Source of the DNA: Paramecium tetraurelia
Lineage: Eukaryota > Ciliophora > Oligohymenophorea > Peniculida > Parameciidae
NCBI RefSeq assembly: GCF_000165425.1
Contig: NW_001799344.1
Location: 67,910-131,909, forward strand
DNA length: 64,000 bases
Reading direction: 5' to 3'
Positions within the stretch are counted from its first letter, which is position 1; each line of letters opens with the position of its first letter. Shown one piece after another: positions 1 to 64,000 of this stretch. A program made the position numbers and the translations under genes. The notes beneath the pieces were generated by a model, which saw only the letters and a program-made list of their open reading frames with translations, was not told the DNA's origin and did not search any database.

Positions 1-420
1 ATCTAAGGCTGCCTAATCTAAATAATAGTCAAAATGTAATATACCTTCTTTGACTCTTGTTTGTAATGTACTTAATTCATTGGTCAAACTTGATTGTTCT
101 TATCTTTAATTGTCAAGATCTTATTAAGCTTATTCAAGAGTGGCTTAGAGTTTAGCCAAATCAACTTGACTTCTTCTAGTAAAAGTGGCACTTTCTTAGT
201 CTTACAATTAGGTTAAGGCTATCAATTCATCCTTAATTTATTATAAGAGCTATTTTAATTCATTTAATGATCCTCCTGTTTTCATGTTAACACTTACTAA
301 ATTTATCATGGATGAACCAAAAGGATGATCACCATATCCTGACAGTCTTTCCTTGAGTTCAGAAACTGTAGTTGCCTAGAGACAGGCAATCAAAACAACA
401 ACCAACAAAGCTGATTTCAT
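1..420 (-). CDS. Trichocyst matrix protein-like, C-terminus outside window
   Basis: The frame starts at 420 with a hydrophobic signal peptide (MKSALLVVVLIACLQA), then a short segment containing GDHPFGSSMINL, then a long heptad-like coiled coil rich in Leu, Gln and Asp. Signal peptide, an HPFG-type motif and coiled coil are the known architecture of Paramecium trichocyst matrix proteins. These are secretory-granule proteins that crystallise in the trichocyst and are cleaved from precursors. TAA and TAG codons inside the coil read as Gln. The gene runs off the left edge, so only about 140 residues are visible. No intron is needed. Family placement rests on architecture and motif, not on a search. 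Confidence 0.72.
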
Positions 421-494
421 TTATTATATTAATCAAAAGAAAGGAAAAAAGAGAAAAACGAATATTATCTTAAACATAATTATTACTATACAAA

Positions 495-1406
495 TCACTT
501 TTTGAATCCTCTTCTTTCCTTCATTCTTTTGATTGCTTCTTCCTTTGTTAATTCTTCATCGTCATCTGATTCATCATCATCCACATCATCTCCCTCATAA
601 TCTTCATCTTCCACATGTACATCCAAATAGTATTCCAAAGAATATGGCAATATTTCATCATAAATCAATCTACAAATGTCATAACACATATCCATCTTTT
701 ACTATTGTTCTTCCTTCTTGTCCTCTTCCAATTTCTCCCAATCCTTTACATCCAAATTCTTAAATAATTAAAACAATGTCTTTTATTCTACTTCCTTGAC
801 CTTCTTCTTCTACTTGTTCTTCTTCTTAACAATCTTCACTGAGATGTTCTTCCCTTCCTTCCAATTTATTTTTGTGCTCTCAACCTTAATTGGCTCTCCC
901 ACTTTATCAGCCAATTAAAACTCCACTTTCAATTCTTCCTCTGGGAAATAGTCATTTGCTTTGAATTAGAACACCAATCCTAACTTGTGTTATTCCTTGT
1001 TTTCGAATCCTTTGATATTTGTAATTGCCTTTAATAATGGTTCATCCTTATCTCCAATCACTTCAGTTTTTAAAGTCTTTGAATTTAACAACACCTTAGA
1101 CCAATAATTTTCTATTGGTTCTTAGTTATCCAATATTGGTTACTCTTGAGCATTTAAATATTCCTTCAAGTCTTCCACTTCCTCTTCCTTTACTAATCTT
1201 TAACCTGAGATTATTTAATTTGAGGCTTCTATTAAAGGTTCAACTTTCCTCTTATAATCAGCTTCCATCTAGTCCAATTCCTAATCCTATTAATGATCCA
1301 AGTTCTTTCTGTCATACAAACACTATGACAAGGCAATTAATTAAATCTTCGTCTAGAGATCATAACCTTTAAGTTTCTCTTTGATTTGATCGTAATTAAA
1401 TTCCAT
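495..1406 (-). CDS. Nucleosome assembly protein (NAP1/SET family)
   Basis: Uninterrupted frame of 303 residues with no intron. It opens MEFNYDQIKEKLKG, has a long N-terminal helix with the pattern Y-x-R-K-V-E-P-L, then the conserved core seen as GFENKEQHKLGLVFQF and NDYFPEEELKVEF. The C-terminus is strongly acidic (repeated Asp/Glu around residues 265-285) and ends in a basic patch. This is the layout of NAP1-family histone chaperones, which bind H2A-H2B and move histones between cytoplasm and nucleus. It is slightly shorter than yeast NAP1, nearer in size to SET/TAF-I. The SET versus NAP1 assignment is open. Confidence 0.85.
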
Positions 1407-1434
1407 TTAAAATTAATAATATTTTAATATAAAA

Positions 1435-3788
1435 TCAAAGTTTTAGGTTTTTGTTGCAATTCTCTTTAATAAACTTTTCTAAAATCTGAGAATTACTAGA
1501 TAAACTTTATATTTCTTGGTGATTTATAGTCTTCAGCTTCTCAATAGAGTAAAGACTTTCACTTAGTATGAATTTTGTAGAAAACCCCAAGAACCTAAAA
1601 TCATTCTCTTATTATATACTTGAGCAAGTCCTCTGATTTAAACTAACGTAAGTCATATTAGTAATATTCCAAGAATTTAGTATAATGATTTCTATATGAT
1701 TCTACAATGCTTTCATAATTATATTTAATTGCATTTGTTTATATCAACTAAACAACATCTTCTACATCGTACTTCTCTTTTTCCATCAAAATTTCATTAA
1801 TTTAATTAGATGCCAACTTCAATTATGAAACAAATATTTACTTAGCTTTTTAAAGTTAACTTTTATAATACTGTTTTTACATTAACCATCATCTCTTTAA
1901 AACTATCATTTAAAATGTAATTAATTGGATCTATATATTATATCAATTGATTCTATAAGGGATATTACTATGTAATTTTATCTGCATCGTTAAACGATTA
2001 TATATTTTACAGAACTGATTATTGATAATTGATTATTAGAAATCGAAATAAATCTACTTTATGATCCAAAACTTAAATCAACTTACCCAAACATTAAGAC
2101 AAATTTTCAGCCAATTATGCTTTAGCCAAATATCCCTTTAAAATTATTTTTAACATATTGACATTTGATTCATAATCTTTATATGAAATGACATCTTTTT
2201 TTTTAATTATCTTACACTCGTTATTCTAACAAGATTATTGTTATTTAAAATAGTTATTTTGAAGTTGTTGTTTATCATAATTAAGATCTGGTAATGTTTT
2301 ATATTATTGATTATTCTTCGTGATTTATTCTATCTTATCCACTTATTATTTTTTATTGACTTCCTCTTTTTTGTCTACTTAACTAAAATTTTATCTCAAT
2401 TAAGAATCACTTTCGGATTTGCAAGATTTGGGTATGTACTTGTTTTACTATAATGAGATTTTAAATTTGTTTATCTGTGTTCTTTTATCTTTTTGATTTG
2501 AGTATTTTTTAGTATCTGAAGTTGTATAATTATTTTAGGATGGTATATGGGTTCTTTCAGGAGTTTGAGTGCATCTTAAATCTAAATTTTCAGGTGAATT
2601 GTCACATGTTTTTGTTTAATTATCACTATTCTCTTAAGATTTATTTTACCTTCCTCTTGAAAAAGAATCTGATATAAATCAATTAAATACATGCCTTTTT
2701 AAACAGTTTATATATGATGAAATCTTCTAATTATAGTCCCATTCTCAGATTTCTATTTCAAAGGAGGTTTTTAATTGATTTTTTGGTTTGTTGTAGTTTG
2801 TTAATCTTGTGATTAAAGGTGTCTCTCAAGGGAATGAGAATTTAGATGTTATTATTTGTGAGTTTAAGAACTAGGTTTACAAATTGTAATTTAATCAAAG
2901 ATTTCAAATAACTGATCCCAATGAAATCTATCTTTTTCATGGTATTTTATACATCCGCTCAATATATATTGTAACAATGCAATATCTTATTCACAACCCT
3001 AATTCTTGAATTACTTTATAGAATATTCCTTATCCAAAACCTACATTTTTTAATATAATTATTCATAAGTGTGAACATCAAAATAATTATCTTAGAAGAT
3101 AAGGAAATACATTAACAATCCGAACTATATTTAAGTAAAAACTTACACTAAAGACATCTGTTTTGGATGTATATTTGCCAGTCATTAATGCTTGAGGTGA
3201 TACGTATAATGGAGTACCAATAATTGTCTAGACAATGAATTGACTATCAAAATTCAGAATCTTTCCAAAGCCGAAATCACATATCTAATACATTAATTAG
3301 TTCATTACTTTAATTTTGTTATCATTTCCAATTAAGACATTCTCAGGCTTGAGATCTCTATGGATAATATTGTGAGAATAGAGATCACGATAACCATTTA
3401 TGATCTACTTAGCTATATCTGTGATTTCTAGAAGTGATAATAATTATTTCTCTCTCTTTTTGTTTAATATATAGTCACTCAAAGTTTGTTTGCACCTCTC
3501 CATAAATATATATACCTTGTTATTCTATTTAACAATATGGTATATTTTAATCAGATGGGGATTGTCAAATTCTTTGAGTTTAGATAAAATTTAAGTTTCT
3601 CTGCCCAGCAACTTTTCATTCTCTTAGGTTAGTTTAATTATCTGATTTAAATTATTTTATACTTTAACACATATTGGATGATCTGTGCTTATTTATTTAG
3701 CCCCATGAACCTTACCAAAGGCTCCAGATCCTATAGCGTCTGTTAAATTCACACAATAATCTCCAAATATTAGTTAATTAGTGTACAT
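1435..3788 (-). CDS. Serine/threonine protein kinase with long Gln/Asn-rich tail
   Basis: The kinase domain fills the N-terminal third: Gly loop GSGAFGKVHGA near residue 20, Lys in CVKV, catalytic loop HRDLKPEN, Mg-binding DFG in CDFGFGK, then TPLYVSPQAL and SKTDVFSFG. The usual APE triplet reads SPQ (CAA codon), a conservative loss of the Glu. About 400 residues of low-complexity Gln, Asn and Lys follow, ending in coiled-coil stretches. I read introns of 24, 22, about 35, 25 and 25 nt. With these the length is 741 codons exactly. The 35-nt intron near 2680 is longer than its neighbours and its borders are the least certain part. Subfamily not identified. Confidence 0.85.
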
Positions 3789-3845
3789 AAAAATTATTAT
3801 TATAATTTATTCGATTGCATAAATAGATTTAATATAATTAAATAT

Positions 3846-4820
3846 CAATGTTTAATGTAAGTATCCCAAAAGATCCGACTTTGCTCGTATCTATAAATTA
3901 TTTATATTAAATACCCAACCAATTGCGCTGAACTTGCTACCATGTAGTAGATTGCACAACTGTTGAACCCTTGCCAAAAGCCTTTGAAACCTCCTGCTTT
4001 GTAAATTTCTTTAACACACTTTGAGATACCACCATCCATCCCTTAATACTTTCGGTTTTATTTAGATTCAAGAATTTCATACTATATTTTTGTTTTCACC
4101 ATATCCTATGGATACGAAAAGCAAATGCAAACTATGCCTGCTGTTATTCCAGCCAGGAATTGATCAAATATCGTTAAATATCCTTTCTCCTTTTGTAAAT
4201 ACTACTTAGTAGATTCAAATGCAATAAAGAAAGTTGTGTATTGAGGGATGTCTCTGAATATTGTGGAATAGACTCCCTTGAAGACTGATGCTATGCCTTC
4301 CTTATTCACAAACTCAAATATGCATCTCAAAACGGATTTATGAGTCCGTTCTGAAATCTACATTTGGAATACAATCTTAAATAATTCCGATGGACTTGTG
4401 GCAAAACTCTATATAAATCCAGCATAAGCTCCACCAACACCCCCTGCTTAATGAAGTTAAAGATACAATGCATTAGTTAATACGAATATCTGTCAACTTA
4501 AAAATATCTCATGTATTATTCATAACATGCAAATAATGTTACTGAAACTGGAAAACTAAAGAAAAGTGGTGATATAACTCCTTTATAAAAAGCAAAAGGC
4601 TAGCATTATTTATGATATAGATTAGTACTCCTTCCTAATTAAATATTTTATAGGCTGTTTTAAGAATGGATGTGTTTTCAGAAAACATTTACATTCTCAC
4701 TTTAATTGTGCTAATATTAAAAATTGATGGTTACTCGAATGGATGTGCACTCAGTACAAAAGTAATGCCTCCAATTGAGCCAGCAAATGTGTCCTCGAGA
4801 ATGTCATTCCATTAATCCAT
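3846..4820 (-). CDS. Mitochondrial carrier family (SLC25) protein
   Basis: Three repeats of the mitochondrial carrier fold are visible. Repeat 1 has FAGSIGGITFVLSAHPFDTIKVRMQ, a textbook P-x-D-x-x-K-x-R-x-Q signature split by a 24-nt intron between the Phe and Asp codons. Repeat 2 carries SPSELFKIVFQMQ and repeat 3 SYPQDMVKTKIQ. Glycine-containing loops such as GVYSTIFRDIP follow each signature. Members sit in the inner mitochondrial membrane and exchange metabolites. The substrate cannot be read from the sequence. I see three clear introns (24, 29 and 20 nt). A second carrier lies at 52,895-53,778. Confidence 0.87.
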
Positions 4821-5014
4821 TTACAATATCAAAATACTCTATATAATATTCTTATTTATGGTTTTTAATTAAATTGTTAGTAATCAGCTATCTAAAATAT
4901 ATTTATTTTGATCATCCATAAATTATTGGAGAATAGATATGACCAAATATGATATAAGCTTAATAATTATGAATTTAATTTATAATTTAAATCAATTTTA
5001 TGATTGCCGTTCTA

Positions 5015-8000
5015 TCAGTAAATTATACAGCAGCTACTCTCTCTAGCTAATAAAATATAATAATTAATTACATTATTCAGGTTATTTTTTCTCTTATTTA
5101 TCTTAATTTCCAACTTCGATTGGTCTATTCTACTTTTAAACCTAGACATTCTCCTCCTCTTCGTGAACATGATTATTTTATTATGGCGGCTATTAAGTTT
5201 GATGTTATTAAGGAGGCTATTAGGGAGGCGGCTATTAAGTAGGTGGCTATTAAGTAGGTGGCTATTATGGAGGTGGCTATTATGGAGGTGGCTATTGAGT
5301 AGGAGGTTATTAAGGAGGTGGTTATTAAGGTGCTGGTTGTTAGGGAGGTGGTTATTAAGGTGCTGGCTATTGAGAAGCCTATTATTCAGCTGCCTGCTAT
5401 TGTTATAATTTCTTTTATTATTCTTCAATTTCTTATTGCTTTTTCAATTCAGCCTCCTTTTTTAGCTAATCCTTTCTGGCCTATTCCTCTTGTTGGAATT
5501 TAATTTATTCTGCAGTTTAATGTGGGACTTCCCAGTCAGCTTCCATTTCTTCTAATTCCGTTTTTAAATCTTTCTATGGGACTTCCTTCATATCCTTTAA
5601 CAAAGCCTAGATTTTTTCAGTTACAATTTATTCAATTTAAACATCCAATAATATGGTTTCAGATTTTTTAATAACATCTGCAAAATTCTTTTATAAGTGT
5701 GCAAGACAAAGAATTACGTCTTTCAATGCTTCTCCTCCACCAACAGAATCGTAGAGTTCAATCTATTTACCTAAAGCATATTCTCTGATTCTATTGATTT
5801 TATCAGTAAAGAACCCAGTGATCTTATCAATCGTACCTGGTGGTTTAGGATTATCTAATTCAAATTATATTTAGATGAACACTTTAGCTGTGGATTTCTT
5901 TTTGGCTATTTCAATAGCAGCTTTAGTAATAACTTAACTCAAATCTTCTTATGTATTGGCTGTGTGATTTTCCATGATGATTTTGTTTATAGAATTAACC
6001 TTGTCCTCGAATTTCTTCTACTTATATTCTGAGTAGCAATAATCAATGGCTCCATCAATTACTTTGAAAATACTTCCGACCAAAGGTAAACTCTCACAAA
6101 GTGATGATCCCACCTCTAAAGCTTTTTTAGCCAATGTCACTCCTGTGCTGACTTTACTATCAATTTCTGCATGTTCTACATTTGTCTATAAGATTCCTGT
6201 ACTAGCAGCTCTGTAGGAATCAATGTAATTAAGCAAAGTCCAATAAAATGCTTTGGCATATTTACCCTCCTCTTTATGTCTATTTTCATTCATCCAAGCC
6301 TTGATTTTACCCTACTCATAAACACCTGAAGCTCTTAATGTATCTCTCATTTTATCTACTCTTTATTCCAAGGCTGCAGTTCTTTTGGCCTATTCTTTTT
6401 GCTTCTTTTCAATTTCGTCTATTTCTTTAGATTGATTTTCTATCTTCTTCTTAAGTTATTCTATCTGTTACTGTAACAATTCATAATCCTTATCTTCTCC
6501 TTCAGACTTCCCTTAGTTAGTCTAGATCTTTTCATATTGTTTCTTAAGCATTTCAATTCTTTGTTTCTCCAATTCTTCATATTCCTTTGTAATATTTTTA
6601 TGACCAGCCAATACATTTGGTCTCTTAAGCATAGCATCCATTTTAGCCTTGATTTCATCAGCAGCTTTTCCAAAATTCTCTTGTAATGAAACAATTTTCT
6701 TGAGTCCAGCTTAAATAAAGTTAATATTGGCATCAGATAAATTTTTTTTAGAAAAGTCATCTTTCAATAATTCCTCAGATTTCTTTAAACTTGCCAAAGA
6801 TTCTCCAGGCTTATCCAACATTAATTCCACTTAAGCTTTGTTTGCCCATGCTAATACGAATTTTGGTTCAGCAGCTATGCTCTTGATAAATGCATCTTCA
6901 GCCTCTTTGTATTTCTTTTGCATTTAATAGCATGCACCCAAACGATTGAATGCTACAGCTCTCTCAAAAGGATCAGGTGATTTAGTTACGATTTCAGATA
7001 GACGAATGGTTTCCTATATATGAGCTTCTTATTTTCCATCCTTATTCTATTAAGCCAATTTAAATTCTATGTCTGATAAATTACTCATAGCGATCATGTC
7101 ATCATGATTTTATTCTATTACTTTTTGAAACATATCTTTTGCTTAGTCCAATTTCTAATTTTCCAAGTAACAGATACCCAAATTATTAAGTGCACTCAAA
7201 TTTTTTGGATGGTCCTTTAAGATTGCTTCATATAATTCAATTGCTTAAGGATATTTCTTCTATTTCAAGCATGATTAAGCAAGTCCGAGCTATGCCTCTA
7301 CACCTTTCATTTGTTTAAAAATCTCTTCTGCTTATGCATATTTTTATTGATGCAGAAAGATCTTACCCTTGGCTTCAAGGATAATTGGATCATCTTTACA
7401 ATCCTTATGAATTCCAGAATTCAAAAAGGTCTCTGCTTCTTTATATTTGTTTTATGATTCGAATATACTTACTTGTAATGCATAAAGTCTTGCCTATTTT
7501 GGATTAATTACAAGAGCTTTTTTAATATCTGTTTCTGCACCCTTATAATCTCCTAAATTATAAAAGCAGATTGCTCTGTTCTTGTAGATTTATCCAAAAT
7601 CTTAATTTTCATTTTTATCCTTTCTGTCTATAACATTCTAATATTATTTTATTGCATCCTCAAACTTATTCATTTTCATCTCACATTCAGCTAGTCCCGC
7701 ATAACATGCAGACAATGTAGCCTATTCTTTGCTTCCACCCTGTAAAAGAGTAGACAATTGTAGATAATGTGACTTTGATTCCTCGTACATGCCCAACACC
7801 AATTCGGAGTCAGCCAAAAATAATAAAGTTTCTTCATTTTCCTCTTACTGCAGTGTCCAACTTTTTAATAATTCATCCCGAGCTTAATTTGACAATTAGC
7901 TGTCCTTCTGTGTTTCTAATTTTATAAAATAATCGTCAAGTAAAGATTTTCCGATTAGTTTTCTGAACAAAAACTCATCCCCATCTGCTTTTTTGGCTTC

Positions 8001-8093
8001 CTCTGTAGCGAGCTCTATTGCCTTCTTAAAGTCTTTAGCATCCATGGCGTCATAGATTGCTTTAAGTATAGGATCCTCTTCTTCATCACCCAT
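5015..8093 (-). CDS. Large TPR-repeat protein with coiled coil and Gln/Pro-repeat C-terminus
   Basis: The protein of 1017 residues starts MGDEEEDPILKAIYDAM. Residues 1 to about 480 are tandem TPR-like helical pairs with typical W-L-G-Y-A-F-A-P spacing (for example YKNRAICFYNLGDYKGAETDI followed by IKKALVINP). A charged coiled coil of roughly 100 residues follows, then a globular helical region (residues about 580-900), a second short coil rich in KK and EE, and a 60-residue run of QQPPP/QQPPT units. One 25-nt intron near 5050 joins the last exon, giving the ending SRESSCCIIY. Length minus intron is divisible by three. TPRs act as protein-binding scaffolds. The specific role is unknown. Confidence 0.8.
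5195..5395 (-). repeat. Tandem codon repeat encoding QQPPP/QQPPT
   Basis: Within the TPR gene, 15-nt units of the type TAA/TAG-TAG-CCA-CCT-CCx recur more than ten times with small changes. They encode Gln-Gln-Pro-Pro-Pro/Thr/Ala. The repeat keeps frame throughout and lies just before the acidic C-terminal tail. Such repeats are prone to unit gain and loss. Confidence 0.85.
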
Positions 8094-8188
8094 TATTATA
8101 ATTATTGAAAAATAATATCAAATTTTTGCACTTATATAATTAAAATTTTGAAACTGTCTTTCTTTTATTTCAAAAATATTTAACAGTT

Positions 8189-8452
8189 TCAAACCAAAAT
8201 GACTGTAAAGGCATTTTAAATCATTAGACCCTAGAATATAGTATTTTTGAGTTCCTGCCCTCTATTAACTCTGAGGATTGATATAATAACCCTTTATTTA
8301 GTGATTCTCAGGTTTATATTTTATTTATTACTGTTGATTTCAATCAATCTTACTATATCGACAAATCCTGTTGTCTTATTAGTAAAGTATCATCCCCTAA
8401 AGCTTAATCATCAACTAAAATTATCATCTGTTCTATTTTGAGCTTGTTACAT
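8189..8452 (-). CDS. Small conserved-looking protein, function unknown
   Basis: With two short introns (19 and 23 nt) the frame reads 73 residues from MQQAQNRTDDNFR to TVILV and ends in TGA. The remaining length is divisible by three and both introns have clean GT-AG ends, so I take it as a real gene. The strand-plus ORF here is its shadow. The protein alternates short beta-like and charged stretches (INLRITKQRVIISILRVNRG). No motif I can name. It lies just upstream of the TPR gene on the same strand, separated by 95 bp. Confidence 0.6.
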
Positions 8453-8891
8453 GACTATTTTCAAAATGTAATTTAAATGATTAAGCAAACTTACATTTGC
8501 CAACACTTTAATGAAGATATGTTAAAGTAACACAGAGTATGTTTATGAGTAATTTAAGCAGTTACAGTACATTTCTTTTTTGATTTTTGCGAATAATATT
8601 ATTTGGATTTTATGGAGCAAACCCGAAAAATGTTACTGTGGTGCAAACTAATTTATTCTATCTGTCTTGTCTAGAATCAAATTTATATGGTTTTGAATAT
8701 ATTATAATTAATAATTCATTTAAAGTCAACTTATTAATATAGTTATGCCTTAGAAAATGAAGGCAATTTTTTCAAATTTTAGCAGAATTCATTATTTGAT
8801 GCGAATAAGGTCATATAGTACGAAATCTTGATATCGTTGTGTTAGCTAGTTGACCATATAAATAATTTGTCAAGGTACTTTTCTCACTGAA
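8453..8891. other. Intergenic, AT-rich
   Basis: No supported coding region. A 28-codon plus-strand frame at about 8739 is too short to trust. Confidence 0.6.
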
Positions 8892-8944
8892 AGAATCTAT
8901 ATTATAATTCATGATCGTTACGCATCAATTATAATATAGATTCT
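8892..8944. repeat. Perfect inverted repeat (18-bp arms, 17-nt loop)
   Basis: The arm at 8892-8909 (AGAATCTATATTATAATT) is the exact reverse complement of 8927-8944. The 17-nt loop contains GATCGTTACGC, richer in GC than its surroundings. It could fold as a hairpin RNA or cruciform. It lies outside any confident gene. Confidence 0.8.
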
Positions 8945-9290
8945 CTATAATTAAGTGCGAAATTCTCATTTCAACATATTTCGTTCCAAATCAAATTGAT
9001 CAAACCTTTTTATATATATATTTTCTATCCTTTTTATGATTATAAGATTCTAAATGGATGAATTCCAGAATTAATAAGCTTAAAACACCCTCTATAAATA
9101 TTTGATAATACTTATGAACTAAATTTGTCCTTTTAGCTCATTAAGTGGCAAAACCTTCTTAGTAAATATACGATATTTATATAATTTTTAATTTCTATGT
9201 TCTCCATTAATATTATCCCATCAGACAGATTTTAAATCAAACTCATATATATAATTTAATAATCTTCCCTATTTGTCATTTCTGGATGAT
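8945..9290 (-). pseudogene. Possible gene remnant or unresolved small gene
   Basis: On the minus strand, protein-like stretches appear in different frames (for example INGEHRNQKLYKYRIFTK and KKVLPLNELKGQIQF). I could not join them with GT-AG introns of normal size, and a TGA lies between them and the nearest ATG. Either a decayed gene copy, common after Paramecium genome duplications, or a gene whose exons I could not resolve. Confidence 0.3.
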
Positions 9291-9295
9291 TAATT

Positions 9296-9592
9296 TCATA
9301 TTTATGATGGCTTTAAAAAAGGATTAATGAATTTTAATTGATAATAATAAGGTTTAAAACAATTCTCATTTTTGGTTCTTTGAGGACCTAAAGTCGCTGC
9401 AGGATTTTTATTTGGTTGTGCATTATATAATAAAAAATAACTTTTTACATTTCAACCATAATATGAAAATTAGTAAAATCACGACTTCTTCATTTATATA
9501 ATCAAATGAAACATCATCTAAAAACATCAAAATTAAGTAAAAAATGGAAAAGAAATTTTTCTAATTGAGCTCATCAATTAAATTTAAACCAT
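9296..9592 (-). CDS. Small single-span membrane protein (tentative)
   Basis: Start at 9592, a 20-nt intron directly after the ATG, then NQKNFFSIFYLILMFLDD, a hydrophobic span VVILLIFIL, and a polar end with PNKNPAATLGPQRTKNE and YYYQLKFINPFLKPS. The two halves are in different frames unless a 16-nt GT-AG stretch at about 9446 is spliced out, which would be unusually short. With both introns the length is 87 codons. A short membrane segment followed by a basic tail resembles small organelle membrane subunits, but this is only a guess. Confidence 0.4.
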
Positions 9593-9644
9593 ATAAATAA
9601 ATAAATTTTATTATTATATCTGTGGTTTTATATATATATATTTT

Positions 9645-12600
9645 ATGTATTTAATCACAATATTATTTTCAATCGCTTTTGGAGTATTATTATAAAGTAC
9701 TCTAAATCAAAATACTACTATATATCCAACCAAAGTAGAACAATGTTAAAACGTAGAACTAAAGGAAAATCAAAATTTTTATCTAGAAATGAATAAAGAA
9801 GCCAACATGTTTTATAAATTTTCAAATGATTTTTAAGAATTAAGCAGCGATAAATGGAATTTAACTTTTGTTGATTTTATTTCTTCAACTATTGTAGCCC
9901 CTGATCACTTTACAATACTTTAAAGCTAATAATTACTATTACCTGGTGGAATGAGTTTGTGTTCACTCTTGTAGAATAAACTTACTTTAGACTACTCAAT
10001 TTATTGTAAAGATGTAATGCCATAAAAATACAGAGAAAATAATTTTAGTAAATTAAAAGAATTTACATTTTTAATTGCTTATTAGGAAGGCCTTAAATGT
10101 AATGACTATGTATTTTTAAATCATCTCCTTTATATTCTTTGCTAAATCGAAGATCAAATCCAATTAATTTCCTTTGATCTGGAAGGAAATAGATATTAAA
10201 ACAGCTACAACATATCTTAGGTTTAATAATAATGCAAAATAAATTTTAAACTTTTTCAAAATTAGTACCTTTTAGTATACTTTTGTTAATGCTTAAATTG
10301 GGAATTAATAATATTTGATTAACAACTATAATTTATAAGAAGATTTACTGATTAAGAAAAGTATTTGGAAGTTCAATTTAATTCGAATAAGGAACTATAA
10401 GATCTTTTTGTATGCTAATAAAGGCTATATTTAATATTCGATCGAGAATACATTAGTTTATTAGTTTTATCCGTTATGGCTTCTGACTTTCAAATTGAGT
10501 CTAAAGCTTATAATTTGAAAATTTAAAGATTACAAGTGTTGTAATTATAAAGTTGTAGATTAGAGAATCAAGGAATCAATTTAAGCGATGCTAGTACTAT
10601 TTTTAAAGACAAATAATTAGAAAATTTAAAAATAATATAAAAATTAGGGCTTTATATTACTTGCTTGGTTTTTAATGATCAATTAATTTTAATGCTTACA
10701 AATGAAATAACTTAAACAATTCGATTTGAAATTAAATTCTTATCTTATATCCCAACAATCACCTAATATTTTTGGGTAGTAGATAATTAGAATAAAGTTA
10801 ACATTTTTGAGATAAATTTATTCTAGAATTATTTTACATATCAATCCAAAGCAAATTATGTTGGATTTTATACAATCAAACAAATGAAAATTGAGTTGAT
10901 AAGATGCTTTGCTATAAGTTAGTAGATAGATAAATAGGATTATTTCAAAAATTAAATTGACAAACTTAAATATCAAAATTATTTAGTTTAAATTGACGAC
11001 AATTTTGATGGTATTTAAATTGAAAAGTAAAGCTTCTTTTTAAATAGAAATTTGCATTTTCACTTTACTTTTCCAAGTTTATTTTAACAAAAAATTGAGT
11101 TGAAAAAGACGAACAGATTATGTTGTATAAATAGACAACAATTAAACCTTGTTAGCAAATTTTTTGCATTTAAAATTAAATCATAAAATTATTTTATGTT
11201 TAATAAAAATGGACATCTTGTAATTTATCATTGTAATTCATAAAGGTTTATGCATTTTAATATTCAAATTGATTTAAATTCTATTAGAACATATTATTTA
11301 ATATAGGAGCTCTAATTTATTTTGGTGCAAGAAAATGAAGGAAGAATAATTACTTTCATCTATTAGGGAAAAGCATAAAACTCAATACAATATTAAATGT
11401 ATTTATTTAAAGAATAAATTCGCACTTCTTTTACATATAAAAATTAGTTGATAGTTTAGGATTAAAATTCCCTTTTTTATTTTAATACATAATTAAATAT
11501 ATTCTAAAAATAATCTCCCTTTAATCATAATTACTTCATTAATTCAGAAATTTTCAGAGATGCCATCTAGATTTTCAATTTTTTTGACATTTTTATTCTC
11601 TAGTATGGATCATATTTCATTGTTCAAGTAGAATTACTTGTTACTTTAAGTATTCAATTGATTCTTTATTAGAAATCTATTTAAATATAGTAATATTAGG
11701 AGGCTACTCAAGAAGAAGTCAACCCCCATAAGTAATTTTGATAGGAATGGATTAGAACAAGAGCAGAATTGATAAATACTTAATAACTAACAGAAATTAC
11801 TACCTGCTTTAGACCTATTACTTTGAAGACTATTTTCCAATTTAACCCTTAAATTATTAAATTAATGAATAAAATTTCATCATAGCAACCCGACAACAAA
11901 GCAATAACCAATTTCATTTGATGTTATTCATTATTAATTAAATAAATAGTTTTGAATGTCATGAGATAATATCTACTCCTTATTAATACTTTTATGCTAT
12001 CTCTAATATCCTTTACTATTACGATGTAAATCAAGAATTAATTGAGTACGACATCAAATATTTGTCTTTTGATTATGATGTATAACCACTTAAGGAAATG
12101 TTTTATAACTTACAATTTTAAATAGATATTACAGATGTTCAGTCCCCAAGAGATGGCAATATTTATAGTGAAAAATTCAATTTATTGGCACTCAATTTGC
12201 AAGAGGAATTATCCCTGGTTAATCAAAGTGATGCAACAATAACTTTGAATAATAATTAGGCAATTCTATATCCGAATCAGTTTTTGCAGGGAGAATTTAT
12301 GTCATTTGATTTATCAAATACCTCTTCTTTTACCCTCCAAAGTCCATTTAAACTTGTTTAGACAAAAACATGTATAAGTTTAGATAATAATTTTTGTGTA
12401 CTTGAACTTCTTCCATTTATTAAAGTATTAGATTTAAACACAAATACTGAAAATTAGTATCTAATTCCTTATAGAGTCACAGAAAATATTAAATTTCATG
12501 GATGGTAAGATATGGTAGTAATAGTAGAATTTTCAGATTTAAAGATAACAATATAATATTACAAAAAGGATACGTTAAAAGTTTTACTTATAAATGAGTC

Positions 12601-13531
12601 CTATTAGGGTAGCAATTTAGTATAGTAGATATTAATAATTTAAACTAGTACATTTACTTTTTTTTATTTTCTCGATGAAGAAATAAGACTTTTAGAAACT
12701 ACTACAGGTATCCAAAATTTATCAATTAATTCTATCTTTTATTAAATTGACTCTGATAAAATTTGTAAAATACTCTTTGAATCTGATAAAATTCATATAT
12801 CATGCTTTTAAATTAAATAGGGAGTAACTTCATCAGTATCAAATTATACAATTCCAACTTAAGACATTTATAATGCAATAAGTTTAAGTGATAAACTTAT
12901 AGAATTTTCTTATGAATGTAAAATTTAAGTTTTAAATTTAACTTCCATCGGATAAAATGAGCTAGACTTAAAGATCACAGTTAATTATAGAAAACTATTT
13001 TTTATATATTAATAAATTTTATAATTTTATGTTTAGATAACTCTAAAAGATTAAGAATATTAAATTAAGTTGAATAATTTAATAAAACTTTCAAAGCATA
13101 ATGCTAATTGTAAAAGTTTGTTATTACAAAACAATCTGCTATACGTTTGTTCCAATTTACAAATATTCTTATATAAACTCGAAAGTGGATTTTAATTATT
13201 AGATTCTTATGCTATCTAAAACTTAGAGCGTTAAACTATTTCTATCTTAAATAATACTCATATAGCTGAATTCAATCAAATTAATACTGAAGTCTCAATA
13301 TACGAAATCGACTATTGGAGATTAATTAAAAATGAAAACATTAATGTTGAGGAAGAGTAAACTGTTACATTTATAGCTTCAAACCTCGTAACTCAGCTTG
13401 AATTTAAAGTAAATGTTGTGAAACAAAGTAATCATGAAAATATCAAAATAAATATTAGCTTTGTAATCATAGTATGTAACGTAGTATTTATACAAATGTT
13501 CATCTTAATTAAAAAGTAAAAGAGAGTATGA
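9645..13531 (+). CDS. Large secretory-pathway protein with C-terminal membrane anchor, unknown
   Basis: The frame starts with a signal peptide (MYLITILFSIAFGVLLQS) and stays open for about 1285 codons apart from one intron of 32 or 35 nt near 11,735, needed to change frame. It ends with a hydrophobic span (ISFVIIVCNVVFIQMFILI) followed by a short basic tail KKQKRV. The body is rich in beta-like, Asn- and Gln-rich repeats with recurring YF-D and LNL patterns, suggesting a beta-propeller or similar ectodomain. I recognise no named family. Expected to be a type I surface or vesicle protein. Codon use and AT content match its neighbours. Confidence 0.75.
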
Positions 13532-13946
13532 TGTATATTTATCTACAATTTATATAATGAATTGTCAATTAAAACATATCTAAAAATATATAGTTGACTA
13601 AATGTATTTTTATATATTTGATTGAAATTATTTTATGTTCTCATTATATACTCTTTATTATCAAACAACACTATGTTTATAATATATATAAGATAATAAA
13701 AGCTCATCTAGTCGCTTAATGAAAAATTGCTTGCTTCATATTATAATTAAATACTCACATTAATGAATGCCTTTAAAATAATTTATGGTCAATTGTTTCA
13801 AGCATTCACTCTCTAATAATTTAAGTAGTTTAATACAAACATATATCATAATTATATAGATTAAATGTGTATTATTAGGGAGTATTATTATTTTTATACT
13901 TATGTTATAGAATATGCAATTGTAAATTTATTAATATTTTTACATA
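13532..13946. other. Intergenic, AT-rich
   Basis: About 415 bp with frequent TGA in all frames. I see no gene, RNA or repeat. Confidence 0.6.
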
Positions 13947-14673
13947 ATGAACTCTCAAATTGACCCTCATTTAGTTTAAAACACCGTAATGTAGCTGAAT
14001 AAAGAGAATAATGAGTTGAAATAACAATTGGCTAATCTCTAGTATTGTTATGATTTATTTCTTTTTAGAAAGGAACTTGAGAAATAAGTTCAACTGTCAA
14101 AGGAAGCCTTGGAATGGAAGGAGAAATATGATAGGCTTCATAAATAGAATCACACATTAGATCATGAAAAAAAATAACTATTAGATGAGAAAAAGAAGTT
14201 AATAGAGGAGATTAAGAATTTGGAGTAAAACATTTTAAAAACTTAATAGAAATTCTGTGCAATAGTTGCAAGAGAAAACAAAAGATTTAAAAGACTATGA
14301 GTAAATAAAGGCTAATTCTATAAATGTTCAATAGGACAATTAAGAATTAACTAGAGAATTAGAAACATTTAAATAGAAAGCATTGTTTGTAATAAAAGTA
14401 AAATGTTCAATTAATAGATAGCCAAAAACAGTAATCGAAAACATGAAGTAATACTATTCGTTGACTCTCTAATGGGAAAGAAACATATAGAATTTGCAAT
14501 TAACATATAAGTTAGAAAATGATGGTCTGGTCCTTGAGGGGTATGGAGAAACTGGTGACAAAAAGATTATTTATCAGCAGATTTATGATTTAGGGAAAAA
14601 AATACTGAAACAAAAAGACACACCCCTGATATCATTGAAACAATCTCAAATGATTTTGACTTTTGAAGTTTGA
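13947..14673 (+). CDS. Coiled-coil protein, unknown
   Basis: 233 residues. The middle is an unbroken coiled coil of E, K, L and Q (KELEKQVQLSKEALEWKEKYD onward), followed by a compact end GDKKIIYQQIYDLGKKIL and a hydrophobic-polar tail. A 25-nt intron near 14,221 restores the frame and makes the total divisible by three. No TGA otherwise. It lies 35 bp before the next plus-strand gene. Function not recognised. Confidence 0.6.
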
Positions 14674-14708
14674 GATTTTATAAATCAAATTAAAATTTTT
14701 AATTCTGG

Positions 14709-17700
14709 ATGAATAGAGTAATTGCCTTTGGGTTTACCACTTATGAATCATTGGTTTAGAAATTGAGCAGCGCAGAAAATGCCACAAGTCTCTTCAAAGT
14801 ATATTAGGAAAACAAAGAATAATTTAAACATGAACATGTAGTACAATCCTTAAGAGTGCTTGGCAGATTTAGTCGTTAACTAAATTCAGATAATAATGTT
14901 GCCGAGATTACAAGTAAATTGAATGAAATTGTTGATCAATTGACCGAGTATGGTAATGAATATCTTTGATTTAGATGTTGTGGATGTATTATTTTGGCTA
15001 AGAAAATTCAAATTAAATCGAATCCAAACTCATATCACTAATCAAACCCAAAATAAAATATATTAAAGGGTTTAATAGATGTCTGATAATTAAATGTTTT
15101 CATTTAAAAGCATGTGCAACATTTATTATGATTTATCAGTTCTAAACTAATTCAATGATGGTTTGTCTAAAACCATATCAGAGTAGATGTTAACATCTAA
15201 ACACTTGTCTCCATTCCTCTTAATGTAGTTATTGAATACTGTCATCGTCAAGATTAATCATTGCAGTCTTACCAAATACGATTAGACAATTCTAACTAAC
15301 TGTATTAAAGTATTGGATAGTTAACTTGACACTCTTGATATTGAATAAGTATCAAATATATATAAATATTATATAGAAAGCTTAGGCATTAAAGGTCTGT
15401 GCTGAAGTACAATTTTAAAATCTTCCTCCAAAGTTCCAACTACCAATTTAGGTTAAAAAGATCAAGGATTCATTATTAGAAAAAACTGAACAACTACAGG
15501 AAGACGCAGTCATCAATATCATTAAGGCTTATGAATATCTCCCAAAATAGTTCGAACTTGATCTACTTAAGGAAATAAAAGATATGATAATGAATACTTT
15601 GGACTAAAATCCATCAAACTTATCTGACAAATTCTTAATTTAATTAACAGAGAGAATGATGAAAATGCCTCATTCAAGAGTGTCTTTTGAAAACATTAAA
15701 AAGGTGCTCATCGAATTATGTAATAGAATATCTAATAATACCATCGATGCTCCATAATTAAATTATTTGATGCCAGCTTTAATTAAATTTAAAAGGGTAG
15801 AGGAGGTTATCTAAGCCTTATAAAAGTAAGAAGAGAAAAGTGTAAAAACTTTAAGTTACTTGTTTATCCAAGGAATCAATCTCAAAGATTCTGTCAATAA
15901 ATTCATGCAAAACAGAGATAAGAAAAAGATTCCTTTTAATTAGGCCATCTATTATGTAGTTTTTGCTAATAGAGATGCTAAGGAACATTTTGATACATTA
16001 TAAAAGGTATGCAAAGAGTAAATTGAGAATTCTCCACTTTAATCACTTAAAGCAATAAATGAAGTTGAACTCAACTACTAAGTCAAATTTCAACTTTAAG
16101 AACTGGCTTATTTTAAATTAATTGAACTTGTCAAACAATAGAAATATGAATTCATTAAAGTCTTTAAAGACTTAGTAAATTGTTGTTGCAATAATAAATC
16201 TAGAAATGCTTTCCTATAACTCTACGATCAAGTAAGCGCTAAGTAAAATCCTAAATTGATGATGCAAAAACTTGTTTAAGATCCTGATTCCTTTAATTCT
16301 GAATCCTTTTCTACACTTCTATAAGTTTTTTAAAGAGATCCAAAAAACCTTCCAATCCTAAAATTTATTGATTACATAACTCTTAATTAAAATAGACTTT
16401 TAGAAATTATTAAAAGTGATCAAGTCGTATGGGCTATCAAAATATTGGCTAATGCTTATTAGGCTCAACCTGATGTAAAACTTTTTCCAATTGTCAACTT
16501 CGCCTTCAGATTTGAAAATGTTGGATACGTAAGTAGACATGTGGGTGTTACACTCAAGAAGATCGCTGATTAATTTAGAAGGAAAAATCTTAACACCCCC
16601 TATCCTGACCCTATTTTTGTTAATTTGTTAATCACCCATAATATATTGTCTCCGGAAGACGCTTTAATTCAGCTAAACTATGAAAAGGTTCATTAATATA
16701 CTAAAGTCTAATTATGTGGAATTGCATTATAAGCTGAGAGTGTCCCACAACATATTATTCAATTAAGAGATAAAATTAAAGAAGAAAGTTTCAAAGCCTT
16801 AGAGTAAGAAGTCAAATATTAAACAATATTAGATTTGGTCACTTTGGGTGATTTTACAAGTGATGAATTCACCAATGTCAGAACCAAAATCTAAATCATT
16901 TTGCCTTAATTGCATGCTAAATAATATTTTGATTTGATCATGTATGCCAAAGACTATACAATTTTAAAAGAGTTGGCATCCTCATTTAATGAGTTTTCCC
17001 AAAAGCTTGGAATTAGTAGAGTCATAAGAGCAGCAGAAAAATTTGCTAAATACCAAGTCCAAAATCAACTGGTTTACAATACACTACTTGAAGCTTATGG
17101 TTATTAATTTTTTGGTGTTTTTAATGAACAAAGAATTTAGATCTTAGATATATTTTCATAAGCCAAAATTAAATCACCTGATCTGTTCAAAAGAACACTT
17201 GAAAAAATTAAATAATAACCTTAACCCTATAAAAGCTTTATATTCGAAATTATAGAATTCTGTACCGATTTGGGTTTAGTTGAATAAGAAATCGTAGATT
17301 TAATTAATTAAATAGCAGATAAATCATAAATTTCAGGTTCAACTGCTCTCAAATTATTGTAATATCAAGTCTTAGCTGATCAACCAATTCAAGTTATAGA
17401 GAAAACTTCAGAATTGATAAAGGATGTCAAATATAAGGATAACCATAAGACTGCCATGACCTATGAATTATTACTGAGAAAATACCCAGGATCTAAGGCT
17501 ATTAAAGCTCATGGAATTTTACTTAATGAAGAAAAATTATCAAAGGCCAGGTACCAAATTGCCAATCCAAGTAGTAAAAGCAATTTTTCATTTGAATTCT
17601 GTACCCAATATCTCCATTTATTGGGAGTTGAACTGAAAGAAAATAAATGTATTAATGGTATCAATGTTGACTTTTACTTACCCTAAATGTAATTATATAT

Positions 17701-17716
17701 TCTATTTATGTAGTGA
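14709..17716 (+). CDS. Helical-repeat protein with RAP-like C-terminus (mitochondrial RNA-binding type?)
   Basis: 985 residues with introns of 22 nt (14,956) and 28 nt (15,348). Length is divisible by three. The protein is almost entirely alpha-helical pairs (about 900 residues). The last 60 residues contain FEFCTQYLHLLGVELKENK and INGINVDFYLP, which resemble the start of a RAP domain (Leu-rich helix, then G-x-x-V-D-F-x-L-P). Most of a normal RAP domain after that point is absent. RAP and octotricopeptide-type proteins act on organelle RNA in alveolates, so a mitochondrial RNA role is a reasonable inference. The N-terminus is not an obvious presequence. Confidence 0.55.
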
Positions 17717-17768
17717 GGCATCTCTCTTTATTGTTCATCATCACTTACTAAATTTTGATTAAACAACA

Positions 17769-18090
17769 ATGAATGGAAAAGGTATTTTGTAAAAGAAACT
17801 TTTGGAAACAATTACTAAGTAAGTTATAGTTGTTAACTTTAAATAACTTGCCCAATTATAAACTCATGAAGACAGGGCAACATATTTGATGAATTTAGGT
17901 ATTCTCCATATATATAAATTAAGGCATACCAATCAAAGTAGATATCACAAAAGTGGATTATAGTTCTATCAAACCATATGAAAAAACTGATAAGGATAAG
18001 CCTACGATGTAGCAATCTAAAAACAATTTTAGGAAATAATTTGGAAAATAAGATTATCAATAAGATCATTTGCAAGTTGACAGAGATTGA
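17769..18090 (+). CDS. Small basic protein, unknown
   Basis: 98 residues from MNGKGILQKKLLETIT, with a 25-nt intron at about 17,888. Length is divisible by three. The N-terminal half looks globular (VVNFKQLAQLQTHEDRATYL and GIPIKVDITKV). The C-terminal half is polar and basic with many Gln and Lys. It follows the preceding gene by 52 bp. No family recognised. Confidence 0.6.
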
Positions 18091-18285
18091 TAATTCAAAG
18101 TAGTATATAAGCATTATCTTAAAAAAATATTATTTTAAATTCTATAATTATAATTAACAATTGGTTTCCTAATAATTTCAATTACTTATAAATTATTTAC
18201 AAGTACAAAATCTAATGTATATTTTAAGATTTTTTGCAAATAGGAATACCTATAATTAGTTGTTTATATATGTTTTAATAATAAA

Positions 18286-18714
18286 TCATGAAAATTTGAT
18301 ATCGTATTTTCTCTATAGGACCTATTATCCGATATGATCATCTAATTAAGTCAAACTTTATTGCAATTTGTATATTTCTTTTTCTAAATCTAAATTATCG
18401 TTTCTAATATTTTCCAATTATACAATCTCATCCTGCATTTCAAGATTATATTCAACAACCTATTTTTAAAGAAGCTGCTTAAGCTATAGAATTTGAGGTT
18501 CAATTTCATTTTGAATTTCTTCACTTTAAGAGTTAATTAATTTATTCATATGAGTAAGATCTTCCTAAAGTAATTCGCTTTCTTATTTATATATTCCTGT
18601 TAACTCTTTCATTTTCAGAATGTATAAGGAATTAGTATGAGCAGAATCAAAACAAGTCAATGTATTAATGGGTCGAAGAGTTTCTCGTTTTGTAAAAACA
18701 TCATTCTATTTCAT
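18286..18714 (-). CDS. Coiled-coil protein, 142 residues
   Basis: Intronless frame beginning MKQNDVFTKRETLRPIN and ending in TGA at 18,286. Most of the length is coiled coil (KQESELLQEDLTHMNKLINS and later QLENIRNDNLDLEKEIYKLQ). Upstream in the same frame the sequence turns into AT-rich hydrophobic text typical of spacer, so I start at this ATG. Function unknown. Confidence 0.6.
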
Positions 18715-18830
18715 ATAAATTAAGTATATAATATAATTTTTAATCCGCTAATTTATTAATAAGGAATGAATTAATTAAATAGTTAAATAAGTTAATAAAA
18801 CTTCAACACTCATATGAAGCAATGCCAGAA

Positions 18831-19212
18831 TCATGCATCTGATATTATTTTTGTTAGAGGTTCTATGAAAGTTGAGGCTAGTTTTGATACTTATGGATGT
18901 TAAAAAACATTTGTAAGTAATTGTACTAAGATTTTCATTCTCATTTTCTACTCTTCTAACCTTTTTTTTTAATTCCTCAAAAGAATCTTGTAATGGACCT
19001 ATCTTTTCCAGAGCTTCTCTCTTCTTTCTTTGCGATTCATTAGCAGAATTTCGATTTCTTCTGATACATTAGCATTTCTTGCAGTTGCATATTTCTTCAC
19101 CATTGTATACACATTTATTTTTCAATTTTTCTATCATCTTCAAATAGTAATTAGAACTATTTTTGACTGGAGCAACTTCCTGTTTGGCATTCTTCTAAGT
19201 AACATCAATCAT
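18831..19212 (-). CDS. bZIP transcription factor
   Basis: 117 residues with one 28-nt intron near the 3' end. Total is divisible by three. A short Cys cluster CNCKKCQC precedes a basic region RRNRNSANESQRKKR, which matches the bZIP pattern N-x-x-S-A-x-x-S-x-R-K-K-R, followed by heptads (EKIGPLQDSFEELKKKVRRV then ENENENL). It should bind DNA as a dimer. Start chosen at 19,212, but the frame is open further upstream with no TGA into the HEAT-like gene, so a longer N-terminus or a fusion is possible. The end KPLTKIISDA depends on the intron. Confidence 0.65.
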
Positions 19213-19261
19213 ATGACTCTCTAATTAAAATAGAGTAGGTAGTATGTATAAAATGGAACTA

Positions 19262-20582
19262 TTCATTTAATTATGTATTTTTTTAGTTCTTAATGTAAAT
19301 TCTGATAAATCTATAAAATTATTAGTATCATCAAAATATAATGCTATTGCTTTTTTCAAAAAGTCTTAGGTTACTGCCTTGAAATCACCCATAATTAAAA
19401 GATACTAAACTATTAAATGATATGAATACCTCTTAAAATATGGCATCATTATGTATCTAGGCTGTTTATTTAACAATATTCTCAACGATATCAAAAATGA
19501 GATTCGATTTCATAAAGAAATTGTTCATCAAAACAATATACTTATTAAATTAAACCAAAAACTATTCTTTTGATAATTCCTTTTGCTATTAACTTAAAAA
19601 TTTGAATATGAATGTGCTCCAAACATCTTCTGTATTTTTAGTTATCAATTAATATAGTGAATAAAAACTGATTTATTGACTGACTTATTTATTTGCAGAG
19701 ATCTAGTATTAGTAGAGTGTATTAAAAAAGATATCTGAAAAATCATCTCTGAACAACAAAAATTAGGAGAAATATTTCATATTGATACATTTATTTTCTT
19801 TAGTTTAATCTAATTTTAAAATAATAGGAGTACCTTTATCGAACTCAACTAGAGATGATCTAAGTAGGAGTGCAAGAGTCTTAAACAAAGAATTACTCAT
19901 AGTTATATTCATGGGATAATTTAAGATTTAGGATTTAAGAATTCCGATATAACTTCCTTCTCCCTTTATTTAATCTAGCCCATGAAGAATCAAATTCCCT
20001 AGTACATTCAGAAATTAAGGCAAATGATTTTCGATCTAATCTTTTATAGTCATCTCTACTGTTTGACACGTGAGCCGAGCTTACGGATCCAGAGCGTTAG
20101 CAAGAGGATCTCGATTTTTTTTTTTTTTNNNNNNNNNNNNNNNNNNNNNNNNNNNNNNNNNNNNNNNNNNNNNNNNNNNNNNNNNNNNNNNNNNNNNNNN
20201 NNNNNNNNNNNNNNNNNNNNNNNNNNNNNNNNNNNNNNNNNNNNNNNNNNNNNNNNNNNNNNNNNNNNNNNNNNNNNNNNNNNNNNNNNNNNNNNNNNNN
20301 NNNNNNNNNNNNNNNNNNNNNNNNNNNNNNNNNNNNNNNNNNNNNNNNNNNNNNNNNNNNGCCAAGTTTAACTACTATAGATATTAAATCAACATACTTA
20401 TAATCAGTCTTTAAATCTGGTTGTTACAAGAGAGTGAGTAGTTGCTGTTATTTTATAATCTAACATATTGAAAATAAATTTACTTCTTTATTTTATCTTA
20501 ATACTTGTTCCTCTTATTTGATTTTTTGTAATTCCTGTTGCTTTATTATAGCTTAAAAGTAAAGTTGTTGTAATGAATTCAT
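19262..20582 (-). CDS. HEAT/ARM-like helical protein, interrupted by assembly gap
   Basis: The N-terminal exon starts MNSLQQLYFQAIIKQQELQK, followed by a 24-nt intron and about 25 more residues before the gap. After the gap, helical text resumes (IENHLPQFLNVLGNLILHGL, later SFYSLYQLITKNTEDVWSTF and MGDFKAVTQDFLKKAIALYF). Introns of 24 and 25 nt are visible. This looks like HEAT repeats of an importin- or adaptor-like protein, family not identified. The frame reaches no TGA before the bZIP gene. The end at 19,262 assumes a single-base change in an A7 run, so it is approximate. Confidence 0.5.
20064..20128. other. Foreign-looking, GC-rich sequence and T-run at gap edge
   Basis: From about 20,064 the sequence changes from AT-rich coding to roughly 50 nt of mixed composition carrying CACGTG, GAGCTT, GGATCC and GATCTCGA, then a run of T that ends in N. 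The HEAT-like frame is lost here. It looks like a vector, adaptor or low-quality read end left in the assembly. Confidence 0.6.
20129..20360. other. Assembly gap (232 N)
   Basis: Unsequenced bases inside the HEAT-like gene. The reading frame continues on both sides, so the gene itself probably crosses the gap. Confidence 0.99.
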
Positions 20583-21060
20583 AGTAAATTTAAATAATTT
20601 TTTTGAATACAGAATTTGGGGAAAAAACTTTTATTTAGAGAATCATGCGTACTATTCACTATATATAGTTATTTACAGTCGAAATAAAATTGTTATTAAT
20701 CGAATCTCAAATAGCTCTTCATTATTTCAATTAATTTGAATTATTTAGAATAATTAATATACGCATTAAAATAATAGCAATTATTAATTATATTTTATCA
20801 ATCCACAGAAACATGTAAATTCATAAAAATAAAATACTTTAAATGCTATTTCAATGTTGAGAAATCAAAATAAATTGAATAAGCAGTTGTAGTTTAGATA
20901 ACATATTCTTCTCTTTGTCTTTGAGAATGCTCAACCAACATAATTATTTATAGTCTTCATAATTCAATAAGTAAAATATTGATAAGGAATTTACAATTAT
21001 CAAATAAAATTATTACAAAATTTTTATTAGATTATATTTTTGAGCTTCTTATTAAAAAAG
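20583..21060. other. Intergenic, AT-rich
   Basis: No coding region or repeat supported. Confidence 0.5.
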
Positions 21061-21334
21061 TCATTAGTCTTAATGAGAATATTGACGGAATTTACAAGAA
21101 GTAGGATAACAAATAGCAATATATAAACAAAAATATAGAATACAATGTATATTTATCTTTCTTCTAAGAAGTTAGTATTTTTGACCTATAAATAACATAA
21201 AATGCTGAAATATATATATTTTTTTTAACTCTCTTTTTATATTTTATTATTATTAGATCAAATGATATTTTTTAGACTTTATTTTGAGAAATCATTCTTG
21301 AAGATTCCTCAGTATTTGAACCAACATAAACCAT
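21061..21334 (-). CDS. Possible small protein (tentative)
   Basis: From MVYVGSNTEESSRMISQNK the frame can be read with a 25-nt GT-AG intron to a TGA at 21,061, giving 82 residues with a Cys-containing hydrophobic part (CILYFCLYIAIC). The length is divisible by three. The unspliced frame is also open for longer, so the model is weak. Confidence 0.35.
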
Positions 21335-21856
21335 TCATTCCTTTTAGAAATGTGCTTTAGATTTGCTTAGAGTGAATGGTAAGTTTTAGATTTGAAATGA
21401 AATTATGATGCTCTCATGTTTTTTATCTATTTAGAGCAACACAAATAACATAAATTGCTTTTGTATTAGAAGCATTTACACTCTCTCTTTCATTGTTATG
21501 ATTTACATTATAATAGCTTATAAGAATACCATTATGATATAATTATATGTTAGACGATGCTCATAAATAGAAGCTAAGTAAAAGTGTGATAGGTAGAGAA
21601 GAAGGCTTGATATCAAAGAGAATTAGATCCAAAGAATATGAAAGGTAATTTACAAATTTTTATATTAAGAAAAACCTTTAATGACATTTATTTTTATGAT
21701 TGCAATTTAAATTAACAATTGTTTAATAGAAATTAATTTAAGTGTGTCTCCATGGAGATCGTGGATTTTTGTAAGAATTTAACAAATTTACATTGTTCTA
21801 ATATTTAGATTTATAGTCATTATATCGTCATTAATAAAAATTTCTTAATTTTACTG

Positions 21857-22650
21857 ATGTTTTCATTGAATTACGAGCCACAAATAAGAAAACCTTCTGA
21901 TGCTACTGCTATCTTTTAATGCTATCCTATAGATCAAGAATTTGAGCAATGTTCCGAGGACTTTCCACCTCCTGCCCTTTTAAAATACTAGTATGTATAG
22001 AGTATTATTGTAGAAGCAATATTTCGGAATAATAGTTGTTTTACAACGAGAATATGTAAGATGCTATTGTTTAGGAATAAGAATTTGGAATTTCTATAAA
22101 TAGTAATTAAGGAATAGAGAAGCTTTAAACAACTAATTTCTAGCAACTCGAATAAAGCAATACAAATATTTAGAGCAATAACTTAAAGGAAAAGAGAAAT
22201 CGACGAACGACACATTATAGAGTAATCGATTCATCATCATTTTTTTAGGAATTTTTTGATAAAGATTTAGATGAACATAATTTAAACAATTCACCTTGTA
22301 AATGCAGTAAATCACATTGCTTAAAGTTGTATTGTGCTTGTTTCCATAGAAATATTGAATGTTCTGAGTTGTGCTAATGTCATGATTGCCATAATAAATC
22401 AGATTATTCTTAAATCAGAACTTAGGCTTTAGAGAAAGTTAAAGTAAAATAATAGAGAAGAAAACATGACGATGATTTATTTGATAAGGATACTGTGTGG
22501 GGATGCTAATGCAGAAAATCATAATGCAAAAAAAATTATTGCGAGTGTTTCATTAGAAATAAAAAATGCTCATCTCTTTGTAAATGCAATAATTGTGAGA
22601 ATAAAAGGAGAGTGCCAAATATCAAAAAAATAATCAAATGCGAAAATTGA
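21857..22650 (+). CDS. CXC-domain (tesmin/TSO1/LIN54-like) DNA-binding protein
   Basis: 256 residues with one 23-nt intron near 21,989. Length is divisible by three. Two CXC domains are clear: first CKCSKSHCLKLYCACF followed by C-x-x-x-C-x-C-x-x-C-x-N, and second CQCRKSQCKKNYCECF with the same tail CKCNNCEN. They are joined by a basic linker of about 45 residues, the expected arrangement in LIN54/tesmin proteins, which bind CHR-type promoter elements in cell-cycle genes. The N-terminal 120 residues are polar. The frame is open upstream to an ATG at 21,548 if a 25-nt intron is removed, so a longer N-terminus is possible. Confidence 0.85.
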
Positions 22651-22758
22651 TGACACTGATTACTTTTGATTTTTTATCAATTTATGAATCGTATAATTCC
22701 TTTAAGAAAATTAACTTAAGGTTTTTATGAAAAGAAGAAATACATATACGAATAAATT

Positions 22759-23393
22759 TCAATTTAAAAATTATGATAACCATCTAAATCCTTCAGCATA
22801 GCCTACTCTGTTTGCAACACTGCACATAAATACATCAACTGGTCTTCCATCGATTTCCTTAATGTTTTTGTTGTTAATTTGTTATTTAACATTAATTCCT
22901 AGAGCTTATCTTAATTCCTCCTCTGGCACAGCTCCTGGCTTGTCAATTTTGTTTCCCAAAATTACTATTGGAACCTAAAAATAATATAAATGGTTAAATA
23001 CCTTTGCCAATTCTGCTGTATTTAATATTTATTCCAGCTCATCCCTACTTTCCTTCAATCTCTATGAGTCTGCTGAATCAACGAGATATATGATTCCATC
23101 AACTGTTGGAAAATAGTTCTTCCAAGTCTTCCTGACAGCTTTATGACCTCCCAAATCGAATGCCTTGAATCTGACATTTCCCAACACCAACTCTTCTGCG
23201 TGTGGATGTAAAGTTGGGTCATGTTGTACCATTCTATCATCTTTCAGTCTTCTCAATAGAGTTGTCTTTCCAGCGTTGTCCAGTCTAATAAAATATTAGA
23301 ATTTTCTAATTACCCTAAAAACAAGATTTTTGCATTCTTTTTGTAGAGTCCCAAAGAACCCAACAAACTTTTGAACATGTTAAGGATAAACAT
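22759..23393 (-). CDS. SAR1: SAR1-type small GTPase
   Basis: 192 residues with introns of 29 and 27 nt. Length is divisible by three. G1 is assembled across the first intron (FLG then [10 protein letters not shown]), switch region HPHAEEL, G3 DLGGH (the SAR1/ARF variant), G4 GNKID, and the SAR1-specific end [20 protein letters not shown]. The hydrophobic N-terminus [15 protein letters not shown] stands in place of the ARF myristoylation glycine, as in SAR1. SAR1 recruits the COPII coat to ER exit sites. A second ATG at 23,378 is a possible start. Confidence 0.95.
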
Positions 23394-23753
23394 TTTAACT
23401 TGCAGAATTTAAAATATTAAAGGAAAAACGAAATATGTTTTAGGATTTAAACAAATTTTTTATTGCATAATAATCGAACACATCATTCGTATAATTTGTA
23501 TATAATTATTCACTAGTTTCATTAATTATTTTTTTGTTTTAAATTCTCTTAACTTTAATTATATTTAATATGTTTGGCAAGTAAACTCCTAAAATTATTC
23601 AATATGAAGAATCTCTCCTTAAATGAGTATACCATCAGGTTTTAGACCTGTAATGATTAACATTAAGAATCTAATTGATTGTTAAAGTGAAATTTGTTAA
23701 ATATATAAAAAATCAAAGTAGTTCCTTGTTTTTGACTTTGAACGGTGTTTGAA

Positions 23754-25824
23754 TCATCGAAAGTCGTCTTCATCAGTTTCTTCTTCTATAGATATTAAGC
23801 TATCTTATTTTTTATCTAACTTCTTATTGGATTGTCTCAACTTTTTAATTTTTTATAGAATGAACTTAGAAATTTAGTCTAAATTCATTTCCACATCGGA
23901 ATGTACACTCTAATTAAGGATTAACTCCTTCATTTGTGTTTTCTCTACCTCACTGATGAGTTTGAGATCGTAAAAATTTTTGAGAGTTTAAAATGCCAAT
24001 TTGTAATAGGTTTGCATTTTTATAAAATGTATTTTATTTAATATTTCAAGTTCAATATAATATAAATTTAAATCATAACGCTTCAGATTATAAAATTACC
24101 TTAGCAGTAAATTAAAGATTTCCATATTCAATTTAAATTATAGTGTCCGGTTTAATCTTGGCACTCAATTGATCATGGTGACCAACGATGACAGTGGGTA
24201 TATTAAAGTGCACTTAAGTATGATGATACTATATATTACTTTAATTTTATTTACAATAATTCATCAATTCATCGATACCAACAAATTGAGAACATCTAAC
24301 ATAGTTTTATTCTTTTTCAATAGAATAATATTTGACCTCAACAAAATATTCGCAACTCAATGCAATTAAGGTATTTAATATGATAAAATTACTTAAAAAT
24401 ATGTAAATAGGTATAATGATATATGGTAGTATATATCCATGTTTTGAATACATTGGTTCAACTATATTTCCCCAATCTATTACTATAATATTAAGCAATA
24501 CCATCCAAAGTCATGATTTAAACAAGAGTGTAGAAGGAACCCCAAAAAGATGAGAAATACTTTTATTATTTTAATCCTGTGTATGCAGAATAATTAGAAG
24601 TCAAAATGCTAGCAATGAACATTATAATTCCAAAGAGTTGTGTGAATTAAGGCATCAGAAATGGTAACATGTCTATTGTGCCAACGAATATTCCTTTGAC
24701 TGATGGAGTAGTGGCAATTTTTAGTAAATTCAGTAGACAACCAATTTCAAGGAATATCAATGAGTAGATTAATGATAATGGTCTATCTATGAATACAAAT
24801 TGATTTACCCAGCTATGAAATGCAACAGCATCATAATTTTATTGTTTCTTTCTAAATCATAAATTGGTCCCTTCTTCAGAATTAATATAATAAAATGAAT
24901 TGTGTATAACCCATCATCTATCAATTCTATCACTAATTCACTTGTACTGTCTCCATGATCAAAATTCTCAAGTATTGATATAAATATCCCTCCAAAACTA
25001 ATAATGAATACGATATATTGATAATAGTTACCAATAATGCATTTATCAAATAAATTCTACTCCTTTACTAATTCCGATAATATTTATTGTTAATTTATTT
25101 CATAATTAAATGGGTCATCTAAGTGATTACCTTTTTTCTCAAATTACAGTGTCTCAATCAAAATACCCATCATTATGTTTAAATAGAAATATGTCATAAG
25201 TAGAATATAAATACACAATATAAAATATCCAACTAAATCATCTGACTCTCTTCCTATCTAAGCCCAATCATCCAAACTTAGAGTCTAAACAAATGTTAGC
25301 ACTGATCTACTGAATGTGCCATAAAATATTTCAACTTTTTTGTTATCATAATAATAGGCAGTTGTTGAATATGCACATATACATAAAATGAAAAACATAG
25401 TGATTGCCAAATTCATTATTTCAGACCACACTAATTTAATTTCTCTTATCATTCTCTACGAAAAAGGGAAAGTAAGTATATCTATACTCATGATAATTTA
25501 AGTCATTCCTAATAAATTGTAACCAAAAAATAGATGACCAAAACCTAAGATCAAAGCTACAACTGCAAAAACTAAATCAGATATGTTCTGTCGATTATTC
25601 AATAGCATTAGAAGATAAATCCCAATAAAAATTAGAGTTTCATCATTAAATTTGAAAAAGGACCCAATATAGAATATAAGCATTAGCAATGTTTTGTATT
25701 TATTTTCAGGCCTAACAGGTATCTAATTTGAATGTGCTTCATCATTATTTGTTGATGGAAGTCGTTGGACTTCGTGTTCGGTCAATTCTGTTTCTAATTA
25801 CTTATACTTTATTTATGAAAACAT
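23754..25824 (-). CDS. Two-repeat voltage-gated-type cation channel
   Basis: About 675 residues with many hydrophobic spans in two sets. Repeat 1 has a pore loop SVLTFVQTLSLDDWAQI followed by a membrane span; repeat 2 has FYTLVQIMTLDDWGNIVEPM, assembled across a 25-nt intron, and then a final span (YIFLSNFIILNTLIALSCEY). T-x-x-D-D-W matches the selectivity-filter helix of voltage-gated Na/Ca channels (T-x-E-x-W). The S4 segments are weakly charged. The C-terminus is cytosolic coiled coil rich in Lys and Glu, reached through a 19-nt intron. Near 24,838 one extra base would be needed to keep frame between ERNNKI and DAVAFHSW, an error or unseen intron. Confidence 0.75.
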
Positions 25825-26354
25825 TAATGTAAATTATAATACCTATCGATTTAATTTTGAGTAACAATAATATTATTAATCATACAGGGTATAGCCTGTT
25901 AGGTATTCTAATGATTGTTAATCATAAAATTGTTGATTATTCTATTTTCCCTATAGAGTTTGCAAGATATTTGACTTTAAATTATGATATTAGTTTATGT
26001 AACTTAAAATATTTATTATCAATATCAACATAGACTTTCATTAATAATTTTAAGAAATTATAATATTGATTTAAAAAGGTTTGACTTTATCAGACAGAAA
26101 TAGAAAGATAATTTTACTGCTGATTTAAATTTTATGATTAAAATTCTAATTAGGTTATTATTCCAATAAAATAATTAATTTCAATTTAATAAATTTTTGT
26201 AGTAAGGAAAAAGCTAAGATTAATCTAATAATAATGAAGTAGTAATTGAAAATAAATTAATATTTAATCATTTTTTTGATTAATCCTCAGTCTGACTTAA
26301 TTAAAAATGAACTCATTTGATTAATTTCATTCATATTTTTGTACAATCTCACTA
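25825..26354. other. Intergenic, AT-rich
   Basis: 530 bp between two minus-strand membrane-protein genes. No gene or RNA seen. Confidence 0.5.
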
Positions 26355-27734
26355 TCAAACCTAAAGATATTAAATAAATATACAGTCATCACTCATTATG
26401 ACGTAATCGTGAGGACTTATCAATTTTAGAATTTTTCTGAAATGTGTACTCTTTTACAATAACATGTATAATTCTGACATGACATCTACTTTAATAATGA
26501 TGTCAATGAATTCATTTTATTCGAAAAAAGAGTTGCAAAGATGTATTTAGATTATTTCAGCTTTGGTTTTAAAGAGATGGGTGAAAAAGTTGATCAAAAA
26601 TTCATCCAAAGAATTCTCAATTGTGGAGATTTCTTTAATTTCTGAACAGAATTCAATCCTCATTTGTTTTTATTCATATGCTTATTAATAGAGCTTTGCA
26701 TATTTTTTAAACATCAATAAAAATGATTAATTTGTTATTCTACTGGATTTTGTATATTTAAACTTTGAAAATATGTACATTAACTTAGTGATTGCTTAAT
26801 AAATAGAGTTTTAGTCATGATTTAATGACTTATCTAAGATTAGGATTTATTTTTTTAAGAAATTTCTAAAATTAATTTAAAATTTATTCAAACCTTATTT
26901 ATAATTAACTAGTTATTATTATAAATGTTAAATTTCTTGTCTTTTCTTATCTATTATCAATATATAAATAAGTTCTGTTACGAAGCATTCAGAATAGCGA
27001 ATAAATAATTTTTATATGTGATTATTATTGTTTGATTTTAGTTCTAAAATTTTATTAACTATTAAATCATCTTACTTCTTTTGTCTCGCCAACAAAAATG
27101 TCTCCAACGTTTGTCCATATATGGAGTAATTTCGAAGGATGAAATTAAGGGCATCATGATTATTTGAGAACTATTTAAATTCTTGATGATGTTGGAGGTT
27201 ACTGAATTTTTATTAAAACTGCACATTATCTTTGTCATATGTACAAAGCGCGAAAGGACTATCGGTTAATAATGGTATCAATTGCTCTAAAAAGTTATCA
27301 TACTCTAAAATACCTTACTAATTATCTTGAGTAGTAAATAGGAATGACAATCTATATTGTTGATTTATCTTAAAAATACAATAGAGAAACATCAATCCAA
27401 TTACGACCGAATAAAGTATGGTTTGATAAGATAATGATGGCTGATAATATTTTGATATCACTATCTTTATTATTATATTTCCCAATATATGTATTGAACT
27501 AAATTTAAAATCGGAAATAAGTATTATCATTATATTTAATAACAATTGATTCTATCCAAATACAAAGGATTCTTGCGGTTCAAATCCGTCTTCAACGTAT
27601 TGTTGCTGTAACATCAAAAAATGATTTATGATTAGCAAGTAATAATCTACCCCTCTTCTATTGTTATTAAAAATGAAAAATTAAGCTAACAAGGCGACAA
27701 TTGTTAAAGAGAGAAATACAAAAAACCCTACCAT
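26355..27734 (-). CDS. Multi-span membrane protein with cytosolic helical domain, unknown
   Basis: Intronless frame of 459 residues. It begins with a span MVGFFVFLSLTIVALLAQFF, has two or three further hydrophobic segments within the first 150 residues (for example LYSVVIGLMFLYCIF), then about 300 residues of soluble Gln-, Lys- and Phe-rich sequence containing coiled-coil stretches. The plus-strand ORFs here are shadows. I do not recognise a family. Confidence 0.65.
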
Positions 27735-28319
27735 TTAATCCTGAAAAATAAAAGTAATGCTTCGGAATAAGCACAACAAGAAACTGACTAGATTCAAAGA
27801 TTTGCAAATAGGAAGGGTATATCGATATCGAGAATCTTGATACTATTATTCCAGTTTTTCACTTCTAAATGTAAGAGTGTATTTATTCATTTATTCAATT
27901 ATTTTTATCAAATAATAAATATTATTAATATATCCTTAACTATAAATAGGTAAATATAATTAGAAAAAATCTTAATGATAAATAAAAACTTGTTTCTGAA
28001 TCATCATAAAGGTGTTCAAATGTTTTCATAACAAAAATAGTAATTTAAATATGTTTCTAAAATTACAGTTTCTATTATATTTATACTTATTTAATTTTTA
28101 AATATGTATAATAATAATTAGTTTTAATTGAGATTCTAATCGTGAGATGTGTAAATATTTTTGTGTATATACAAATTAATAAAGTTTAAGCTAAAATATA
28201 CTTTTTTAATCATCCTTGATATTTTGTTTATAGAGTCATGAAAAAAATCGATTTAAATAAATTAAAAATAACAGTTTATAAGTTTTAAATTAATTAATCA
28301 AACATGGAACAAACAGTTT
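27735..28319. other. Intergenic, AT-rich
   Basis: 585 bp without a supported gene, RNA or repeat. Confidence 0.5.
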
Positions 28320-28679
28320 TCATTATTGCTATTTAGTAATCATATACAACTCTTCAATTTTGTTAAGAAATCGATTATGTCTTTATTAAATATCTTTTAT
28401 TTATTTATTATATTTTTTTAAATTATCAAATGATTGATCGTGTTAAAGTCTCAAAAATAAGTAAAAAATTTACTTTTATGTTGATACTTGTGATTGCATA
28501 AATTTAGTATTGTTTTCAGGTTTTTCTGGACTCTTTTGGTTTATTTTAGGCAACTTGAGAAAATAGGCATCCTTTTCTAAGGATTGATTTGTTGTTTAAT
28601 TTTTATCTCTTTGAGAAAGAGAGACTTTATTCCTTAATTTCTTAAGTTTTAATTTATTTAATGATTACAATTGTTTCAT
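28320..28679 (-). CDS. Small basic protein, unknown
   Basis: Start MKQLQSLNKLKLKKLRNK, very basic, followed by SLEKDAYFLKLPKINQKSPE and a helical end NKQIKDIQQRHNRFLNKIEE. A 24-nt segment at about 28,467 can be read as intron or as in-frame codons, giving 111 or 119 residues. The frame is also open for about 25 codons upstream of the chosen ATG but lacks another ATG. Possibly a cytoskeletal or nucleic-acid-binding peptide; function unknown. Confidence 0.55.
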
Positions 28680-29018
28680 TTGATTTGGATATTAATGGAA
28701 GTTAAATGAAGGGCCTATGTTGATGAATTGTGATTTTCTATAATTATCTTTCAGAAAGACATATCATTTATTTAATTATATTTAATAATGTTGCATAGCA
28801 ATTTTATATAACATGATAATAAATTGGTTTTAATGATTATCTTAACATACGTTTAAACGAAATAGCAAATAAAATGTATTATTTAATGAATATATTTATT
28901 TTATCTTATCTATAAAAAAGAAGGGATAAATTTAAAGATGAAAAGGAAATCAACTCAATTTAATAACCTTCGACGTAAAAATAATAAATTTAATTATATC
29001 CAAATAATATGATATGCA
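28680..29018. other. Intergenic
   Basis: 339 bp, AT-rich, no feature recognised apart from the short open stretch upstream of the preceding gene. Confidence 0.5.
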
Positions 29019-30163
29019 TCAAATTCCTTTAATATAAAATATGTATTCGGATCCACCTGATAAAGCATAAGCTAATTTTTTTGAGCCAGTATCAGATTTG
29101 GTAGAATCATATGCTATCATTGTTGCATCTTCTACATATGTACCGGCAGCCTTATCTGTTATTTTGACTAATTTGTTGTTGGTGGTAATGCTGAATGTTG
29201 TGCCACTATAAATGTAAGTGACAGTCAAAGATAAACCAGTAAATGCTGCTGGTGTTGCTGCATCATCAATAATTTTGACATAATAAACATCACTGAACGC
29301 AGTAGCTGCTGCTATACCAAATTGAACAGCTGGGTACGAAATGACTTAGACATATCCATTTTTTGTGTATGACAACCATGACAAGGTGGTTGTGTGTTCT
29401 TAGCCATTAACAGTTAAGTACAATCTAGAAAAGGTAGTTTAAGCAAAATTTAAAATGTAATAATTGGTCTGATAGTGTTTGCTAAAGGTTCTGACTCTTT
29501 ACAAGAAGATGTCGGCTAATTACCAAAACTTAGTTAATGTTGCTCCTTTCAAGGCAGGGGTCATTGTTGTGTCATCCTATTATAGAAATATTGCTATACT
29601 CTAATATTTTGGATAGTTTAGAACAATGCTTTTTCAATGTAATATGGGTGAGTGGTTGTTTTGATAAGTTCAGGTTGATATGCAACATATAAATCTAAGA
29701 TGGAATTTAATTAAGAGTTTGTGGCCAATTGTAAGTTGACAGTGAATACTTAATATAAATAGTCTGATTTAGGGGTTTTGGTTTATAAATCTGCCACTGT
29801 TATTCCTGTAAGTGAATGAGTAGCTAATCCAGTAGTGGAAATGGGGAACCTTACATAATTATAATCAACTTTATTATTGCTAGTAGGAGTTGTGCACACA
29901 TTTTCATATTGTACATTCAAAGAGGCGATTGGTGCGCAAGTTCCTGAGTAAACACCGCTTGGACGACAAGCTCCAATTTCATTTATTCTATAACAGTCAG
30001 CTGCCACAGTGTAAGGATCGCATTAGGTAGTCCACTTACAATAACCTGCGGCTTTACATAGTGCTTCAGTTGGGAAATTAGCAGCAGAGCAAGCAGTTTA
30101 CCCTGGTGGTGCAGTAGAGCCTAGCCAGAATAATAGAAATGTAAGAAAATAATATTTGTACAT
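29019..30163 (-). CDS. Secreted protein, paralogue of the neighbouring 30,350-31,522 gene
   Basis: 373 residues. A signal peptide (MYKYYFLTFLLFWLGSTA) leads into a Cys-rich start with spaced cysteines (TACSAANFPTEALCKAAGYC and WTTQC, ADC, GAC), then a Thr/Ser-rich beta-type body with Y-V-x-F-P and LYLTVNG. A 23-nt intron near 29,588 makes the length divisible by three. The neighbour at 30,350 shares the same order: signal peptide, C-x-A-A-G-Y-C, R-x-C-R, YVKFP, YLEKAIY. The two are tandem duplicates of a ciliate secreted or surface family that I cannot name. Confidence 0.75.
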
Positions 30164-30349
30164 TAATTTAATTACATCATCAAATGAATATTTTATAGAC
30201 TCTTAAATGCATAGACCAGATAGAACATAATTTATTTTAATAGATATAAATCATAGAACAAGGTATAAGCTGTTGGGAATAAAAAGAAATGATATTGTAT
30301 AAATATAAGAATAAGCAAAATTAATTTAATGATGATTGATATTTAATAT

Positions 30350-31522
30350 TCAAGCACATGATGTTCCACTCCATGTAAAACGTCCTAATCTACATCTTGT
30401 GTAATATCTCCCTGTTGCTACTTAAGAAGTAATTGCAGTTTCAGCAATCAGATAAGATTTTGTAGTAGATTGACTTGAAATATTGATGGTGCAGGTTTTT
30501 GTAGATGTATTACAACCTGCTGAACCTTGAGAAGTAAATCCATTCATCTCAATCTTATCAAAAGTATATAAATTAGCACTACTTGTGGGTTAAGTACCTG
30601 TGTATGACCATGTCCATTATAGAGAATAAGTTAGAGTTGCATCACTACCATCTATATTTGATGGTCTAATTATGAATATATCTGATAAGGAGGAAAGGAT
30701 ACCAAATTATTCAGCAGGAATCACTAGCAATTCCAAATATCCGTTATCATTATAAGAAGTCCAAGAAATTTGAGTAGTTTGATATTGAGATCCTAATGTC
30801 AGGGAAAAGCGATTGAAATGAGAAAACCCAGAATTGATCAAATATTTATTCGAAATATAGAAGGGCTGATATGCTCTTAATTTTAGAAAGTAGGCATCTG
30901 TCATCCTCCATAAGAGAGTGTAATAATCCTATCTTTTATTTGTTGTACCAGTAAGAGTCAAGGCGACATCGTCTCGAATAGCTTACATAGATTCATAGAT
31001 CGCCTTCTCTAGATACATGGGGTGTATCTGAGTATCAGCTAAATCATATTGCATCTAAATATAGGCATTCATAATATTCATCAATTCTGATGTGGAGGCT
31101 GTCAAAATGTTCACTGTTACTATCTCATACTTGTATTTTGAAGTGTACCTGGCAGTCATTATAGTAGTAACAAGATAACCACCTGTTGTTTGACTTGAAG
31201 ATAATTATGTAATGTCTGAAGGAAACTTTACATAAGAATACATCATAGTAGTCTGATCAAATTCCATACATTAATTCAGAAAGTTAGAATTAATCGAAGG
31301 GATCTCTGCACATTTATTATTCAGGACCAGAAACCCATTTAAACTAGATCTACAAGCCCTGATGTCACTAACTTTGTGACACTCAGCCAGTCGGCAAGCT
31401 GTCCCTGTCCAAAAGCAATACCCAGCAGCAGTACATGTAGTCTGAATCATCCCTGCGCAATCTATAGTTTAACTGAAAACGCTATTGAGTGATGCAATCA
31501 ATATAAGTAATTTTTTCAACAT
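30350..31522 (-). CDS. Secreted protein, paralogue of 29,019-30,163
   Basis: Intronless, 390 residues. Signal peptide MLKKLLILIASLNSVFSQ, then Cys-rich segment (DCAGMIQTTC, TAAGYCFWTGTAC, LAEC), YVKFPSDITQL, YLEKAIYESMQAIRDD, and a beta-rich C-terminal half ending in cysteines (CNTSTKTC and GTSCA). It has an extra C-terminal Cys cluster that the neighbour lacks. Likely granule or cell-surface protein, by signal peptide and disulfide-type cysteines. Confidence 0.8.
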
Positions 31523-31650
31523 ACGTATATAATTTTATATTAATGATAATGCCAATTAAAATCGACTATTTATATATTCAAAAAGAATAGATACAATCTC
31601 CATACTTTATAAAATTTACTAATTTATTTCACAGCTTTACTTTAATAATA

Positions 31651-31977
31651 TCATTACTTCATTTACAAGAAACTCACTTGAACAATTTTAATAAAATTAT
31701 TATGCTTCTCTACTTCAATTTCTGAAAGGTGCAATTACTTCTTATCCCATATCTATTTAGTAAATAGATAATAAGGATTACAGGATATGAAATTTTTGAT
31801 TTTTGAGTTTCGACTGAAGTTCCTCTTCGTAAAGTTATTTTTTTAGTTCTTCCTAGCTGCTATATCAAGTAAATCTAAATTTATCTTTCCTACTTTAGTT
31901 AGACAGTACAATAATTCAAAGAGAAACCTTGAATAAAATATTTGAATCAGATATTACTAAATAACTTTGAAATGCAT
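31651..31977 (-). CDS. Small basic protein, unknown; frame extends upstream past a TGA
   Basis: 108 residues from MHFKVIQQYLIQIFYSRFLF with LTKVGKINLDLLDIAARKNQ and a basic, helical end. Without introns the frame is divisible by three. Upstream, the same frame is open for another 66 codons to an ATG at 32,178 (MNAFLRRWFESFLKC) and contains just one TGA at 32,014-32,016. So this may be one longer gene with an in-frame TGA, or two small ones. Confidence 0.5.
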
Positions 31978-32325
31978 GACAAATTTTATCTCTACTCCTT
32001 AACTCTTATTTGATCATTAATAGGATTGTTAAAATAAAATTATCATTTCTGAATCATTTATTTAATATTTATTGTAAAAATGCTTATTTCTGTGAATCAA
32101 TAGTGCATTTAGGTGTTTCTTAGGACTGAAAGAACATTTGAGGAATGACTCAAACCATCTTCTTAGAAACGCATTCATAATTAATAAATCATAGATGAAG
32201 AAATATCTTAACTTAATTATTGAAAGTGTATATTTGTAAGACTAAATTATAATATCAAATTAGATAATAAATGAATTATATATTTATAATAATGAACTAA
32301 ATTTTTGCTAATAAAAATCAGAACT

Positions 32326-32583
32326 TCACAGTGTTTTGTAAACTAGATATATTCTTAACAATTACTATTATAGTTTAGCAATTTGTCTATCAAATCTACA
32401 TGTGTTAATATCATTCTTCTGCAACAATATCTCTCCAAACCCAATCTATCTAAGGATTCTCCAGTTGTCACACCATCTTAGAGTAATTGCACATAATCAC
32501 TCCATAAATGACCCACTACCTAAATGATTCAATTAACATCCAATTACCTTCCCACAAGTAAAGCATCTGATAGGAATAATCAT
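32326..32583 (-). CDS. RPB10: RNA polymerase subunit RPB10 (ABC10-beta)
   Basis: 68 residues after removal of introns of 28 and 23 nt. It begins with [12 protein letters not shown], the diagnostic start of this zinc-binding subunit, and contains [10 protein letters not shown] (the second zinc pair) and [15 protein letters not shown]10 is shared by RNA polymerases I, II and III. The last three codons lie beyond the second intron. It is one of the most certain genes in the window. Confidence 0.96.
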
Positions 32584-32641
32584 GAATTAATTTTAATTAT
32601 TAAATAAAATATTGTTTTCAGTCCATCTTATAACACTCTCT

Positions 32642-33820
32642 TCACTCTTCCAAATATAATTGAATATCTTATATGCAATTTGCATCTTGAGTCTTTAAAG
32701 TCTTTCCATCAATTTTGAATTTCCCATTCCATCCTTTTCTACTCTTTATGGATTTAATTCTCTTCCAAGACTGAGAACCACTCGTACTCTCACACAAATC
32801 AATTGATACTCCATTGAAATTACACTCATAATACCCCAATGGACACAACATTCCATCATTTTATATCAATCCCAAAGTCATATCAATCTGACCTAACAAA
32901 TACTAAGACGCATCTCTTACTTATCCCTACTCCTGGTTTTTCTTACTCGTATTCAAACTTTCCCAATTGAATCATCAAAGCTCCATAAAAGTTAGAGATC
33001 TTGCTTACTCCATAAATCAAGTTTTCAGGAGTCCCTTCCAGATCTACAAACTCATCGGTCTTTTAGTTGATATTGATTAACGATTTTGACTTGACAACAT
33101 TTTATGGTCCTGCTATATAACTATCATGTGTGAAACTAATTGTAATACCAAATAAGTAAGTCCTTTAAAAAATGTTCAGATTAATTATTCAATGTAACAT
33201 CAAAACTACTAGCTTATTATCTGGTTATTGATAATTAAAACTTCAAATCTCCTTTTTATGATTCTTTTTGAAATCCAGCCAAAAATATTTACACAGTTGG
33301 AGTCACCCAAAATTCTCTTACAAATTAATATTTATATCCTACCTTCCAAAATTGATTGTTGTGCTTTTTTGGATGGTCTCACAATTTACTTTAAATCTAT
33401 CGTCAATCACTGCAAACCACTAATATTCGAGATGATCAATTTTTGATTTATGATTCGTTATCTAGAATTAAAATCCTTCATAAAAATACGTCTCGTACCT
33501 TATTGAGTGATTTATAGTAGTTTAGGTTCAATCCCTATAGTTCTTGGGACCTCGTTGTTAACATGTAATGCTATCAAGGATATGCCGACTTATGGAATTG
33601 ATTCGAATTTTTAGTCAAACTAAACAAAAGCCAATCTCTTGTCATGAGGAAACAGAACATCGAAAGTTACTTTTCCTATTTACAAATTGAGAACTTAATT
33701 CACAAAAAGTATTATAAATAACATTTTATTAATGAATTGTATAATTAATTAAACAAGCTATGCTTTGCTATCTCCTACAAATATTAAGATTTGAGAGAGA
33801 AGAAATTCCATTATGATCAT
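32642..33820 (-). CDS. Putative secreted protein, unknown family
   Basis: 357 residues with introns of 23, 26, 28 and 28 nt. Length is divisible by three. N-terminus MIIMEFLLSQILIFVGDSKA looks like a signal peptide. The body has short beta-type blocks (KVTFDVLFPHDKRLAFV, VNCETIQKSTTINFG, YIAGPQNVVKSKSLINI) and a C-terminal Cys group (MLCPLGYYECNF, DLCEST, ANC). No named domain. It is followed at only 58 bp by RPB10 on the same strand. Confidence 0.65.
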
Positions 33821-33979
33821 ATCAATGAAACGATTCAGTTACTTATGCATATGGGTAATAAGATAGTATCGGGTTTTGTGTAAAATTTGATTCTCAGATA
33901 GTAAACAGGAAACCCAAATATATTATTTTGCTATTGTTGAATATTTCCAATTTTCCAATTATAATATAATATCTCAAAA

Positions 33980-35545
33980 TCATATTAGATTATATCTTTG
34001 GAATTTTTTGGTCTGAAAACTCCAAATGACCAAGCAATTTCCATCGTTTGTAAGACTTCCATAATTATATTAATCCTAACAATCAACTGGCTAGCAGATC
34101 TAAACGAATTAAGTATCCATTTACTTTTTTAAAATATACACGTATTAACCATGTTTCTAAATTAGAATACCTTACTTCTAATTATAAACTGTTGGAAATA
34201 AGTCTTCATCCTCAGATGAATTCTCACTTAATTTAATTTGAAGTTTAGGCTGTTGAATGAATTATTCATTTTCTTCATAAAACACTTATGATATCGGTTT
34301 GCTCCATTATTAACAGATAATTGTTTATTTATTTATAAATGCCATACGACCAAAGTAATCATTCATAAATTAATTTACTGTTTATTTATATTGCCAACCT
34401 CCATTTTTGTCCTTAATCCAAATCAATAGGAATTTATCAGCATCCGAAGAAGCCATAATAGATTCTGATTCATCCATACAAATACAAAAAAGAGAAGACT
34501 TGTGTTAGTCCAATGTTTAAGAAATCTTCATCATCTTTTGTTAATTAAGCTCAATAATTTTTATTAGAGGATCCTTCCCAATACTAATGATTTATTGATT
34601 AGAATGATTAAACAAGAGTCCTGTGACTCCTCTACTAAAGACAGCTAGCTTGGTTGATTACCAAACATTAGGCTATATCTTTTTCCAAAATCGAATTTCT
34701 CCGTCTTCTCCTCCAGATATAAAATATCTATCTTCATTAGTAAAAACTAGACTAGTAACCAATTTTGTATGTCCATATAATAATAATGAATTGTCTTGAA
34801 TTGTTCCATCAATTAGTTTCCATAATTTAATAATTTCTCCACTTCCTGATATCATAAGAGTATTGTTTTTATTAAATGCTATAGCTAAACATGTCTCATT
34901 CTATTCGATAGACTATTTTATTTCCAATTTCCCCTGGTCATTTGTCGAAGTTGATGTGCTCAGATCGCAAATAAACTAAGATCCATTTTAATTATAGCTT
35001 AGAGAAATTTCATTCTCATTTATATTCTGTTTCTCAGTTCCATACTCATTCTCATTATATTTCTCAATTTAAATCGTTTTCTAATTCTCAGGTACAATTG
35101 TTTTATTCTCATTCTATTTCTTATTTTCAGCATTAATATTCTCGTTCATATTTATCAAGTCTTGCCTCTTAATTTGATTGCTATTTTGTTAATAAGTTGT
35201 CTTCGCTTAGTTTTTCTCATTCTCAACCTATTATTGTTCTGATGTCCAAAACTCAATTACATTAATATACATATTTAATCGATTCACACAATCTAACAAT
35301 TTCATTTCAATGTAAGGTTGGCAATCTTTAAAAATCTTTGATAACGAATTAATCTCTATTGATCTATTTTAATTAATTATGCTTTCTTCTAATTCTATTA
35401 GTTTGCTTAAACAATTTTCCATAATTTTAAACAAATCGAGTATTTTGAGTTTAAAATTTTAAAATAGTTCTTAGTATTCAGTAGATATATCAAAAACCTT
35501 CTAATTAGTGCCTGCTTAATTTTTCTCGATGAACTAATCTTTCAT
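33980..35545 (-). CDS. WD40-repeat protein with N-terminal coiled coil
   Basis: 521 residues without introns. The N-terminal 230 residues are Asn-, Glu-, Lys- and Gln-rich with EN repeats and coiled-coil character. After that come WD40 repeats with typical endings: GSGEIIKLWKL, YGHTKLVTSLVF, SGGEDGEIRFWKK, FCICMDESESIMASSDADKF with LLIW, and the last repeat GSLTNDGNCLVIWSFQTKK. At least five blades are visible; the remainder may be degenerate. A scaffold role is likely. The chosen start overlaps the stop of the small upstream gene by four bases (ATGA); a later ATG at 35,422 is also possible. Confidence 0.8.
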
Positions 35546-35823
35546 TAAAATTGATTTTAATTTTTTAAATAAATTAATTCATTTTTCTATCCTAAAAATA
35601 TTTAATAATTTATATTAAATTATATCCTCTTTTTATAATTATTATACTCCTATAATTCTTCGATCTTTCTCTCCATGCGCATCCTCCTAATCTTGTCAAA
35701 AAACTATTATTTTGAAATTAAAAAATTTAAGTGATTTTTTATCAAACCTTATATTTGGTTCTTTTGTATTTATTTTAATCGAACTCCTACCTTATTATTT
35801 AACCATTCATAACTAATTGCCAT
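35542..35823 (-). CDS. Small basic coiled protein, unknown
   Basis: Frame of 93 residues from MAISYEWLNNKVGV to its TGA. Middle and end are basic and helical (KIRRMRMERKIEELQEYNNY). No introns are required; one GT-AG stretch of 44 nt would be long. The stop shares the sequence ATGA with the start of the WD40 gene. It might be the first exon of that gene, though I see no suitable intron. Confidence 0.45.
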
Positions 35824-35909
35824 ATTAACATATATTCCTCTTAATCTATAATTTATATTTAATAATAAAATATTAAATATTTATTAATATATTATTTATA
35901 TTTTATACA

Positions 35910-36377
35910 ATGTCAATCAATGTCATACTAGAGTGTCCGTCTAAAAGTAAGAGATATAACATTGAAATCACAAATGATGTCACACCATTTTAACTAGAAT
36001 AGGAATTTAAAGAGCAATTTTTTAATAAAGAAGAAAATCTCAGGTTTTATTTTCAAAATCAACTTTTGATTCATAACAAACCATTAGTCGAATAAAAAGT
36101 CGTTAAAGGTTCCTTAATAATCATAGGAGTTTCATATAAAATAAGCTTGAACGTGCCAATCCTGAATAAATTATATTAGGTAGATATTGATGAGTTTTGG
36201 ACGACAGCAGATTTGACTAAAAAGCTTTTAGAGCTGCTATAATTCAGATCAGAGGAAGTCTCATACTAACTAGGGTTATAGGTTTTAAAACCATAAATTT
36301 GGTTGTCTAAATAGGATGTAATAAGCTAATGTACTGTAACAGTGAACATCCAATAAAGGGGAGGTAGATAAGCTTGA
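35910..36377 (+). CDS. Tandem ubiquitin-like protein with C-terminal RGG plus three residues
   Basis: 155 residues, intronless, ATG at 35,910. Two beta-grasp-like halves follow each other. Half 1 (residues 1-75): INVILECPSKSKRYNIEI, then a helix QLEQEFKEQF, then LRFYFQNQLLIHNKPL and KGSLIIIGV. Half 2 (residues 77-152): KISLNVPILNKLYQVDI, helix DLTKKLLELLQF, then Q-x-Q-L-x-L-x-x-L, and IQQRGG, with RQA behind it. Half 2 lines up with ubiquitin over its whole length from the NKLYQVDI strand to RGG. Proteins ending in GG plus a short tail are processed for conjugation in known Ubls. No family assigned. Confidence 0.6.
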
Positions 36378-36610
36378 TTAGTATTGCAAAACATATTATC
36401 AGATAATTCATAAACCTTTTTCTATTAAATTATTTATGGATTTTTAATTTAAAAATACCAAAATATATATAAAAAAACTAAACAATCTTGTTTTTTTCTC
36501 AAATATTTAAAAGTTACTATCAATAGAATTAAATTTTAATTCTACATGAATTAAATATTGTATATCACATTCTAAAAAGAATTCTAAATATTGATTGAAA
36601 TTCAATTAAT

Positions 36611-37607
36611 ATGGGGAATCCTTACTTTCTCAAATTCTACAATAATACTAATTAGGGAGAAATATATTCTGGGTTTATAAAAATATATATATTTTGTTTA
36701 TTTGAAATGCTCAAGTGTTTAACCAGAAAGTCTGATCCAGTTTGTAAATCTCAAAGTTACAAGTTAAAAAATCGAAAATATCGGGAAGAGTAGATAATTG
36801 CAGAGGGAGGGTATGCATATATTTGGAAATGTGAGAACTTTGCTATAAAAAGAATATTCATCCAATCCTAAGAAGTCTATAAAATGGCAATGTAAGAAAT
36901 AAGTATAATGGTATGAATGGGATTTAACATAGACAAGATTACCAGAACATCCAAATATTGTGAAATTAGTCGATTATGGAGAGGTTAAAATACAAAACAA
37001 AATGTTTGTTTGTCTAGTAATGGAATTTTGCTAAAGCAACTTATTTTCTGTTTTATAGCAGGAAGTATTAAGTGAGAGAAGAATTATAGAGATATTTAAA
37101 TAAATTCTTGATGGATTGGAAGTATTGCATGCAGAATAGATTAGTCATAGAGATTTAAAACTTGAAAATATACTTTTACAAGGGGAATCCTTTAAGTTGT
37201 GTGATTTTGGATCAGCATCCAATGAAATCATTGACCTCAGCCAATTGAACAAGGCGTAATTGCTATAGTAAGAGGAGGTGTTCTCTTAAACAACCACTAT
37301 TACATATAGACCCCCCGAGATGATTGATGTATTGACAAGATAGGTGATAGATACAAAAGTGGACATCTGGTAATTGGGATGCATTTTGTATAGCATGTGT
37401 TTTCGTAAATCGGCATTCTCAGAATAGAACAAAATAGGAATTGCACAGGCATTATTCGAAATTCCTTAATCCTAAATTTCGATAAGTACTGTGACATTGA
37501 TTTAAAAAATGTTGTAATAAGATCCAAAGAAGAGGCCGACGATCAAAGAGATCAAGATTTCATTGTATGGTGGTACAGAGGAGGATGAATGGGGTGAATT
37601 CTAATGA
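36611..37607 (+). CDS. NAK-family (AAK1/GAK-like) protein kinase
   Basis: Kinase domain with the NAK-type Gly loop IAEGGYAYIWKCE, Lys in FAIKRIF, loop HRDLKLEN, CDFGSAS, TITYRPPEM and VDIWQLGC, the hallmarks of AAK1/GAK/Ark kinases in clathrin-mediated traffic. A 22-nt intron near 36,914 (after EISIM) restores the frame before TRLPEHPNIVKL. The kinase fills the protein; the end is ...YGGTEEDEWGEF. Start at 36,611 gives 324 residues; an in-frame ATG at 36,707 (MLKCLTRKSDPV) gives 292 and may be the real one. Compact compared with animal homologues, which have long tails. Confidence 0.83.
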
Positions 37608-37679
37608 TTAATTGCTCTGTGTTACTGATAGATTTATCAAAATAGATAAAACTTTGTAAAATTTGTGAGTATTGCAAAA

Positions 37680-39571
37680 TCAAAATATATCACAGGCTGT
37701 GTATTTACCATCTCTTGCTTGGAAACATGCAGTTCTTTTCAAAATGCCAGGCTATGGTGGTGGTATTAGTTCTTATTGTTGTGCTGCTGTCTAATATGGT
37801 TTGATTTCTTGGGGTTTAGGTTATTAATAAGTAGGTGGAGGTATTTGTTTATTTTCCTTCTTTTAAAATTCCTCCTCTTAATTTTCAGTAGCTCCTAGAA
37901 CAACAGGTCCTGCAGGCAATGCATTGGGATATGGGGGGTGAAATTCAGATTTACTGAAATGATATTGTTTATAGGATTTCCTTAATGATTAAGATTATCT
38001 AAATCTAGTTGAATCAAGAGGTTCTTCAACAAAATTTTTTGATTCACTAGGATATCCATTAGATTACTATAAAAATTGACTCTTCCTTTCATAGGGTTCT
38101 TCTTCAATAACTGGGAATTTGGAGAGTTGTCTCTCTTCAACATTTTAGTTTTATCTGTAACTTTATTTTCCCTGATTCGATTGCTAATTGCTCTGTGGCT
38201 GTGAAGCAAAATGGAAATCTTGGAAAGATATATGTTGTATCTCTCGAGATGACTCTGAATTCACATTCTGGAACTCCAACCTTTATGGTTTCTATATGCT
38301 ACTTTCATAACCGAAATTCTATGTTAATTGGGATGGTCTTTCATCTGTTTATCTTGATTATATCAATTTATTAGATGCTTATTGAGTAGGTTAGACAGCA
38401 GGTAGATTCATTTTAGAATCAAAATATTCCTGTTTCAAGGATTCCTGGAGATTGAGAGTCTGCGATTCCTGTTGTGGTTTCTTAAATGGAGCCTAGTATG
38501 CTTGGTACTTTTATTAATTGTATGGTTCTGATCGCTTGGATCTTTAGGATTTGACACTTGGTTCGTAGTTTTGAGTTGGATAGTTTTGCTGCTGCTACTC
38601 TTAGGGTTTCTCAATTTGGATTGTAGGTTAGGGAGGCCAATATTGCTTAATCTTAGGCATGGTTCCACCGAACTATACTTCCAATTGGCTCGGATCGAAA
38701 TACTCTTGCAATTTGGAGAAATCCTTCTTTTGCAGAAATTGTATTTTCTTGTTTGATCTCTCATCAATAAATTCTAAGTATATTAATGGATTCATTTACT
38801 CGAAACCAAACTCCAAGACATGTTGAGCCCCATTGATGGATTCAACAGATAGAGTTTCTCCAAATTTCCTACGTAATGGGAAGCAGCTGTCGATATAATC
38901 TTCTTCAGAATCTCTATTGGCAAACTCAAGAGCCCTAATTCTGCAGTGTCAATTAAAATTATCCAATTTTCAACGAATCCTTCATAAAAACAATATTGCT
39001 AAGTAATCATAAAAACGGTGTTTAAAGCTGCTAGGAATTCTTCACCTTTGATATTCTTTTGATCAATTAAACCCACTTAGAAAATCACTGATGGCCTGAA
39101 TTTTTTGTCTCTGCCCCCCATATAAATAATTCCTTTGTCCTAGAATTCAATCTCAAACAATTACCAAAATCGCCTATGATCCACTATTCAATTAGAATGT
39201 AGAAGGATTGTTCAACCACTCTTCATGATTCTTTATTCCGTTGTAGGTTTCATCTAAACCAAAACGAAATGAATACAAGAATCGATATAACAAAATGTCA
39301 GGATAATGACTACGATTCTTACATAAATAAATACCTAGCCATTCCATTTAATTTAGTCTTCAATTAGCCTAGCATTTACTACTCATATTGGTCAAATGGC
39401 ACTCCGCCACCTCCATTACCATATATCTTTCTGATAGCTTATTTTCCTGTTCCTTCCTTTACATAGTTGGCTAAAATTATAATATATAGAAATACCAGGG
39501 TGAGTTACTGCTCTTGCCTAATTCGGACTAATAGTGAGATAGTCATACGTGGAACCAAATAATTTTTACAT
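37680..39571 (-). CDS. CRAL-TRIO (Sec14-like) domain protein with Gln-rich tail
   Basis: 596 residues after four introns (25, 25, 25 and 26 nt), length divisible by three. The N-terminal half contains the CRAL-TRIO fold: a helical lead (PDILLYRFLYSFRF), GGRDKKFRPSVIFQVG, ENWIILIDTAELGLLSLP, EKLYLLNPSMGLNMSWSLV, and QFGGTMPKI close to the end of the domain. The C-terminal 300 residues are low complexity with Gln, Pro and Lys and no recognised domain. Such proteins bind lipids and transfer them between membranes. The ligand is unknown. Confidence 0.8.
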
Positions 39572-39752
39572 TTTTTTGTATTAATAAATTTAATTTATTC
39601 AATATTTCTTGGCCATTTAATCTTGTCTCTTTGAAAGACTAGTTCGTATTTAATTTCCAAGAGCAGATCCAATGATGTCTACAATACTACAAGTTTATAA
39701 TTCAAATAATATATATAGAAATAAAATAATTTAAATTATATTTTATTATAAA

Positions 39753-41005
39753 ATGAAAACAGAATCAGATAATGAAATAGAGACTCTATAAACCATGTGG
39801 AAAAACATTAAGTACTTTGATATCTAATAAATAGACAACGCATGGAATCCAAACACGATGATTCAGATATTTTGCAATAGCCTCCACAACAAATTACGAT
39901 CAATAGCCCATATGCAGCTAAGAATTATCAAGTGTAAATTTAAGCTTTGCAAGATGAATTGTTCTAAAAAAATACCAAACTAATAACTGCTCAATAGTAA
40001 TTGAATCAAATTAGCGATGAAAATTCATAATTATAGGATGAATTGGAGTAAGTGAAAGTTGAAAATTCGTTAATGAAATAGAAGTTAGAGTTGATTGAAT
40101 CCTAAATAGATTCGATCTAAGCTGACAAAGATAGTCTAAAATTAATAAGATTAGAGAACGAATAGTTGAGAATGGATGTAAAAAAATTGCTTGAATTATT
40201 GAGAAATACAAAAGAATACAACAACATAGGTTTTGATGAAAGTCAATCTTATGTTAAAGGCAGTGTTAAATTTGACACTAGAAAATCCAAGTTAAATGAA
40301 ACGTATATATTAGTAACAACATATTCATAGAAATTGGGTGCCCACCAAATGCATTGAATTGATGTAAGATTATGACAATAAGGAAGAAGTCTTGTTATAA
40401 TTAAGTAGCTAATTTCAAAATTGTTACTAAGATAAAATAAATAAATTGAAGTAGTCATCTTAATAAGAAATTGAATAATTAAAAAGGTAATTAGATAGCA
40501 GAACAACAGTCGATGGAGTGTTATAATAAAAGCAAATAGAAAGGCTGAAAAAATAAAAAAATGCAAGTGGCAAAGATAAAGTGGACATCTCTTAATTGCA
40601 AGATTGTTTTAACTTGATCAAATAAAAGGAATAATAGATTTTAGAACTTTAGTAAAAGATCCAAGAAATGAGTTAGTAAATGAATGCAGATGAAAATTAC
40701 AGCAGTATGAAAAAGCAAGTATTCATAGAAGGGGCTTAATGGATATGTATTATATAATCAAACTATAAATAGTGGCTAAAATATTGGATGAAGTAGTTGC
40801 CTATGAAATCAGTTTGAATGAATTAAACTATGATGTAGCAATCAAAATAGAAAGTCTAATGAGTTCAGAGGATATTGTTTAATAATAAATCATAAACAAG
40901 GTTTATTATTGGATAACTGATACTTCAAGAGAGTTAATTGACACATTCAAAGATAAGTTATAATCAATTATGAATACTACAAATAGTAGGATATAATAGT
41001 TATGA
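39753..41005 (+). CDS. Coiled-coil protein, unknown
   Basis: 391 residues with three introns (23, 28 and 26 nt), length divisible by three. Coiled coil dominates from residue 60 onward. Segments include LEQVKVENSLMKQKLELIES, QQILELQQKIQEMSQQM and a final helical part MNTTNSRIQQL. No catalytic motif. Convergent with the RBR gene, 27 bp between stop codons. Confidence 0.65.
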
Positions 41006-41032
41006 ATATAAAATATATATATATAAATAAAC

Positions 41033-42054
41033 TCAATTGAACTTAAATTTCTATTTGTAAAACTAATTCAAAATGGTAGTAACAATTATGATGAGGATTA
41101 CATATAACGTTTCCTTAAATATGTAGGTAATATAATCTATTAGAGATTGTTCTAAAATAAAGTAGGAAACGAAAATGAGTATGGCCAAGGTCAGTGATCC
41201 GACTATGACTCTGTGATAGGTGATTTGCTCATATTTCTCGTTTAATTTCTTCAGTTGAACCAACATCAATGCGAATAGCAATAGGATTGAATTATTAAGT
41301 ATGAATCTAAAATAATTAGTTATAAAATAGTACAAGTATGTTATTGAAAATACATATCCAAAAATTAATAATAAGTAGATGTCGAGACCTATAGAAATTA
41401 ATAAGGTATAAAGAAGTTAGTATTTGATGATTAGTGTAAATATATTATTATATATACAAATACTCCAATCATGGCTTTTGCAATTTTATTTGCAATCCCA
41501 ACAAAATTCAAATTTACAAACTTAACAAGTCATGTGTGAACAACCACCGTTTTTAGTAATTTTAACTTCACACCTAGGACATTAATATGTAGTGATAAAT
41601 TCAGTGATTTCATTCAATAGTGTTTTATACGAAATCTGTTCATAATTTTCTAAGCGGGTTTAACAGATTTCACAAATATCAACACATTTAGCCTTACAAG
41701 GTTTTAAATAGTAGAATTCACAATTGTTATTTGGACATTATTAGATGTCAATAGATTTTCTGCAATAGCTTTTAAATAGTTGATCATGAACATCTTAAAT
41801 GAAGGAATTTTAGATGGCTAATTGTTGGATGGAATCAAAATAAAGAGTTTTCTAACATCCACCGGGACAATCAATATTTAAATGTGTACCATCAGAAGTC
41901 CAAAATTCTTCTATTTTTATCTAATTAAAAATAATGCATAACCAAAAACCTTGGTGTAGTGTTTAATACATTTCAAACACACCTTGCAATAGCATTCCAA
42001 CAAGGCTATCTCTGCGTGCTCATAACAGATTTGGCAGGTATTTTGAACTTGCAT
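41033..42054 (-). CDS. RING-IBR-RING (RBR) ubiquitin ligase with membrane-spanning C-terminus
   Basis: 330 residues, one 29-nt intron, length divisible by three. RING1: CQICYEHAEIALLECYCKVC; IBR: CPNNNCEFYYLKPCKAKC; RING2: CPRCEVKITKNGGCSHMTC, with the catalytic cysteine expected in NGGC, followed by VCKFEFCWDC. After RING2 three to four hydrophobic spans follow (LYTLLISIGL, IYLLLIFGYVF, ILLLFALMLVQ, LTLAILIFVSYFIL). RBR ligases transfer ubiquitin through a thioester. A membrane-anchored layout is known for RNF19/RNF144 types, so location on ER or other membranes is an inference. No extra N-terminal domain precedes RING1. Confidence 0.9.
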
Positions 42055-42258
42055 ATTAAATATTAATAATTTATAAATTTTTATAATAAATGAATCAGAA
42101 ACAAAAATAAGAGAAGGAATAACGAATTTTAATATTTATATATGAAAATGCCTCTAGAGTGTAATATCCAGTCATTGTAGTAACGTGAGTAATGAATAGC
42201 TGTAAATTCGATCTTAATTGGATGGTTTATTAAAAAATAAATTATATTATACATTGAT

Positions 42259-42733
42259 ATGGATTAGGAGAAGACAAAGAAAACATAGAAGGATTACGAC
42301 ATTGAGGCAGCCGAAGAGTTGAAATAGCTCAAACTTCCAGGAGATTTGGTTGGGAATGTGGCTGCGACACTGTTAAAGTCAGTTCAGAAAGTGTAGAATG
42401 AAGATATTAAGCTCCTTGCTCTATCGAAGTTTCATCAGACTCTATGCAAATTCACAGTTCAAAATGTTTCAGGGGTAAATGTGAGGACAATTAAGTTAGG
42501 AATTGCTTCAAAAGTTGCCAAATGATAAATTGCTCGTCTTCTTTGATTATGTGAATTATTCATTCGAGTGTTTGAGCAAGGGCTTGAAGATACCTGAAAC
42601 CAGCAACTCATACAATGCAACCTTCTTGTTGAACGTTTATAATAAATTAGTAGAATTACGAGGATTGCCAATTATTATAGAGTCAATAAGTTAGAAGAAA
42701 ACATTACCAACCCAAATTATTACAATTAAGTGA
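42259..42733 (+). CDS. Unknown 149-residue protein
   Basis: One 25-nt intron near 42,476, length divisible by three. Charged start (MDQEKTKKTQKDYDIEAAEE), then LKLPGDLVGNVAATLLKSVQ and a globular second half (ELLQKLPNDKLLVFFDYVNY). No domain recognised. It lies just 46 bp before the SMC2 start on the same strand. Confidence 0.6.
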
Positions 42734-42778
42734 CATATATATATAATAAAACCGGGCAAAAATTTAAATTAAAATATT

Positions 42779-45700
42779 ATGTGGATCAAAGAAATCATTA
42801 TCGAGGGCTTCAAGTCTTATGCATAGAGGACAGTAATAACGAGTCTCGATCCAGAATTCAATGCCATTACTGGATTGAATGGTTCAGGCAAATCCAACAT
42901 TCTGGATGCAATTCTCTTCTGTTTGGGATTGAGCAAAGAATACGATACAGTATTAACATCCTATAATTTATTAGCTTCGTATTAAGAAATTGCAAGAGTT
43001 GATTTATAAGAATGGAGCAGCAGGGATAACTAAAGCTGAAGTAACAATTGTGTTTGATAATCGCAACAAAGAGTAGAGTCCATTGGGATATCAGGATTGT
43101 GACAAGATAACAGTAACCAGATAGATTACAGCTGATAAATCCAAATATTTCATTAATGGCAAATCTGAAACCCAGAAGAACTTCAAAAATATGTTCAGAT
43201 CAGTTCAATTGAACATAGATAATCCTCATTTTTTGGTGGCATAAGGCAGAATAACTAAGATTATCAACCTTAAACCGTAAGAACTAATAAGTATGTTGGA
43301 GGAAACAGCAGGAACTTCGTTGTATAATGAGAAAAAAAGAGAGGCTTAGAAATTAATTTAGAAGAAAGAGGAGAAGCTAAAATAAGTAAATGAAATCATT
43401 GAAACTGAAATCTAACCTCAGATGCAGAAATTGACTGATGAGAAGAATATATTCTAATTATGGAGAGCTTAAGAAGCATAAATCTTGGTTTTGAAGAAGG
43501 ATCTATTTAGTTATGATTACTATTAGAAGGCTAAGACTTTGAGAATGAAGAAAAACGATTTGCAAATTGTGAACGAATAAATTAGTAATCAAGAAGAGAA
43601 GATGAGGTACGAAAATGCTGAAATATCTACTATCTAAGAGAAAATACAGAGTTTGTAAGAGTAGAATAGGAACAATAAATACGATCAAATTACAGAAAAA
43701 TACAAGGAAAAATAAAAGTTAGTGAGTACCTTAGAGAAATTAAGTGTAAAATACTAGAAGGCAAAAAGAAACTATAGAGAGTGAGAAGATCAAATTAGAA
43801 CATGCGTTAAGAACATATCAAACTGATAAGTAGAGAACAGATTAGAAAGTAGAAATAGCTGATCGACAATTAAAGTAAGTGTCAGATGAATTGAAAGAGA
43901 AGAAAGAGCTCTTGGATGAGTAAATGGGATAACAAAACTCATCCGAAGATGGTAATATTGCTTAGAATGGTAAATAGATGATTTAAAGGTAAATTAATGA
44001 CACCATTTCTCATATAGATTCTAACAGAAAAGATCTAGAACAAGTAACTGAACGTTTATAGAGTAATAGACAATCATATAGTTGAGTTCAAAGAACCCAT
44101 TTATGAAATAGATGTAGAAAGAAAGCCACTAGATCTAAGAAACTAAAAATTGAGTTATTAAAAGAAAAAGAATAGAGTAAAGCGAATTGGAGATCCAAAA
44201 GTCATCCAGTTTAGAATAACAGTTATTGGATTTGAAATCAAATAGAGGAGATTTAGATTAATAACTATTAGAGATTAAGAAGCAAATATCATAATCCTAA
44301 CCATTTATATTTCAATTGAATTTGTCAAGGATGAAGGATTGGGATTAGAATAGGGTGTATGGTAAATTGTTCAGTTTGTTCGAAGTGAAGGATGAATAAT
44401 ACATGAAAGCATTGGAATTTTGGTGCTGGAGCAAAGTTATAAAATATAGTTGTTGATGATTCTACTACCTCCACATACTTGTTGAAGAATAATGTATTAC
44501 AAACTCATTCCTATATCATTCCAAATAAAGAAATTCAATCTAGCGAAGCCAAGAGGGAATTCGTTTAGGCAGCAGCTCAAATTGCAAAGGAAAATGATGG
44601 ATTTGCTAAACCAGCTATCGATTTAATTTCATTCTCAGATAAAGTGATCAACTCTATGAAATTCGTGTTTGGAAATTTCATCATTGCTTCATCCATGGAT
44701 ATTGCAAGGAAGATTGCCTATCATCCTTCTAATGTTTAAAAATGCAAGGTTGTTACTAGGGATGGTGATATTGTTGATCCATCTGGTACTTTGACTGGTG
44801 GTTATACTAATGAAAAAGCATAATTACTACCGAAATTTAAGTAATTCAATAAATGGAATCTAGAATACAAAGAAATCCAAGGCTAAATTGATAAAATTGA
44901 ATCATAAATAGAGAAGATTAAGTAAGACATTGAATTCAAAGAACAACTGAATAGAGAGATTACACAAGATAAATATCAATTAGAACAGTTGATGATCAAA
45001 TAAAGAAAGAGCAATCAATTCAATTTTTAAACTGAATAGAATAAGTATCTTAATGAAATCTAAGATCTGTAAGTTGAGTAGGATAGACTCAAAAAATAAA
45101 TTAAGGAAGGAGAGGATAAATTAGTGGAATTGAAAAAAGAGTTATAGTTAATTCAGTAGGGTAAGAACACTAAGGAATTGATTTAAGCATAGATTGATAG
45201 GACGAAAAAGGAAATTAATAAATTAAAGCAGTAAATAGATCAATAAAAGAAAGAGTTGATTGAGAATCAAGTGGAGAGCCAAAATTATGAATAGGAAATC
45301 ACTAAGTGTATTAAGAAGATCAAGGAGGAAACCAATAATTTGGACAAAACTTCGGTTGCATTGGAGTAATTAACCCATGAATTAAATGGAAACAAAGATT
45401 AGTACTTAAAAATAACAGAGGAAAAGAATTTGTATGAAAGCAAAAATGCTATACATAATAATTAAATGACTAGATTGTTAGAGTAGTTGTAGGAAAGGTA
45501 GAAGTATTTGAATTCTACAGTTGAACAGTTAAATGGACATTAAAATGAATTGAAGAAATTAGAAAGAGAACAACATGATCTGAAATAGCAATTGAAATCA
45601 TTAGAAGATCAATATGATTTTATTAGATAAGATAAAAATGAATTATCTTAAGATCGATTATCCGAGAAATTCAGAGTTCTAGAGACAATGGAATATGAAA

Positions 45701-46356
45701 AAACTAAATAATAGTTCTAAAGATTGGAACATGATTAAGGGAAATTGGGTAAACAAGTGAATTTTAAGGTTGAAGCTATGACTGAATAAGTGGAAAAAGA
45801 ATTCTAATCATTAAAAGACAAAAAGTTGATTTTAGAAAATGATAAGTGTATGCTTATTCAAAACATGGGAGAGTTGGATGATAAGAAAATTAAGACGATT
45901 GAAAAGTGTTTTTTGGAAGTGAATAAGGATTTCTCATCCATTTTCAGTTCGTTGTTACATAATGCTTAGGCTAAATTAGGTAGATTGGATGGATTATCGA
46001 TTGAGGATGGAATAGAAATGAATGTATCGTTTAGTCATCAATAGAAAAATCTATCAGAGTTGAGTGGAGGATAGCGATCTTTATTGGCCCTATCATTTAT
46101 ACTTGCTCTATTAAAATATAAGCCTGCTCCATTTTATATTTTAGATGAAGTGGACAGTGCTTTAGATTTATCACACACAGAAAACATTGGTTAGATGTTA
46201 TCATAGAATTTCAAGTAATCTCAATTCTTACTGATTTCATTGAAAGAGGGTATGTATCAAAATGCAAATGTTTTGTACAAAGTTCAATTTGTAGATGGTG
46301 TAAGTAAAATTGATAGACATGAACTAAAAAAGAAGAAATAATAATAATTAAAATGA
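42779..46356 (+). CDS. SMC2: Condensin subunit SMC2
   Basis: About 1163 residues. N-terminal ATPase half: [18 protein letters not shown] and Walker [11 protein letters not shown]-terminal half: ABC signature LSELSGGQRS and Walker [12 protein letters not shown], then [20 protein letters not shown]. Between them lie two coiled-coil arms around a hinge with [13 protein letters not shown]. The SMC2 signatures in FEGFKSYA and [11 protein letters not shown] identify the subunit. Introns of 25, 19, 19 and 22 nt are visible. After removing them the coding length is one base over a multiple of three; the excess sits in a T4 run at 44,418-44,421, just before GAGAKLQN. Confidence 0.95.
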
Positions 46357-46519
46357 TTGATATATATTATTATTAATTCCTATTACGGAACAACACTTAT
46401 TAAAAATCTTTATGTTTCTTGCACAGTTATGGCTTGGATCTCTCTACTAGATTTATTCCGTCGAGTCTTCTTAACACCTTGTGATATATATTTAATATAT
46501 ATATTTTATATAAATTAAG

Positions 46520-46951
46520 ATGAAAAATAAAGGAAGTTTTATAATAAATAAGAAATCTTCAATTAAGAGTAGTAAATTGTTTTTGTTTGAGAATCTTTTG
46601 TTTGAGGATGTGCCTCTGGCTGCGAAACAGGCTTATTTGGAATGTCTCGAGAAACAAATCAATGATTTGGATGTTATGAGGAAATAATTGAATGAAAATA
46701 TATAGAAATAGGAGATGATAAAAAAGTAATAGTTGCAATTCAGGAAGGAAATAGAGAACATTCAGAATGATCAAAAATTGGATCACAACATCATAAATCA
46801 ATCGATGTTATTGAGTCAATTCATCAGCGAATAACAAAAGTTAGACACTAGTGTGATTGAATAGAGCTATTTGAAGGATTTGGAGTACTTGCAAAATTAG
46901 TAACTATAAACCTCAAATCAATTCGTCCCTTTTGAAAATGAATTTTTATGA
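46520..46951 (+). CDS. Small coiled-coil protein, unknown
   Basis: 143 residues without introns. Coiled coil (CLEKQINDLDVMRKQLNENI and onward) between a basic start MKNKGSFIINKKSSIKSS and an acidic end FVPFENEFL. It lies 164 bp after SMC2 and 21 bp before the P4-ATPase, same strand. No function can be inferred. Confidence 0.6.
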
Positions 46952-46972
46952 TTAATAAATTATATATTAACT

Positions 46973-49900
46973 ATGTTTTGGTAATCGAGGCCTGTCACTT
47001 ACAATAACTAAAGGACTTTTGAGAGCAACTTCTACCTAGTGTAGCAAGATGTGCCTCAATTCCCTAGTAATTTCATAAAGACAAGCAGGTAAGCATTGAT
47101 ATGACCTGAAAAATAGATATAACTTGGTAACATTCCTACCATTCTCTTTGTTACTTCAATTTACTAGATATGCTAACATTTACTTTTTATGCATTGCCAT
47201 TATCCAATGCATCCCAATCTTATCAACTTTGAATCCCTTTAGTGCCATAGCTCCATTAGTCTTCGTCTTGGGACTTTCAATGTGTCGAGAAGGATGGGAA
47301 GATTATGGCCGGCACGTATCAGACAACGAGGTGAATTCCACAGACTGTTTTGTTATAAAAGACAGGAGGGTTACAAAGTAAATATAACTGCTAAATTCTT
47401 ATTAGGACTACTTGGGCAGATATTTAAGTAGGTGACTATGTGTACGTAAGACAGGACGAGAGTTTCCCTGCAGATTTGATAGTCTTGGGCAGTGAGAAGG
47501 AGAGTGGAGCATGTTATATTGAGACATCATCTTTGGATGGTGAAAAGAATCTAAAACCTAAGAGTGCCATCCTGGATAGTTAACAAATGTATCAGTCTTT
47601 GGATACATTCAATGACCAGATCGTTAAGGTGGTGGCAGAAACTCCATCCCAATCATTATATGAATTCGATGCTTAATTGCATTTGCCCATCAACTCAGAA
47701 TTCAAGAAATTCCAATTGACTGCTAAATAACTCCTCCTTCGAGGGGCATAATTAAGAAACACAAGTTGGATAATAGGCATAGTAGTCTACACCGGATAAG
47801 ATAGCAAGATCATGAGGAATGCTGATGCATCAAGAGTTAAGTCAAGTGAAATCGAGAGAACAATGAATATCCTCATCCTCGGAATCCTCTGTGTTCAAAT
47901 CACTCTAAGTATCATATCATGCTCGTTTTCTTCTGTTTGGCTAACCAAATTTGGAGTTGACTCCTTTTATTTGGATTACACAAATGATTCCCTCAATCCG
48001 TCATTGTTTTCCTTCTATGTGTTCTTTAGTTATATACTATTATATAACACAATGATACCAATATCATTAATAGTTTCATTAGAATTTGTGAAGGTGTTCT
48101 AGTCATACTTTATGGAGATGGACGTGGAGATGTATGTCTAATAAAGAAATAAATTTTGTAAGGTTCAGACTACTACTATCAATGAAGAGTTGGGTCAGGT
48201 TGAGTATATATTTTCTGATAAGACTGGAACCTTGACTTGCAATCAGATGGAATTCAAATATTCTGTAATAGGAAATTCCCTCTATGGCAAGGAACCACCA
48301 AATCAATCAGCTAAGACTGAGATAATGTTGTAAAACATTTTGCCCTTGTAAAACAAATTGCAAATTCATCCTATGGAAGGAATTCAAGGTCATTCTATGA
48401 CGAATTTCAACTTCTATGATGAGGAATTGATCAATATCATTGACGGTGGGAATAGCAAGACTACTGCAAGTGTGAATCTAACCATAAAGTCTAAAGATAA
48501 CAAATCTTAGATAACAATCAATAATTAGAAGGAGTTAGTTGATTACTATTTCTTTTTATTGAGTTCAGCTCATGAATGCATAATCCAATATGATTAAGAT
48601 AAGAATACTTCCTATTAGGGACCGTCTCCAGATGAAATTACTTTGGTTGATGCAGCTGCGAGAATGGGTTACAAATTCACAGGAGCCTCAGCAAGTGAAT
48701 AGAATTTCATGATCTTGAATTAGCCAAGAAAGGTGAAATTGTTGAAATCATTCGAATTCGATTCAATCAGAAAGAGAATGAGTGTAATCATTAAGGATGA
48801 AAAAGGAATAATAAAATTACTCATTAAAGGAGCAGACAGTATAATAAAAAGTCGATTGAGTAACGAATAGAAGTTCTTGGATAAAACTATAGAATGGTTG
48901 GAAGAGTTCTCAAGGATTGGATTGAGATGCTTATTAATGGCTACCAGAGTACTGTCAGAAGATGAGTACAAGAAATTCGATAACGAATATAATAATTTAC
49001 CTGAAGGAGAACAAAGACAAATTGAACTTAATAGAATTACCGATGAGTTGGAAAGAGATCTCACTTTGATTGGTGCCACTGCTGTCGAAGATAAATTACA
49101 AAGTCAAGTGCCAGAAACTATAGCCGATCTACTCAAGGCTAACATTAAGGTTTGGATGCTTACTGGCGATAAATTGGAGACTGCTGAAAACATAGCCAAG
49201 AGTTGTAAATTAATATAAGGAGATTTCACAGTTATGAGATTGTCTGAATTCACTGAACCAGATTGTTTGGACAAATTAAAAGACATCCAAGACACATACG
49301 ATTTGTGCATCAAGGAAAATAGAAAGAAAGTAATATATCTTTAAAATACTTTAGTCAATTGTAATCGAAGGACAATCTTTGGATTTTATTTTAAATTCAA
49401 ACGATATGGCATCTTCCTTTGTCTAAATGGCCAAAGATTGTGAGTCTATTGTGTGTTGTAGAGTTACTCCCAAATAAAAAGCCGATGTGGTCAGATTGAT
49501 CAAGGATAGACTGAATAAGATCACTTTGGCCATAGGAGATGGAGCCAATGATGTAAATATGATCTAGGCTGCTCATATTGGAGTTGGATTGTATGGAAAT
49601 GAAGGAATGAGAGCTGTTCAGAGTGCTGATTTTGCCTTGGGAGAATTTCAATGCTTATGGAGACTATTATTAGTTCATGGTCATTGGAATTACATCAGAA
49701 TTTCAGAGATGATTCTGTACTTCTTCTACAAAAACATGTTGTTCACTATCCCTTAGTTCTTCTTTAGTTTCTTTTGTGCCTTTTCAGCCCAGTCTTTTTA
49801 TGATGATTGGTACATCACCTTGTATAATTTGATCTTTACTGCACTCCCATTGATCATTCGAGCAACCTTTGATCAAGACATCAACTATAAACAATACCTG

Positions 49901-50611
49901 AATTATGATGCAAATCAAAGAATCAGAAATGTTCAATTGAAACAAGAGAACTACTTAAAGTAAAAGTTTCCATACCTTTACTATGTCGGATAAAAAAAGA
50001 CTATTTTTACTATCCCATCCTACATGATGTGGGCTTTTACTGGAGTAATCCATGGGATGATCATATTCTTCTTCCTATACTGGATAATGGATTATGAAGC
50101 TCTTAACATAAATGGCATTACTGGAGGATTAGCACCTTATTCATTGACTGTTTACACAGCCATAATATTGGTAGCTGATTTTTAAATCATCATACAAACT
50201 AAATATTGGACACTATTCAATGTAGTAGCAGTATCATTTCTAAGCTTGTTCCTATATGGAGGATATGTCATAATATCTCATTATTGGCCTGGAGAATTAA
50301 TGATGTACACACCTCTCACTATATTAAAAATGCCATCGTTCTGGCTGTGTCAATTCTTGATCTTAGTGATTGTTGGTGCCATGGAAGCATTTAGATCTGA
50401 ATTCAATAGATAATACTTTTTGGAAACTGCTGATGAAATTTTAGTGAAGACTAAACAATTTACATTTACATTAAATGAATGGCTGAGCAAACAGAAAAAA
50501 GTGGCCAGACAGGATAGCTTCTGGGCTGAAATCTACAAGGAAGATGAATAAGAACAAGTCATACAATTTGAAGAAACAATCAAAGATGCCAATCAAATTC
50601 CAAATCAATGA
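46973..50611 (+). CDS. P4-type ATPase (phospholipid flippase)
   Basis: 1185 residues, three introns (28, 28 and 25 nt), length divisible by three. Core motifs: phosphorylation site [12 protein letters not shown], nucleotide-binding [19 protein letters not shown] hinge, actuator-domain motif [12 protein letters not shown], and ten predicted spans. P4 identity comes from [33 protein letters not shown] and the C-terminal block with [13 protein letters not shown]. Flippases move phospholipids to the cytosolic leaflet. The usual DGET reads DGEK here: the catalytic Glu is kept and the Thr is replaced. Other motifs are intact. Confidence 0.93.
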
Positions 50612-50689
50612 ATAATATATATGAATCAAAATGTTTATTCATAGAATACTCGTCCTTTTTATTTTAATAATAAAATTAAATAGTACATC

Positions 50690-51650
50690 ATGGAATCCAA
50701 GAGCACTGGTACTAAAAGACTTATCTCGGTTGGATCTCTGTCGAACTATGAAAGAGCCGAATTTATCTCCTCTAAAACAGACACTAAACAAAGATTAGGG
50801 GAGCTCTTCATTTATGAGCCTACCAAACTAGAGAGTAATTATGCATGTCCCTTATAAATTAAGTGTTTGGATTGAGACAGCAAATAGTGAGTACACGAAT
50901 TCCAAGATTCGAACATCCTAAACCCATGTTTGATTTAGATTCTCAGCCAGACAAAACCTTAACACATGTCGCATCCTAAACTGAGTGTCAAAAATGCAAT
51001 CACAGTATGGGTAAGATCGTGTAACCTAAACTAAATATGGAATCGCTGCATTTATCAGCTCCTTCTTTGCAACCATATGAAAAGTAGGAACCTAAAGTTA
51101 TAGTTCCAAAATAATTATCAAGCCATGTGGTGAGATAAAAAAAGAAGGATCTGCCCCCCATCTTGCAATATTCATTCATCCAACCTCCACCAGTCTTCAC
51201 ATAGTCTGCCAAGGCTGTGAGAGAATAGAAATCCTTTGGCAAATTGTCTTAAGGCAGGATATCCAAGAAATACGATAACGAAATGGTTAAAGTCATTCAA
51301 TAGGAACTCAGTCAGCAATTGCATAAAATTGAGGATGAGATCTCAGAGAAAGGATACAGTGTCCCCATCAAATATGTATTAATTTATGGTGGCATTTCTT
51401 TTAGTCAAATCTCAAAAGAACCAAGTAGATGACCTTGAGCAAGAAAATCAAGTAAGAAAAACAATCATAAATTTTGAATGAAAAGAAGACAGAATCTCAA
51501 TTCTTTATGTAAAAGGAAAAAGAAAAAGAAATTAGGACTATAGTGTTCTTGAAATAACCAGAGAAGAGTCAGTCTCAAATTCGACTCTAAAAGGAAGAAA
51601 ACAGCAACATCATATTTGGGTATTCAAATAGAAAGGAGGAATAAACTTGA
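50690..51650 (+). CDS. Basic low-complexity protein, unknown
   Basis: 300 residues after two 29-nt introns, length divisible by three. The middle holds CQKCNHSMGKI, a possible single zinc knuckle half, and a Pro-rich block LPPILQYSFIQPPPV. The C-terminus is very Lys-, Glu- and Gln-rich (KEKEKEIRTIVFLKQPEKSQ). It could be a cytoskeletal or nuclear protein. No domain recognised. The minus-strand ORF here is its shadow. Confidence 0.6.
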
Positions 51651-51714
51651 TTAGCTTGATTTACATTTACTCTAAGTTTATCATTTCTGCACTATAAAAA
51701 TAAATTTAATTAAT

Positions 51715-52083
51715 ATGAGTGCTCAATTTTATAACTAGAATAAAAATTCTTATCCTGAACTCCAAGATTTTGATCATGCAATGAGACATCTCTATTACAC
51801 ACAAAATCCAATTACAGACTAGCTTATTAACAAATTTCATAGTAAATATGCTGTTAGAGAGTATATGATAAGGAAACACAATACAATAACAAACAATAGA
51901 CCACAAATGAATAGACTGGCTGAATCAAATCTCTTTCTAGAATATGAATTAAAGAAAATCAAACCACCCTCTGAGAATCTTTATGCAGAAAGCAACAAGA
52001 GACAACAAGTGTACCCTATGACTGAGGCTGTTTAAAAAATATTAAATGATGAGTATATTTATTATAATAATAAATATATTTGA
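51715..52083 (+). CDS. Helical protein, exon structure partly unresolved
   Basis: Starting MSAQFYNQNKNSYPELQDF the frame reads 122 residues with MRHLYYTQNPITDQLINKF and YPMTEAVQKILND, to a TGA at 52,081. It may instead continue into the helical text just downstream, but no GT-AG pair of normal length gives the frame change. Function unknown. Confidence 0.5.
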
Positions 52084-52096
52084 TATTTATCTAGAT

Positions 52097-52755
52097 TGCA
52101 TTAACAAGTTTGAATCAATCAAAAAAATAGTGCAATAAACAGAGAACTTTGAGGAGTCAACTGATCTTACTTAGCTATTACAGAATGTTTCTATTGCCAT
52201 GATCTATCTTCATAAAGAGGATTAGATCATCAACTTATAAGGCGAGGAATACTGAAATCAACAATTTTGATAATGATGAAGGTTTATAATTGTAAAATCT
52301 AAGATTAAAATAGCAAAATTATAAGTTTTATTAATAATTAAGTTAGACAAAAAAAAAATTGAATTTAAGAGTGGTATGTGTATAAGCCAGGAGAATAACT
52401 AAAAATGATGCTGTCATTAATGATCTCAAAAAGTTATTTCATTAATTAAGAGATTTTATTAATTAAATTAATAACAATTATTCTTACTTGAATTTGACTG
52501 AGTCATTAGAGATCTTATTGTAACAATTAGAAGAAACGGAGAAGAAAACCAAAAGCTAATTGAAGGGAATCTCCACCATAAGGCAAAATATCAAGAAAGA
52601 TAATCACTATAGCAAGGAGGAAACTTTGAATCAATAAGATTGATCAAATGAGTCAGAACCATTAATAGTTATCAGAGGATCAATTAGAAAAGATAAAGGA
52701 CTTAGAAAATTAAATCAAATAATTATAAAATAATTGTCGAGTAATTGATTGACTG
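52097..52755 (+). CDS. Coiled-coil exons, continuation or separate gene
   Basis: Three stretches of protein-like sequence: CINKFESIKKIVQQTENFEE to LQGEEY (about 52,097-52,252), INDLKKLFHQLRDFINQINN to KEETLNQQD, and MSQNHQQLSEDQLEKIKDLE to NNCRVID. They lie in different frames and are linked by unresolved introns or sequence errors. The coil suggests one protein related to the preceding gene. Confidence 0.4.
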
Positions 52756-52894
52756 GAATAATATTTTAAATTTATAATACGTTTTTATTGGAGCCATTGT
52801 TGCTGATATATGAATATATAAGTAGTTTAGACTAGGTGGACAATAAGAAATATTTGAGATTGGAAATAAAGGCACATAAATGAGAACAAAATGT

Positions 52895-53778
52895 TCATTA
52901 TTATTTCTTGCTTTTTGAAATTCCGTAGTTTCTTTCTAAGTAGTCTATAGTAGGAGTTGTAAGAAGAGCTTAACAGAAATAAGCGATTATCCTTGCTTAC
53001 CATCCTGCATATAGTCCTGAAATTCCGTAATTTTTGTATACAATCTTAAATCCTTCGAAAAGAGAGAGGTTTTTAAAATTTTGATTTCCCTCCATCTAGA
53101 CTAGTGTTTTGATCGTATCAAATGGATGAACTAACTATATTGATGATCAGATACCTGCCAAAATGTTTAGAATGCTACTGAGAGAGGAAGCAATTAAAGA
53201 ATTAACTAAAGAAAGTGGTTAGCCAGGATCAGCCTTTAATGCATAGCGGACTTTGTGATCCCAGTACAAATAGTTCGTCCATGATACCACCTGTCTGGTT
53301 GTTTGAATTCTGAAACCAACATATATTGATTCAAATGTTATGTATTTGAAATATCCAAAGCCAGTAGACATAGATGTCATTTTTAATGTCTTGAGTCTTT
53401 CAAAAGGAGTAATAATACAACTTTCAAACAACCCAATTGAGGCTCCTGTTATAATTTTATTTATGGATTAATTGTGGATGTGTTCATTCAGTATCTAAGG
53501 AATAAAAATCATCATAGGCCATCTATAATATTGTTTGACCATGTTCCTCAAAAAACTAGGAGAAAAGCCATCATACAAGCCAATCATCCCTCTAGCTCCC
53601 TTAATGTCCATGTAACTCTACAATTCAGTGGAAAATATACCTGTACATAAGTGATCCCCTGCTTTGATTGTTTGTATGTCTTAATTCTATCAAGTACATG
53701 CTCTAACGGCATGGTCAATGCCACTCTAAAAGCTCCAATCACTTATGTTTCAATGAGTGCTTTAACATAATCTCCCAT
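52895..53778 (-). CDS. Mitochondrial carrier family (SLC25) protein
   Basis: 286 residues after one 23-nt intron, length divisible by three. Three carrier repeats: MPLEHVLDRIKTYKQ (repeat 1, P-x-E-x-x-x-D-R-I-K), TPFERLKTLKM (repeat 2) and HPFDTIKTLVQMEG (repeat 3), each followed by a glycine-bearing loop such as GLYDGFSPSFLRN. The signature of repeat 1 is looser than in the canonical P-x-D-x-x-K. The start at 53,778 begins MGDYVKALIETQVIG. Substrate not readable. It is divergent in detail from the carrier at 3,846. Confidence 0.87.
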
Positions 53779-54036
53779 CTGTAGCGATAATATATTCTTT
53801 AAAAATATTTAAGAATATTTTGTATTAATTTAGCTTTTATATAAATTGGATAATAGCAAAATATTTCATAAATAAAACTTATCATTGCATATTATGCCCT
53901 CTTCTTAAGGAACCCCTCTTAAATGTGGATGAAGGCAAAATAAATTCATGAAAGAAATTCAAATAACTCAGAGTTATATAATCAAATCAATATTCTAGAA
54001 AATCATTAATTAAAGAAAAACAATGAACAATTGTAA

Positions 54037-56201
54037 TCAATAATCCTTAGAATGTTTTTAAAATTACTAATTCTTAGAGATACTGGATTTGGGAGGAACC
54101 TTGGGAAGTTGAACACAAGTGCTTTTTGTTTAAGGCTTAGGAAACAATATTTATTATTTTTTTAATGTTGGAGTTTAAGAGGACACCTTACTTGTTGGAG
54201 TTTACAATCTAGCAGTTGTGTTGTTTTTAGTGGGAGTCTTCAGTCTTATCTGATGTTTGGGGTGGAAGGTTTCCATACTTTCTTTTAAATTGTTGGCATG
54301 TTCCTATTTGATTATGGTTTCTGGATGATGGAAATGGATCTATAAGAGTTTTTGATTAATCTCTTTGGCTGTCTAATGGATAGATAAAAGGGATTACTTA
54401 TTGAACAATGGCCTTTTTGTCAGATAGAAATGGTTGGAATATCTACTGTAATTTAATGACTAATTCCTTTTCTTCATTCCAGAATAGTAATCTCATCTCG
54501 TAAATCAATTATACGAACTTCATTCTCACAATATAAACTGGATCGTTTTGCAATTGCAATACTTAAATTAGGTTGCATTGTTTGAAAAAGTTTCTGCTTC
54601 GTTTTCTGCATATTTATATACAGAAGTCGATCAATAATATTCTATATGCATAATTAGTGTGAGTGAGGTATGGAAGATAATGTGGAATTACCTTCTCGTA
54701 GTTTTCTGCTATTGAATCAATCAAATAGACGGACACTTTTTTCCTGATATGTTAAGATCCCATTGAGAGATACGAAAAACATAGAGAATTGAATTCTGTC
54801 TTAATGTTTAAGTGACTAGCCAGACATTCTAAGATGTTTAAGGTTTCTTCAACTTCAAACCAAAGACCTTTTTATTCATAATGCAAGATGGACTTTTTGA
54901 GGAAGTCGAAGGTCTTTTGCAACTGGACTGTGAATTGTCTGTTTTTGATTCTGATGCCTTTGTTAATGATATCAAGGAGATAAGGAATGAAAAATATCTG
55001 ATTCAACTCTAAATTGCCAAATATAAGACCAAGTAATTGTTGATGTGTTTATTCGTTTAATTGAGTGTATAATTCTGATAAATGTTTAAGAAAACTAAAC
55101 TCTTTACTTGTGTCAATTAAATTAGATACCTGATTAACTAGGAAATCATCATATTGTTATCGAATCTTTGAATCGAATAAAAACACATATTGATAGTACT
55201 CCTTAACTAATTCAATTTGAATTGGTTATGGTCGTATGTAATCCATAAATGTCTACTAAACAAACTCTGTTTTAATAGTTGCAAGACATTATGCAATCAA
55301 AACGATGATTTTGGGATCATCTTCTATGAATTATATGATATCTTGGAGAGTGTCTTAAAATTTGAGATGAGTCTCATAACCTTATTCTTCCATCTTCAAC
55401 CAAGAGTTGAGAAATAGTTTGCATCCATTCAATCTCACTTACTTATCGAAGTCTGTGATCAATGAAATAGTGCTCTTTAACCAGTCTTGATCTCTGATTA
55501 ATATCATCAATAGTTTATCATGTTTTAGTATAACTTGATCAATAATTCTGCACATTCGTTCATTTTTTCTACCAATGCATTATTTTACATGTTTCAGTGA
55601 CAAAGCCTACTGATTATTATTCATCAAAGAATAGCGCATTTCGATCATTTTCAATCCTTCATACCTAACACTATCCTCATTTAAGATGAGGAGATAGGGT
55701 TCGAAATCGAATTCCATAAATTTTGAGAGAGTAGCCATCAACTCACAAATTTGATCGCAAAATGGAGAATTGAAATAAATAGAACAGAATTCTTAGAGCT
55801 ACTTCAATTATTATTCCTTGATCTTGTTCAATACATTTTCCTAGAATAGATTTGTATATCTACATTTAGTGAGATAATGAGGTTGCTTAAGGCTTTGATT
55901 AATTCCTTTACTACTTAGGACTCTTCGCTCTTAACCTTATTCTATGAATGATGAGAACAGAGAATTACCATGATGAATGCCACTAGTTCTGGAACATAGA
56001 AGTCGAACTCAGTAGCTTTATTTATATTTTGACAAACAAAAAGCTTTTAAAATGCTTATCCATTATTCAGCAAGTAGATCGCCTTGTCGATAAAATTGTT
56101 GTATTCAGGAGTGCACAGTTTTTCAATTTCTTCGTTACTTTTGACTTAAATACAGAGGGAAATGTACTTGAATTAGTGCACCTCTCATTTATTGAATCCA
56201 T
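54037..56201 (-). CDS. HEAT-repeat protein, possible phosphatase or microtubule regulator
   Basis: 697 residues with three introns (23, 23 and 25 nt), length divisible by three. The first 550 residues are paired helices typical of HEAT repeats (for example FDFEPYLLILNEDSVRYEGL, then KKVSVYLIDSIAENYEKVIP). The end is a basic Thr/Pro-rich tail (TPTKNNTTARLQTPTSKV, then TLKKQQILFPKPQ). HEAT plus basic tail is seen in PP2A/PP4-type regulatory and TOG-like proteins, but no diagnostic motif is visible. The start (ATG at 56,201) is only 35 bp from the divergent DENN gene. Confidence 0.6.
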
Positions 56202-56236
56202 TAATTTATTTATTAATTATAACGAATACAAGAAGT

Positions 56237-58273
56237 ATGACTCTATTTTCTGAGTTTCTGATTATAGGATATTAGCCAGAAGAATATAAAGAGACGGAAA
56301 TCATTGAATACTTCCACATAAACGGATCAAGTCTCCCAGATTATCTTAGAAATGTAGGCATTGTAATTATCTGTTTGAATTGCTATATAGATGTGCTTTA
56401 CAAGTGGCTTTGATGTTAAGTAAGAACAAGAATAGCAAAAGAAATCCGATGACATAAACAGCAAGAATTATTTGCATCAGTTTGTGATTACAGATCAGAG
56501 TGGGTAATTACGATATTGCACTTCTCTCGTCGTATTCGAGAGTTTCAAAAATGACTTTTACACTCCATTTGCTTACGTGATTGTTTCTGAGCAATCCAAC
56601 TTGGTTAGATAAAAATGTTATATGAGAGCATTGTACAATGGCATTTTTGACAGAGTGACAGTACTTATTATTTACATTATTTTACAGAGATATAGAGATC
56701 GTGGATGGTAAATGGGATCATAGAAATTATCTAATCAATAATTATTTGAATTCTATTTGTCTGTCGGAATCACTAATTTGGATGGATTATATTTTGTACC
56801 TAAACAAATCATGAAGACAAGACAAGAAGTGATAACAGATCTAATTATTAACAATCCTAACCATAAAAACAATCTGTACAATAAAGACATCAGTTTCAAT
56901 GTTCTATTTTCCAAATTATCAATCAAAAGTATAATCAAAGTAGTGCAATCAATAATCCTTGAAAAACAGATCATTTTATTCACTACTTAGGTTTGGGACT
57001 TAGCCACTATCACTGAAGCATTCCTTCAATTTATTTACCCTCTCTAATGGAGATGCATTTATATACCCTATCTACCCGCAGAAATACTTGACACTCTTCA
57101 CGTTTCTGTCCCTTACATCATTGGAGTGCATTGTAATCTCAAGGAACGAGTATTAACACAATACGACTGCCTAGATAAGATTCTCGTTGACTTAGATCAA
57201 GACAGGGTCATTGGCTGTAATTTAGTATTTAGAAATATTATATTTTTGTTAGATCTTGCCCTTCCCAGAACAACTTGTAGAAACCCTTGTGAATTAGAGT
57301 TCCAAATTTTCTTATTAAGATGATGTAATATAAACATTTGTTTGTAGTCTGAATTGCTATAGGTTTAATGCTGCTTCCTTAAATTCCAATTGTAACTCAT
57401 CAACAACATAGTCCCTTACTTTATTTACTCGGACATCCTACAAATAAAACCAAAAATAGAGGACATATTTGATAAGGATCTTTACATTGAATAATTTACA
57501 CCTTTAGATTAAGAATTCTACCGGGAATTCGTGAACAAAACTATGGTATTCATATTCTTATAGAGTTTTAGATGTTCCAACGCTTTATTGAAGAATCCTA
57601 TTAATACTTACATCAAAAGCAGTTCTTGAAATAAAACATCAAAGCAAATATTTTCATTGATTTACTACTATTGATCAACACTTCAGGGTATTTCAACATT
57701 TACAAATTGCAAAACAAAGACTTTGAAGCCAAATTATTCAGTCTAATGAATGAATCCAAATCCTTGATTCCAGAATCAGAGAAATCAATTCATTCACTCT
57801 TTACCTAATATCAAAAACAAATCAGCGACTATCTAATTCCTTAAAAGAAATTTCCTGTCCTTTAAATCGACAAATCAAAAATCATACAAATAGATGCCAT
57901 TCAAAATAGTATTCACCAAAGCTCACTCATGTAAAGAAGTACCCAATCATAAAAAACCGATATCAGCAATGAAAATAAATAGGTCATCAATATACTAACA
58001 ATCAAAGTCCACAAAATTAATCCTATTACTAAATCTCTCATACAAAATGATGTAACTTCTTAAATTATTTTGAAATATCCTAAAAAATCTTTGTCAAAAC
58101 TTAAAAAAACTCTAGCTGACCAATTACTTAAATTGGCCCCTGAAGTCAACGTCGAATACAAGCCAATTCAAACATCTTAAATGCTGAGTGTGAGACAGAG
58201 CAAACGAATATTTAATACTGAAGAAATGGGTTACGTAAGCATGTATAGGACTAAAACCTACAATATGTACTGA
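56237..58273 (+). CDS. DENN-domain protein (Rab exchange factor type)
   Basis: About 670 residues. The upstream DENN part has FSEFLIIGYQPEEYKE and LRYCTSLVVFESF; the core carries VVQSIILEKQIILFTTQVW, FIYPLQWRCIYIPYLPAE and VPYIIGVHCNL, which match the DENN core (F-x-W-x-x-x-Y-I-P-x-L-P and P-Y-I-I-G-V). After the core come LILPFPEQLVETL and helical dDENN-like text. The C-terminal 150 residues are basic and rich in Ser and Lys. DENN proteins exchange GDP for GTP on Rabs. I see at least two introns (28 and 28 nt). The others were not all resolved. Confidence 0.82.
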
Positions 58274-58859
58274 AATACTTATTATTTTATATAATATTTG
58301 TAATATCTATTAATTATTGAAATGCTCATTATTATTTACATTATCTATTCGTCATAGGTTTTTTGTGAGTTGAAGTGCTATATTTTATTCAGAATATAAA
58401 TAGATGCTCCTCTTATTAAATATTTTAAGATATTTATTTATAAGAATTTAATAGCATTAATCTTACTAATTAATTATCTAATTTAATAATTAGCAAATTT
58501 CTTCTACGTCATCAATTGATACTCAATCACTATGAACCAAATTCAAAATTTTAAATTTGCTCTAAAATGACTAAATATACATAGAAAAAAAACTACTAAA
58601 TTTAACAGTGAAATTATGTTAGAAAGTTCAAAGTTTAAAATAAATCAAATTTTAAGAAATAAAAAATATAGTACGGTCTCAACCAACTAATAAATGTATT
58701 CAGCAAAAGTCTTAAATAAATGGAGGATCATGATTTTTATAATTTTAATTTAAGTTAGATTTCTACAAATCTGTTGTTCATATGTATTTTTTGTGATTAA
58801 TATATTTTATTATGTTTGGAGAACCGTAACTATTAAGTCCAGTTAAGAGATAGTTTATC
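58274..58859. other. Intergenic, AT-rich
   Basis: 586 bp with no supported gene, RNA or repeat. Confidence 0.5.
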
Positions 58860-59213
58860 ATGCAACGAATTATAAACAATATGAATGAGATTTCAAAACC
58901 AGTGTCCACTTCCCCAGTCAAAAGGAGATTACGGATTTAATCAAATCGGATTGACTATAGGAAAAATATGAGTATGGTGGAAAATCATTCCAATAAGCAT
59001 ATTACTGAGCCCAACAACATAGAAAATAAGAAATTGTTCCATATAAAAGCTAATCGAAAGATGTCTCAAGATCAGATGCATTCTAAATCTCCTCCTATGT
59101 TACCATCACTATTTGAAATCACCTTTTAGAATCCATTTTTAGGACAATTCTCCTAAAGAAAATATTAACGACCAACAGAATTTTAAGCCATAGTATACAA
59201 ACGAAAATCATGA
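58860..59213 (+). CDS. Small basic protein, unknown
   Basis: 117 residues, no intron. Start MQRIINNMNEISKPVSTSPV, then basic KRRLRIQSNR and a Ser/Pro-containing segment (MHSKSPPMLPSLFEITFQNP) with basic end (QAIVYKRKS). Many SP and TP sites suggest regulation by phosphorylation. Convergent with the katanin-like gene, 19 bp between stop codons. Confidence 0.6.
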
Positions 59214-59232
59214 CTAATTTAATTAATTATTA

Positions 59233-60747
<1,515 letters not shown>

Positions 60748-60911
60748 AATAATTAATGAGATAAGTACAAGGACTGAATAGGGTTCCAAGTGTTGAGAAT
60801 TACGATCTATTCAATAAGATATATTAAAAGTCTAAGTTAGCAAGGACTTAGCAATCTTCTTAAGATTTACTCTGCGAGGGAGATCAGTATCGAATTTAAC
60901 AAAGCTAATAA

Positions 60912-62735
60912 ATGTTGGTTGAGTATCTAAAAGATCTCAATGAGATGATTGAAGATGTAGTAAGATTAGTCGATTAACTGCACTCACTTAACGAATTAGA
61001 AGTAAATAATCTTTTCTAACATCTCAAAAAATAATTGAGGAATTTGAAGTAGGTCATCTAAGCGATAATGGATCTCATGTTGGGAAAGGGCAAGTCACCG
61101 TTTTAGGCTTAAAAACCTTCCCATGTCAATATTGTCATGGTTAACACTATTAGAACATACTTGGTGGATGTGTATATTCCAAATTTGTTGGAGACAGCCA
61201 AATATGCCCTAGATAATTTTGAAGGTTACAAAGAAACGTTTTTAAAAGATATCAAAATAGCTTCTACTTAATTAATTATGATAAATCTTATCTTTGGGGC
61301 TTCAGTTGACATTGATAAGAACTCTCTTTTCTCTCTGGATAAAAATCATAAGGATTGGAAAGAATTATATTTAATCTGTGAAAGGAAATCTTTGGGAGAT
61401 ATTGAGAGAATAAACCAATCGTTTGATAATTTTGCTAACACTATATTAATTGGTCATGCCATCATGGGAAAAAGCAGTAAATTTAAAAATGAAATACTGA
61501 AAAAATTATAGTTAGCAATTAATAGTGTTTATTATCAAATTTTTGATGCAAAGAAAGAAGCATTTACAAACATGAGTTAAATGAAAGCTTAAAATGCTAT
61601 AGAAGTTATGAATATGATTGAAACACCTGCAATTAAGAAAATTATGGCCATGGCTTACCCGAAAATTAAAGTTAACTGTAAAATATATATTGACCCTGTT
61701 GTCACTCCTATTTCTATTTAATGGGTCAATTAATAATTAAAAATTGGATAATTAAATAGAATAACAACATAACAAATGAAATTGATAAATGAAGAATTGC
61801 ATCTTGATCCAAATGCAAAATCTATTTTACATAAATTTGATCCATAAAAATTAAGAATTAGAATTTTATGCAATTCTTCTATCGATGACACAAGCAGTTC
61901 ATGGTTCTCTAATTCATAATAACATGTTTTGCATGACACAATTCTAATACATATTCATGGAGGTGGATTCATAGCTCATTCTAGTTCTAGTCATTAATCT
62001 TACACAAGGGAATGGGCTATTAGGTTGGGAATTCCAATTTTCTCTATTGATTATTCTTTGGCTCCTAAATATCCTTATCCTCAAGGCCTAGATGATGTTT
62101 GGTAAGCCTACAATTGGATCTTAATATATTGTTACAAACATTTTGGTATCTTTTTAAGTTAATTAATATCCTATAGATATCCAACCAAAACGTATCATTC
62201 TAGCAGGTGACTCTGCAGGAGGTAATTTAGCTTGCGCATTAACAGGGCTAGCAATTAAAATGGGGCAGAAAGTTCCTGATGGATTATTTATGGCCTACCC
62301 TGCTTTGGATCTAAGATTTAATTTTACTCCCTCTTATTTGCATGCCTTAACTGATAAAATTATTAGTCATACGATATTGGGGATTTGTGTTGAATCTTAT
62401 GCTTCTAATCCATTAACATAATTAAGTAGCGATCCATTTATTAATCCTATGATGTTATCAGATGAAATTCTCGCTAAGTTTCCTCCTACAAGATTAATGT
62501 GTGGTACCAAGGATCCCTTACATGATAACACTTGGGCTTTTGCATCAAGACTTCTGTAAATTTAAATATATTTATCTATAGAAAAGTTAAAAAAAATGTG
62601 TAATTTACTATTTATGAATAAATTTGTCATGGGTTTTTATGTTACAAAACAATTAAAGGCATGTAAGAAATATAAATGTGTATCGATGATGCAGTATCAT
62701 ACATACAAGAACTAATAAACCTATCTAAATCCTGA
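60912..62735 (+). CDS. Hormone-sensitive-lipase-type alpha/beta hydrolase
   Basis: 588 residues with two introns (31 and 26 nt), length divisible by three. The first 330 residues are helical and match the N-terminal region of HSL in place and size (MLVEYLKDLNEMIEDVVRL). The hydrolase core has the oxyanion motif HIHGGGFIAHS, the nucleophile RIILAGDSAGGNLA, the acid in CGTKDPLHD and the catalytic His in EQICHGFL. It should cleave acylglycerols or esters. The tail reads DAVSYIQELINLSKS. The last intron lies just inside the His-containing region. Confidence 0.88.
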
Positions 62736-62770
62736 AATACTCATTAAATATAAATAAAAGATATCATTTA

Positions 62771-64000
62771 TCAAGCATCATTATTAATTACATCTTCATC
62801 TAATAACTTAATCATTATTCTGAGGTCCTTCTTCAATTAACTGAATTTCAATTAATCATCTTAACTATCAATATAACTTTTGAATCTATTTTTTAAAAAC
62901 ATCTAAAGACCATTTCTGAAAGGTAAATAATCTGCATTTTCAAAAAGATTTTTGCTCTGCTTCGCCATAATATCTATGGAGATGCTAATAAATTATAATA
63001 AATTGTTTTACTTTTATAAAAAGTTCTGGATTACGATACATAAAAATTGTGCTTAAATTTCCAATAATTCATCATAGTTAAACCATTTTAATAATAATAA
63101 ATTAAGACTCTCCTTCTTTAACAAATTCGAACAAAACTTAGCAATATTTATTAATTTTCTTATACTGTAGCTTTCTAATAATTTGAATTTGTCCCACAAC
63201 ATATATTGGAATGCTTATTTCATTCCCCTCTCTAAATTGATTAAATAATGAGCCAATTCTTAATAATAAGGATTATATGTTTTTTCATTACCACACATCT
63301 CCACAATTACTAAACATACATCTTGTTTTTTCTTTTTTAAATAACCTAATTTATCTAAATTTTAAGCAGCCTCAAACAAATCATCTGCTCCCATAATTAC
63401 GACAAATGCGGTTTTACGAGTCTCAGTTACCATCTTTTAATCAATAGCTAATTGCTCCAACTTTTCCAACTTTACATTCCTTTTTTACTATTTAAATTCT
63501 TCAAATAATTAACTCTACTCCTCATTAGTGACTATAGGCTTCCACCAATTATTACTCAGGAATTGAGATTCATAACTAAAATCAAAACCTTAACAAAATA
63601 TTCTATGAATTAATTTTTATGTTCTTTATTTGTGCCAATTTAATATAAACTCTAATCTTTCAGATTAACTTGCTATTTTTTTATTCAATCTTAAATCATC
63701 TAAAGTCATAAGTAAAAATTTAGTTCTAGATTCGCTTGCTGTTGAAAAAGCCTGCTTTATATCTTCGATAATCAATTTCAAAATTGCAGGATTATCTTAT
63801 CGAATCTTCTTTCCACAATATTAGATAATTATTAATAAATTTTCAACATTGTCTGCTGTTTAACTTTTCAATAAATATTTAATGAATTCCTTAATGAATT
63901 GCAATGATATTGATTCAAATAAATACCAATGACATAATATTAATGCTATATTTTTAACCTCATGGCTAGCAGGATTAGACCTTAATTTAAGAATAAGTTA
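62771..64000 (-). CDS. NOM1/Sgd1-type MIF4G-MA3 nucleolar protein, N-terminus outside window
   Basis: Over 390 residues are visible, entering from the right edge. The first part is the end of a MIF4G domain (ALILCHWYLFESISLQFIKE, then LLIIIQYCGKKIRQDNPAIL). A linker follows, then the MA3 domain (RKTAFVVIMGADDLFEAAQN, then QDVCLVIVEMCGNEKTYNPY). A 27-nt intron near 62,995 leads to a C-terminal helical segment ending MIKLLDEDVINNDA. MIF4G plus MA3 in this order is NOM1/Sgd1, a nucleolar partner in small-subunit ribosome assembly. Confidence 0.87.

Follow-up and report, generated by a model that had tools for sequence, protein, structure and literature searches.

The window, a stretch of 64,000 nucleotides (C172:67910-131909) in a 69-Mb assembly of 231 contigs, carries a gene for a protein built from two ubiquitin-like (Ubl) domains, followed on the same strand by a protein kinase gene (Table 1). 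Genes of the window read TAA and TAG as glutamine and TGA as stop, and the Ubl frame contains 12 TAA or TAG codons read as Q (NCBI table 6). Together with assembly size, short introns and duplicated blocks, this code suggests a Paramecium-like ciliate, probably one of the aurelia kind. This exact frame upholds the C-terminus described in the first-pass annotation, an IQQRGG end followed by RQA and the stop (N-I-Q-Q-R-G-G-R-Q-A in the translation). GC content at the three codon positions is.37/.20/.25 in the first domain (D1),.35/.29/.35 in the second (D2),.36/.29/.35 in the adjoining kinase and.15-.23 in the flanks; both Ubl halves thus resemble the kinase and not their surroundings. By our own reading of the sequence, 329 bases separate the Ubl stop from the kinase, which is not thought to be part of the Ubl mechanism.

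Table 1 Features of the tandem Ubl locus in window coordinates
Feature	Position	Strand	Basis
Tandem Ubl gene, 155 aa, single-exon reading from ATG 35910	35910..36377	+	Table 6 translation, coding-like composition
D1, first Ubl domain, residues 1-75, end without GG	35910..36134	+	Rad60-SLD match below cut-off; comparisons with L002 and L009/L028
D2, second Ubl domain, residues 76-152, RGG end	36135..36365	+	L002 alignment, hhalign, AF2 model, fold search
Gly151-Gly152, putative conjugation end	36360..36365	+	Translation; GG aligned in 4/4 genes
Tail RQA (36366-36374) and TGA stop (36375-36377)	36366..36377	+	Translation
Protein kinase gene, marker of duplicated block	36707..37607	+	Pfam Pkinase 6.3e-44; start and short intron by own reading

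The end of the frame would be misread if an 18-nt GT...AG stretch (36364-36381), which overlaps the last glycine codon and the stop, were spliced out and took Gly152 and the tail with it; longer GT...AG stretches of 22, 26, 31, 39 and 40 nt also lie over the frame end. Paramecium introns measure about 20-34 nt, a range that the 18-nt stretch falls below, and splicing would destroy a GG that is kept by three relatives of the gene. We consider such an intron highly improbable.

Domain matches, a duplicated block and single-domain relatives

Within the 155-residue single-exon product, the two halves differ in how closely they approach known families. Profile searches with each half, as proposed in the first-pass annotation, brought D1 near the cut-off of Rad60-SLD (E 8.5e-5, 22.7 bits, below the cut-off of 23.8) and returned no Pfam family for D2. 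D1 also matched the genome's ubiquitin-type profile weakly (P 1.9e-4). For D2, the comparison with the six-row ubiquitin-type profile was not significant (P 0.067 over 18 columns), and PDB sequences gave a single ubiquitin-like match (13 bits, E 0.77, rank 2 of three weak matches). The AF2 model of the full protein was uninformative (pLDDT 35), and the order of strands and helices alone hints at two beta-grasps. Modelled by itself, D2 reached pLDDT 82 in 1 of 5 models (49-55 in the remaining four), with a ubiquitin topology that matches ubiquitin in Foldseek and VIA-align 2; the fold matches of this model include the tandem Ubl of chicken OASL (7sbi). Structure prediction, also proposed earlier, was therefore unusable at full length and ubiquitin-like for D2. 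A ubiquitin-like fold is thus predicted for D2 from its model, and probable for D1 from its sub-cut-off Pfam match and its homology to the single-domain proteins L009 and L028, in line with the two beta-grasp halves that had been annotated.

Used as a query against the genome (E up to 10), the tandem protein matched two places only, its own locus and one on contig C164 (27% identity over residues 6-75, E 4.7e-5; 29% in alignment A1). The C164 gene, L002, encodes a single Ubl domain of 84 residues that ends VEVEGGGDF-stop and passed no Pfam cut-off. Its stop lies 35 bases from a kinase ATG, and the kinases that follow the two Ubl genes are 70% identical. Between 14-54 kb of the window and 77-126 kb of C164, four blocks keep their order and orientation (two extra weak matches, at 25% and 30% identity, lie off the collinear order), and the tandem gene and L002 therefore descend from a duplicated block. 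For a gene near 53 kb of the window, the 15 rows listed include a copy on C178 at 90% and one on C164 at 83%, and the genome search with the window protein gave no Ubl match on C178. The C164 partner is inferred to date from an older duplication, the more recent partner having lost its Ubl gene. In single comparisons, L002 aligned with D1 at E 3e-12 and with D2 at E 7e-7, GG on GG. The D2 score against L002 (71) was reached by none of 10,000 D2 shuffles, with or without the GG tail, and that between D1 and D2 (46) by 4 of 10,000.

A genome search with Rad60-SLD (48 rows) pointed to two more single-domain genes, L009 (83 aa, ending ...ETQGG-L) and L028 (87 aa, ending ...KTHGG-RLFY). NCBIfam (E up to 1) returned no match for the tandem protein, L002 or L009, and sub-threshold ThiS and Rad23 matches for L028. 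In single-protein genome searches L009 and L028 find each other, and neither they nor the pair formed by the tandem protein and L002 find the opposite pair; the proposed link between the pairs depends on profiles. A profile built from just L009 and L028 scored D1 at 33.4 bits, L002 at 32.9, D2 at 20.9 (14.5 without the tail) and ubiquitin at 18.0, and 0 of 5,000 shuffles reached the scores of L002, D1 or D2. L002 and D1 therefore group with L009 and L028 above the general ubiquitin level, and D2 would by this profile hardly exceed it. With L002 added to the profile, D2 scored 29.8 bits (best of 5,000 shuffles, 16.4), or 22.2 without its tail (best shuffle, 14.2), and hhalign against the three single-domain proteins gave P 1.2e-7 for D2 and 1e-13 for D1. 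The three-protein profile in turn aligned with the ubiquitin-type profile of the genome (P 3.2e-9), their GG pairs coinciding. D2 alone misses the ubiquitin-type profile, while the single-domain profile containing L002 matches both D2 and ubiquitin, so the kinship of D2 to ubiquitin goes mainly through L002. The colinearity with ubiquitin over about 67 residues noted for D2 in the first-pass annotation was thus too weak when taken directly but becomes solid by way of this duplicate, and its register is plausible.

Genome searches, which would miss distant members, found no fifth GG gene of this group. Because L002, L009 and L028 are single-domain, the tandem form is the exception among the four related Ubl genes. 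A related Ubl on C71 (L091:359-955, minus strand) closes a longer frame (198 aa from its ATG) and ends ISQRRIV; having no GG, it was left out of the group. Of six pattern-matching stretches on viral contigs, none proved by tblastn to encode a relative.

The best tree joins D1 with L002 (support 86/94, unstarred), and neither alternative topology, D1 with D2 or D2 with L002, was rejected (p-AU 0.363 and 0.367). By pairwise score, D2 is closer to L002 (71) than to D1 (46). Either gain of the tandem form or loss of a domain in L002 may therefore have occurred; the single-domain L009 and L028 favour gain. D2 is very divergent, with branches of 2.68 and 4.47 changes per column in two trees, and its long branch could reflect relaxed constraint. 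Such a branch, combined with 27% identity to L002 (29% in A1) against 70% for the adjoining kinases, would fit a decaying duplicate, in which L002 is the functional gene and its window counterpart a degenerate, partly duplicated relative. However, the 155-codon frame is intact, both halves are gene-like in codon-position composition, and fold and GG are retained. Divergence is also general in the group, since identity to L009 is only 33-34% for both L002 and L028. Decay is accordingly an explanation that we regard as unlikely.

Terminal glycines and a predicted route of conjugation

The glycine pair is the end by which Ubl proteins attach to others. It occupies the same alignment position in 4 of 4 genes (the tandem gene and 3 of 3 relatives, all paralogues from the same genome), followed by a tail of 1-4 residues; L002 has GGG. 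Among the 979 stop-to-stop frames of at least 40 aa in the window, most of which are non-genes, six have GG in their last six residues, and among the 133 of at least 150 aa the tandem Ubl frame is the only one. At 19 other Ubl places (L073-L091), hand-picked from genome searches of 48 and 90 rows and from one of the two single-protein searches with L009 and L028, and in some cases intron-cut exons, none of the 19 has GG in the stretch of up to 22 residues read past the match. Eleven further rows have GG in L009, L028, L060 and L031 and none in the other seven, intron-cut frames included. The junction between D1 and D2 reads SLIIIGVSYKISLN; it has no GG and almost no linker, and D1 is therefore not releasable in the fashion of polyubiquitin. 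The C-terminal GG, exposable after removal of the tail, is that of a predicted type I Ubl modifier.

With slightly better than even probability, the window gene encodes a two-domain Ubl modifier that is conjugated and is one of four related GG-ended Ubl genes. The two domains might instead form a non-conjugated adaptor, an OASL-like ubiquitin mimic that binds partners and whose GG is left over from an ancestral modifier. In its favour, D2 has diverged far more than D1 and has the IQQRGG end, its Ile44-patch positions look non-ubiquitin by eye, and the OASL tandem Ubl figures among its fold matches. A relic fits poorly, however, with a GG and short tail kept in register by all four genes, and with the most divergent domain being the one that keeps GG; an adaptor is the second most likely reading, with a fairly low probability.

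For a conjugated two-domain modifier, RQA must come off for GG to be exposed, and a cysteine protease of the DUB/Ulp kind would remove it after Gly152. A UBA1/UBA6-class E1, perhaps the second divergent one in the genome, would then adenylate Gly152, and an E2 and an E3 would join the D1-D2 unit, still intact, to lysines of the targets. Such an E1-E2-E3 route conjugates ISG15 and FAT10, whose N-terminal domains are recognition modules; by analogy, D1 may be a fused recognition module.

The genome has E1_UFD at four places, two of which were read in part. One is L093 on C202, a UBA1-like enzyme that scores 290 bits against an E1 ubiquitin-activating enzyme, 273 against UBA1 and 233 against UBA6. 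The other, L092:3-1325 (C64:21000-22500), covers 441 aa at the C-terminus of a second E1 of the UBA1/UBA6 class that is 31% identical to L093 and has UBA6 as its best solved relative (206 bits; UBA1 189, UBA7 129). A lead of 17 bits does not prove orthology; UBA6 itself is restricted to chordates and echinoderms according to the available part of PMC12355090. An additional single-chain E1 suggests that there is a second client or another route for ubiquitin, and L092, an E1 by homology, is a candidate activator of the tandem Ubl. The first-pass annotation had pointed to an RBR ligase about 5 kb away, with the caution that this may be chance. IBR domains do lie 4.7 kb from the Ubl gene (frame 41036-41995, minus strand; PF22191, E 2.7e-10), and a comparison of 37.7-52.6 kb of the window with C164:77000-146900 gave no match at E 1e-6. 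With no match for the IBR gene in the duplicated region, and no conserved linkage in the window/C164 pair, the proximity looks like chance.

Comparison with known Ubl systems

Bacterial ISG15-like systems have been published, and the tandem Ubl modifiers ISG15 and FAT10 are described from animals, as proteins of immunity and stress. Both are absent from six protozoan parasite genera in Table 1 of PMC7600729, as far as the accessible text goes. Neither the four-gene group nor a ciliate tandem Ubl modifier was found among the titles and abstract openings listed for Ubls, duplications and UBA6, in a literature collection with few subscription papers. That ciliates, in parallel to ISG15 and FAT10, evolved their own tandem modifier from processed GG-Ubls that evolve fast and are served by a second, UBA6-like single-chain E1 is a tentative proposal to which we assign a rather low probability. 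If true, tandem Ubl modifiers would be a recurrent invention outside vertebrate interferon biology. Comparing the tandem Ubl, with its processable GG, to its collinear single-domain duplicate L002 is a natural way to ask what the second Ubl domain contributes, and, as a candidate second E1 is present, the question is testable in a genetically workable cell.

The first-pass annotation had taken the gene for a tandem Ubl independent of ISG15 and FAT10, and the IQQRGG end, the tail after GG and the single-domain relatives in the same genome set it apart from both. Like ISG15, the protein has two Ubl domains in one chain, an RGG end and a short precursor tail. Unlike ISG15, for which the available portion of PMC9722776 gives an LRLRGG end and a precursor tail of 8 aa, it ends IQQRGG with a tail of 3 aa and has its nearest single-domain relatives in its own ciliate genome. 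Against the PDB, profile A2 scored an ISG15 chain at 45.0 bits, a redesigned ubiquitin at 46.4 and di-ubiquitins at about 39. FAT10 is alike in its two fused Ubl domains; in the text available from PMC12355090 it is activated by UBA6, uses both domains on UBA6 and has no equivalent of the Ile44 patch. It is made mature and needs no processing, as stated in the accessible part of PMC7600729, whereas the window protein carries RQA after GG.

Polyubiquitin, which the same genome encodes (L018, L023), and the ciliate BUBL genes share the head-to-tail arrangement of ubiquitin-fold units; the window protein differs from polyubiquitin in its junction without GG and in a frame that stops three residues past the last GG. 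Beside a polyubiquitin array lies a divergent poly-ubiquitin-like frame (L031/L057, C183:105702-106130) with units ending RLKGG-GQ and RLKGG-FSDKI. A separate gene (L060, C67:203556 on) has a ubiquitin unit ending RLRGG and then CFPGNAPIKLFNGR..., and by its look is presumably a BUBL-like (intein-like) ciliate gene.

SUMO and the Rad60 SUMO-like domains are alike in that Rad60-SLD is the best Pfam family for D1, L009 and L028. In the PDB, ubiquitin and ISG15 lead; the resemblance of the group appears to pass through Rad60-SLD/ubiquitin profiles. Unlike SUMO, the window protein has no N-terminal extension. With the five-domain profile, L007, an intron-cut frame taken by our own reading as the genome's SUMO, fell short of the E 1 threshold, and no SUMO chain was among the best 60 of 287 PDB matches. 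OASL, among the fold matches, also has two tandem Ubls, which are part of a larger protein, whereas the window Ubl is a free 155-aa protein with GG. As predicted from its frame, the product is not ISG15 by its end, not FAT10 by its tail and not polyubiquitin by its junction, and it would be tandem-modifier-like if conjugated.
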